Part shown: one piece after another, positions 1 to 64,000 of the stretch | How positions within the stretch are numbered: the stretch's first letter is position 1 | Layout of the letters: every line of letters begins with the position of its first letter | Assembly: GCF_026210795.1 (NCBI RefSeq) | Contig: NC_089443.1 | Span: forward strand, 2,604,001 to 2,668,000 | Source of the DNA: Rhizophagus irregularis | Taxonomy: Eukaryota; Glomeromycota; Glomeromycetes; Glomerales; Glomeraceae | Direction of reading: 5' to 3' | Length of the DNA stretch: 64,000 bases | The notes under the pieces: model-generated | The model's input: the letters and a program-made list of their open reading frames with translations, nothing else | Databases searched by the model: none | What the model was told of the DNA's origin: nothing | Translations under genes and position numbers: made by a program

Positions 1-339
1 ACTTCATGGGACATATAAAAAAGCTTTGCGAAAAGCTTTACAGACGAAGACAGATTCATTGCGACGATCGAAATTCTAGAGGATTTTGCCAATGAGGATA
101 GCGAATTTGAATCTGAAGACGAAAGATTAGGTGAGGAAGAATTTGACGAGAGTGACAAGGAGAATATAAACCCATTCCAGCTAGGAAATCCAAAAATAAG
201 GCGAGGTAAAGGAAGACTGGCGGGTACAAGAAGGTATAAAGCATCGAATGAGAAGGATCAGAGCGAAAAAACAAAGCAACGAAGGCGTTGCAAGAAATGT
301 GGCAATTTGGGACATTATCAAAAGAATTGTAATGCTTAG
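1..339 (+). pseudogene. C-terminal end of a transposase-like protein with CCHC zinc knuckle (partial)
   Basis: The reading frame is open from 19 to the TAG at 337-339 and has no start codon in the window. It encodes an acidic stretch, then a basic stretch, and ends in a zinc knuckle CKKCGNLGHYQKNC (C-x2-C-x4-H-x4-C). The intact-looking coding sense at 3-60 (HGTYKKALRKALQTKTDSL) lies in another frame, and a stop at 16-18 blocks the downstream frame. A frameshift near 45-60 is therefore likely. A knuckle of this form also ends the MULE transposase at 36.1 kb, so I read this as the tail of a FAR1/MULE-type transposase. The main gene lies upstream of the window. Family assignment is inference; the knuckle is seen directly. 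Confidence 0.6.
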
Positions 340-498
340 TTCTTTAGTGAATAAAGATTCGTTAATGCTTTCTTTACTGTTAATCATTCTTGAATGCGCT
401 TTGACGTATGCGCATATATTTAATCACGTGTTATATGTAATGTGACTTAGTCACTGAACGAAACTCGGATGTTTAAAAAAAAAAATAAACAAATAAAA

Positions 499-578
499 GA
501 CCCAGTGCAGGAATCGAACCTGCATCTCTATGATAAAAAGTATATTATCAAGTGTTCTACCAATTGAACTAACTGAGC
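499..578 (-). tRNA. tRNA-like gene, isotype unresolved
   Basis: Read on the minus strand, 80 nt fold into a 7-bp acceptor stem (GCTCAGT with ACTGGGT, two G-T wobbles), a D arm GTTC-AATTGGTA-GAAC and a perfect T arm GCAGG-TTCGATT-CCTGC. The B-box GGTTCGATTCC is canonical. The anticodon arm is abnormal: the only good stem is TGATA/TATCA around a 10-nt loop, and the gene is about 7 nt longer than a standard class I tRNA. A tiny intron or decay could explain this. No anticodon can be called safely. It may be a real tRNA, a pseudogene, or an organellar-type copy in the nucleus. Confidence 0.6.
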
Positions 579-976
579 AATTTTTTTTTATTATTAATAA
601 ATAAAGGTTTATTTATATATATGTATGTTTCGTGATTTGATCACATAGGGGGGTCGATGCATCGGGAGGTCGATAAATTACAAAATCCTTAAAATTAAAT
701 TATAAATTATATACAAAATATATAAAAAAATAAACATTATAATTTTTTTAAATTAATTTTTTTTTTATATAAATTTAAAAAAATTACTTATATTATAACT
801 TCAATCAGCTACGAGGATAATTTAATTACATAAGTAATTAAATACCCAATCACTTACGAGAAATTAAAATTAAAGTAATTTTAATAAATTTATATAATAA
901 ATAAAAAATTATATATATCTATAAAATATATTAATTAAAATATTAGTTTAAAGTATTTTAAAATACTTACATTTAG
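579..976. other. AT-rich intergenic stretch
   Basis: Very AT-rich spacer between the tRNA-like gene and the end of the next gene. It contains a GC-richer patch near 640-675 with a duplicated GTCGAT motif. No gene, TIR or tRNA is visible. Confidence 0.5.
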
Positions 977-3243
977 TTAAATTTTTTCGTAGGAAATATC
1001 TTCTTCATTTAAGATAGTAGGATTTATGTGAGGTGAAAGCTATATTAATTCTTTATAATCTTGAGTATTATTATTTTTGTTAAGATTATCTATATACTTT
1101 TGGAATTCTTGTAAATTGTCAAAATTTTGATTAAATATTGATGTATAATGAGTATTAGAAAAAATGTCTCATTCAGGTGAAGATCTTGGTGTTGGACATG
1201 TTATTGCTGATGAATATAATAATTGGTTTGCATGGATTGAAAGTGGTTTTGTAAGGTATTCATCTGGTTGACTAGAATTTTTATCTTGATTTAATGAATT
1301 TAATATATCATTAAATACATTATAATAATCTATAATTTTTTTCTAATATATAATAATTAATAAATTAAATTAGTATTATATAATATATTATATATGATAT
1401 ATAATTATTAAAATGAAATTAACTTACATAAATATTAATTATTATTCTTATAAAAGTAAGAACTTCTTCTTTATTTCTTTGTAATGGTATTTTTATTTTA
1501 TCAATAAAAATTTTTGAGCGGTATAAGTTACTTCCCGGTTGATCCAAAATATTAATATTTAAAACATTAGCTATTATTTAGTAATTTAAAATTATTAGTA
1601 TTTTTTAAATTTATAAATAATAAATATAAAATTTTACTTACTATGTATTTGTAATAAAAATATATTAATTACTTTCATTAATTTTTCAATATGCTCTTCA
1701 GTTAAAGATGAACCATACTTATATATTATTGATAAGTTACGATACTCAAGTTCATCTTTTCCATTTTGATGGTTACGACCATAATCGAAAAGTTCTTTTT
1801 TTGGTTTTCTTTTATATGGAGGTCCTGTAACTTCCGCCAATAAAAAAACATTATTTTGGTTATCGTTAACAAAAAAATCTGATTTTCTGCCATAATCAGA
1901 ATTATTTTTATTATTAAATAATTGGTTAAAAAGATGTTTTCTATTTTGGAATCCCAAATTCATCTTATCTCCACTAAAAAATATATATTTATTATTTATT
2001 AGTAATTATACTTATTTATATAAATAACATTATTTTTTACTTACAGTTGTACTTTTAAATTTTTATTTAAAAAATAAAAAATATGGTTAAATATATCATA
2101 AAGAATATTTGAAGTAAATTGTATTTCAGATATTTCTTTAAGATATTCTTCATTGTGACACCAAAAATTTTTTTCCCTATAAAATTAAAAAAAATAAATA
2201 AAATACATATAAAACTATATATATTAAAAAAAAATTTTTACGTACATTGATTGTAAAATGAAATTATATATATTTGCTTCAATATTTAATTCATTTTCTT
2301 CAAATAAAGGTAAAGGTAAAGTTAAAATATTACTTTGTTTATCCTCTATCCATTTGAATGATTTTTTAATATGTGATGAAATAGAACTATATATAATAAA
2401 ATCATCTTCTTGATAAGATGATAAATTTGCATCGCAAATTTCGTTCCATTCATCTTCAGTAAATAATTTATAGTATTTTTTTCTACTTGATGGTGTACAA
2501 TCAATTATACATGATTGTATAGAACTAATAATATTATTAAATATATTAAATATTGTTAAATATTAAAAATATGCAAATTATTTTATATTACTTACTCATA
2601 ATACTTTGTTTCTACATCTTTTAAAATTTCTTTAAAAATCAAAAAAACATTTTTATTTGATTTTAATATCCATTCAATTTTCTAAAAAAAATATATACAT
2701 AAATTTTAGCAATTATTTTTTTATACAATTATTTAAATATAAAAACAAATAGTAATTAATATATATATTACCTTATATTGATTCAGATATAAATTTTCAG
2801 AAGCTTTATCTTTAAGTATTACTTGATTTGATCCAAAATTGAATCCTTGGGAAAATTCCAATAAAGATTCATAATTATTAATTCCAATTCCATGCCACCA
2901 CCCTTTAACAAAAGGTGATTCTTTATCATTCTATAATATATATATATAAATTATATTTCATATAAGTAAAAATGTAAAAATAAAGAAATTTATTATTTAC
3001 CTTATAATTTATTTTTAATTTTTCTGATATTTCAGAATTAATGTATTTATAAAAATCTATGAATGAATTATAATATCCACTTTCATATCTTTCATTACGT
3101 GTAAAAAAATTGGATTGGGTTATATATTTATAGTTTAAAAAACCTAAAAATGTTCATTTTTCTGTATCAGTTTTTGCAAAAAATTCATTTTCAGGTTTTT
3201 CTAACATTTTAGCTAATTTTTTTGTTTCATTATTAGTAGACAT
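977..3243 (-). pseudogene. Decayed eight-exon lineage-specific gene with a possible PD-(D/E)XK-like motif
   Basis: The ATG is at 3243. Eight exons are joined by clear GTAAGT/GTAAAT...TAG introns: about 3243-3001, 2930-2772, 2681-2596, 2524-2246, 2176-2045, 1973-1642, 1570-1428 and 1342-977. The coding sense is continuous across the junctions. Exon 6 holds YGRKSDF followed by VFLLAEVTGPP and later lysines, which resembles the D...ExK layout of restriction-endonuclease-like folds; that is inference. There are in-frame stops: TGA at 3156-3154 (codon 30, in EK*TFLG), TGA near 1171-1169 (SPE*DIF) and TAG near 1042-1040. Each is one G-to-A change from TGG. The exon structure is well kept, so inactivation looks recent. 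I do not recognise a function. Confidence 0.6.
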
Positions 3244-3577
3244 TTTTGTTTTTTTTTTTTGAATTACAAATATATATAATTATTATTTTTAAATTTATTT
3301 ACAATAATAAAAATTCAAAACTGAATTTAAACTTACTAAAGAAAAAAATTCTGTTTTTTAATAAAAAAAAATAAAGTACTGTAAGAAAAAAAAATAAATA
3401 AATTTAATGTGATATTTACGCAAATATTAATTGATTTTTTTAGTAAATTTTATGCAAATCTATTAAATTATCCATCCGATTACTTCCTATCATTTGATAA
3501 GATTAAATTCCACAAATCTATTTTTAGATTTTCGATAAAAAAAAAAAAAAAAACCCCCCTGTTTTTATTATAAAAGA

Positions 3578-5245
3578 CTAAAAAGATTGAAATGTAATCT
3601 TGTTTTCTAAAATACAATCAATTATCTGATCAAGGTTTTTTTTATTCTGTTTTCCTGCTTTTTGAAATGGTATTTCTTCTGGCCAACCAACTACTTCCAT
3701 TTTTTGGTTTTCCCAATTTTTAAATTGAATTTTTCCAATTCCACCAGCTTTGATATATAATTCATTTAGTGATTTAGTAACATATGCTCGAGCAAGTGTT
3801 TTATTTTTTTTGGGATTTTCAATGGTAGTATTTGGCATACCTAAATAAATTGAAAATATAGATAAATTAATAAATTAATTAAATTTATATTTATATAAGA
3901 ATATATTTATAATTATTGCTTACATGTAATTTGAGTATTTTGGGAACTTTAACAAGAACTTGAGTTTGTAATTCAAAATTCCACTCGCTTACCGCAATAT
4001 TCAATCAGTATCTTACTTACTAATCTACGCATAACTATCGCGGTAATTTTGATTTTGATCTTGTAAATGGCCACTGAACAGTTTCCAAAGCAATTCTATT
4101 GACGTATGATCACAAATAGAATTTAATTCGTTTACTATTTTGTTACGTTGCTTGATACGAAATGAGAATTACCAGGTAATAATGGTTTTTTTGTTGAAGT
4201 ACGATTTGATGATGGCATATCTCTAGCTTTTTCTGCATACTAAAGCTCTAATCGGGTCAGTCCTAATCCAACAACCCGGACTGAAAATTCGGATTGGTCC
4301 GGTCTGGGTTGATGCTTCAACCCGGACCAAAATATTTGGTCCGGTCCAGTCCGATTTCGGATTATAAATCTAACTCGGACTGAAAAAACGGGTTGGGACT
4401 GAACCGGACTGATAAATATTTTTGCAATAGTTTATATTAAAACTGTTGCGATTATTTAATTATTAAATAAAAAAAATGTTGCGTAATGTTTTTTTTAACA
4501 TATTATTATAAAAAAACGTTTGCGCAATGTTTTTCTAATTAATTTAAAGAAAAAATGTTGCGAAACGTTTTTTCTTAGTATATTTAATTAGAAAAAACGT
4601 TTGTGCAACGTTTTTCTAATTAATTTAAAGAAAAAACGTTGCGAAACGTTTTTTCTTAGTATATTTAATTAAAAAAACGTTTGTGCAACGTTTTTCTAAT
4701 TAATTAAAAGAAAAAACGTTGCGAAATTTTTTTCTAAGTATATTTAATTAGAAAAAACATTTGCGCAACGTTTTTTATTATAGACTGGACCGGACTGGAC
4801 CAAAATAACTGGTCTAGTCCGGTCGGAATCCCGATTCTCCTTTTAATATAAAACCGACTGGACCGAAATGAACTAATTTTTCAGTCCGGTCCTGGATTAC
4901 TCTCTAACCCGGACCAACCCGGACCATTTAGAGCTTTACTGCATACTCATTTTTTTCAGCAAGAGATATGGCATTCCATTCATAACTAATTAAACTGCTA
5001 GTATGTTTATCAATGGCTTTATACCCTTGATTTTTTTTAAACCAGTCAATTTTAAATAAATCAAATCCACTATGTCGTCTTTTCTTTTTTTTTATTTCTA
5101 CTACAGCTCGGTCTAAGCAGTATTCTATTTCTTTAATGGGTATTTTTAATTCATGTGCAATTTGTTGATTTTCAGCTTGCCTTTTAGCTGCTAGTTCTCG
5201 TAATTGACATTGTTTTTCTACTGAAATTCGTTTTCTTTTTGTCAT
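3578..5245 (-). pseudogene. HMG-box-like protein gene, disrupted by a MITE
   Basis: The 5' part starts at ATG 5245 and encodes a basic N-terminus, a helix with KEIEYCLDRAV, and an HMG-box-like block (GFDLFKIDW ... EWNAISLAEKNEYA). It is cut at 4939 by an inserted element. Beyond the element, from 4241 downward, the frame resumes as EKARDMPSSNRTSTKK, the expected end of an HMG helix. Several small frameshifts follow: open frames such as NKIVNELNSICDHTSIELLW near 4140-4080, then a further break. The 3' exon (3838-3578) encodes VTKSLNELYIKAGGIGK...VVGWPEEIPF and lies behind an intron ending TTTATTTAG. The insertion plus indels make this a pseudogene. The HMG assignment is by pattern only. Confidence 0.6.
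4242..4938. mobile_element. 697-bp MITE with 9-bp TSD inside the HMG-like gene
   Basis: The ends are inverted (AAAGCTCTAAT... and ...TTTAGAGCTTTA), with further inverted GTCCGGGTTGG-type blocks just inside. The flanks are the direct repeat CTGCATACT (4233-4241 and 4939-4947). The interior (about 4440-4780) has about three tandem units of roughly 95 bp, each with hairpins of the type AAAACGTTGCGAAACGTTTT. A 9-bp TSD suggests the Mutator superfamily. No ORF is present, so it is non-autonomous. Confidence 0.8.
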
Positions 5246-6720
5246 ATCAAAATAAAAACTACAAATATAAAAAGATTTTATAAAAATAAACCAACTTTTA
5301 TTAAATTACAGTACAAATAATCGGATAAAAAATATATAATATATACCTTATTAAAATATAATAAAAAATATGCACTTCGTAGTACTGTAAAGAAAATATT
5401 TGGCATTTAATGTAAAGATTTTAAACAAGTAAAAAAAAAACGAACAACAAGTAGTTTAACTTTTATTTTTAAAAAATAGTTTTATTTTATAAATGAGGAC
5501 AACGACGGGAGGGCAATACAAAAACGGCCGCTTACAAGCGTTACGCGCTCCTTTTTGTTTTTTTTTCAGTACACGTGATTTGTTTAAATGCGGCAGTCCG
5601 GCGACTCCGCCCAAATTTTTAAGTATCGATTATGACTCATCAGTGGGGTTTTGGTATGACCTTTCAGCCTTTTATAGGTCATGATCGGCATAAGAACGAT
5701 GGTGGCGCAACCCTTAGTAGCAGGTGTGGCATATATTTAGTTAGCGATCTACATATGTCTTTATACCAAAAAGGAAAAGCCTAGACTGGTTTACAGCAAA
5801 TGAAGTATGTCAGGTGCATTGATTAATTAGCCTTCCAAAAATTGGCCCATATGATCTGGGATCAAATATAGATTAATCCAGGATATAATAATTAGATGTG
5901 ATGTAATTTTTGGTGAAATTTAAGGAATTAATTCAGGATAAAATATGGATCAAATCCAGAGTAAAATATAGGAAAATCAGAAATAAAATATAAATTAATC
6001 CATTTTCACCTCAGATAAATCTGGGATTTAATTTGGGTTCAAACCCCAGACTTTTGATTAGTATGGCACTTCATAGTTATTTTATAAAATGTAATGTTAC
6101 ATTTGGCTTGCCTTTTTCAATTTTTATCAAATTTAGGCCGGCATTATAAAATTGGCAAAATTTGGCCAGAATTATGGATTAGAAAATCATATTTTAGCCG
6201 ATTTTGATCTACATACATAGCACCATAATTTTCAATATGCCCTTACATGCGCAGTGATTGATATTTTAAATAAAAATTTTTCAAAAAAAGTAGTAAAATG
6301 TTTAATTATAAAAGATATCATGTAGCTTAATGGCTTAATACTTAAACATTATCGTTATAGATGAATCTATTATAGTAAACTTGCAACATACTTTACCTTG
6401 AATTTTTTTTAAAAATAGGCTAGGTTCTAATAAATTAGAAGCCCAACAAAAATGATTTCTAATTAACCAAAGTAGATTTACTATCCTTTCCGGCTTTTTA
6501 AATCCTCTCATCCAATAGGAAACGTTAAATAGTAATATTTGTCTTTTTATGACTCAGTATGAGTGTATGTGATGCAAACCATTATGGGCTCACTTCGATT
6601 GGCCAACAGTTTTGGTGGTGCACGTCTGATCATTCAATTCGAAGATCGATTTTTTTTATAAGTTGCGCGTTAATAAATTTTAAAGAACTTTTAGTTATAA
6701 ATAAATTAATTTACTGTTCA
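5246..6720. other. Intergenic region upstream of asparaginyl-tRNA synthetase
   Basis: No convincing gene. The 5840-6060 part has degenerate repeats of a GGGATCAAATATAGATTAATCC-like motif, apparently an old repeat. A short open frame at 5493-5684 has no coding features. The last few hundred bases must hold the promoter of the downstream gene, but I see no defined element. Confidence 0.4.
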
Positions 6721-8919
6721 ATGGCTGAAACGTTACAAAAACCTTCTGTAAAATCCAGTTAGTTAATATTTAAATTTTATCCGCTTTATCTATTTTACAA
6801 CTTGCCAAAATTTTTTAAACATATAGGTGAAACCGTATATATTGACGAGGTGAATGGCTCTGACGAAACCTCTACTGGAACTCAGAATGCACCCTATAAA
6901 ACGGCTGTTCGTGCTCTTCAGGTAAAAGGTGATAATATAAGCATCCTAGTCCGAAAAACTCCCGAAGAAGGATACAAAGACATATCGGGTACTGCTTTGA
7001 AAAAGGCGAAGAAGAGAGTTGAAGAATTGGCAAAAAAGGCCAAAAAAGAGGATGAAAAAAAGAAAGCGGAAGCTGAAAAGGTAAAACTTCAACGAGAAGA
7101 AGAAGAAAGAAAATTGGAAGAAGCAAAAAAAATCGTTCTTAAGCAAGATCCTAATCTTCCACTAGCCATAAAGGTAAATAGAACGTAGATAACCTTTCAA
7201 TTAATAAATTAGCAAATTTACAAAATAAATAAATAATAATAATTAGATAAAAATTCGGCAATCGGTTGCTAGTCGTGGAAAACGCGTTAAAGTGTCCGGA
7301 TGGGTTCATCGCCTTCGCACACAAGGAAAGGATATGAAATTTATAGTTCTGAGAGATGGCTCTGGTTATCTTCAATGCCTTCTTACCGGAGAATTGGTTT
7401 GTGTCTAAATTTAGACTGTTTCAGTTATTTATTGCAAATTTTGTAACTGCATTTTATTCTTTAGTGTCATACATATGATGCGTTGATTTTATCCCTCGAA
7501 TCAACTGTTACAATTTATGGAGTCATATCAGAATTGCCTGCTGGGAAAACGGTAAATTTTATATCGTCGTTTATTTTCTTATTTTCCTTTTATTAATGAA
7601 TATTTTTAATTGTTAGGCACCTGATAATCACGAGCTTCTCGCTGATTATTGGGAAGTTAATCATCATGCACCAGGTGGCGATGATGCATTTACTAACAAA
7701 CTTAATGCTGATGCAGATCCATCAATATTATATGAACAACGCCATCTTGTTATTCGAGGAGAAACTGCATCTGCCGTGTTAAAGGCTCGATCTGCAATTA
7801 TGAAGGCGTTTCGCGATCATTTCGATAGTAAAGGTTTTACAGAAGTTAATCCTCCTTGTATGGTCCAAACTCAAGTCGAGGGCGGGAGTACATTGTTCGA
7901 AATGAATTACTATGGTGAAAAGGTGAGAAATATAAAGATTTCTCTTAAAATTTGATTTACTATTTTATTTTTAAGCATTAGTTATTTTAGGCATATCTTA
8001 CACAAACCTCTCAACTATACCTCGAAACATGTCTCCCATCACTTGGAGATGTATATTGTATTTCAGAATCTTATCGTGCTGAGAAATCACATACCCGTCG
8101 TCATTTATCTGAGTAAGTTTTTATTTTACCATCCAAACCTTATTTTACAACTTTTTTAAAAAAATTATTTAATCATTAATACATAAAAGGTATTCCCATT
8201 TGGAAGCTGAGATGGCTTTTATCACATTTGATGATTTGTTGGATACTTTGGAAGATTTGATTTGCGATACGGTTGATCGTGTTCTTGCAAATGAAACGAC
8301 TCGCAAATTAGTTTATCAACTTCACCCAGACTTTGTACCTCCTCAGCGTCCTTTTTTACGTATGGACTATAAAGATGCGATTCAATACCTCAAAGACCAT
8401 AACATAAAAAAAGAAAATGGTAGTTTTTATGAATTTGGTGAAGATATTCCGGAATTTCCTGAGCGTACTATGACAGATCAAATCAATAAACCAATTTTCC
8501 TTTGTAGATTTCCCGCTGAGATAAAAGCATTTTATATGAAACGATGCGCTGAAGATAATCGTGTAACAGAAAGTGTGGACGTTTTGATTCCTGGTGTAGG
8601 AGAAGTTGTTGGTGGCAGTATGAGAATTTCAGACATGAATGAATTGTTAGCGGGATATAAGAGAGAAGGTAAAATAATTTTTAAATTATTTTCTCCAATT
8701 TATTCAATTTATTCCTTCTAACCTTTTCCTTCATTTTATTACTACATAGGAATTAATCCTACACCTTATTATTGGTATACAGACCAACGAAAATATGGTA
8801 CAACTGAACATGGAGGTTTTGGATTAGGTGTTGAGCGCTTTTTGGCTTGGTTATTACATCGTGATAATGTGAAAGAATGTTGTTTATACCCAAGATTTAT
8901 GGGACGTTGTTTACCCTGA
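6721..8919 (+). CDS. DED81: Asparaginyl-tRNA synthetase, cytoplasmic
   Basis: Charges tRNA-Asn with asparagine in the cytosol (class IIb aminoacyl-tRNA synthetase). Eight exons: 6721-6757, 6827-7173, 7247-7396, 7465-7551, 7617-7922, 7991-8112, 8190-8668, 8750-8919. They join in frame to 565 residues, close to the yeast enzyme. The ATG at 6721 was chosen because donor GTTAGT at 6758 restores the frame with the exon at 6827. The N-terminus has the [14 protein letters not shown] extension and a Lys/Glu-rich coiled-coil segment (about residues 70-115). An OB-fold anticodon-binding domain follows ([23 protein letters not shown]). The catalytic domain shows motif 2 ([17 protein letters not shown]), the AsnRS-type [36 protein letters not shown], and motif 3 ([14 protein letters not shown]). 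It ends in PRFMGRCLP. All Trp codons are TGG and the terminator is TGA, so the standard code applies. Confidence 0.96.
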
Positions 8920-9512
8920 AATACAATTTATTAAAATATATTTGTAATATTATATTTTGAAAATAAAATTTAGTTACTCATTAAATAAATACTGCTTATT
9001 GTATACTCCTAATATATAAGCCGCAGGGTGGGTGTTCAATGAAACTCTACTAGAATTTAAAATTTAATAATTTAGATCGGATAATTTGAATAATTTGGGA
9101 ACTTATTTGTAAATATTTGCTATTTGCATGTCCAATTATTGATAAGTTTGTTTAATGCTGGCCAATTAACGAATAACTTTTCTTGCCGAAATTTACCGAT
9201 TTGTGACGAATAGTTGTACAAAATTTAGGGGTCTTTGAAGACTAGCTTTCAGATTGATCACATACACATCAAAAAAAAAAATTTTTTTCGAAAAAAAAAA
9301 AAATCCCCAAGCGTTTCTTATAGGTTCATCAAAAGAAACTTTATATTAGGGGTCATTCACTTTTATTGTTCCTTTTAATAGAGTTCGAGGATACGAGCTC
9401 AATTTTTGACGGTCTTTTTCCACCAATACGACCTTTACATTTATTACTTGTGTTTATGTTGTTCTCCCATTCGGAAGGATTTGGGACTGAGAGTTATACT
9501 GACAAATCAACA
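8920..9512. other. Intergenic region before the RRM gene
   Basis: Holds the 3' end signals of the synthetase gene (AATAAA-like near 8960) and the 5' leader of the next gene. An in-frame open stretch extends upstream of the chosen ATG at 9513, with another ATG at 9453, so a 20-residue N-terminal extension cannot be excluded. Runs of A and T occur near 9270-9305. Confidence 0.45.
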
Positions 9513-11336
9513 ATGAAACGTCCTAACGATTACGGAAATCAAAGCCACGATAACAACCAGAAAAAACCACGTTTTGGACAAAGCGCTTACAGCGGTAACA
9601 ATTACTCTTTGGGTGGAGGTATGAGAGGTGACCTTGTACAAGGTTCTTCAAATAGTGATTTATACAGTCATTTTCCTCCTGTTGGTCCATCAGCTATGAT
9701 GATGGGTAACCCTTCATACTCTCAAGGTACAGCTGGTTTTCACCATCATCCAGGTCATACTGCCGGCCACTTTGCAACCATGAGCGGATATCACCAATCG
9801 CAATACGCTACCTCAATGAGTCAATATACTCCCAACGTCAGTAGCATGGTTCCTCAATTTTCTGGGGCGTTTTCCGCCGCACAGTTTCCCACTTCTTACC
9901 AACAAACTGCCGTCGCCGCTGCTCCTACAAATGCAACTGGTCGAACCGTTTATCTCGGAAATCTTCCTCCGGACGCACCAGTTGACGAAATTCTTAATCA
10001 AGTTAGAGTTGGCCCAATAGAATCGGTCCGTATACTTGCTGATAAAAGTTGTGCTTTTATTTCGTTTATGGATGGTGCTGCAGCTATGAATTTTTATCAA
10101 GATGCTTCAACTCGCAAAATTCTTATCCAAGGGCAAGAATTGAAGGTCGGGTGGGGTAAAGCTTCTCCGGTACCTGTAAATGTTCAAGTTGCAGTTTCTA
10201 CTCAAAATGCTACGCGTAACGTTTATCTGGGTAACTTAGATGAAACAATCACAGAAAGTACTTTACGAGAAGATTTGTCTAAATATGGCCCTATTGATAC
10301 CGTCAAGATTGTTAGAGAAAAGAACATTGGTTTTGTTCATTTCTTGACTATTGCTAGTGCCATGAAAGCTGTACAAAGCTTGCCAACTGAATCTAAATAT
10401 GCCAATAAAAAGGTAAATTATGGAAAGGATCGATGTGCTCAGAGACCTAATATAGGAAATGGGACGACCCAATATGCGTTTCCAACCGGACTTAATTTTC
10501 AAAGTTTCAGTAATATGGGTTTCGCGAGTTTTGATCCATATCAAAATGCAGTTGTTGCCGCTACTAGTCATCTTGATAATGGCTCTGAATTAAGAAGTCC
10601 TACTAGTCCCCTTTTCTCTTCTGCTTCATCTGCGGCTGGTAGTGCAACTTCTGGTTCCGCTATTGGTAATCGTACGATTTATCTTGGCAATATTCATCCA
10701 GATACATCTTGCGAAGAAATATGTAATGTCATTCGAGGTGGAATTCTTCAACAAATTCGGTATATGCCAGAAAAACATATAGCTTTTATCACTTTTATTG
10801 ACCCTAACTCTGCCAATAGTTTTATGTATTTGGCTCAACAAGCAGGAGTTATGGTTAAGAATCGCCGCCTTAAGATTGGCTGGGGGAAAAATCCAGGACC
10901 TTTACCGGGATATATTCAACTGGCTGTTAATACTCAAAGTGCCTCTCGAAACGTTTATGTTGGACAAATTGATGACAATATGAGTGAAGAAAAACTTAAG
11001 AGAGACTTTTCTGAATTTGGTGAAATTGAACTTGTTAATATTCTTAAGGAAAAAAACTGTGGATTTGTCAATTTTACTTCAATCACATCTGCCATGAAAG
11101 CCATTGAAAATATAAAGTCGAAAGAAGAATATAAAAAATTTCGTATCAACTATGGCAAGGATCGTTGTGGCAATCCTCCACGAAATGCTTCTGCTAGCTC
11201 AAGTAATGGTACGGGCGGAAAGACTAAAGGACGCAACAACGGAGAATCCGATGCTAGAGTTCTTCATGCAGGTGATTCAGAAGCAGGAAATATCGATGGC
11301 GTTGACGACGAAGTCGGTGAAGAAGTAGATGAATAA
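9513..11336 (+). CDS. MRN1: Four-RRM RNA-binding protein of the Mrn1/Nrd1 (Msa2) family
   Basis: Uninterrupted 607-residue frame from ATG 9513 (MKRPNDYGNQ). The N-terminus of about 140 residues is rich in Gly, Ser, Gln and His. Four RRMs begin near residues 144 (RTVYLGNLPPDAPVDEILN), 235 (RNVYLGNLDETITESTLRED), 387 (NRTIYLGNIHPDTSCEEICN) and 479 (RNVYVGQIDDNMSEEKLKRD). Each pair ends in the signature VGWGK / NYGKDRC or IGWGK / NYGKDRCGNPPR. This 2+2 layout is typical of S. pombe Nrd1 and S. cerevisiae Mrn1, cytoplasmic mRNA-binding regulators of differentiation, stress granules and septation. The C-terminus is acidic and low-complexity. The lack of introns contrasts with the neighbouring genes. 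Confidence 0.92.
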   Translation: MKRPNDYGNQSHDNNQKKPRFGQSAYSGNNYSLGGGMRGDLVQGSSNSDLYSHFPPVGPSAMMMGNPSYSQGTAGFHHHPGHTAGHFATMSGYHQSQYATSMSQYTPNVSSMVPQFSGAFSAAQFPTSYQQTAVAAAPTNATGRTVYLGNLPPDAPVDEILNQVRVGPIESVRILADKSCAFISFMDGAAAMNFYQDASTRKILIQGQELKVGWGKASPVPVNVQVAVSTQNATRNVYLGNLDETITESTLREDLSKYGPIDTVKIVREKNIGFVHFLTIASAMKAVQSLPTESKYANKKVNYGKDRCAQRPNIGNGTTQYAFPTGLNFQSFSNMGFASFDPYQNAVVAATSHLDNGSELRSPTSPLFSSASSAAGSATSGSAIGNRTIYLGNIHPDTSCEEICNVIRGGILQQIRYMPEKHIAFITFIDPNSANSFMYLAQQAGVMVKNRRLKIGWGKNPGPLPGYIQLAVNTQSASRNVYVGQIDDNMSEEKLKRDFSEFGEIELVNILKEKNCGFVNFTSITSAMKAIENIKSKEEYKKFRINYGKDRCGNPPRNASASSSNGTGGKTKGRNNGESDARVLHAGDSEAGNIDGVDDEVGEEVDE

Positions 11337-12819
11337 TGGAAAGTGGTTAGTAAGAACCTTACGAATACTTTGTACTTGAGGAATATTAAGTATTATTTCT
11401 TTTTGTTTTCTTAGTTATTCATTTACTTTAGTATTATTAAGTAGATAGAGAAAAATTTGGTCTCGCTAAGGGTGGAATTTATGGTTGAGGGTTTCCTTTT
11501 GATCTCATCCTTATTTTTCTTATAGCTATATAATATAAAGTTTCGCTTTCTTGCATTATATATATATATCCCTCTCCTTTTATTATTCGGTCTTCTGAAG
11601 CCTCTTTATTAAAAAATTGTTTTAAAGTTTATCCTTTTTATATATTATACGATGATTGGCTGTTCTACCTTTTTTTCAAAAAAATTTGTTTCTATGACCC
11701 GTTGGTCTATTGGATTGTTTGGGTGATCTTATAATATTTCAAATAATGGGTGTGGGATTTTTTTTCTATTTTTATTTTTTTTCTTAAAAAAAATGGCGAA
11801 CAATGTTTAATTTTCTGATCCTTTCAAAGTTCTTTAAGTAATATTATATAGATGGTAATAATTTCATTTTTTTCTACCCATTCCCTTTTCACTTTTTTTT
11901 TAGGTTTCATAGTTTTTTTCTTTTCTTTAGTTGAATAGAGTGATCTATTTTCAGTTTATTCCAATGGTTAATTTATTCGATCTTTCATTTCTTTTCGATC
12001 ACTCTAATTAACTAAATTACATAATTATTTTTGATCATACCAAATTTTCCCTTATATTTGATTTCGTTTTCCTTGTATCTAATTATAAGCTTCCCCCTCT
12101 TTTTTATGTCCTATCTTTTTTTAGCTTTTTTTTCGTTTTCATTATATATACTTTTTTTTACCCTGTTGACTTAATTAAACCTTTTTTTAAAAGAAATATA
12201 TTGTATTATTTGATTTTAATTTTATTTTGATGATCTTTTTTTTTCTTTTTTCTTTTTTTTTATAAAGCCCTGGTTGGTCATAGATTGCATTTTATTATTA
12301 CATACCTATAAAAATTTTCAAAATATACAAAGGAAATATATTAAAAAAGGATAAAATAATAGCCTTATTATTTTTTTTTTATTATTTTTTTTATTTTTTT
12401 TTTCTTAAAAAAAAAAACAGCTTCAATTAATTATTATTATTCAATTATATTTTTAGTTAATAATTGCCTTAATTTTTTTTTTTTAATTTTGAGATTTAAT
12501 CAATTGATATTTTGCCTAAAGTTATTCATTTCAAATATCAATTATACAAGTTTTGTTTTATTTATACAAACGCAGTTTTATTGTTCAAAGCAGTTTTTAT
12601 TGATTAATTTTATTGTACGAAGATTTCTATCGAACATTTTACTTTATTTTTCACTTTAATTGCCAGATGGTATTCGTTAATTATATGCCCAACCATATAA
12701 ATGCCCATCTAATTTTTACTTTAAAATACATATAATTTCAACTTATAAGTTTTCAATCTCTTCATTTTTTTGCGACAATGAAAGAAACTAATTATTTCAA
12801 ATTGATTTTCTTGGGTTGA
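11337..12819. other. T-rich 3' UTR and intergenic region
   Basis: Long pyrimidine-rich sequence downstream of the RRM gene with many poly-T runs (11500-12420), then AT-rich sequence. It separates convergent genes. No ORF, TIR or RNA gene was recognised. A long 3' UTR for the RNA-binding protein is plausible. Confidence 0.45.
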
Positions 12820-14384
12820 TTAGTAAACGATTTCCTCGACCAGCACAAAACTATCAATCTCTTCTGTATGTCGAATACGTTTCGTGTGCTCTTGTTTGAT
12901 TTTCTTGAATATTAAAGGGTCATTAATGTAAGTTCCTTCCGTTTCTTTCTTTTTAAAAGAATTTTTTAATTATCCCTCTTACCTCATCTATTTCTTTTGG
13001 CTCACAAGTGAAAGGTCCCTTCTTGATCCTTCTAGTCTTTTTCTTTTCACTCTTCTCATTTTGCATTTTTAGTAATTCTTGTAATTTTCGTTTTTGTGTT
13101 TTCTTATAGTTTGAATTTTCCTCCTCACAAAGAGACACTACTTCCCCCCCATCATCAGACTGAGTATTGCTATAATCATTAATCTTGTTTTTAGATGCAC
13201 GTTGCCGACGACGAGGAGGTAAGAGAGTTACTAAGTCTGCAGTTTTTGTAATATTTGAAATTTTTCTTAATTTCGAAGGCGTAGCATTTGGCAATTTCTT
13301 TTCCTCCTTTTTATTTTTATCTCTTGCAGTTTTTAAGGGAGTCACTTCCAAAGACTCTTTATCAATGTCTGTTGAAAGGTGATCCTCATCATGTATAGGT
13401 TGATTATTATCATTATCAACCTGATTATCATCTTTTCTGTTTTCGATTGAAGTATTATATTCTTTGTTCTCCTGACTTCTCTTCCAGTCTTTTTTATCAA
13501 TTTCACAAAGGTCACCAGAACCATTGACGTCATTTTCTTTATTAAGTGAAATGCTCTGAGAAATCATTTCACTCGGAACGTTATCAATATATTGGCTATA
13601 TTTATTAATAGTGGTGGTAACTTCGAATTTTTCGGAACAATCCGAAATTTTATCAAATTTATTTTGACCTTTTCTTTCCATGTTCCTTTTCTCAGCTTTT
13701 CTGAACCCAAAAGGATCGCTATCGTTGTCTTCGCTGTTCGTTTCAATCTCTTTTTTCGGTTTCTGTTTAATTAAAAATACTTTTCTTTTATGTCTTTTGG
13801 GTGTTGATAAATTTTGCCCTTGAGACAATTCATTTGAATTTGTTAATGAGCTATTTTCTCCCAGTAAAGATTTCTTATTATCTTCCGATGAAGACAATGC
13901 TTTGGCGGGAAATGAACGTCCCACTTCTCTAGATGATGATAAATGATAGAAAAATTCTTCATCGCCAGATGAAGATGAAATTTCAATAGGGGGGGAACTT
14001 CTACCAGAATTAAATCTTGTGGACAGGATAAGTTTTCTTTCCAAAGAAGAATTCTCAAGATCATTTAATATATCTGGTGTCAACACAAGGTTAAAAACTG
14101 GTCCATCATTTATTTTTTCATCTCTTGATGAAACTGCTTCTGAAGCTTCAAATTTCGTGTTCTCGGAGTCTCTTTCTGTAAAAATTTAAATTATAGATAA
14201 TTTATATTATACATTATTACTACAATATTTATATTTATATTTATGCTGACAAGCCCTAAGGCCCTGAGAAAAATACTACAATATTTATATTTATATTTAT
14301 TAAAAAATATTTACCATTTTTTGTAATTTTTGCATTCCTGCTTTCTAATATACTTCTTTTAATTGGTTTTGAGGGTCGCGGCAT
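12820..14384 (-). CDS. Unrecognised basic nuclear-type protein, three exons
   Basis: ATG at 14384 (MPRPSKPIKRSILESRNAKI). Exon 1 is 14384-14315 and exon 2 starts at 14175 after an acceptor TTTTTACAG. The frame runs through a Ser/Lys/Glu-rich, low-complexity protein of about 430 residues. Short conserved-looking motifs are NDSDPFGFRKAEKR near the middle and ITKTADLVTLLPPRRRQ later; basic clusters suggest nuclear localisation. Exon 2 alone would stop at 12953 (GIIKKFF). A donor GTAAGA after EIDE, with an acceptor about 34 nt on, joins an open frame ending LVEEIVY at 12820, which I prefer. That intron is very short, so the C-terminus is uncertain. It is divergently arranged with PPIH. Function unknown. 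Confidence 0.72.
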
Positions 14385-14582
14385 CTTAAAAATCGTATGT
14401 TTTTAAAAGTCACGAAAAAAATTGTGAAATGTTTAACCGTTATTATTTTGTGATTTTGTTTTTGGCTGATTTAATTTTTGATTACGTCATTCGTGATTTC
14501 ACGTGATATTTTGATTTTGATTTTTGTACAAATTGCCGATAAATTTTTTAGTCCTAAATTCTTTCCATTTTCAACACGAAAA
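14385..14582. promoter_or_regulatory. Bidirectional promoter region
   Basis: The start codons of two divergent genes are 198 bp apart, so this segment must contain both promoters. It is AT-rich with alternating poly-T blocks. No specific factor site can be claimed. Confidence 0.5.
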
Positions 14583-15564
14583 ATGTCGGAAAAAGAAAAC
14601 CCTATAGTATTTTTCGATATTTCGATCGGAAACCAACCGGCGGGTAGAATGAAAATGGAATTATTTGCGGATGTCGTACCTAAAACTGCCGAGAATTTTA
14701 GGTAAATGAATTTGGTAAGGTTGTTTGAAAGTTTATTTAAGTTCGTTCAATTGATTACATATTTTATAGACAATTATGTACAGGAGAATTCAAGTAAGTA
14801 TAATGTTTTCTTAACATTAAACGTTACAATTTTATTGCTTGAACAATGAATTTTCTTTTCGTTCTTCTAACTTTGTATAAATCAATTTATAGAAAAAATG
14901 GGGTTCCGCAAGGTTATAAAAATGCGCAATTTCATAGGTAAGTAATTCCTCTTGCAAATAAATTACTACAAACATTTGATTGATTTCATTTTGTTAAATA
15001 TGTTTAATTAAAGAGTTATAAAAGATTTTATGATCCAAGGTGGTGATTTCGTAAAGGTAATTTAAGTTGATCTTGATTTATTATTTTGTTTGTTATAATG
15101 ATTTATAATTTAAATTAAAAGAATATTCATATCTTATCTAGAACGATGGGACTGGATCATTTAGTATATATGGAGAAAAATTCCCAGACGAAAATTTTGA
15201 ATTAAAACATACTGGTCCCGGATTACTTTCGATGGTAAATTTTAAAGATTACTATTTTTTCTTTATTTTACCTTATTTAATATGATTCTTTGACTCATTA
15301 TAATTAGGCAAATAGTGGCCCAAATTCAAATGGATGTCAGGTATTTGTTTGAAATTATTATCAATATATTTATTATATTTGTACTAATTTAAGAATTAGT
15401 TTTTTATTACATGTGCTAAATGTGATTTTCTTGATGGAAAACATGTGGTTTTCGGAAAACTTATTGATGGATTACTTACATTAAGAAAAATTGAGAATGT
15501 TTCTACTGGACCTGGAAATCGACCTAAGTTACAAGTAGTTATAACAGAATGTGGCCAATATTAA
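14583..15564 (+). CDS. PPIH: Peptidyl-prolyl cis-trans isomerase H (spliceosomal cyclophilin)
   Basis: Seven exons: 14583-14701, 14770-14793, 14893-14937, 15014-15056, 15142-15234, 15308-15340, 15400-15564. They join to 173 residues, the usual length for cyclophilin H, a component of the U4/U6.U5 tri-snRNP that binds PRPF4. The whole protein is one cyclophilin domain: [46 protein letters not shown] with the catalytic Arg, [20 protein letters not shown], and [13 protein letters not shown]. The [15 protein letters not shown] insert and end ([11 protein letters not shown]) match the H type rather than CypA. Two features stand out: exon 2 is only 24 nt, and the position equivalent to CypA Trp121 is Phe ([10 protein letters not shown]). 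All introns are GT-AG. Confidence 0.94.
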
Positions 15565-17627
15565 ATATATATCCAGTACATAATTATATTATTTTTGTAA
15601 ATCATATAATCATATACATTTACAAATAGATTATAAATTATTGTTTTTTTTAAAAAGAAAATTAAAAAAATAATAAATAGGTTTCAAACTATTTTATTTA
15701 CTTACAGAAGTTACATCTGCTTTTTTATAAAAGAAAATAAAAGATTAATATTTAAATATTCATATTTGTTCTAAAATATAATTTATGAATTTAATTTTTG
15801 CAATTTTGAAAAAAAATTGTGTTATTCTTAATAAGTATTGAAATTTTGTAATAAATATTTAATATAAAATGTTACCAGTGGTGAATGGTGATTGTCTATT
15901 AACCAGTTTGATTTTATTAATTTTATAAGATTAATATTAAATTAAATAATTTTTTTTTAAACGCAGCACATTCACTAGTTTATTAAGAGTTAAAAGTATA
16001 GAAATTACATAAATGTAAAAACCTATATAATAAGATCCTAATATTATTAACTAACCAACTACTCGTCATATTAAAAAATACTTACATGTGTACTGTCAGG
16101 TGGAAATTACATTCAGAGAGTAAGATACATGTATAAATGATCTTTCTTAACAAAAGCCTCTCTTTTTATGTGAAGGATTTACAGGACTTATTGCACCATG
16201 ATAAAAAAAGATTTTTCCTGAAACACTTCACTAAGTTCAAAATAATACCAAATCCAAGTAAACTTCATAAAGAGGTTCACCTTTACTCTATAGGATCCAA
16301 TAGAATTAACAATAAAAAGACTGGACTGAAGTCCTTTTTGGACTTTAACTACTTCCTCATGATGCATTAAAATAATAAATTTAATAGGCCTATAGTTATA
16401 TTGGTCATCAAGGTATATAGAGATATGAAAGCTATCCATCAAATAAAACCCTGATTTTTAATATAAACATCCCACTGAAAATCTAATCATAAATTCACAA
16501 TACCTATCAAACCACATAACAGCTCTATCTATAATATAAAGTAAAAAGAAAAAATAAAACAAAAAATAAATGAAATATAAATAAAAAAAAATATAAATTT
16601 TATAAAAATTTGCACAAAAATACTGGAAAACAAAAATACTATATTTATAGGAAAGTTTGTCACAATTCTTCTTCTTCCTTAAAGTAAAAAATAACCAAAA
16701 ATGAAGTCTAAACGTGTACTTGAAAGTTATTTAAAAATAAATTCAAAATTAATTTTACAATATCAGGTAAATATTAAGCTATAGATAATACCATTAAAGC
16801 TATTGGAAAATCCAAAATTATTTATCTAGTTTAAAGTAATACAAAAAGGAAAAGGAGTATCAAATTCAGTAATTATTTGTATATCATCAAAAGATTCTAA
16901 AAAGTAAGGATGCTTGCCAAAATTTTTTTTTCAAAATTTTAATTTAATCAAAATTCAATCTAAAACTATTTTTTATAATAAACTTAATTGTCTAAACTGG
17001 TTTTATACTTTTCTGAAATTAATTATAATTAGAAAAATTTCAAATTTACCAATTTTTTCATTAAAATAAAGTATTTGAATTTCAGATTTTTAAATTTTAT
17101 CTTTAAATAAATTTCAAGCAGCAATACTACTGAAAAGTCTTTAAAAATATGTTTAAAGAATATATGATCTAATTCAAAAATCATCAAAAGGTATTTTAAT
17201 TAGTAATTTTTGTTGTTGTTTAATCAGAAAGTGTAGCTATATTGTTTTCATGAATTTTAATAAAAAAAATATCAAAGATTCGCATTTGAAATATTTCAAT
17301 AGACTAGTAAAATTATTCTAAAGGTAAACTTTGAATAAATATTTCTTATATTAAGAAGCTTTCAAGTACTTTTTAATAGTTTGATCAAGTATTTTAAAGG
17401 ATGAGAGCCTGTTAGTATAAAGAATATTAGTATGTAAAATTCCACAAAGTTTTTATTAATAAAAAGTTCATTAGTAGCTTTTTTTATGTCAAAAATTCAG
17501 TTTTTCCATTTAATAAAAGTTGCTTAAAAGTGTTCACATCTTGTTGTTATCTTTAGACTTGCTTACACAGGTTGAAAAGTGAAAAATCAGGCATCAGGTT
17601 ACCAATCAATTAACTGATTGGTGACTA
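15565..17627. other. AT-rich intergenic region, no gene recognised
   Basis: No coding frame with recognisable features. Overlapping open frames on both strands around 16137-16442 show no motif, codon structure or splice signals that I can support. No TIR pair was found. Confidence 0.4.
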
Positions 17628-17867
17628 AAGTTGCTTGTCTAAACCTCTTCAAAATCCTACGATTAGTTTCGTCAAAATTTTACTATAGATTTATTATAGT
17701 TTCGGCAGAGTTTCGGCAGTTTCGGCATTTATAATAAGTTTCGGCAGTTTCGCCTTTCTCCAAAGTTTCGCCAGTTTTTTAATATAACTTTAATATAGTT
17801 TCAGCAGAATTTCGCTTTTCGGCGAAACGCCATCTTGCCTAAACCCCTAGGTTTCGGCAAGCAACCT
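17628..17867. mobile_element. 240-bp mariner-like MITE, copy 1
   Basis: The ends are AAGTTGCTTGTC... and ...CGGCAAGCAACCT, inverted, with TA on both sides (17626-17627, 17868-17869). The interior is dense in GTTTCGGCA / GTTTCGCC motifs. Two further copies of exactly 240 bp are at 39157-39396 and 43677-43916. The TA TSD points to the Tc1/mariner superfamily. Confidence 0.88.
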
Positions 17868-18659
17868 TATTGGTGACCGATTAGACTGATTGATATTTTC
17901 ACCAAATACCATCACAGTTTGCTAACTTTTGATCTAATGATCAGAAAAGGATGAAATATAGTTCATTGGAATCGTCTTAACAAAATGAATCTAATGGTAA
18001 TAAAATTGCATTTCTAGAATTAATACTTGATAATAAATTAAGTAAAATATAAATAATACAAATCATCATCAATCTTCATTAAAAAATTATGCAGAAATTA
18101 TAAAATCACAGAACTGTGCAGATCTGCACCCTAAAAAATTTCCTGATGTTATTAAGAACTTAATTTTCTTTCAAATATATTTTTATTATAAATAAGAACT
18201 TCACAGAAATTTCTGTATTTATAAAAATTATTTGATCTAATACAAATGTATAATTTTCAATTTAAATAATAAATATTTTAATAAATAAAACTAAAAATCA
18301 AATTTTGCATTTTTATTAAAAATTATCTAAAAAACAGCCTTTTTGACTTTAAACAAATCTCTTTTTGTAAATTTACATATAGAATAATTATTTAATATAT
18401 ATAATTTATTGTTTAATTTAAGAAAACTCTTTTTGCAATGGTCTATAATTATTTTTTTTCTAAATAATAAAATTTTATTTTTTTATTTTTATTTTTATTT
18501 TTTGCTTTAATAATAAACTTTTTTTATTTTTCTTTTCTTTGTAATATTTCTGAACTCAAGATGGTCTGAAGAGGCATATCATTTAGAATAACTTAGATTA
18601 AAAAATAAAAAATTAGGCATCAATCGTTACCAATTAGTTACCAATCGATAGTGAGGATC
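17868..18659. other. AT-rich spacer with relic repeat ends
   Basis: No gene. Sequences near 17580-17625, 17870-17920, 18610-18655 and 20155-20210 share a GATTGGTGAC / TTACCAATC motif. They look like parts of an older repeat into which the MITE at 17628 and the element at 18660 were inserted. Confidence 0.35.
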
Positions 18660-20147
18660 GAGATAATTATAATAGAGGTCATATGTAAAATAAGTATAAA
18701 ATTTTGTATTTTAAATGAGCAGGTTATATGAAAAAAAACGTATATTTTAAGAAAATGTTATATGCAAAAATAGTATATTACAAAAATAGGTTATAGTAAA
18801 AAAAAGTATAAAATTTCAGATAAAAATTCAAGGTCATATATAAATTTATTATAAAAATGTATATTTTAACAGTTAATATTTTGCTTTTTATCATACTTGT
18901 GATAATATCACTTGTTACATTATGGGTTTTTATTGGTGGAAATCTTGATTTTGTGACGTATGAAGAAAAAATTTTATTTTGAAATTTTTTTTTTCTCCTC
19001 TCCTCTCTTTAGAATAGTATTAATAGCATAAAGTCTAAAATCATAAATAGGAATAGTGGAAGTTTCATTATTTTTACGTTTGTTACTTGAAATATATAAT
19101 ATTCTTTCTCCTTTTCTTTTTTTATGACAAAACATTCTGAATATTGGTACAGATTTTTGAAATTATAAGTATGGAAAATGTATGAAGGTATTATTTCTCA
19201 AATTTTTTTACTATTTTTGTGTTTTTTTGTAAACATAAACTTATATAATATTCTTTTTTTTAGAGTAGGCTGAACTTCAAAGCCCAAGTTACAAGTAGAT
19301 TTGAGTTCTTTTTTCTTTTTTGTTTTGGCGTTATTTTTTTATTTAAAGACATTATTAATGGATTTTCTTTCTTTTATTTAGGAATATTTTAACTTGAACT
19401 TTGTTATTGATTTTAAAATTGCAATAAATGTCTCTCATTTTAGCATTTTTTGATTTTAAAACATTATTAATTTACTTTTTTTTTTATGGACCTTGGCATA
19501 AATTTTGCAATCATAGGACCTCAGACTTTGGTAATTAGCTTTTTTTTTTGTTTTATTTTTTTCTTTCTTTTTTTTAGGAAAATCCAAATTTCAGCTTGAA
19601 AAGTACTTAGATTTCATATCTTGGCAATAATTTTGTACTTCTTTGGTGGTATAACTTTCATTCTTAATCTTTTAGTAAACTTATTTTTGATCTTTGATGG
19701 CAATTTTCGCTTTTGATTTCTAGTAATAGATTTGATAATTTTTATTTTAATTTTTGAAAATTTTGGGATTTTTACACATGATTTTTTTGTTGTAAAATTG
19801 ATATTTATTTTGATCTTGTAAATAACATAGTTATCATAAAATTTTATCATACAGCATAAATTTTACCTGATAAAATAGTGTGTATTTTATTGATTTGCTG
19901 GATTTTAAACATTATATAGAGGTGATATCTAAATTTATTCTATTTTAAAGATGATTAGCATATATAATATTGATATACAAAAATTTTAACGTAAATATAT
20001 ATTAATGTCATATGATAAAAAAGTATATTTTAGTATTATATAAAGGTTATAGGATAAAAATGTATAATAAAATGACTAAATTTATGTATATTTTTTTCGA
20101 ATTTTTATTAGTATCACAGATATAACCTCTATTATTATAATTGTCTG
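18660..20147. mobile_element. About 1.5-kb DNA element with AGACAATTATAATA ends
   Basis: Left end GAGATAATTATAATAGAGG and right end (complement) CAGACAATTATAATAATAG are inverted. GGATC flanks both sides (18655-18659, 20148-20152). Subterminal direct motifs of the form GGTYATATGAAAAAA-GTATATTTT recur about every 40-50 bp at both ends, as in transposase-binding arrays. The interior has no convincing ORF. A related TIR-like pair lies at about 31757-32183. Confidence 0.55.
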
Positions 20148-20734
20148 GGATCCTGGTAGCTGATTAGTAAATGATTGGTGACTAATTGACATTTTCACTA
20201 AATACATAACAAAAAGACTTAAAATATAATTTATATTAGGATGGTAAAAAAGTTGATAAACATATTAGGAAATTTATAGATAATATATGTAAAGCTGCAT
20301 TAGAGACAATATAGTCTTTCAACTGTACATACAGAACAATTTTTCAAGACACAACTTATATAATAGAAAAGAAAGTCACTTAAACATTATTTAAAAAAAT
20401 ACAGGACTTAACTGTATATATAATATTATCAGTAAACAACAACTTTATTAAACATTTGAAACTTACAAACAATTTACTATTAACTTTAAAGATTATGAAA
20501 GAAAGAAGATATGATTTATATAGGGATGTAAAGTGTAGGATTTATCTTGAAGAAAATGAAGATAATAATCTACAGGTCAAAATCGATACTATCAGATATA
20601 TATCAGGTACCTATATATCAGTGACTAATTAGATATATAACGGGCATTTTTACATATCGGGTACCTGATTTGTTACATCTCAAAATATGTAAATTATCAT
20701 TTACCAAAACCCAATATTTAAACTATTAGTTACC

Positions 20735-21830
20735 GTTAGAATGGTAAGTACAGGAAGGGATTCATGTTTTTTTTATTTTTGAAATGTTGCTAACGTTTCT
20801 TTTCGCTTTTTTACTTTAGGGATGAGTTCCTGGACTTCAATTTTAGCCTGAAACTCTGGAATGGTAAGTACAGAAAAGGATTTGTATTTTTTTTATTTTT
20901 GGAACATTACTAACGTTCCTTTTCGCTTTTTTACTTTAAAAATGGGTCCTGGACTTTAATTTCAGCCTGGAATTCTGGAATGGTGAATACAGGAGAGGAA
21001 TTCATATTTTTTTTTATTTTTGGAACGTTACTAATATTCCTTTTCACTTTTTTACTTTAGGGACAGACTCTTGGACTTCAATTTCAATCTGAAACTCTGG
21101 AATGGTGAGTACAGAAAGAGATTCATATTTTTTTTATTTTTGAAGCTTTTTTACTTTAAGAACAAGCTCCTGGACTTAAATTTTGGCCTAGAACTCTGGT
21201 GGTGAGTATAGGAAGGGATTCATATTTTTTTTATTTTTGGAATGTTATTAATGTTTCTTTTTGCTTTTTTTCTTTAGAGATGGGCTCCTGGAGGACCCTA
21301 CCTACTATTAAGATAGGTCATCCTGTAGTCTAAGGTAAGGTTTACATATAAAACTCTTTGAAGATCCTATTATAAAAGAAAATTTTATGTTACATTGTTA
21401 TGATTTTTTTCCTTTTTAGTCAATTAACCAATAGAATTTAAGCAAATCCTAAAGTAAGGTTTCATATGAAAGTGAATTTTTACTGGTAACATATCTTAGT
21501 AGTAGGCAGGGTTCTGCTCCTGAACTTCAATTTCAGCCCAAAACTCTGGAATGGTGAATACAAGAGGAGATTTGTATATGAACTGTAAGTTGAATGAGAG
21601 AGAGATTTTTTTTAAATTGAAAATGTTACTGATGTTCCCTTTCTTTTTTATTTTTAGAGACTCTTGTTTACAGCTATTGAATACTGAATTTTAGAATAGG
21701 ACTGATAGTAAGTAGAATAGAAGGGTATTTTTTTAGATTAGGAATGTTATTAATGTTCCCTTTTTTTTTCTTTAGGAATGTGACTTTTTGGATAATAATA
21801 CGAACTGTAAGTTGAATAGGCGAAGGAAGA
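20735..21830 (+). repeat. Tandem exon/intron-like array, about 7-8 units of ~120 bp
   Basis: Each unit has a 44-nt core (CTGGACTTCAATTTTAGCCT...CTCTGGAATG) followed by GTAAGTACAG, GTGAATACAG or GTGAGTACAG. Then come about 75 nt containing TTGCTAAC, TTACTAAC or TTATTAAT, and a pyrimidine tract ending TTTACTTTAG. This is the layout of donor, branch point and acceptor. Cores begin near 20820, 20940, 21060, 21160 and 21280. One unit has lost its AG (TTTAA) and one lacks the branch region. Two more divergent units follow (about 21590-21830) with GTAAGTTGAAT donors. A MITE sits in one core (21292-21515). No long ORF supports translation. Confidence 0.7.
21292..21515. mobile_element. 224-bp MITE with 8-bp TSD (AGGACCCTRCC family), copy 1
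   Basis: The TIRs are AGGACCCTACCTACTATTAA and, at the other end inverted, AGAACCCTGCCTACTACTAA. The flanks are GCTCCTGG and GCTCCTGA (21284-21291, 21516-21523), a duplication of 7 of 8 bases. It sits exactly in a core of the exon/intron-like array. Other copies are at 57645-57869 and 58851-59077. The 8-bp TSD suggests hAT. Confidence 0.82.
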
Positions 21831-22212
21831 AGATTCTAAATGAATATTTATCAGTGAAGAATCAGGATTTAATATGTTGACTGGATATGTATGATAAGTG
21901 GCCAATAGGTTATTGATAGGTAAACGATTTATGACTAATTGGTATATATAAGTAGAAATGTATGGTTTTATATTATTTAAAGTGACAAAGAGTTTTACTT
22001 GCAATGTAATTCTAATATAAATAGTATAAATGCATTTTTATTAAATACTAGCCAGTTTAAAATTGGTAATTACTTAAATAGCCAATAAAATTAATAATTA
22101 TTGTTAATCATGTGGTAATAAGTATAGCGAACATCCCGATTTTATCACAATTTTGCTGATCATCTGTAGATCATTTGTTGATCATTTAATCAATTTTATC
22201 ACTTCGCAATAA

Positions 22213-22537
22213 TTAAGTTAATTAACTTTGATTGGAAAATTCAACATAATAATATATACTCAAATTTTATATACAGTTTAATATTGGTTTGAAATTACTG
22301 TATATAAAATTTTATTTGGATCGCATTACTATTGGATAACTTTTACTAGTAGAAACTTTTAAATTTTAAGCATTTTTATTAAAATTAAAAGTTTCTATTA
22401 GTAAAAGTTATCCAATAGTAATGCGATCCAAATAAAATTTTATATACAGTAATTTCAAACCAATATTAAACTGTATATAAAATTTGAGTATATATTACAT
22501 TGTTAATTTGTAATTTTCAAATCAGTTAATTAACTTA
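22213..22537. repeat. Large hairpin, arms about 150 bp
   Basis: The segment from 22213 to about 22365 reappears nearly perfectly inverted from about 22383 to 22537, for example GGATCGCATTACTATTGG against CCAATAGTAATGCGATCC. The loop is under 20 bp. A diverged direct copy of one arm lies at about 22559-22680 and overlaps the 3' end of the adjacent gene fragment. The hairpin therefore seems to be made from the gene's own tail. Confidence 0.85.
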
Positions 22538-22644
22538 ATATAATAGCATATTTACTGTTATGTTAAGTTAATTAACTTAAATTGGAAAATTCTACATAAT
22601 AATATATGCTCAAAATTTTCAAACAACTTATTATTGATTTGAAT

Positions 22645-23321
22645 TTACTGTGTATCAAATTTTATTTGGATCACATCATCTTCTGTTTCTAACATATTAT
22701 TAAATTCATCAGAATCATAAATTGTTTTTTGTTTTAATATTCTTTGATTTTTATAAAGAATATTAGACATTTTTTTAATTTTGTTACTTAAACTAATTTC
22801 ATCTGTAATTGTTAATTGTGATATAATTTCTTGATAATCTGATTCAAATTGTTTTAGTTCTTCACCATTATATAAAATATCTTTTCTAAATGAATAAGTA
22901 TGATTTCATTCGTTAAAATATTATCATCATCCTTTTTTTTGGAAATTGGTGCAGTATATTCTTCTAACATATTATAATCAGGATCATTATCTGTTTTTTT
23001 TCTGCACAAACTACAAATTTTAGCAGTCTCATCTAAATTTAAAATTGGTATTAATCTTTTTGGTATCTTTTCAAGATTAAGGTTTTTTGATCTCTTATTT
23101 GCATTTTTTGATTGGCTTTTATATTCATCATGCTTTGGATGAGAGCAAGTTTCATTATGTTTTAGGCTATAAGCCTCATTAATAATAAATTTATTATAGT
23201 GAGTTTGACATAATTTCATGCCAACTAAAATAGTTTTTTTTTATGTTATTGGAATTTTTGTATTATTAGTTATTGTCCTAATTACTTCTTTGCAATCAGT
23301 TGAGTTAAAATTGCAGGACAT
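22645..23321 (-). pseudogene. Cys-rich protein gene fragment inside the MULE-like element
   Basis: Starts at ATG 23321 (MSCNFNSTDCKEVIRTITNN). It has an in-frame TAA after about 29 codons, then runs on as MKLCQTHYNKFIINEAYSLK...ICSLCRKKTDNDPDYNM. A frameshift near 22890 leads to LYNGEELKQFESDYQEI... and a stop at 22645. Cys pairs (CSLC) suggest a small metal-binding module. I do not recognise the family. The stop and frameshift make it a pseudogene, possibly transposon cargo. Confidence 0.5.
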
Positions 23322-24789
23322 TTTTTTTGAATAAAATTTCAGAAATTTAAAGTTAAAAAAGTGTTATTTTGTATTAAGTTAAAAAAAATAATATTTTTTA
23401 TATTAAATTGAATAATAATATTTTATATTGAAAATGATGTTAATTTTATAAATATTTCTTGTGAATTTTTTAAAGGACTATTTATAAAAAAGTGAACCAT
23501 ATAAATTTTAATCATTTTACTTTATTTATTTATTTTATATTGTTAATGAATTAATTCTTAAAATAGTTCATAAGATGTGCCAAAAATTAACCTTATTAAC
23601 CTTATAACAATTGCAAGTCTTTATTTAATGATAACTTCTTGGTTATTAAAAATTATTCTTGGTTATTTTAGCCATTAATTCTTGAATACCTAATTAATAT
23701 ATTGTAAAAGTTTCAAATTTCGCTCGAACATCTGTGGCTTCGCCCGAAGCTCCAAAGTCCGATTAAGAAATGATCAGCATATATATCAAATATTGAAAAT
23801 TTCGGCCTAAGGCTAACTTTGGCGCCACATTTTATTTTGCTACAAAATTTTTATACTAAATTATTAATATATTATACTATTAAAAAAACAATTTAAAATA
23901 ATTTTTTAGAATATTTATGGCCTGGAATAAAGTCTCAAAATTAGTGTGATATCACATATAATATGATCAGCAAATGATCAGCAAGGTGATATAAGCATGT
24001 TCGCTATGCTGTGGTAATATGATTTTTTTATTTATTTTTCACGTATTTTTTTTTTCTTAACTCTTTTCTCTTAAAATTTTATTTTATTGTTTTGTGTAAA
24101 ATAAATACAAAGGTACATTTTTCTTCTTTTTTATTATACTATTAATATTTTTAACACTTCTTTTCTTCTCTTCCTAATATGTTTTCACTGGTCGGAATAG
24201 TCCATTTCGGCAAAATTTTAAATTGCCGAATGTTGGACGAAATTTAGTCTAACCTTAGCCGATCAGTACCAAAAAAATCGGCAACTAATTTTATAGGCGA
24301 TTTGCATCATAACGCCTGCCACTTGTCAACAAATCGATCAGTAAAATTAGTAACAAATCGGTAAAACCAAATTTGACGATTGTTAATAATCAACTTAATT
24401 ATTACCGATTTTGTATATTTAGTATATTTAGCTAATTTTAATTTATAATAACAATTTATTAATTAAATTTTATTAATTTGCTTTATATATTAAAATTACA
24501 TATTAAATCTATCTACTATCCGTCGTCCACTATTCCATCATTCACTACACGCACCCGCCACATTACCTACTATTCATCACCATTCTTACCACCATCCTTA
24601 CTGACCCAATAAAAGTCTAATCCACAAAGATCTGGAAAACTTACAAAACAAAAAAAAATAAAAAACAGTTAGTAAACCATCCTTTATTTAAAAAAAAATT
24701 TAGTTTCGAAAATAAACTTACCGTTTATTCAACAAAAATCCAAAGAAAACCTAAGTAAAAAATAAAGAAACGGTTAGTATACCGATTCT

Positions 24790-25930
24790 TTAATAAAAAA
24801 ATAAGTTTCGAAAATTTTCAAAACTTTACCTGGAATATCGGTATCCACGCTGAAATCGATTTCCTACAAAAAAATATAATAAAAAAAAGTTTCAAAATTT
24901 TTTGAAACTTTACTTGGGAAACAGTACCATACTGGAACTGAATTTCTGCAAAAAAAATAAATAAAAAAAATCGTTTTTTGTTATTAAAAATGTTTTTTTT
25001 TAATAAAGTTTCAAAATCTTTTGAAATTTTACCTGGAATATCGGTATCCATACCAGAACCGAATTCCTACAAAAAAAAATAAAAAAATAACATTTTTTAT
25101 ATTAAAAATGTTTTTTTTTAATAAAGTTTTAAAATCTTTCAAAACTTTATTTACCTGAAATATTGGCATCCATACCGGAACTGAATTCCTACAATAAAAA
25201 AATAAAAAATAACGTTTTTTATATTAAAAAATGTTTTTTAATAAAGTTTCGAAATTCTTTTGAAACTTTTTTACCTGGAAAAACAGTATCCACACTGGAA
25301 CCAATTTCCTATAAAAAAATATAAAAAAAATCGTTTTTTAGCTAAAAAATGATTTTTTTTAATAAGTAAGTTTCAAAAATCTATCGAAACTTCACTTAAG
25401 GAAACGGTATTCACGCTGGAACCGATATCTCTACAACAAAATAAAAAAAATGTTAAAAATTAACATTTTTTATATTAAAGTTTCAAAAATTTTCAAAACT
25501 TATCTTTGGGATTCAGTATCTACGCTGGAACTGATATTCCTATAATTAAATATAAAAAAACGTTTTATTAAAAACGTTTTATTAAAAAAGTTTCAAAACT
25601 TTAGTTTTGAAACTTACCTGGAATATCGGCGTCCACGTTATTGGAGCTGATTTTCTATACAAAAATGAAAAAAAAACGTTATTAATATTAAAAAACGTTT
25701 TTTTTATAAAGTTTCAAAATTTTTTTTCGAAACTTATCTGGAACATTGGTATCCATGTCGGAGCTGATTTTCTGCAAAAAAAACAAAAAAAACATTTTTT
25801 ACGTTAAAACATTTTTTTTTAAAAGAAAGTTTCGAAAGAGTTTCGAAACTTACTTAAAATATCAGTATCCACGCTGAAACCAATTTTCTTTGCAAAAAAA
25901 AATAAAAAGAAACGTTTTTTAGTTAAAAAA
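24790..25930 (-). repeat. Array of about 10 exon-like modules (element A)
   Basis: The period is about 110-125 bp. On the minus strand each module reads pyrimidine tract, then GTAG, GCAG or ATAG; then a 32-37 nt core of type GAAATCGGTTCCAGCGTGGA-TACCGATATTCCAG; then GTAAA or GTAAG (about 7 of 10; the rest are mostly ATAAG), then TTTCGAAA. Cores lie near 24835, 24915, 25035, 25155, 25280, 25400, 25510, 25625, 25745 and 25865. The inter-core parts carry hairpins built on GTTTCGAAAC and AAACGTTTT. Core lengths vary, so a constant reading frame is not kept. Confidence 0.75.
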
Positions 25931-25943
25931 ACATTTTTTTTAA

Positions 25944-26527
25944 TTGCTGATCCGCCTAAAAACGGCACTGCATTACTAATAAAATTCGGGGATAATAGCG
26001 ATAATAAAAAAAAAGCATTTTTTGCATCTCGCGCGCGAAATAAGTTTCACCCATTTTACAAATAGAAATATCATAAAAACAATATTTTCTTTCATTTTAT
26101 GACAAGTCATATTTGCCAAAAAATTTTATAATTATATTTCTGTAACTGGTTTTCTTCAACTTTCACTGTTTTTAATAATAAAAATATTTCAAAAAAGCTT
26201 TTAAAAACAACTTTAGAAGCTAAAAATTATAGGTTTTTATTATAAATAATGCAATATAGTAAAATGAAATATTGAAATTTTGTATATTTTAAGGTGTAAA
26301 TCTGACGCGCGCGCATAGTAAACTCATTATTTTGCATACGAATGTATAACTTTTTTTTGCAAATTCATTTTTTTCAAGTATTTTTTCAGTATATCATATG
26401 ATTTTTTTTTATAGTCAATATATCATCTATGAGATATCCTTTTTTGAAGTTTGTGTTCTGCATCGGTCGGCAAATTTAACCCCAAATTTTATTAGTAACG
26501 CAGTGCCGATTTTAGGCGGATCGGCAA
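25944..26527. mobile_element. 584-bp piggyBac-like MITE (TTGCNGATCCGCC), copy 1
   Basis: TIR TTGCTGATCCGCCTAAAA, with the right end inverted (...TTTTAGGCGGATCGGCAA). TTAA lies on both sides (25940-25943, 26528-26531). The TIR extends about 45 bp through GCACTGC-TTACTAATAAAATT. A second copy in opposite orientation is at 61641-62227. It is nested in CACTGG element A. Confidence 0.88.
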
Positions 26528-27177
26528 TTAAGAAAGTTTCGAAATTTTTTGAAACTTTACCGAAGAAACGTATCACGCCAGAACTAATTCCCTAAACAAA
26601 AAATATTTAAAAAAACATTTTTTAGTTATAAAACGTTTTTTTAATGTTAAAAAACGTTTTTTAAAGAAAATTTTGAAACTTTTTTGATTTAATTAAAAGT
26701 TACCAAATTCAATGTGTACATTTACATGAAGAACTAAGGTGTAAGAAAATGAAGGGAAAGGATAAAGAAAAGGAGGGAAGCAAGCGAAAGGTTCAAAAAG
26801 TTTAAAAAAGTTTGTTGATCTAGATCATCTGATGATTTTCAGTTATTTACCAACTGATTTGCCGAATTATTGCCAATTAGTTATTGATTTTTACCGTTTG
26901 GCAAATTTGGCAAAATTGTGTTGATTTATATGACCAATCAGTATAATTTCACTAAATGATCTTAAAGAAACAATTTTTCATATAACAATCGGTATAAGTT
27001 GATTTTTCACCAAAAGATTGAACAAGTATTTGTTTAACAATCAGTATCAGTCGATTTGTGATTGATTTTACCGATTTTTGCCATTGGTCAAAAAATGTGA
27101 CGAATCACATGACCAATCGGCAAAAATTATGCCGAAAGCTCTTAACAGTCGAAAATTTTGATTTTGACCAGTGTTTT

Positions 27178-27885
27178 CTAATATATTTCCTTTTACTAAC
27201 ATTTTTTTTTATTAATATTTTATTAACATTACGTTCATACTAATATTTTCTATTACTAACTATTTCTTTTACTAACATTTTTACTACCGTTTATACTAAT
27301 ATTTTCCTTTACTTTTACTAATACTTCATACTAATATTTCTTTTACTCTAATACACTACTAATATTTCTATTTCTTTCTTTTAAATATCAATAAATAATT
27401 GTTATTTGTTGATAATAGGTTAATATATAAAAGGAGGTTTATTTGTGTTTTATGCATATAATTTTAATTGTTTATAATAACTATTATTTTACATATTTGT
27501 AAATTTAATTATAAATTTGACCTAAATTATCTATAAAATAAATAAATTGAAATTATAAAAATTTATAAATTCGACCTAAATTAAAAATTATAAATTTATA
27601 AAATGACATATTTAGAATACCTATTGGCATGTCTGATAAGTAGGTGATATCTGTCCAATATTTATTAAAATCTATCAGGTATCTGATATGTTTGCTATAT
27701 ATATTATAACCGATATATCTAATATGTATAATATGTATGCCCAAATTTTTACATTTATACTACATATATTGAGTATCTGATATGTGTAGTATTATTAAAT
27801 ATCGCACATATATGATATATCATATACATATCAGACACATATCAGGTATCCAATATGTATCTGATAACCTTTATTTTGACCAGTG
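27178..27885. repeat. Simple-sequence tract and half of a CACTGG hairpin element
   Basis: 27178-27370 has degenerate TTTTACTAACATTT repeats. 27600-27885 is rich in GATATGTAT / ATACATATC motifs and ends TTTTGACCAGTG at 27885, the right end of a CACTGG-type element like the hairpin at 53342-53619. Its left end was not found with a matching TSD. Confidence 0.45.
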
Positions 27886-28027
27886 AGCACTAATCATATC
27901 TTCTCTTCTGTTAGTCTCTTGACCATTTTTCCCATGAAGTTATGAATAAAAAGTATGAAGACTTTTTATCTTGAGTAATAGTAAAAGGACTTTTAGACAT
28001 TTTATAAAGTTATTACTGAGGTCTTTA

Positions 28028-28217
28028 CACACGTCAAATGACCAAAAACAGGCAAAAAAAATGTCTAGAATTGCATAAACTATTCGCAAATTTATATAAA
28101 CTATTTACAAATAGTATAGGTTAATTCGCAAATAGTTAAAAACAGCCAAGAATAGCCAAGAATAACCACTGCTTTTCACGCCATTTTTTTTGCCAATTTT
28201 TAGTATTTCGACCTGTG
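28028..28217. mobile_element. 190-bp CACAGGTC MITE, TSD TTA
   Basis: Ends CACACGTCAAAT and (inverted) CACAGGTCGAAAT, flanked by TTA (28025-28027, 28218-28220). The uninterrupted sequence is seen in the related repeat near 63780. The ends resemble the CACTGGTCGAAAT family. Confidence 0.7.
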
Positions 28218-28259
28218 TTAGTTTCACCCAAACTCCTTACAGCTTATATTGAGTTAGGA

Positions 28260-29063
28260 CAGGACCCATTTACTTCTAATAGATGTCATCATAAAATTTT
28301 TAAGATTTATATGTAAATTTACTTTACTCCAAATTTTCCTTCTACTAAGTAATTTTACCACCTTTCCAATTACATTTTTAAATCACATATATTTTTACCT
28401 TACAAGTTCAGTAACATTTATAATTATAGATTATATAAAACATAATTTATTTTATACATTTAGTACTTTTTATTTCTTTTAAAATTGGTTTAATTTTTAG
28501 ATATAATTATTTTAAAAAAATGTAAAAAAGTTCCTATTTAAAATAAGTTCAAAATTGATCAATAGTTATAGATATATATATTATTTTTTGACAAAAAAAA
28601 AAATAAAAAAAAATAACTTTAATTTATCTCACCTATCACCCCAATCACTCACCCTTTACGATCTTTACTTTATTTTATAATTTTTTATATTACACAGATA
28701 TCCATAAAAAATTCTTTTTTACATATTTATTTTTTTAATTTTACGTATTTGTGTAATAAATTTGTATGTGTCTGCATTTGTGTAATGAAATTTTATGTGT
28801 CCATATAATAAACTTTATGCTAAAAATAGTATATACTAATAAATTTTACGAAATCATAAATTTTACCTTATAATTACAAGTTACATTTTAAAATCCTGTT
28901 TAATTTTACTATATTACATAAAAAAAACTTACCACAGAATTACATTTACTTTTTTTAATTTATAAAGAATTTTACCTTATAAATTCAACCAGTTTTTTTG
29001 ACTTTTCTATGTAATTTTTACCTTAGGCTTGTGGGTAACCTCTATTAAAAGTAAGCAGTTCTG
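28260..29063. mobile_element. 804-bp element with CAGRACC ends
   Basis: Left CAGGACCCATTTACTTCTAA and right (inverted) CAGAACTGCTTACTTTTAA are flanked by TTAGGA (28254-28259, 29064-29069). The empty site GAGTTAGGACCG is preserved in the related repeat near 63755. The interior has T-rich motifs (AAATTTTACCTTATAA) and no ORF. Confidence 0.68.
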
Positions 29064-29253
29064 TTAGGACCGTTATCATGAGTCTTGGAGTTACCAATAA
29101 TAATATAAGATGGCAGTTTTATATGAACGTTCTTTTGGACTTTATGAAAGGTTGAAAAGTAGTACGTCTGAGTTCCTATGTCTTTAAAATCTAACTGGCC
29201 AAGTGGTTCGCAGGCCAAACCATTATTTCTTGGAAAAAGTTCATCAACCAACG

Positions 29254-29550
29254 AGGACCCCGGATATCTAATATAAAAATCATAATGGACTTTTGGCCAA
29301 AAACACCCCTTTTTACTGAAACTCAAAAAATTGTTTTTTGTAAATATCTCGGCATCCAGTAATTCAATTTTAATGAACTTTTTTTTATTTTGTAGCCCTC
29401 ATTTAGCTATACAATTTAAAAAAAAGTTCATCAAAATTGGACCACTGGATGCCGAGATATTTACAAAAAACGATTTTTTGAGCCCCTGAAAAATGGGCCA
29501 ATCTGCCGAAAGTGTGACTTATGACCTGTTTTGGAGATATCCGGGGTCCT
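29254..29550. mobile_element. 297-bp palindromic MITE with 8-bp TSD
   Basis: TIR AGGACCCCGGATATCT / AGATATCCGGGGTCCT inside an exact TSD AACCAACG (29246-29253, 29551-29558). The middle is a long hairpin: TAAATATCTCGGCATCCAG pairs with CTGGATGCCGAGATATTTA. A relic of its right end lies at about 30993-31045. The TSD suggests hAT. Confidence 0.85.
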
Positions 29551-30390
29551 AACCAACGTATTTCTTGCAAGTTGATGTTTGTTAACAGGATTTTTGGTTT
29601 TTTAAAATAAGGAGACAGAGTTGTAGTATATGTTTAGTATTTTTTACTCAGATTTTTCTCATTGCACTGCAAGTTTTCCTGAGGTTTATAACTTTATTTT
29701 TTGCTTTTCATTTTTTTGGTTTTTTTTTCGGTGTAATCATTTTCTTTAGGAGTGGGGGATACTGGAAAATTTGATTGTCATTGTAGTTTAGTGTTACATT
29801 TTGAAAATTGATCATTGCTCAGGTGATAAGAGGAGTGACAGAAAAAGTATCGTAGTTTTTGTAATATGTTGATCAAGATGGTCACATTAGATTGACTTAT
29901 CTAGTAGATCTTAAGTCGAAGAATCATTTACAATGAGATGGATGTTTTCCATTTAAAATCATTCACAATAAGGTGAATATCCCTTCGGGAATTGTATGAT
30001 ATTAAAAAGTTTTCCATTAGCTGGACTGCATGACACTAAAAAGTTCTCAGAGATTTTTGTGAAGTAGATTTGTTATCCATAGTATGTGGTCAAATAGGGT
30101 AAATTGAATTTTGTGTGTTTTTGATAGTACTAATAGTAGCTTGGAGGTTCTTTACCGATTTTAGAAATATGTACAGTGCTGAATAGATTACGTATAGTAT
30201 AGTAAACTTTACCCATTTTGAAATAGATTTGGGGAAGTAGCTGTAATTATTTATATAGAGGGTTTTGGTTTTATAATCTTAGCTTTTCTTTATTTGTAAT
30301 TTTGAAAGATTATTTGTTCTTTATTTTTCTATTAGTTCTGCACTTTGTTTTTAAAATACTCAGTATTCTCTAAAGTAACTTATGGCATTA

Positions 30391-30947
30391 GTGCCAGAAA
30401 TCAGCTAATTTCTCTCAATTAGTAGCCTTAACCCCCTACCTCTACTTGATTGAAATCTGATTGGCTAAAAAAATTATTACTATTAAATATTAAATATTAT
30501 ACATAATAATTAGTATTATATAATTATCTTGGCTTCTAGTGATTCAATTTGAACAAACTTTTTTTTGTTTTGTAAAGCTAAATTTATAGAAATAAATGAG
30601 TGCTATAAATTGAAAAAAAAAGTTTATTAAAATTGGATCACTAGAAGTCAAGATAATTGCATTATAATAATTATTATAATGTAATGATTCAATCAATTTG
30701 AACAAACATTTTTTTGTTTTGTAATACTAGATTTGTAAAGCTAAATAAAAGCTATAAATTAAAAAAAGTTTATTAAAATTAGATCACTAGAAGTCAAGAT
30801 AATTGCATTATAATAATTATATAAAAATAATTAAATTACGGCTTATATTTATATTTAAATATATAAATGTCACGTGATATATATAAACCTGATCTGAAGC
30901 TTGACTCCCCCCACCTTCTTTTAAATCAGCTGATTTCTGGCACACCC
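30391..30947. mobile_element. Harbinger-like MITE, copy A (about 555 bp)
   Basis: Left GTGCCAGAAATCAGCTAATT and right AAATCAGCTGATTTCTGGCA are inverted. The interior has two successive hairpins whose arms read ATTATCTTGGCTTCTAGTGA and the complement TCACTAGAAGTCAAGATAAT. The left end lacks the GGG seen in copy B. Confidence 0.75.
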
Positions 30948-31146
30948 CTAAAATTTATAATATTAATAAAGATAAAGGTTACTATATTATGTTGGAACTA
31001 AAAGTGTGACTTATGACCTGTTTTAGAGATATTTGGGGTCTTAGTTCAAGAGTTTTATAAGAGGAATATTAAGAAAAAAAATGGTTATATAAAATTAATA
31101 ATAGTTTAGATAGTAATACCAAGTAGCGAGAAAGGAACTGCCATTA

Positions 31147-31727
31147 GGGACATGCCAGAAATCAGCTGATTTCTCTCAATTAGTAGCCTTAACCCACCCC
31201 TACCTGATTGAAATCTGATTGGCTAAAAAAATTATTACTATTAAATATTAAATATTATACATAATAATTAGTATTATATAATTATCTTGGCTTCTAGTGA
31301 TTCAATTTGAACAAACCTTTTTTTGTTTTGTAAAGCTAGATTTATAGAACTAAATGAGTACTATAAATTAAAAAAAGTTTATTAAAATTGGATCACTAGA
31401 AGTCAATATAATTGTATTATAATAATTATTATAATGTAAATACTAAATACAAATATCTTAGCTTCTAGTGATTCAATTTGAATAAACTTTTTTTTGTTTT
31501 GTAATTCTAGATTTGTAAAGCTAAATGAGAACTATAAATTAAAAAAAAAAGTTTATTAAAATTGGATTACTAGAAGTTAAGATAATTGCATTATAATAAT
31601 TATATAAAAATAATTAAATTACTTACATTTATATTTAGATATATAAATGTTACATGATATATATAGACCTGATCTGGAGCTTGACTCCCCCACCCCCTTT
31701 TAAATCAGCTGATTTCTGGCATGCCCC
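31147..31727. mobile_element. Harbinger-like MITE, copy B (581 bp), TSD TTA
   Basis: Starts GGGACATGCCAGAAATCAGC and ends inverted ...TTCTGGCATGCCCC. TTA is on both sides (31144-31146, 31728-31730), as in PIF/Harbinger elements. It has the same internal hairpin pair as copy A. A third, interrupted copy starts at 60985. Confidence 0.85.
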
Positions 31728-33199
31728 TTACATGGGTTAGGGTTCAGCAAGGATTTCAGACAATTATAATCAAGGTCATATTCCCTATGTTAAGAATTTT
31801 TAAAAATTTATTATTGCCATTTTGAATTTATTTTAAAAGATATAAATGTAAAATTTTAATAAAATAGTTGCCTTCTTATTATTTATAACTTTGTAATTTT
31901 AAAAGTAATATTTAATAATGTAGTTTTTTATTTTTTTGAATATTTCTATGTATACCAATTATGAAAAAGTGTGTATTTTTTTGCCAAATTTTGCCTTATT
32001 ACACAACTTTATCTCTAATTTTAATTAGTAAATTTGCATAATTTTGATATCAAAAGATTCTTTTCTTTAAAAGAACCATTTTTTTCTATATTATCTTATA
32101 ATATTAACTTAATAAAATTATAAGATAAATAATGTATAAAGTTTAAAACATAGTTGGATGTGACCTCAACTATAATTATATGGGGTTCTACTCAGCAGGT
32201 ATTTATATTTTATTCCTCCCTTGAAACATCCTACTATTCCATTCACTTTATTACTCTCATTTTTACTTAGCTCATCAGCTTTTCTTATGTATTATTTCAT
32301 GAAAAATATAATAAAGATTTTACTTCAAACTTTTTAAATGTATGTGCATGTTTAATTTATGTTCACTTATCAATGAAAAATCATCTGCCCATATTTGTCT
32401 TGTAATAAAAAGTAAAGAAATAACTTGATGCTTAAATTACCTAGGAAAAATTATGTGACAAATAATTTCTGTATGTGATTTTACCTATATAAAGTGACAA
32501 CTATGTCAACTTCTGAAGAAATGTCTGACAAATCATTACTGCAATTACAGGCTGAATAAACAATCAAAAATTTTTCAAAAAAATAAAACCTGGTTATTAC
32601 TTAAATTTTTGAATTTTAGAGCAAAAAATAACAATTTTACATGCAATAAGAGAAACAAACATAGTTTATACAAAAAAGTTTTAGACATATTGGCAGTAAA
32701 TAATGTCTAAGTTCAAGATTTTCTTTCCAGTTTTAAAGTTAAGTATATGTTTGTTATCACTAGGTAAAATAATTGAGTTCAAGATTAAAATACATTCCAA
32801 TTTCTGAGACATTTTACATAATGTATTAACAAATCCCGAATAGCTAGTAGCTATTATATATTAGCTAGTAAGAGTAGAAGTCATTTCCTCTTGAATGTTC
32901 TTGAATAGACATATATTACAGTACTGCTATAATGCAACCAGATGTTTACTTACTAACTGGTTATTCACAAGCTATGATAATTGGTTTATTTATCTTAACC
33001 TTTATTTTGTTAGTTATATGAGTTATATAGTTATATGGTGATCTCAAAAAATGTTATCTGATATTTGATCTTACAATAATATCTGTTTTCTTTTTAACAA
33101 AAAGAATGAGAAGTCTTCTGAAGGTGTCATTAATTTCTAGACAATTATAGAAAAAAAGTGTAATGAAGAAAGAATCGAAAAAGAATAGGTAAGTTAATA
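31728..33199. other. AT-rich region with a possible small element
   Basis: A TIR-like pair (CAGACAATTATAATCAAGG at about 31757 and a diverged inverse near 32183) resembles the ends of the element at 18660. The remainder (32190-33199) shows no gene, TIR pair or RNA gene that I can support. Confidence 0.35.
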
Positions 33200-33800
33200 C
33201 AGTTAACTCCTTTTATAGTTACTCTCATTATAGTCACATTCTACTATATCATAGTCATACCAGTTGAATGTTCAAAACATTTTATTATTAAAATCTATCC
33301 TATATAATCACAATTCATCTATAGTCACTATTACACCTATTTTCAAAAATCTCATATTAAAAAGTACTGTTTATAGTCACAGTTATATAAAAAATATAAT
33401 AAATTGCTTAGCATTCAATGATCATAGAAAAATATAACACAACTTGTTGAAATCATCTCATTGAAATAAATTGAATGGTGGTAATTTCATCTTTCTATGA
33501 TCATTAGCTGAAGAGATATTTAATGAAATGTTGAAAATTTTGTATAATTCGTGTTTTATCACACCTAGAAAAATGATCTTATCGCCATTTGATTTGTCTT
33601 GATTAGGTGATTCTAAAGAGCTATTAATCATCTTTTTACAATCACTAGATGCTGAAAAATTAAGCAAAATATTTAGCAGCACAGTAAATATAAATCAAGA
33701 AATATTAAAATGCCAATTTTTGAAAATATCTCATTACCCAGTAATTGTAGAAAATGAGTAAGTGTTATATTGTCACTGCTCAATTAATTTTAAAATTTTG
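33200..33800. mobile_element. Truncated copy of the CAGTCAACTC (pogo-like) MITE
   Basis: Begins TA-CAGTTAACTCCTTTTATAG and follows the 54633-55593 element for about 300 bp (TTCAAAACATTTTATTATTA, then AATGGTGGTAATTTCATC). No matching right terminus was found before the satellite at 34141. The limits on the right are approximate. Confidence 0.6.
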
Positions 33801-34140
33801 TGAATTTATTTGGTATATTATTTAGAAAGGACCCGGAAAATACTTATATAGGTAAGGTTCCAAAAATATTTTTTATTAGTAACTCTAAGCATAGGTTTTT
33901 ACTATGATTGCTAAGCATTGTTAATATCTAACCTTAAAAATTATATAAAAATAAGCAAATCAATCATCTAACCTAATTAAATTTTTATTATAACACATAT
34001 AATTTATAAAATATATTTATTAATTAATATATTTTATTAAATCCAATTTTAAATATATTGTGAAGCTAAACTAAACATAATATACAAGTAGATTAACAAT
34101 ATTCAATTAATAAAGTTAATAAACAGTAAAAGAAAAATTC

Positions 34141-35560
34141 GAAATTAATACTATTACAAAAAATGTAAATTTCTCCATAAGTATTATACTTACACCCATA
34201 AAAATTAATATGTAGGTAGTTTCGACCTTGCTGAACAATTTTCAATTAATTTAGAAAGTCGATTTCATTTGACCAAAGAGGTGTAATTACGCTCTGAAGT
34301 TGTAAACAGAGAAACGAAAAATTTGGAAGTTAGTACCGTTATGAAAAATGCACTTTTCTCCATAAGTATTATACCCACACTCATGAAAATTAATATATAA
34401 GTAGTTTCGACCTTGCTGAACAATTTTCAATTAATTTAGAAAGTCGATTTCATTTGACCAAAGAGGTGTAATTACGCTCTGAAGTTGTAAACAGAGAAAC
34501 GAAAAATTTGGAAGTTAGTACCGTTATGAAAAATGCACTTTTCTCCATAAGTATTATACCCACACTCATGAAAATTAATATATAAGTAGTTTCGACCTTG
34601 CTGAACAATTTTCAATTAATTTAGAAAGTCGATTTCATTTGACCAAAGAGGTGTAATTACGCTCTGAAGTTGTAAACAGAGAAACGAAAAATTTGGAAGT
34701 TAGTACCGTTATGAAAAATGCACTTTTCTCCATAAGTATTATACCCACACTCATGAAAATTAATATATAAGTAGTTTCGACCTTGCTGAACAATTTTCAA
34801 TTAATTTAGAAAGTCGATTTCATTTGACCAAAGAGGTGTAATTACGCTCTGAAGTTGTAAACAGAGAAACGAAAAATTTGGAAGTTAGTACCGTTATGAA
34901 AAATGCACTTTTCTCCATAAGTATTATACCCACACTCATGAAAATTAATATATAAGTAGTTTCGACCTTGCTGAACAATTTTCAATTAATTTAGAAAGTC
35001 GATTTCATTTGACCAAAGAGGTGTAATTACGCTCTGAAGTTGTAAACAGAGAAACGAAAAATTTGGAAGTTAGTACCGTTATGAAAAATGCACTTTTCTC
35101 CATAAGTATTATACCCACACTCATGAAAATTAATATATAAGTAGTTTCGACCTTGCTGAACAATTTTCAATTAATTTAGAAAGTCGATTTCATTTGACCA
35201 AAGAGGTGTAATTACGCTCTGAAGTTGTAAACAGAGAAATGAAAAATTTGGAAGTTAGTACCGTTATGAAAAATGCACTTTTCTCCATAAGTATTATACC
35301 CACACTCATGAAAATTAATATATAAGTAGTTTCGACCTTGCTGAACAACGTTCAATTAATTTAGAAAGTCGATTTCATTTGACTGAAGTGGTGTAATTAC
35401 GCTCTGAAGTTATAAATGAAAAAGTAAAAAATTTAAAAGTTATTACCGTTAAAAAAAATATGCTTTTCTATATAAATATCATACTTAGCCTTAAAATACA
35501 AGTAGATTTAACTTGCTGAACAAACTTACTTAAATATAAAAGATAATTTGATATAACCAA
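34141..35560. repeat. 185-bp tandem satellite, about 7.5 copies
   Basis: The phrase TTCGACCTTGCTGAAC recurs at 34221, 34406, 34591, 34776, 34961, 35146 and 35331, exactly 185 bp apart. A decayed eighth copy is near 35512. The central copies look identical by eye; the flanking ones diverge. Since 185 is not a multiple of 3 and stops occur in each unit, it is not coding. Recent unequal exchange or gene conversion is the likely cause. Confidence 0.95.
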
Positions 35561-36057
35561 AGTGGTGAGTAGTGAAATTATATTTTAAAGTAAAACATAT
35601 TTATAGTAATTTTATTTAACAAAATAAACATGTATAATATAGTAATTTTATATTAAAAATAATACACTGAGTTTAATAAAAATTCAAAAGATACTATTGA
35701 CAGATAATTAATAAAACATTGAAAAAAAAAATGAAATTTCATCAAAAAAAAATTTTTGTTTATGTATTTATATAAAGGATAATTTTAACGCTCACCCCGA
35801 GTGAAAATCACCTGGTCATGTGACATCGAATTTTACGTTTCAAAAAAAAATTAATTTATTTTTTAATATAATAAATAACATATGTATTATCAGTTATATA
35901 ATTTACATTAATAAATCTCGTTTATAACAACAAATAATGTTTTTATTAGTATTTGAATTACATTAAGAATTACATCAAAAATATCTGTCGTTCTCCTCTC
36001 CGATTATAATTTTCTAATATAGAGTTACAATACATAAAAATCTACGCTGCTCTCATA

Positions 36058-38970
36058 TTAATTAAAGTAGTTATTAGTACAATAAAAAATCAAATAAAGA
36101 GTGCACTCTGGTATAAAACTATGGAAGTATAGTATAATACCTCTATATTTCCCATCCCTAGCATTTGGACACTTTTTCTGGTAATGACCAGGTTTTCCGC
36201 ATAACAGACACCTGCGTTGACTCTTTGCCACTTGATAATTTGGATCATTCAGGTTTTCTTGCATCGGGACCCGTTTTTTTGATAATTTCATAGCGCTCTT
36301 CAATCTTTTCTTTGAGAGAGCACCTCGTATTTTAGTAACATTAGGATTAGTAATCTGCCCAATTAAGTGCTGTTGTAAAGGAATAATTATATTGCTAGTA
36401 TCTTGTCTCGATTGATCTTCTGTATAATTATTCACTTCTAAATTATTATTAGTATGATCATTTCTTTCTGATTGTATTTCATGTTTGGCTGCAATAAAAT
36501 CTTTTAGTATCTTAATTAATTCTTCATCAGTTTTTGTTTTCAAAGCAACATTTATAGCAGTTTTTGCTGTAGAAAATGCAATTCCAAATCGATTTCTTTT
36601 GGAATTATTTTGGCGCATGATTTCATTAGGTTGAATATGTTCTACTCCTTGAAAATAACGCAAACTTTGAAGTGTAAAGTTATTTTGAGGTGGTAGCACT
36701 GATGATGTTGAAGTATCTACAGGTTCTATTGCAGAAAGAACTGGTGAATTTTCAAAACTGCAATCCAAATTAGTTATGTTATCTTTGTACCATCTAGCAG
36801 GTATCATGCTGATATGAAATTTTGCCGAACTTGAATATAACATTACCCTCCAGAAATGGCGACAGATAATGCCTTTTGTAACTGTTTCCATGCAGGTACA
36901 GAGGTGAGTTCCATCAGATAACAGTGCCACTAAATTTTCACGTTGTGGTAATCCACCTATACGACGTATTCTCCATGTTTCAATAATATTCCCAAGTTCA
37001 ATACCACTTAGAAGTGATTGTAATGTTACTTGGGGTTCGTCAACTAGATTCTCTACAAAATCAGTACTGGTGGTATTAGACTCCAAATCCTATATAATAT
37101 ATAACAAATGAAGTAAATATTAATATTTTCATATCAAACTTAAACACATGATTTGCGAAATGATTTATTACCTCAATAAATGATGTTACCAATTGACCTT
37201 CATAAGTAAATGACTGAGAAATCTGAAACCTTTGCCATGACAATACAAGTGGTGTTAAGAAATGGATAAGAATTACGTCAATATTAGAAAAAAACTGGGA
37301 TGATAAATGAGGAATCCCAACTGTTGTTTGACGTGCTTTAAGATCAATTAGTTGACAATATTTGGATTCACTTTCATGTCTTTTGTCAATAGCTTTTTCA
37401 ACGTCACAGAGAGTGCTAGTGCTGTTTACTGCTTTCTTGATAATAGCATTAAAAGATTTAACGCTTTGAGTACTCTGTATTCCACCATTAAATTGGAATG
37501 GTAAATAAGATTTAGCCCAACTAGAACGATTAGGATATAAAGCTTTTGTCATATAAGATTGACATTCTGGAAATAAATCTATCATTGATTTCCATTTTTG
37601 TTCAAATAATTCAATACTTAAAGCATTTCGACATGAATAAAATGCTTTACTAAAAGAAAGAAAATTTTCGCCTAATTTTGCTTTAAGATGTTTTATAATA
37701 TTCTGCAATATATGAAAAAGACAGTGAAAATGAGGTGTTACCGGGAAAACGTGAGATGCTGCATTGATTAGACCAGGTTCAGAATCAGTCCAAAATGATT
37801 TTGGAGCCAAATTATTAGTTGCCTTTGTTAAGCATTGCAGGATCCACGTATATGTAGATGCCATCTCATCCTCTACAAGTGCATTTGCCACATTCCGGAA
37901 CCTTCCATAATTATCCCTGACTATGAATACACTTAGATACATGTTGTATTTGTTAGTTTTGCATGTATTGTCATTCAATAATACATCATGAAAACGGTGA
38001 TACAAGTCCTGCTGCTCAGATGACATCCAAAAAATGCCCGATAAACGACGTTCATTACCAGAGTGACGAATGAACACTTTTCAATTCGGATCCTCAGTCA
38101 TTTTTTCAAAAAGACTATTAAGAAATGAACCAGAGTCTGGAGATTCATCTTTACAATTTTCACGTAGCTTATAGATTGAATTATAGACATCTTGCTTATG
38201 AAAAATATGATGTGGATGTTTTTTCTTAAGAATCTCTAATTGTATAATGGGCGCAACCTTGCAATCTGTAAAAAATCTCAAATCCTGTACCATGTCATCA
38301 TTGAATTGACGATATCTTGCATTAAGATGAGCAATCTCAGTGGGATTTAATTCATGATTATGTACATCTACTAATGTTGTACATCTTATTTGTTGCTCTG
38401 TTTTTGGTAATTTGAAGTTGCAATGCAATCACATCCTGTTTTGTTAGAGTCTCACACACGATGTTCATTCTGATCAATTTTCTTACGTGCCTCATAATTA
38501 CCACTTAGAGAACAACGAAATGATTTGCGACGGGTAATAGTATGATCATTTAAGTCTTTATCATTTCGATAAACCTGATAACCAAAGCCTCTTTCTAGGC
38601 AATATTCATGTATAAATCTATCAACAGATTCCCAGTCATCAAAACTATTTCCAATAGTGAAATTATACTGATAAGTAGAATAATCAGAAGTGCTTGTATC
38701 GTTAGATAAAGGTTCAGATAGTTCTATAGATTCTATTGCATTAGATAGAGGTTCTATGATGGAAAAATTATTGTTTGGAGGTATACTAGTATCTTCAACG
38801 GAAAAATAACTATTAGGAGGTATAGTAATATTCTCTAACTCAACGGAAAAATAACTATTAGGAGGAGTAATATTCTCTAACTCACTACTATTACTTTCGG
38901 GAAAAGATGTATAAAAGGTATCTTCGCTATCTTTGGGAAAATTTATGTAGGATTCCCAGTCTCATTCCAT
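36058..38970 (-). pseudogene. MULE transposase with FAR1-like domain, SWIM finger and CCHC knuckle
   Basis: ATG near 38970. An acidic N-terminus leads to a FAR1-type region (WESVDRFIHEYCLERGFGYQ, TTLVDVHNHELNP). Then comes the MULE transposase core (NMYLSVFIVRDNYGRFRNVA, FWTDSEPGLINAASHVFP, HFHCLFHILQNIIKHLK). An intron lies between 37171 and 37090. It is followed by a SWIM finger (CTCMETVTKGIICRHFWRVM) and a CCHC knuckle (CLLCGKPGHYQKKC). Defects: TGA at 38964-38962, TGA at 38454-38452, a one-base loss near 38428 (GCDWHCNF expected), and TGA at 38083-38081 where PNWKVFIRHSG is expected. The rest is open, so inactivation is recent. It would act as a cut-and-paste transposase. Confidence 0.85.
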
Positions 38971-39156
38971 TATGGTAAAGAATTTGCAAGGATAAGCGAT
39001 ACTGCATTAATTATCACATCTTTATAAACGAAAATTAAATTCACCTCAGGTGAAAAAAAATTTAAAATCACCCGAGGTGAAATAATATTAAAATTTATTT
39101 AAAATAACCCAGGGGTGAAATTAAATTTAAAAATTAAAGTAATCACCTCGGGTGTA

Positions 39157-39396
39157 AGGTTGCTTGTCTAAACCTCTTCAAAATCCTACGATTAGTTTCG
39201 TCAAAATTTTACTATAGATTTATTATAGTTTTGGCAGAGTTTCGGCAGTTTCGGCATTTATAATAAGTTTCGGCAGTTTCGCCTTTCTCCAAAGTTTCGC
39301 CAGTTTTTTAATATAACTTTAATATAGTTTCAGCAGAATTTCGCTTTTCGGCGAAACGCCATCTTGCCTAAACCCCTAGGTTTCGGCAAGCAACCT
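39157..39396. mobile_element. 240-bp mariner-like MITE, copy 2
   Basis: AGGTTGCTTGTC... to ...GGCAAGCAACCT with TA on both sides (39155-39156, 39397-39398). Same orientation as, and nearly identical to, copy 1. It is inserted among the CACCTCGGGTG motifs upstream of the MULE transposase. Confidence 0.9.
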
Positions 39397-42202
39397 TATT
39401 CGGGTGATTAAAATTAAAAATAATCTGGGGTGAATTTTAAATTAATTCTTATATAAAATTGTGAAATGTAGTACAAAATTAACACTCACCGTTAGTGAAA
39501 ATAAAATAAAAATTAATTATAAATTCAATATATAATATTTTAAAAAGTTATATAAATATGAAAAATAAGCAATTAAAAACTCTTAGTATTTAAAAATAAT
39601 ACCAAAAATATGCAATTTAATTATCTTACATAGTATAAAATTTTCTTAAAATTAAGCATTATAAAATTCTTACATCATAAAACTTTACTATGTTGGCTAA
39701 GCACCTTGGTACCTTACATATATAAGTATTTTCCAGGGTCTTATTTAGAATAGTATTCCAATCTGAGGATATCCGTCACCATTTTATCTGATCCGATTAG
39801 AATCCACCATCTGTTTATCTGATCCGATTAGAAATCCAACATCTGGAATATCTGCATAAGTATTATCCGGATCATCCGGATCATCCTTAAGGAATATCTG
39901 GATTATCTGTTAATACCATTAAAATTTGTATATTATATAATTCCAGCTGGCATTAACTGATCAGTACTGGAATTTCCTTTTTTGGATACTTGTACAATAA
40001 GAATTCCAATTTTCACAGAAATCAAAATTTCTTTTTTTGGAAATTTGTGTAATGTCACGTGATTTGGCGGGATCTGAATCATTATAAATTAAATTTGTTG
40101 GATATCCGTCAGATGAATCTGTTATTATCTGTCATCCGAGAAATCCGATCTGTTATTATCCATCATCCGTGTGATCTGATCTGTTAACTTATCCGTTATC
40201 CATATAACCACCAATATCCAGATTAGAGTTATGATCCAGTCAAATCCGAATGATCCAAATTGCATTTGGTCAAAAACATAGAATCTATATTTAGATCCTT
40301 ATTTGTTCAAAAAAAAAAATTCATCTGTATATATTGTACGGATAAACTGGATTTGAACGGATAATCAGATTTGACAACGTAATACAGGTCACAGGATGCA
40401 AATAATAAAAAAATTTTCATATACGCATATTTTCGCTTCATTATTTTATTATTTTATTGTAAATTTGTATTGTTAATTTGTATTTATTATCATATTAATT
40501 GTATATATTACATTATATTAGTTTTTTGGTAAGAATGGTTTGTAAATTGTATCCAAAATATTGTAATTTCTTTTCAAAAACATTATTCTTTTAAAAAATT
40601 CTGGACTGATACGTGTTCTCTTAAGACCCATTAAATTTCCGCAATCTGAAAACAGTCTCTCACTTGGAGTTGAGGTAGCTGATACTGAAAGATAAGCACG
40701 TGCCAATTCACTCAATATTGGAAATTTTTCTTTGTTAATTTTCCACCAGGAAAAAGGATCAATATTAAATGGTATTTGTGGAATAGCAAGATATTCATTA
40801 AGTTCATTTCGGTTATTAGCAGGTGATGGATGATTAAAAATATCAAAAAGGGTTGATTTATAAAGTGTAGAGGATGGTGTAGGACCAAGAAAAGGAGTGG
40901 TAATTGTAACAGGCATAGGAATTGGAGAAGACTGTAAATGTGATGACATACTAAGTTTCATCTTCCTATACTTGTTTTTTAAAGAGTTCAGAGTTTGCTC
41001 TATTTCATATGGTGCAAAATCAAGCTTTTTAATCCGAGGATCAAGAATTGATAGTAGGTATGATATTTCACGTTCATTTTTCCAATAAAAGAGCATTGCT
41101 TGATATAAAGTATCTTTCACTTTTTTTAGAACTCCTGAGATTTGCATGGGCTGATTTAAATCTACATTTTTTTGATGCTCATTAGTATTTTTTTCATTAT
41201 TAGGATTATTTGGATTGTCTTGATCTTCATTCCATACAAAGACATCTTCCAAATTTTCGATATTAATATTCATTGTATTTTCGTTAGGTTCATCGGGTTT
41301 AAGCTTGTTAATAATTTCAGTTATCAAAGGTTTCATAATACTGTGAGTAGAATAATTACTACCTCTAAGATACCGGTTGCTTCTTCAAAAGGTCCTAATA
41401 TAAAAATTAAATCACGAAGTAAATCCCATTCATCATTTGTTAGCATCACTTTGGTTAATCTTTGAGAATCCTTTTTTGAGTCTTGATCAGTTTCTTCAGC
41501 TAGATTAGCTTCAAATGTACGAATATATCCTTTTAACTCTAAAAGTTGACACTACGCTAAGTAACTGGAATTCTAATGTGTTGGGACATCAGCAATAACA
41601 TGCCTTAAATATTTTGCTGTTTTTCCTGCATCCTAAATTATATAATATAAATTAATATTTGAAAAGACTATGTAAATTATAATTTATTACATTATAGAAC
41701 TACATGTAATTTAATAAAATTAAACTTACTATAGGAGTCCTTGAGGAGCTATTGGAATTCTAATATTACATTGAATTTAAATTAGAATATAATTAAAATT
41801 AAAATTAAAATTTAATATATTGTATTTGACTTAAACTTACTGGCTGTATAAATTGTTTTTGAATTTTTTCAAGACGTTCTGATTGCTTCGGACTCATAAA
41901 AAAATCAATAAGACGTTTAGTATGACTAACTAGTGATTTAATAGGCGCCAGACCTTTTCCGACTACAAGTTGTAACGTGTGGGCAGTACAAGGCTGCCAC
42001 ATTATATTTTCTGCTGCCAACTCCAAATCTTTGATAGCTTTTCGCATATTAGAACCGTTGTCTGTAGTTATCATAAAAGTTTTATCCCGAAGTCCTTATT
42101 CATTTAACACTGCAAGTAATGTATCACCAATATGATCAGCTGTATGGGGATATAAAATATATTGAACCGAAAGGATAACTTCATGAAGTTAAAATTCAGG
42201 AT

Positions 42203-42451
42203 TTGGGTCCCGTGATCACCAGACATTGAAGATAGGGTCTTTAGGTTAAGATGACCCGTTACTAAATGAAGTCTACCTACAGAGTCAAACGATCACTTGA
42301 CAGTGCACACGTAGGGTACTACCGGTATAACGAGTAGTTTGTAGTTTAATTATATTAGAGTAGTTATTAGGAAATTTTACTTTGTATATATCTTTTTATT
42401 TTTTTACTTTAATAAAACTGCAAATGCGCTGCAGAAAAAAAAAAAAAAAAG
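42203..42451 (+). mobile_element. Poly(A)-tailed retro-insertion (249 bp) with 11-bp TSD
   Basis: Flanked by AAATTCAGGAT (42192-42202 and 42452-42462). It ends in 16 A (42435-42450) about 20 nt after an AATAAA (in TTTAATAAAACTG). It has no TIRs. This is the signature of LINE-type target-primed insertion. The body could be the 3' end of a 5'-truncated LINE, a SINE, or a transcript retrocopy; I cannot tell which. It interrupts the hAT transposase. Confidence 0.85.
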
Positions 42452-43111
42452 AAATTCAGGATCAAGATATGAACAAGTTATTCCTAGAAACTCTTGGCGA
42501 TTACATCCTGTCCAAAGATCACAAGTTAAAGATACTGCATTAGCGTCTTTCTCCAATTTTTCTATAATTAATGACTTTAAGTAATTATATGCCTTATAAA
42601 TAAGTAATTTGATATATTTTGGATTGGGTATTTGAAATTTTAGATCTAGTTGAAAAATTAATTGTTTAAATGCTGGACTTTCAAGAACTGTAAGTGGCTG
42701 AGAATCACATATGACCCAATCTGTAAGATGTTGGCACAATTCAAGTTGATGTGATTCTTGATGATAAGTCATTTTAGAAAATGCGTCTTTAATATTTTGA
42801 TTTTGATTTACCTTTGTTTTTTAATAAAAAGCATAATATATTTAAGATTTTACATATACTGTATAATTAATAATTTAATAATAAAATTTACTTACATTGG
42901 GCTCTTCTTGTTCTTAAGTTATTCCGTGAATATTTGCAAAATGGTCAGAACAATTACTAGTTGACGTTCCTATCTTGTAAGTCTTTCTACATTCCTTTCC
43001 AACTACTACTTCTACTTTACAAATTGCATATCATACTCCTTCCTTAAAACTAGGCTCAAAATATTTCCAAATCCAACTTCTAACTTTACTCCCACCACGT
43101 CTTTCATTTAA

Positions 43112-44174
43112 GGGTCCAGTATATTACGTCATCCCCTATATGGCAAAAAATTGGAGATCATCTTTTTTTTACTTTCGTTACAAGAAAAAATTTTTTAATA
43201 TTTTTCAAACTCCTGCTTAAAAATATCTGTTAGAGAGCCAAAGTTTCTGGTTTTTCAAATAAACTTTAAAAAAGTATAGTATAAATATAGTTTACAACGA
43301 AAAACTACCATATGAAGTTAACAGTAGTTGCGAATTCTCTAAGGTAAGTTGCGAATTCTCTAATTAGACTAACTTTAAATTAACTTAAAACTTGCGAAAC
43401 TTTGAGACTTAATAATATAGTAATTAGTTAAATAATTTATATCAAAAAATTAGCAAGCATCATATTCAAATAAAAATTTTTACTAATACCATTTATTTTT
43501 TTATTATCTTAAGCGTATTTGTTCTTTTAAACTAAATACAAAATATTTCATGTGTTGTGAAGTAATAATTAGATTATTATAATTTTATAATGAAATGGAA
43601 AGGCAAATAAATTAATTTAATAACTTTGAATTATATATTTGGCGTTTGTGGAGTTATTATTTTTAATGTACAATTAAGGTTGCTTGCCGAAACCTAGAGG
43701 TTTAGGCAAGATGGCGTTTCGCCGAAAAGTGAAATTCTGCCGAAACTATATTAAAGTTATATTAAAAAACTGGCGAAACTTTGGAGAAAGGCGAAACTGC
43801 CGAAACTTATTATAAATGCCGAAACTGCCGAAACTCTGCCGAAACTATAATAAATCTATAGTAAAATTTTGATGAAACTAATCGTAGGATTTTGAAGAGG
43901 TTTAGACAAGCAACCTTATGTACAATATCAATCAAGCAAATGGTATTTTCATTAAGTTTTGTCAATAAAATATATAGAAATATTTATAAATGGTTAAAAT
44001 GTAGATAGGATGCATTATATTTATTATTTGAACGTATATTTAATAAAATTCATATGGTAGGTTGGGAAATATTTTATTTTTCCAAGAGTTTTCTCGTCAA
44101 TTTCGTGGTCACGTGATCATATAAAATGATCGTCATATGGTCATATACAAATGATGACGTAATATACTGGACCC
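43112..44174. mobile_element. 1063-bp TTAA-flanked element (GGGTCCAGTATATTACG)
   Basis: TIR GGGTCCAGTATATTACGTCA and inverted TGACGTAATATACTGGACCC. TTAA is on both sides (43108-43111, 44175-44178). Removing it rejoins the hAT frame (...KRIK-LNERRG...). The TTAA TSD suggests piggyBac. No transposase is present. A mariner-like MITE is nested in it. Confidence 0.88.
43677..43916. mobile_element. 240-bp mariner-like MITE, copy 3 (inverted)
   Basis: AGGTTGCTTGCCGAAACC... to ...GACAAGCAACCT, in opposite orientation to copies 1 and 2. TA flanks at 43675-43676 and 43917-43918. It is the innermost layer of a three-level nest: MITE in TTAA element in hAT. Confidence 0.9.
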
Positions 44175-44636
44175 TTAATTTTATTCTTTTTTGGTTTGGT
44201 TGCTCAATTTCTGTGTCACTATTATCATGAGTTCCTTCAACTTCAGTCATTATTATTATTTATTATATATTTATGTAGATTGTAAGTAGAAATAGATAAT
44301 GCGTAATTTTTGTGCATTTATTCTGCATCGTGTATTGCATTCTTAGTTTCTTTGTATAGTAAATACATGCATTTTATTACTGCTGATTAGGAATTTAAAT
44401 TTATATTAATTAACCAATCATATTCACCAGATTGAACAGATTTATACGGATGATCTGATGAAAATCCTGTCAAAATTTTGTAATACGTATATCATCCTTT
44501 CAAAAAAACTCAATCCGGATTGTAGCTTAAATCCGGATTTTGATAGGATGACAGGATTCCGGATGACCGGATCATATCTCTAATCTGGATATCCGTCAAA
44601 AAATCTGAATAGCGGCTAATTGGATTGGAACATTAA

Positions 44637-45069
44637 TTTAGAATGAGTCAAATTAAAGTACTTTAATATTTGCGAAAAAAAAAGAAATAGCCATGAGATT
44701 ATAATGAAGATCAGATGGCAAAAAGAGTTTATCATGATGGTGATATTATGCCATTTCCATGTAATTTAACTCTTTTTGAGATATCTCAATTATACTTCTC
44801 CGCTAATTAATTATGTCGTATTTTGGCGAACGGATCAATTCACTATTTATTATAAAATTACTATAAATTAATTACGTCTGTCAAAATACATTACGTCTGT
44901 CAAAATAAATTTAATTAGTATTTTATCATTTTGACGAAAAGTATAATCTCAATACCTTTCAAGATAGATTTTTGATCTTATTAATAGTGATCGCTTAAAC
45001 TTTTCAGTGCCCGTATATTTATTAAACATTTCTTCGTATATTTGTGTACAGTATCAGTAATAAATTCAA
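44637..45069. other. Spacer between hAT element and transposase relic
   Basis: AT-rich, with a duplicated ATTACGTCTGTCAAAATA motif at about 44870-44910. No gene seen. Confidence 0.4.
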
Positions 45070-46165
45070 CAATAATGAATCTGATGATTTTACCTCAGGT
45101 GAAGAAGTTGAGAAAGTTATAGATGACTGAATAAATTATTATTTTGATAATCTTGAAAAATAATTGAAAATAAAATCTAAAGTTCAAGTATGTTATAAAT
45201 CAAAATTTTATTTTTGTTGTTATATAATTATAATTATTATTTTCGTATTTTAGTGAAAAGTTGGTGAAATCAATGTCACAAAAAAATTTAGACAATTTCA
45301 AACCAACTCTCTTTATAATATAAAACACAGTATTAAAAAACTAAATATGGCATGATACTTTTGATCTACTGTAAGTATTAATTAAATATTTCAAAATATT
45401 TTATCGCATATTTATTAATATATTTTTTTTCATTACATTAGGGCTTTGGCATCAATTATAGTTCTGAATTAGCTCTACTTGTATAATCGATGACATCATC
45501 TAATTCTTAATACGATCAGAAGAACAAGTTACAAAGCATTTTTCACGATCATGATGATTGACAATCAAAAATTCAGCTTATAATACCTTTACAGCTAACG
45601 AGTGGCTTGAAATAACCGATAATAATCCATTTAAGTTGACTGAACCAGTATTAAATGCTAACTTAACATTGCTATTACATAATGCCACTTTTAAAAAATC
45701 ATTAGGCCTAATTACTAATTTTATAGGTATAAATGATAATAGTAAGCATAGTCATTTAGCAAATGAATTTTCTATAGATTGTAAGTTAGATTTAAGTATT
45801 TTTGTTAATTCTAAAGGAAAAAATGTTGAAGAGCTAATCTTTTTTTACTATTTAGAGCTGATGATATTCCAATTGTAGTCTTATGTAAAACATCAAAAGT
45901 TCTTTAAGGCATTAGATAAATGATCCAATTTTTGATAATATTCTAACTGATATATATGCATAATGGTGAAGTTTGGAAAACTTTTAAAGAAACAACAGAT
46001 AAAAGTTTGAATAATTTTTTTGATCTGATTATGTTGCTGATTTGCATTTCAGATTGATTTTAAATTTGGATTAGTTTCAACTTTTTGATGGCACAATCTA
46101 TAGTATTGGAATACTATATGTTACAATCGGTAACCTTCTGAGGGATTTGGCAATTTTATAAAAAT
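45070..46165 (+). pseudogene. Plavaka/KDZ (TNP2-like) transposase relic
   Basis: Pieces of coding sense in changing frames: NNESDDFTSGEEVEKVIDD*INYYF near 45075, a frame of 106 codons at 45558-45878 (TANEWLEITDNNPFKL...), then HNGEVWKTFKETTDKSLNNFF near 45960. It ends with LILNLD*FQLFDGTIYSIG and ILYVTIGNLLRDL near 46050-46150. The last block resembles the LDWFQPF...YSVGVIY...NLPR signature of TNP2/Plavaka-type transposases. The stops replace expected Trp codons (TGA in DD*INYY; TAG in LD*FQ). Heavily decayed. Confidence 0.6.
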
Positions 46166-46859
46166 TATAAATTGAGATTGAATCATACTGTCAATGGGAG
46201 TCAAAAAAGGTTGAATTTTTCATGTATTATGAATAATGTGCTGATCTTTAATTCTGAAGTAAGAGATAAAAAATCAATTTTAGGGCAAAGAAAACTATAA
46301 ATACTTTGATTAAGAATGAAGGCATTTCTGATCAAATAATATTTTTTATTAACATAGATATATATAATATATTTTATCATGAATTTTCTATTATTTATTT
46401 TCGTTATATTTACTGATTGTTCATTTGAAATTTTAGGTAACACTATTGAGAGAACGCATTTATTTCACCAAAAATCATCTTACTAACAATTAACTTACTG
46501 ACAGTCATTTTACCGACAGGATCATTTCACTTACAGTTATTTTACTGACAATCATTTTATCAACAAAATCATTTCACTGACAGGATCATTTCACCAACAA
46601 CTAAAAATATTAATAAAAAAAATACAAAAAAAATAGCATTATAAAAAATTCATTATTGTGAAATTTTATTTTATTTAGCTGTTTTCTATATTTAATATAT
46701 AATTTCATAATACTATTATATTTAATGCTTATGTAATTAAAATATTTATATATATCTTAGAAATTCTATATCATATATTAACACTGATAAAAATTTATGC
46801 TTAATGTTTCTAATACATAAAATGAATAAAATATAAATATATAAACTAATTAAAATGAA

Positions 46860-48008
46860 ATATTATGAGTTATTCCTCAAAGAAAGTTCAATAATAGTCT
46901 ATTTTTCTGATCATTATAAACCACCTGGATTCTGTTTTCATATTCTCTATTATGTTTTTTTTGCTTAAGTCATAAATTTTCTCGAAGAATTAACTCAACC
47001 TTAATCTCAATTTAATACTGCTTATTTTGCAACTCCTTTATGATTTTAAATAATCCCATATGCATGTGTATGACCCACCAATGTCTTCCATCTCCTATAC
47101 CATACCTTTGCTAAATTCTATGTTTTTGAAAATGTATATTCTATATTTTCAGTGATTGATCATAAAGATGGTGGAAATAATGGCTCAGAACAAACTACAT
47201 TTCCATTTCTTAATCTATGAATTACCTTTTTATGAATATAATAAATCTCAAACCAATCCAAAAGTTCATTGACTTCTGGTAACATGTTTAATGGCATATT
47301 ACTCCTTAATTCATCAAATGCAGCTGGAATATTATTACAAGGCAAAAATGCAAGTGCTGGGATATATCTAACAAATAAACTAATATTTTTATCACTTGCA
47401 TATTGAGAAGCAAGGCCAAATGCTTGCACTTTATAATATACATTTTAGAACAAATAAAAATGGCAGCCTTTATTTTGAACACCATGTATTTCTATATGAA
47501 CTGTATTGATTGAAGCTTTTTCAAAATCTGTTAATATATACTGTGGTTGTAGATCAATATTATGTTCATCATCAAAGTTGATTAAATTTTAAAACAATGC
47601 TTTATAGCACTCCTCTAATTTACTTGATATTAGTGAAAACACAAGAGGCATAATTTGAGAGTTTTCACTACTTTCGACACTTTCATGAATTGTATAGAGT
47701 TGTTTAAAACTTGTTGGAACAGTTTTGAAAGTACCGTCCATTATCTAAAAGGATAATTGAAACAGATAGTTGATATTATTAGATGTTGTAAAGATATCTG
47801 CAGCATAGTTATGATCTGTAAACTTTACAAGATGATGTTAATTTTTGGTAAACATAATTGTAGCTTGTCTATTGCATTATAGTTGATCCCATTTTTCACA
47901 ATACCAATAATATGAGTTGTTTTTTTTTTTGTCTTTAACTATGAGATAGCCATGAACATTGATTTTATTTTTATTTTAAATAGAAGAAACAGCTTCACAG
48001 ATATCCAT
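46860..48008 (-). pseudogene. FLYWCH-MULE transposase, many stops
   Basis: ATG 48008 (MDICEAVSSI). A FLYWCH-type finger is readable (NSYYWYCEKWDQL-CNRQAT...HHLVKFTDHNYAAD). Then comes the MULE core MDGTFKTVPTSFKQLYTIHE, IMPLVFSLISSKLEECYKAL, ILTDFEKASINTV, KGCHFYLF*NVYYKVQAFGL, FVRYIPALAFLPCNNIPAAF, and the end CSEPLFPPSL*SITENIEYT. The stops fall where Gln or Trp is expected (TAA in ALF*NLI and YLF*NVY; TGA in PSL*SIT; TAG in SKT*NLA). Transposase of the enclosing element, inactive. Confidence 0.85.
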
Positions 48009-48224
48009 TTTGAAAAAAATAAAGAAGAGGATAAAGTATTTATTAGAAAAAAATTGAGTTTTACTTATAAATACTACAAATATTGAAGTAAAATTTTTAT
48101 TAGAGAATTTTGTCATTTAATTTTATTTATTTGAGTGGTAAAAAAATGATTCAAACAATAAATAAAAAAATTAATATTTTATTATATTCAAATTATATAA
48201 CATTCCTTTTATATATATACTAGG

Positions 48225-48460
48225 AAACGGGAACCGTTGTAAGTCCGGAGCGAGGTATAATAAATAAAGATTTAGCGATATTCTACTAATTAGTAGCATA
48301 ACGCCTTGGAATTCTGGTAATTTTCTGCTGATTAGCAGCATAACGCCTTGGAATTCCTGGACAGAGAAACTCACGTGATTGAAAATTTACACGTTATTTC
48401 CATAGATCATCATAGTGCGTAGACATATATAGTCCTTCGCTTCGCTCCGGACAATTAATA
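48225..48460. repeat. Small GC-richer repeat with paired hairpin motifs
   Basis: TCCGGAGCGAGG near 48243 faces CGCTCCGGA near 48445. Inside are two direct units of about 47 bp with the phrase GCATAACGCCTTGGAATTC. Each is preceded by a small palindrome (CTACTAATTAGTAG or CTGCTGATTAGCAG). Probably a short MITE or tandem relic; no TSD assigned. Confidence 0.45.
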
Positions 48461-48840
48461 AAATTTTACACAATAAATAATTCACTAATAATTATGGTTA
48501 TGTTATTTTTTACAATAAAAACTATTAAATATTAAATTAGTAATTGTGACTATATGATTGATTATTAAATTACAGTAAAAGACACTGGTCGAAATAGTCC
48601 AAATCGGCTAGAAATCGGATGTCCGATTTTAGGCTGAATTTGGTGATAAATATGGCCGATTTATTAATTTAGGCAAAATTCTGATTGGCAGGCCGATCGA
48701 TGCCGATCAGAATGTCTGAATTGTATCTGAATTGCTTAGTATTTTTAATCCGAATTGTTTAAAAAATATTATTCATAAATTTACCGAATTGCAGTGAATT
48801 TATTCTGAATTATGGTAAATTTGTGACAAAATTTTCTGAA

Positions 48841-49060
48841 TTGTAGTAAAATTTATTCCAAATTGTAGTAAAATTTATTCCGATTTGTAGTAAAATTTAT
48901 TCCAATTTGTAGTAAAATTTATTCTGATTTGTAGTAAAATTTATTCCGAATTGTAGTAAAATTTATTCCGATTTGTAGTAAAATTTATTCTGATTTGTAG
49001 TAAAATTTATTCCGATTTGTAGTAAAAAATTTATTCTGATTTGTATTCTGAATTGTATCG
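48841..49060. repeat. 22-bp tandem repeat
   Basis: About nine head-to-tail copies of TTGTAGTAAAATTTATTCCG with small changes, spaced 22 bp (48841, 48863, 48885 and onward). Subterminal in element B, so possibly a transposase-binding array. Confidence 0.85.
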
Positions 49061-49129
49061 CAAATTACAGTAAATTTTATTCTAAAATTTAAAATATTAC
49101 ATATACATATAAAACAATTTCACCAAAAA

Positions 49130-52000
49130 TCATCCCAACTTTCTAACAAATCCGGTATACGTTAAATTCCTTAATTCCCATTTGTTTCTACAAATTGGAG
49201 ATGATTTTCCTACAAAAAAAAAAGAAAAAACATTAAAATAACGTTTTTTTTTAAGTTTCAAGTTTCAAAAATCAAAACGTTACCTGTAGGATGGCAAATC
49301 GAAGCCAATTTCCATACAAAAAAATTAATAAAATATAATAAAAAATGTTAAATTAAACATTTTTATTAAGTTTCGTCAAAAAGTTTCGAAAAATCGAAAC
49401 TTTACCTGCGGAGATTCCGGTACAATTTGGAGCTGATTTCCTGCAAAAAAAAATAATAAAAAATAATAAAAAAAACGTTAAATTAAACGTTTTTTTATTA
49501 ATTTGTGTCAAAAAGTTTTGACGAAACTTTACCTGCGGGATTCTGGTACAATTTGGAGCTGATTTCCCTGCAAAAAAAATAATAAAATCTAATAAAAAAA
49601 CGTTAATTTAAACGTTTTTTATTAAGTTTCATAAAGTTTCGAAACTTCGAAACTTTACTTGCGGGATTCCGGTATCCAATTTGGAGCTGATTTCCTGCAA
49701 AAAAAATAATAAAAAATAATAAAAAAAACGTTAAATTAAACGTTTTTTTTATTAATTTGCGTCAAAAAGTTTCGAAAATCGAAACTTTACTTGCGGGATT
49801 TCGGTATCCAATTTGGAGCTGATTTCCTGCAAAAAAAATTAATAAAAATAATAAAAAAACGTTAAATTTAAACGTTTTTTTATTAAGTTTCGTAAAGTTT
49901 CGAAACTTTAAAACTTTACTTGCGGGATTCCGGTATCCAATTTGGAGCCGATTTCCTGCAAAAAAAAAATAATAAAAATAATAAAAAAACGTTAATTTAA
50001 ACGTTTTTTTATTAATTTGCGTCAAAAAGTTTCAAAAATCGAAACTACTTGCGGGATTCCGATATCCAATTTGGAGCCAATTTCCTGCAAAAAAATTAAT
50101 AAAAATAATAAAAAAACGTTAAATTTAAACGTTTTTTTATTAATTTTTTTCAAAAAGTTTCAAAAAATCGAAACTTTGCATGTGGGATTCCGGTATCCAT
50201 ATTGGAGCTGATTTCCCTGCAAAAATATTAATAAAATATAATAAAAAACGTTATATTAAACATTTTTTATTAATTTTTTTCAAAAAGTTTTGAAAAATCG
50301 AAACTTTGCATGTGGAATTCCGGTATCCATATTGGAGCCGATTTCCTTGCAAAAATATTAATAAAATATAATAAAAAACGTTATATTAAACGTTTTTTAT
50401 TAATTTTTTTCAAAAAGTTTCGAAAAATCGAAACTTTGCATGTGGGATTCCGGTATCCATATTGGAGCCGATTTCCCTGCAAAAAAAAATAATAAAATAT
50501 AATAAAAAACGTTATATTAAACATTTTTTATTAATTTTTTTCAAAAAGTTTCGAAAAATCGAAACTTTGCATGTGGAATTCTGGTATCCATATTGGAGCC
50601 GATTTCCCTGCAAAAATATTAATAAAATATAATAAAAAACGTTATATTAAACGTTTTTTATTAATTTTTTTCAAAAAGTTTCGAAAAATCAAAACTTTGC
50701 ATGTGGGATTCCAGTATCCATATTGGAGCCGATTTCCCTGCAAAAAAAATAATAAAATCTAATAAAAAAACGTTAATTTAAACGTTTTTTATTAAGTTTC
50801 ATAAAGTTTCGAAACTTCGAAACTTTACTTGCCGGATTCCGGTATCCAATTTGGAGCCGATTTCCTGCAAAAAAAAATAATAAAAAATAATAAAAAAAAC
50901 GTTAAATTAAACGTTTTTTTTATTAATTTGCGTCAAAAAGTTTCGAAAATCGAAACTTTACTTGCGGGATTCCGGTATCCAATTTGGAGCCGATTTCCTG
51001 CAAAAAAAAATAATAAAAAATAATAAAAAAAATGTTAAATTAAACGTTTTTTTTATTAATTTGCGTCAAAAAGTTTTGAAAATCGAAACTTTACTTGCGG
51101 GATTCCGGTATCCAATTTGGAGCCGATTTCCTGCAAAAAAAATTAATAAAAATAATAAAAAAACGTTAAATTTAAACGTTTTTTTATTAAGTTTTGTAAA
51201 GTTTCGAAACTTCAAAACTTTACCTGCGGGATTCCGGTATCCAATTTGGAGCCGATTTCCTGCAAAAAAAAAATAATAAAAATAATAAAAAAACGTTAAT
51301 TTAAATGTTTTTTTATTAATTTGCGTCAAAAAGTTTCGAAAATCGAAACTACTTGCGGGATTCCGGTATCCAATTTGGAGCCGATTTCCTGCAAAAAAAA
51401 TTAATAAAAATAATAAAAAAACGTTAAATTTAAACGTTTTTTTATTAATTTTTTTCAAAAAGTTTCGAAAAATTGAAACTTTACTTGCGGGATTCCGGTA
51501 CCATATTGGAGCCGATTTCCCTGCAAAAAAAAATAATAAAATATAATAAAAAACGTTATATTAAACGTTTTTTATTAATTTTTTTCAAAAAGTTTCGAAA
51601 ATTCGAAACTTTATGGTATTCCTACAATAATATTAAAAAAAAAAACGTTAAATGTTTTTTTCAAAGAAGTTTCGAAAATGCGAAACTTATCTATAATATC
51701 GGCGTCCACATTGGAGCCGATTTCCTATACAAAAGTAAAAAAAAACATTTTTAGTAATATTAAAAAACGTTTTTTAAAGTTTTGAAACTTTTGTTTCGAA
51801 ACTTATCTTTGGAAATTGGTATCCAAGTAGGAGCCGATTTCCTATATAAAAGTATAAAAAAAAATGATAGAAAACGTTTTTTTTTATAAAGTTTCGAAGA
51901 AATTCTTCGAAACTTACCTTTGGAATTTGGTATCCAAGTAGGAGACGATTTCCTATTTAAAAGTATAAAAAAAAAACGTTAGAAAACGTTTTTTAAAGTA
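49130..52000 (-). repeat. Array of about 21 exon-like modules (element B)
   Basis: The mean period is about 130 bp (the phrase GGAGC falls at 49429, 49555, 49683, 49815, 49944, 50073, 50204, 50334, 50464, 50595, 50725, 50853, 50986, 51119, 51248, 51377, 51508, 51713 and 51830). On the minus strand a module is poly-T then GCAG; a core GAAATCGGCTCCAAATTGGA-TACCGGAATCCCGCAA (36 nt in many units); then GTAAAGTTTCGA; a hairpin TTTCGATTTTCGAAA; a hairpin AAACGTTTAATTTAACGTTT with a TTTAAC branch-like site; and a T-rich tract. Units at 50.2-50.75 kb have GCAAAG in place of GTAAAG. Open frames on either strand are by-products of the periodicity. Confidence 0.8.
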
Positions 52001-52434
52001 ATAGTTTTGCAAAAAAAAAATTAATAAAATCAGAACGTTAACTAATGTTCCGATTGAAAATATTAAATGAAAAGTTAAAAAACGTTTCGTAAAAAATAAA
52101 AATGTTAAAAATTGGAACATTATTTCCGATAAAAAATTAAAAAAAATCCCAAAACGTTTAAAACCGTTTTGTTTAGGAATGAAGTTAGATGAAGATAAAG
52201 TTTCGAAACTTTAGTTTAAATAAAGTCTAAATTTGGTAATAGATCAACTAATTGCCAGATTAAATTTACTGTGGCTGCGGCTTAGTACATCATAAGTTGA
52301 TTTTGAAAAATCGTTTATTCGAATAACTTCTGAAATTGAGCCAATTTTTCCATGCCCGAAAGTTTTGATTTCGACCAGTGCAATTTGATATAAAAGTGCC
52401 ATAAATCAGACAATATTAGGCAAATTTTAAGCTG

Positions 52435-53150
52435 TTAATCAAATATGATAATTTTTTGCTAAATTTTTATTGAATTTTTATTGAATTGTCAATTTTCCAT
52501 AAATCTGAAGTACATATTTGAATATTGTAAATTTTAGGTTGATTTACAAATTTGTCAGATTTTTTTTTGATATCAATCAGCCGTCAATCAAATATAATGA
52601 TTTTTTGACAAATTTTTGTTGGATTTTTATTGAATTTTTATTGAATTGTCAATTTTCCATAAATCTGAAGTACATATTTGAATATTGGGTAAATTTTAGG
52701 TTGATTTGCCATTTTGTCAGATTTTTTTTTTTAATTTCAACCAGCATCAATCAGCCATCAATCAAATATAATGATTTTTTGCTGAATTTTTATTGAATTT
52801 TTATTGAATATTTATTGAATTGTCAATTTTTCATAAATCTGAAGTACATATTTGAATATTGGGCAAATTTTAGGTTGATTTGCTATTTTGTCCATTTTTT
52901 TTTTATTTCAACCAGCATCAATCAGCCGTCAATCAAATATAATGATTTTTTGCTGAATTTTTGTTGGATTTTTATTGAATTTTTATTGAATTGTCAATCT
53001 TTCATAAATCGGAAGTGCATATTTGAATATTGGGCAAATTTTAGGTTGATTTGCCATTTGTCCATTTTTTTTTTTGATTTCAACTAGCATCAATCAGCCG
53101 TCAATCAAATATAATGATTTTTTGCTGAATTTTTATCAAATTGTCTGATT
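52435..53150. repeat. About 170-bp tandem repeats, 4 units
   Basis: AAATCTGAAGTACATATTTG recurs at 52501, 52661 and 52834, and in changed form at 53005 (spacing 160-173). Each unit also has TTGATTTGCCATTTTGTC and CATCAATCAGCCGTCAATC. It lies just inside the right end of element B. Not coding. Confidence 0.8.
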
Positions 53151-53341
53151 GGCATCAATCAGATGTGCCGATTTATAATATTAGTCAATTTTGGTCTGAT
53201 TTTTGGCCGATTTTCCATATGTCCGATTTTTTTGATTTCGACCAGTGAGATTAAAATTCAGTGAAATGATTTTCAGAGAGATGATTTTTGGTAAAATAAC
53301 TCTGTTGGTAAAATGATTTTTGATGAAGTGACTGTCAGTAA

Positions 53342-53619
53342 CACTGGTAAAAAATGATTTATCCTACACATATCTTACACATATTGGGTACTCAAAATGT
53401 AGAAAATCATACACAAATAATACACATATCATACACATATCGTGTACTAATATATATATCATACATATATCAGGTACCTGATAGGTATACTATATATATA
53501 AGTATCTGATATGTGTATGATATGTGTATTATTTGTGTATGATTTTCTACATTTTGAGTACCCGATATATGTAAGATATGTGTAGGATATGTATAGGATA
53601 GACCATTTTTTTACCAGTG
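53342..53619. mobile_element. 278-bp near-palindromic CACTGGT MITE in the MULE terminus
   Basis: Left CACTGGTAAAAAATG and right CATTTTTTTACCAGTG, flanked by TAA (53339-53341, 53620-53622). The arms pair over nearly their full length (for example GTAGAAAATCATACACAAAT with ATTTGTGTATGATTTTCTAC). Removing it restores AGTAAGTTAATTG, the exact complement of the MULE left end. A transcript would fold into one long hairpin. Confidence 0.88.
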
Positions 53620-53665
53620 TAAGTTAATTGTCAGTAAAATGGTTTTTGGTAAAATAAACTGAACT

Positions 53666-54435
53666 CACTGTTGAGTCATTTATAATGGATCTTAGATTTG
53701 AAGAAATATATTAATTCTGACCTTTTCTAAAAACCTATCTTATAACTGATAGACAGACTCTTCTACTTCTTGCTCAAACTTTATCTCATTTTATTGCATT
53801 GGAGATATATATTGTACTACATTTTTATCTTTATAATATGTTATGCTTATGATTGCATTATATTTGTATTTTTAAGAATATTGAAATCCTCTGATTCCCT
53901 CCTTATATAAAGGAGTTGCTACATCAAATCGGTATTCTCATAAATGAAAAATAATCGTTAGTATTCAAGCAACGCTCAACCCAATTACATCAATCAATAT
54001 CAAATAAAATTAGTAATACAAAACATCAAAAGATATAAAATAAATTTAACCTCACTAAATTTTCCTTATATTTTATCTTCTTTATCATTATTTTCAAACT
54101 TTGTTAATTTTTGTTACGAACATGTATATTTATTTCATCTTATTATTTAAATTAAATATTAATTAAAACTTAGGCAAACTATAAGTATATTCAAAATAAC
54201 TTTTAATAATTAATATTTTATTGAGGATCCCAAAAAATACATATATAGACCATTAATGATCTGCACAAAGTTATGGGTATTTTGCTACCTTTAAAATCAG
54301 TTAAATTTGCCAAAAATTGAATTATTACATACAAATTTAGTATTAATTTGCCAAAACTAAATTATGACTTTATTTTTATATGTAAATAAATATGTAAAAA
54401 AAAAATTTTATTTATTATATTTATTTATTAAGATT
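53666..54435. other. Spacer, no gene recognised
   Basis: AT-rich. 54290-54365 holds two copies of an AATTTGCCAAAA-TGAATTAT motif also seen at 60440-60650, likely fragments of the same repeat. Confidence 0.35.
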
Positions 54436-54632
54436 TTATTTATTATTATTTTTAAGGAGTACATTAAAGTATTCCTTTGCTTGTCCTAATGCTTCTTCAC
54501 TAATAATAACATCTTTTAATACCAAATGATGAATAATATGTGAAGTTTTAGTATGAGAAAAAATTAAAAAATAATGATTCTGAATCTCTAAAAAAATTGC
54601 ACCATTAACATGAAAAAAAATTTTCATAGATA

Positions 54633-55593
54633 CAGTCAACTCCCTCTATAGTCACTCCCGTTATAGTCACATTCTACTATATAGTCACACCAGTTGAATG
54701 TTCAAAACACTTTATTATTAAAATCTATCCTATATAGTCACAATCTATCTATAGTCACTATCACACCTATCCTCAAAAATCTTATATTAAAAAGAACCGT
54801 TTATAATCACAGTTATATAAAGAATATATTAAATAACTTGGCATCTAATAATCGTACAAAGATGTATCATAGCTTGTTAGAATCGTCTCACTGAGACGAA
54901 TCGAATGGTGGTAGTTTTATCCTTTTCGGATCACTGGCTGACGAGTTATTCAACAAAATGTTAAACATCGGCATTATAATATTTCTTGATTTACGTTTAC
55001 TGCGCCATTTAACATTTTGCTAGATTTCTCGGTACCTAGTGATTGTAAAAAGACGATTTATAGCTCGTTGGAATCGCCTCATCGAGACGAATCGAATGGT
55101 GGTAAGCTCATCTCTCTGTGATCAATATTGACGGAGTTATTACTTAAAAACCATTTAATATTTTTTAATTTCGGAAATTGATCTAGTGATTGGATTTCAA
55201 TGTATCTTATACCATTAGATTCGTCTCATCAAGACGAATCGAATGGTAGTAAGATCGTCTTTCTAGGATCAATATTGGCAGAGTTATTACACAAAATCCA
55301 TTAATATTTTTTTAATTTCGGAAATTAATCTAGTGATTGGATTTCGACGTATTTTATACCATTAGAACCGTCTCATCAAGACGAATCGAATGGCGGTAAG
55401 ATCATCTCTCTACGATTAATATTGGCGAAGTTACGATACAATAAAGTTTTAAGTATAATTCTGGCTAAAATTATGTTAATTTTGGGCCGGAATTATGATA
55501 TACAAATATAAAAAATTTTTTATATAGTCACATCTCTTTATAATCACCAAATATGGACTGTCCCAAATGTGTGACTATAAAGAGAGTTGACTG
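54633..55593. mobile_element. 961-bp pogo/mariner-like element, TSD TA
   Basis: CAGTCAACTCCCTCTATAGT... and inverted ...AGAGAGTTGACTG, with TA on both sides (54631-54632, 55594-55595). Internal repeats of about 160-180 bp carry GACGAATCGAATGGTGGTAA (near 54895, 55090, 55240, 55380). No transposase. A truncated relative is at 33200-33800. CAGT ends and TA fit the Tc1/mariner/pogo group. Confidence 0.88.
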
Positions 55594-56846
55594 TATATAA
55601 GAAAAAGATTTGAAATTTAAAACAGGAGTATCAGTATATAAATGCATCAAGGACTTTTATTTATATATGGCAATGATTTGAATTAAACAACACAAAATGT
55701 ATTGTCAAATTTAGCTATCATGAAAGATCTAATTTGTAATGGTAAAAAAGCAGAGTTATCAGCACGTAAATGATCTAAAAATAGAAAAAAATGTGAAAAA
55801 AATTCATCTTTAACAATTAATGGTTTATAGATTAATTTACCTTTTGTATTATTATTAGTATTTTACTTGACTTTCATCTATTTCTCACGATTTAATTAAA
55901 GTAGAATCATCATTTTTCGTTAAATATGAACCAAATTACTGGCTATATTAACATCAAGTTTGTTTAAAGTATTATTTTCATTGTTTCTAAAAACAGTTTT
56001 TATTTGTTCAAGATTTCTACTCATATAAGTATCATAACTTTGACGTAAATCTAAAAAGAAATCAACATTTAATTCACTATCCAATATATAATTATAGTTG
56101 AATTTAGGATCTATTTATAAATATAAAATACAAAATTAGCAATAAAATGAAGAATTAATTACTATTATTATTTACCGTTTGAAGACCATAAAATGTCAGG
56201 TAATTTTTCTACAAATTCTACAATTACTTGACAATTATAATTTTTTTCCATCAGAAATGTAACTTGCAAATCATCAGAATTAATTTTTTCTTCTTAATTT
56301 ATATTCATTTTAGATATTGCATGATTTATATATTGATTAGTTGACAAATTATTCACATTAAATTTGTCATTACTATCCATAATTCTAGGATTTAGATTAT
56401 CATTCCAAAAATTATTAAGCTGTAAATCTGGAAATCTCTTATAAATATTAAAAGAATACATTTGGTACAACTGTCATTTCCAAATATTTTGCTAGATGAA
56501 TAGCTTTCTCATAACCTATACTAATTGCATTATCAATTTCAATATCAGATGGCCAATACCATAAACATTCAAGATTATTGTTTGAAAAATTAATTTCTGC
56601 ATATTCGTTAAAATCATAACCTAGTAATAATGTAAGTTTCATAATAAATAAAAAATAAAATAATTTTTTTTATACTTTTTGTCATTAATGTTTAAATTTT
56701 AAATTAATATGGATATATATATAATATCATAAAGATTATATTATTGATTGAATAAATGGTGATATATTTAAAACTAATATATTCTGATAATAATGGAAAA
56801 CCTTTTTGGTCAAAAAAAGATAAATCATTAAAATAATCACAGAATA

Positions 56847-57023
56847 TATACATGCTGCCCAAATTATTTTGGGATGCCATAATTATAATTTGGGATGCCA
56901 TAATTCATTCGGTTTATATATAATTTACTATGTAAAATGCCAAAATAATTTGGGATGCCATAATTGAATTTGGGATTTTACTTATAATTACGGCAGTCCA
57001 AAATAATTTGGGTGGCATGTATA
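56847..57023. mobile_element. 177-bp MITE with 8-bp TSD
   Basis: TATACATGCTGCCCAAATTA and inverted ...TGGGTGGCATGTATA inside the exact TSD ACAGAATA (56839-56846, 57024-57031). The interior repeats the phrase TTTGGGATGCCATAATT three times. Confidence 0.85.
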
Positions 57024-57644
57024 ACAGAATATATATTAATTATAATATTTACCTTCATGTATGATTTTTTCCTTTTTAAATAGTAAATTATTTAATTGAA
57101 CAGATCTAAGATATTGGTTAATTTTCGGAACTATTTGAAGAATTTCCAATAATTGAAATCAGAACGAAATTGTTGAAAAATTCCAAAAATATGTTCACAA
57201 GATTCAATGCCATGTTTTCATGGTAATAAAGATATATTTTTATAGTAATTTTTGTGAATCTTAATTAAAAGAATCAAAGATTCAACTAAACTAATAATAA
57301 TATTAAAAGTTTGTATTGCTAAAAAGTTTTTTGAAATAGATATATATGAAGGATAAAGAGTCTTGATATGATATTTTTACAAATGTAAAAAAAATGCGGT
57401 TATAGCTATTTTGATCCTCTCATGATGTGTAATATTTCGATCAAAGTAACTATTGAGAAGCTCACCTAAAATAAATTAATATTAATTAATAAACCAAATT
57501 TCAAAATAAGTAATAAAAGATTTTGAAATTAACACATTATACATATTCATAACAAAGAAATATATGATAATCCTTTTTTTCTATCTAATATTTGTACCAA
57601 GTTTTTTGAGCAAAATACTCTATACGTAGCATTATCATTCTGAC

Positions 57645-57869
57645 AGGATCTCGCCTACTATTAAGATAGATCACCTTGTGGTCTAAAGTAAAGTTTACAT
57701 ATAAAACTCTTTGAAGATCCTACTATAAAAGGAAATTTTATGTTACATTGTTATGATTTTTTTCCTTTTTAGTCAATTAGCCAATAGAATTTAAGCAAAT
57801 TCTAACGTAAAGTTTTATATGAAAGTGAAATTTTTACCGGTAATATATCTTAGTAGTAAACAGGGTCCT
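57645..57869. mobile_element. AGGACCCTRCC MITE, copy 2 (225 bp)
   Basis: AGGATCTCGCCTACTATTAA to inverted ...TTACTACTAAGATA with GGGTCCT end. Exact 8-bp TSD ATTCTGAC (57637-57644, 57870-57877). It interrupts a minus-strand exon that reads LDCQN / DNATYRVFCS once the element is removed. Confidence 0.88.
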
Positions 57870-58850
57870 ATTCTGACAGTCCAATTTTATTACATCTCAC
57901 TTATACATAATGCTATTTTTTTAAAAAGATAACGTTAACAGCTGATCAAATTGGACTGTAAAATTACCAAATGTAAGTAAATAAGCACCAGACATGGCTG
58001 CATTTTTTGCTGTTTTTTTCCCATGTTTAAGATCTTAATATGAACTATAGGTCCAACTTTGGAAAATATAGGACAGTTGAAATTGATTTCATATCAGAAA
58101 TTTCGATGTTGAACACGATTTCTTATTCTAGTTGATTATAGTAAATTTTGAATATACATAATAATTCACCAATCAGATTTTATTGTACGATAAATAAAAA
58201 AATTTTAAAGTATACAATGAGTTATGATTGGTTAAAATATTTTCATACAGTACAGTTTAGCTGACTGTACAGTACAGTTTATCTATCTACCTGTAAATTT
58301 TGTGTCTGAAATTCAGCAGCAGCACCATCTGATCTGATAGAAATTATAGGTAATTTAAAATCTGCTGCGATATCAATAAGTTTCTGATGAAATGCTAAAA
58401 TTTTTTTAGCACTGTCATTTCCAGTTGGAATTAATGCCACAATTACGAGTGAAAACTTCAAAAGAGGAATTTAATAATTTTAAATCAATTACCATATAAT
58501 TCCAAAATTAAATAACCATTTTTTGAACTTAATTCTGGCCAATGTAGTTATAATTTTAGTTAAAATCGCCATAATGCAAGCCAGAGTTGTTTATTCTCAG
58601 GGATTGTTTAATTTCAGAATGGTACAGTAAATTTAATAATAGTAATTAAAATTCAATCAATTCTTTTAATAAATTTACTTGAAGAACGTAATTTTGCAAT
58701 CACATTTCTTTGCTTGATATCAGAAATCTTTTTATATATATCATCATAGGTTTTAATTTTGCAATCATTTCGGTCTAGAGCAATACAACCTAAATTTGTT
58801 GAATATTGCAACTCAAACTTTAAAATTGTACAATCTGTTATGGCTACAAT

Positions 58851-59077
58851 AAGACCCTGCCTACTATTAATAAGATAGGTCACCTTGTGGCCTAAGATAA
58901 GGTTTACATATAAATCTCTTTAAAGATCCTACTATAAAAGGAAATTTTATGTTACATTGTTATGATTTTTTTCCCTTTTAGTTAATTACCAATAGAATTT
59001 AAGCAAATCCTAAGGTAAAGTTTCATATGAAAGTGAAATTTCTACTGGTAACATATCTTAGTAGTAGGCGGAATCCT
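58851..59077. mobile_element. AGGACCCTRCC MITE, copy 3 (about 227 bp)
   Basis: Same family as 21292 and 57645 (CCCTGCCTACTATTAATAAG ... TATCTTAGTAGTAGGCGG). It interrupts the exon KGPVVIAITDCT of the long pseudogene. The TSD is imperfect, so the insertion is older. Confidence 0.8.
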
Positions 59078-60300
59078 ATTACAACAGGACCTTTATAGTG
59101 TAATGAATCTAAGAGCCTTTTAAATTGAACAACATTCTCATAATAAAGGTCGAGATTGTTAATAGTATCTTCAGAAATACTTCTATAATACCTATATACA
59201 TATAAAAAATTACATTTTATTATAGATATAATCATATTAATTAAATAATTTTTAATTGTATTATCATTACCTTATTGTATGAATTGTCATACCAGCTAAA
59301 TTTTGACAGAACAAATCCAATGCTTTTAAACTAATACTTCCCAACACTATAAGAAAATTTAAAAATTCAGTTGAATATTTGAGATTTCGTAAGTCTTCTG
59401 AGCCCTTTTCCTTGCTCTTTACATTCTGCAGCTTATAATATAATATAGCAAAATCCTTTAAATACTGGTTTTTAGTCAAATGCACCTTGAATGACTTTAT
59501 TAGTAAGTTCCATTCAAAATTCTACAGATGAATCCTCAGTATCAAGAAATTTATTTAATTGTTTAATATGACCATTTTTTAGATATGTTAATAATAGATT
59601 ATTTTCATAATAAAATTTTGGTGTAAATTTAGTATTTTTTGGATTGGAAACAGCACAATGCAAACGATTCAAAAAAGTTGAATTAAAATAAATATGGGAA
59701 TATGGTGAACAGGGCTGCCTATAAGTTTTTTCTCACAGTTAACTAATCGAATGCACATTTCTAAATTAAATGTCAATATTAATAAATTAATAAATGATCA
59801 TTATACGTTAACTAATTTTCTTACCAAGACGATCAATAAACCATTATGATTCAACAATCATTTGCTGATTAAAATTGGTTATTTCTTCTTTATTGAGCTT
59901 TTTAGAATTAAATGGTAGTTTATTTGGAAACTTATTTGAAAACATTTCTTTTTCATTACTTCTCATCATTGTGCACCTCCATATGTAACTAGTGTTTGAT
60001 TAATATAAGTAACAATTTGTTCAGAATGAAGTCCAGGATATGGTTTATTTGAAAATGATGGCGGTGATGGTGGCAGTGATGAATCTTCTAAGTCTTTTCT
60101 TACTTTTTTAGGATTAGGTAAGATAGGAAACAAACTAGGTAAACCAAGTTATCGTTTTTGGTTATTTATTTTACATCTTGAGTTTCTAGAATATTTGTTA
60201 AGCCTTTTTTCATTATAGTCGTTATCAAGAATAATCTTTTATCCACATTTGCAAAATACTTCACATTTATTAGTAATAATAGCTACACAAAATTTATTAT

Positions 60301-60984
60301 CACTTAAGCGAGTTTGAGTATGCTTCCACTTCAACATTATAAAAGTAAAGTTTTAAAAGTTTTGTAAAAAAAAATGCATATTTAATTTCAAAATATATAC
60401 TTCTAATCGTGAGAAAAGGCGAAAAAATACTAAAACAGGATAAATTTGCTAAAACGAATAATATGACTATGAGAAATCCATTCAATTTGCCAAAACATAT
60501 AATATAACTATAAGAAAATTCTTACAATTCGCTAAAACCAAAAATTATGACTACCCCTTAAATTTTATGAATTTGCCAAAACTTAAATTTAGACATTAAA
60601 TTAAATTTGAGTTAATTCGCTAAAACTTAAATGTGACCTGTATATATATTTTCTGGGTGTTCTTTTTATTGAGTTCAACTGAACTGAACTGAACTGTGAA
60701 ATTCTTGTCGAATTCCATCCTATTTTATATTTTACAAATTTGATTTTTCTAATCTATGTGTTATTTTTCTAATCTGTTATCTTTTGAATTTGTTATTCTG
60801 TTACTTTCTATTCTTTCAATCTGTTATTTTTCTATCTATTACTTTCTATTCTTTTAATCTGTTGTTTTTCTATTCTGTTTTCTAATCTGTTATTCTTTCA
60901 TCTCTAATTTATAAATAGATATTACATCATAAATATTGCATTATATCACATGACTTACCATTACATTATATCACGTGATCTTTA
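60301..60984. repeat. Short repeats, no gene
   Basis: 60440-60650 has about four diverged copies of AATTTGCCAAAAC-TAAATTATGACTA. 60670-60695 is AACTG repeated. 60735-60905 is a degenerate AATCTGTTATTTTTCTATTC tract. No coding region is supported. Confidence 0.5.
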
Positions 60985-61089
60985 GGACATACTAGAAATC
61001 AGCTGATTTCTCTCAATTAGTAGCCTTAACCTCCACCCCTACCTAATTGAAATCTGATTGGCTAAAAAATTATTACTATTAAATATTAA

Positions 61090-62468
61090 TTGCCAATTCG
61101 CATGTGATAGATAGAAAAATTATCACAAATTTAAAATCTGCATTTCCTCCATAAATAAGTCAATCAATTTTTAACCAAATCACTTGAAATTTTTATTGAA
61201 AGGACTTTGAGATTTGATTTTTTTATCCTAATGTTTAATGTGATTCTTATAAAACTCAAAATTTTAAAAATCCATCTATAAATTGAACAAGTCGAAATTA
61301 CATATAAAATCTGCGTTTCCCTCATAGATAAGTCAATCAATTTTTAATCAAATTACTTAAAATTTTTGTTGAAAAAACCTTGAAATTATATCTTTTTTAT
61401 TCAAATATTTAATATTAATATTATAAAACTCAAAATTTTACAAAAAATTCCTAAGCATTGCCAATTAGTTAAAATTTGGAAATATTTTGAATAAATTTGC
61501 ACCACTTTTTTTTTACCTTATAAAAGTATTGGTTAGAAGCCTCAAATTTTATATTTACATACTTTTTCATATGTATTAATATATTCTTTAAAAAAAAATT
61601 AATTGAAAAAATACGGATTTTTTTTTTATATTTGATTTAATTGCAGATCCGCCTAAAATCGGCACTGCGTTACTAATAAAATTCGGGGTTAAATTTGCCG
61701 ATTTTGTGCTAGAACACAAACTTCAAAAAAGGATATCTCATAGATGACATATTGACTATAAAAAAAAAATCATATGATATACTGAAAAAATACTTGAAAA
61801 AAACGAATTTGCAAAAAAAAGTTATACATTCATATGCAAAATAATGAGTTTACTATGCGCGCGCGTCAGATTTACACCTTATAATATACGAAATTTCAAT
61901 ATTTCATTTTACTATATTGCATTATTTACATTAAAAACCTATAATTTTTAGCTTCTAAAGTTGTTTTTAAAAGCTTTTTTGAAATATTTTTATTATTAAA
62001 AACAAGTGAAAGTTGAAGAAAACCAGTTACAGAAATATAATTATAAAATTTTTTGGCAAATATGACTTGTCATAAAATGAAAGAAAATATTGTATTTATG
62101 ATATTTCTGTTTGTAAAATGGTTGAAACTTATTTCGCGCGCGAGATGCAAAAAATGCTTTTTTTTATTATCGCTATTATCCCCGAATTTTATTAGTAACG
62201 CAGTGCCGATTTTAGGTGGATCGGCAATTAATACTTTGAAATCTGTAAAAACTACCTAATTTTAAGCAATTATTGATTTTTTTTGCGATTTTTCAAATTT
62301 TTTAGTTTTCTAAGTTAAATAACTTTGCGGAAATAAATTTTGATGCTTTAAAATGATTTGTGCCACCCCCTAAATTACATATTCTGAATGTGTACAAAGT
62401 GTTTATTTTTAGATTATTAAGTAAAATCAGGTTTTCAATTAATCTATCGTTCACATGTGGATTAGCAA
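61090..62468. mobile_element. TTAA-flanked element (TTGCCAATTCGCATGTGA), 1379 bp with a nested copy
   Basis: TIR TTGCCAATTCGCATGTGATA and inverted TTGCTAATCCACATGTGAA; TTAA at 61086-61089 and 62469-62472. It contains a second TTAA element at 61641-62227. Both TIRs start TTGC, suggesting related piggyBac-like families. Confidence 0.82.
61641..62227. mobile_element. 587-bp piggyBac-like MITE (TTGCNGATCCGCC), copy 2
   Basis: TTGCAGATCCGCCTAAAATC to inverted ...TAGGTGGATCGGCAA; TTAA at 61637-61640 and 62228-62231. Inverted relative to copy 1 at 25944-26527, with colinear sequence including the CGCGCGCGAGATGCAAAAAA segment. Confidence 0.9.
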
Positions 62469-62823
62469 TTAAATATTATACATAATAATTAGTATTATGT
62501 AATTATCTTGGCTTCTAGTGATTCAATTTGAACAAACCTTTTTTTGTTTTGTAAAGCTAGATTTATAGAACTAAATGAGTGCTATAAATTAAAAAAAAGT
62601 TTATTAAAATTGGATCACTAGAAGTCAAGATAATTGCATTATAATAATTATTATAATGTAAATACAAATATCTTAGCTTCTAGTGATTCAATTTGAACAA
62701 ACTTTTTTTTGTTTTGTAAAACTAGATTTGTAAAGCTAAATGAGAGCTATAAATTAAAAAAAAGTTTATTAAAATTGGATCACTAGAAGTTAAGATAATT
62801 GCATTATAATAATTATATAAAAA

Positions 62824-63929
62824 TTTTATTTTTATTTTTATTTTTATTTTTAAATTTCAAGTGATCAAGATTACAGAAAGGTAGACAAGAACTAATACAA
62901 AATCAGCCAAACGCTACCCTATAACTACGCTATAATCAAACCGCCCGTAGACAGTGCTACCAGGGTGCTATAAAACAAACCTGTGAAGGTCTAACCAAAG
63001 CTTTTTCAACCACTTTAAACGTAACTAATAGCACTGTGTGAAACCATTAAAATTTAATTCTCCTAATGACTATATATTATGGATAACTAACCTATTTCAA
63101 AAAGACCTCAGGAAACTTTTTAGTGTTGTGCAGTCCAGCTGATAGAAAATTTTTTAGTGTCGTGCAATTCCCAAAGGGACAATTCTTCGACCTAAGATCT
63201 ACCTAGATAAGTCAATCCAATGATAGTCTAACATGTGACCACCTTGATTGGCATACTAAAAAAACTGCGGTACCCAACCTGTCACCTCCCTTATCATCCA
63301 AGTGATCATCGATTTTTAAAATGTAACACCAAGCCACCATGATGATCAAATTTTCCAGTATTCCCCAACCCCCCAAAGAAAATAAGGTTACACTGAAAAA
63401 AATGACCAAGAAAAACAAAAAGCAAAAAATAAAATCATAAATCTCAGGAAAACTCGAAGTGTAATGAGAAAAACCTGAGTAAAAAATACCAAACATACAC
63501 CTCAACTCTGTCTCCTTATTTTAGAAAACTAACTCCCCCGTTAACAATATCAACTAGCAAGAAATACGTTGGTCAGGAGCTCCTTCCAAGAAATAACAGT
63601 CCGGCCTGCGAACCACTTGGCCAGTTAGACTTTAAAGGCGTAGGAACCAAGACGCACTACTTTTCAACCTTTCAGAAAGCTTAGAGGAACGTTCATATGA
63701 AACTGCCATCTTACATTATTATTGGTAACTCCAAGACTCATGATAACGGTCCTAACTCAATATAAGCTGTAAGGAGTTCAGGCGAAACTAAAGACCTCAG
63801 TAATAATTTCATATAACGTCGAAAAGTCCTTTTACTATCACCTAAGGCAAAAAATCCTCATATTTTTCATCCATGTCTTTTTGGGAAAAAATGGGCAGAG
63901 CCCAATAGGAGAGAAAGTACAATGATCCC
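62824..63929 (-). mobile_element. Retro-insertion (1.1 kb) with 14-bp TSD and A-rich tail
   Basis: Flanked by TAATTATATAAAAA (62810-62823, 63930-63943). On the minus strand it ends in repeated AAAAAT units, the tail of a LINE or SINE type element. It lies inside Harbinger-like copy C. Related to the older repeat at 27886-30310. An open frame at 63212-63505 has no recognisable domain; this is probably a 5'-truncated, non-coding end. Confidence 0.78.
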
Positions 63930-64000
63930 TAATTATATAAAAATAATTAAATTACTTACATTTATATTTAGATATATAAATGTCACGTGATATATATAGA

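Follow-up and report, generated by a model that had tools for sequence, protein, structure and literature searches.

A tandem array of micro-exon/intron-like units as candidate non-coding, splice-competent cargo of a CACTA-like transposon in Rhizophagus irregularis

Why should a DNA transposon contain a long row of units that look like very short exons separated by introns? The question is raised by a locus in the window, the whole stretch of 64,000 nucleotides of Rhizophagus irregularis DNA analysed here, for which a preliminary description had claimed about 21 tandem micro-exon/intron cassettes inside a CACTGG transposon. From a strand reading and a scripted list we count 22 units on the minus strand, each ~130 bp, over 49170–51952 (core limits, the last approximate). 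The intron-like signals proposed for them are present, with the right size and in the right order: T tract, GCAG or GTAG/TATAG, core, GTAAAG-like donor, and two palindromes, the first AAAGTTTCG...CGAAACTTT and the second, of type AAACGTTTAATTTAACGTTT, containing a TTTAAC branch-like site. Tandem Repeats Finder reports periods of 130 (17.8 copies) and 261 (8.9 copies) over 49303–51613, and a diverged continuation of the array at 51713–51986. The first row of the unit list (53175) was excluded as a chance match, and a degenerate fragment near 51610 was not counted.

The units are not uniform, and the drift in core length and loss of donors remarked on earlier are both borne out. Cores are mostly 36–37 nt, with some shorter variants; YAG adjoins the core or lies one base before it in 20/22 units (it is lost at 50345 and 49312), while donors are GT in 14 units, GC in 5, AT in 2 (51841 and 51724) and absent from the last. 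Both YAG and GT are intact in 13/22. For units ending in CCCGCAAGT the scripted boundary falls at GCAAGT, and the following GT was read as the donor. The five GC-donor units are adjacent on the minus strand, from 50736 to 50215 (approximately 50180–50740; strand reading and scripted list). That the array exceeds chance is nonetheless clear from an intron-chain scan of the element: on the array strand 7 acceptable GT-AG introns follow one another, whereas the opposite strand and the reversed sequence each give 1 and none of 12 shuffles gives more than 1.

The carrier is indeed a CACTGG transposon, but it is larger than first described. It spans 4,665 bp (48583–53247, minus strand), with ends CACTGGTCGAAAT...GACCAGTG on the array strand, an outer end at 53247, and the target site duplication (TSD) AGA on both sides (48580–48582 and 53248–53250, from flank reading). 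Between the outer 5' terminus and an inner one lie 171-bp tandem repeats (52572–53134; Tandem Repeats Finder). The inner terminus, CACTGGTCGAAATC, is on the minus strand at 52350–52380 (stretch end approximate; CACTGG at 52380); it and its identical flank are common to most young copies, so the amplified unit is composite. The genome searched comprised 146.7 Mb in 32 contigs. It contains CACTGGTCGAAATAGTCC at 55 places (reversed control, 0), and a 571-base query from the 3' part of the array gave at least 18 further whole-length matches at 86–98% identity. The family has CACTA/CACTG-type termini, CACTGGTC...GACCAGTG, and its 3-bp TSD is identical in 16/16 copies with both ends present, of 27 stretches tried. 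Termini of CACTGG type with a 3-bp TSD are characteristic of the CACTA/EnSpm group. Among the ORFs listed for the element, the two longest have 130 and 104 codons and run across repeat units; we take the element to be non-autonomous. Plavaka domains are abundant in the genome (123 matches); a by-eye comparison of their places with the 55 termini showed no adjacency and yielded no autonomous partner for the CACTGG element. Rfam gave nothing above its thresholds for the window element, and three matches to a bacterial leader, below the gathering score, were taken as chance. The element thus resembles non-autonomous CACTA/EnSpm (CMC) elements in its CACTG-type termini, its 3-bp TSD, its putative lack of a transposase and the repeats behind its terminus, whereas its interior, a one-sided exon-intron-like array, sets it apart.

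Does the array encode a protein? A micro-exon gene whose repeat peptides (EIGSKLDTGIPQ repeats) vary in length had been suggested, and some features seem to invite this reading: 36 nt is a multiple of three, as are the lengths of 11/14 chain exons in one group and of 53/126 summed over ten groups; the core is open in all frames, and 13 joined exons of locus L020 give 154 open codons. However, at least one of 200 shuffles of L020 also reaches 154 codons (shuffle mean 63), exon lengths are mixed within arrays, and the exons do not keep to multiples of three as coding exons of the schistosome type would. Substitutions were counted among 39 unique 36-nt exons, with those that differ from the core by over 8 changes excluded from the count. 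Of 25 distinct substitutions, 6 are synonymous when read in the frame proposed, with 7.9 expected; outside CpG the count is 3 of 17, with 4.2 expected. In a sister family of hAT-like elements, described below, exons are mainly 32, 42 and 43 nt and contain stops, and the longest open stretches (52–71 codons) fall below the shuffle means (67–84). An ATG-bearing exon-like stretch (MEPPKKKIFYFDKDN... in one frame) does precede a 44-nt exon array in one related element (L026, positions 176–300), but among the loci examined it occurs only there and in L028 and L030, and the three are 98–100% alike. Joined exons, synonymous excess and length modulus all fail, and we regard a protein-coding micro-exon gene as hardly credible. 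Schistosome micro-exon genes string together numerous very short coding exons of symmetric length. The rows of short exons are alike, yet the window exons are without coding signal, and the analogy drawn in the preliminary description does not extend beyond exon size.

The window contains two more arrays. A second CACTGG element (24186–27173, minus strand), with CACTGGTC termini and matching 3-base flanks, holds a diverged array whose exons measure about 34 nt. The better genome matches of this element are ~70–93% alike, and of 11 copies tried the 3-bp TSD is present in both of the 2 that could be scored. Inside the element (25945–26522) there seems to be a nested insertion, the ends of which are long and inverted. 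A third, unrelated-looking array, with exons near 44 nt, is on the plus strand at 20739–21330. Beside it is another foldback-like element, a large inverted repeat (22210–22676) whose 157-nt arms are 87% complementary and 14 nt apart.

The third array is ~66–72% similar to arrays at five other loci, L041–L045, which lie between TAGAGGTG termini. The 8-bp TSD of this family, read by eye, matches at 8/8 positions in L044 and at 7/8 in L041 and L043, with no match in L042; the 3' end of L045 was not found. We call L041–L045 hAT-like because of the TAGAGGTG termini with 8-bp duplications. At a further locus, L071, the array is flanked by TAAGGTTGC termini, and the 8-bp duplication is ATTATTAC (8/8, by eye). 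Like non-autonomous hAT elements, the carriers L041–L045 and L071 combine short TIRs with 8-bp TSDs in most readable copies, L042 being the exception; they carry a similar array inside, yet are distinct from the window element. Short elements in the window have the same TAAGGTTGC termini as L071, with 8-bp duplications: one at 43675–43918 (duplication TGTACAAT, 8/8), one at 39155–39398 (7/8), and a third copy that ends near 17869.

We scanned 60 stretches (57 loci and three stretches of the window) for intron chains. Chains of at least three GT-AG introns occur in 56/60, with a maximum of 2 in 12 shuffles of each. Reversed sequence gives a chain of three in 4/60 (L007, L025, L027 and L064); for L025 and L064 the true chain is no longer than this. 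L031 shows a four-intron chain on both strands. In eight loci with host chaperonin genes the longest chain is two. The hAT-like loci L041–L045 reach 18, 20, 16, 11 and 19 consecutive predicted introns in a first scan and 18, 15, 16, 11 and 18 in a second. Most loci were picked for their likeness to an array, which leaves about ten independent families; in these, donor, branch-like site, T tract and acceptor follow in order on one strand.

A search for a palindrome with TAAC, T tract and AG finds 1,130 places genome-wide, and 54 in reversed form. With AG written GA there are 607 places (reversed form, 39), although many of the listed GA rows, by eye, have an acceptor AG within them or AGA at their end; this control is therefore contaminated, and less clean than the reversed form. 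A stricter ACTAAC form is found at 36 places, with 0 in reversed form. Nine of the 36 were examined: seven are in arrays by eye, five reach a three-intron chain, and a clear host gene around the pattern was seen by eye in none of the nine. Near-identical palindrome-plus-acceptor pieces also lie by contig ends (G000 C4:36023, C6:54321, C17:114729, C19:64523 and C2:6119414) and, with L068 among them, are perhaps a subtelomeric array family. The arrays are thus a wider class, present in other transposon families also, which the preliminary description had not anticipated.

These comparisons bear on another idea: that the units serve to bind transposase, as the subterminal repeats of CACTA elements do, and that their resemblance to splice sites is only a by-product. 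CACTA elements have repeated binding sites near their ends, and each unit here contains palindromes. The array, however, is one-sided and takes up the interior of the element; across families, acceptor, donor and branch-like site recur in order around exons that differ; and arrays are also found in hAT-like elements. We consider this explanation quite improbable.

If the spacers are spliced, their splice signals should stand out from the rest of the unit, as the preliminary description had proposed. Conservation was computed over modules found by a profile search, which replaced a first regular expression that had found 31; removing hits that overlapped or lay on the opposite strand took the number from 353 to 191 for the second CACTGG family and from 726 to 384, of which 352 unique, for the window's family. 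Since modules are related, the values that follow are not independent counts. For the 85 hAT-like modules, the donor GTAAGT is conserved at 1.00 at all six positions and the acceptor A/G at 1.00/0.98, compared with 0.91 for the exon and 0.93 for intron T. For the second CACTGG family (191 modules), acceptor A/G reaches 0.98/0.95 versus 0.79 for exon G/A outside CpG, with donor G/T at 0.78/0.78 and intron A and T at 0.89 and 0.87. In the window's own family (352 unique modules) the values are 0.95/0.97 for the acceptor, 0.98/0.64 for the donor and 0.89 for the exon; intron A and T (0.94 and 0.93) are close to the acceptor values, and the low donor T reflects the GC-donor block. Finally, in the third array family (18 modules) the acceptor is at 1.00/0.85, the donor at 0.86/1.00 and the exon at 0.89, several donor positions being no better than the exon. 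Greater conservation of AG and GT therefore holds for the hAT-like family and for the second CACTGG acceptor, and is mixed or absent elsewhere; the former two support splicing, and the other signals are neutral or against it. In three of the four module families conservation is lowest at CpG positions, which is what methylation of the elements would lead one to expect.

Compensated and mispaired double changes number 33/24 and 16/11 in the two palindromes of the second CACTGG family, 20/21 and 28/6 in those of the window's family, 1/1 in the hAT-like family and 0/3 in the third array family; no Fisher test of within-family pairing of the arms is significant. Maintained pairing within families was accordingly rejected: the arms decay independently, without covariation. 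In an arm-swap test over 251 sites, a palindrome's own stem averages 5.31 and stems swapped within the group are 0.83 shorter (p = 1.5e-9, uncorrected for relatedness); shuffled arms give 3.21. Little or no excess is seen in 2 of 12 groups (W20, 4.00 vs 3.93; L068, 4.20 vs 4.45).

The spacers resemble introns, contain inverted repeats and exist in very many copies, all of which recalls introners, and the preliminary description had considered formation of the array from duplicated introner-like units. On one version of this idea each spacer is an introner-like mobile intron, and the array arose by its repeated insertion. Exons, however, repeat along with the spacers; in the sequence read, no single spacer has its own termini or target duplications; and, by eye, none of 18 gaps between chaperonin-gene matches in the same genome contains a paired AACGTT palindrome. 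We find such an origin very unlikely. Introners, as available accounts describe them, connect DNA transposons with sequence that resembles introns (Gozashti et al. 2022, PMC9860276); they are single introns in genes, whereas the window spacers are tandem, inside a transposon and flanked by non-coding exons. The main text of that survey does not contain the name Rhizophagus. SP7 effector genes, as described in the literature available to us, are likewise an unlikely source of the array.

Is the array transcribed? Behind it lies a 22-bp tandem repeat (48834–49045, minus strand, 9.5 copies), most units of which contain AATAAA on the array strand, and which is possibly a polyadenylation region. 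AATAAA occurs 12 times in sense and 0 times in antisense within 48,583–49,130. In 15 of 17 young copies (the remaining 2 lack the end), the last 560 bp hold 11–16 sense occurrences of A[AT]TAAA versus 0–1 antisense; the preceding 2,640 bp of those copies hold 14–22 in sense, all as raw counts. In 6/11 loci of the second CACTGG family a possible first exon follows a CT-rich stretch, and 5 of the 6 have the donor GTAACTTTT. The motif [TC]GGA is present in 97/126 exons versus 29.5 by shuffling (summed over ten groups, with related exons inside each) and in 18/166 introns; it is above expectation in nine of ten groups. Together, the AATAAA bias, the first-exon candidate and the [TC]GGA motif would fit a spliced non-coding RNA.

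The termini and TSDs, the further copies, the strand-specific order of splice signals, the lack of coding signal and the arrays with other exons elsewhere are all observed. Judged from these features, the array is slightly more likely than not to be cargo carried by a non-autonomous CACTA-like transposon that moved recently: a non-coding, splice-competent transcription unit, built from tandemly duplicated exon-intron units and spread by transposition. The array strand would be transcribed, the 70–100-nt spacers removed as ordinary GT-AG introns, and the 30–45-nt exons joined into a non-coding RNA ending in the AATAAA-rich stretch. Unequal exchange between units, suggested by the 261-bp two-unit period and the homogeneous blocks, would alter their number, and transposition would spread the whole. 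As a guess at the benefit, good introns might let the transcripts escape splicing-coupled RNA surveillance. Several observations count against splicing: 9/22 window units are without an intact acceptor or donor, five of them with GC; the donor of the second CACTGG family is not conserved above the exon; and the third family shows no clear excess.

Some of these observations also feed the main rival, a passive relic, in which one captured multi-intron gene or non-coding gene supplied a unit that was amplified as an internal minisatellite, its splice signals inherited and neither used nor selected. Broken donors in 8/22 window units (five GC, one absent among them), independent CpG decay in the palindrome arms, the unexceptional donor of the second CACTGG family and homogeneous blocks, as tandem exchange predicts, all agree with it. 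A relic does not readily account for about ten array families that keep one signal set around different exons, nor for a donor at 1.00 in 85 hAT-like modules; and the carriers differ in termini and TSD lengths, which a single capture does not explain. We regard it as possible but doubtful.

For the preferred reading, a spliced non-coding cargo, there is a partial precedent. In Cryptococcus, as far as the accessible text goes, stalled splicing of transposon introns recruits RNAi (PMC6232588), so that what becomes of transposon RNA depends on splicing quality. In that system silencing is set off by poor introns, while evasion by good introns is what we propose for the window arrays. Among repeats of R. 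irregularis, two-thirds are unclassified according to the parts consulted of PMC11075540. Two published accounts of its transposable elements name CMC-EnSpm and hAT, one also Plavaka, and in the portions available to us contain no word starting with intron or splic. The literature searched, by title and start of abstract and with partial coverage, gave no description of such arrays; related work, likewise seen in part, comprises PMC11333574, PMC3886924, PMC8786786, PMC9860276, PMC8647823, PMC11075540 and PMC6232588.

A broader and more speculative reading, which we think rather unlikely as a whole, is that non-coding spliced micro-exon arrays form a genome-wide class, the shared cargo of unrelated CACTA-like and hAT-like transposons, in which rows of good introns, whose branch site often lies in a palindrome, would license the RNA past surveillance. 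We know of no transposon class that carries rows of working introns without coding. If these arrays are spliced, transposons of R. irregularis would do just that, coding for nothing. In that case the persistence of a transposon would be tied to splicing quality control, new genes would have in the arrays a natural stock of ready-made exon-intron units, and the arrays would help to explain the unclassified repeats of Rhizophagus irregularis.
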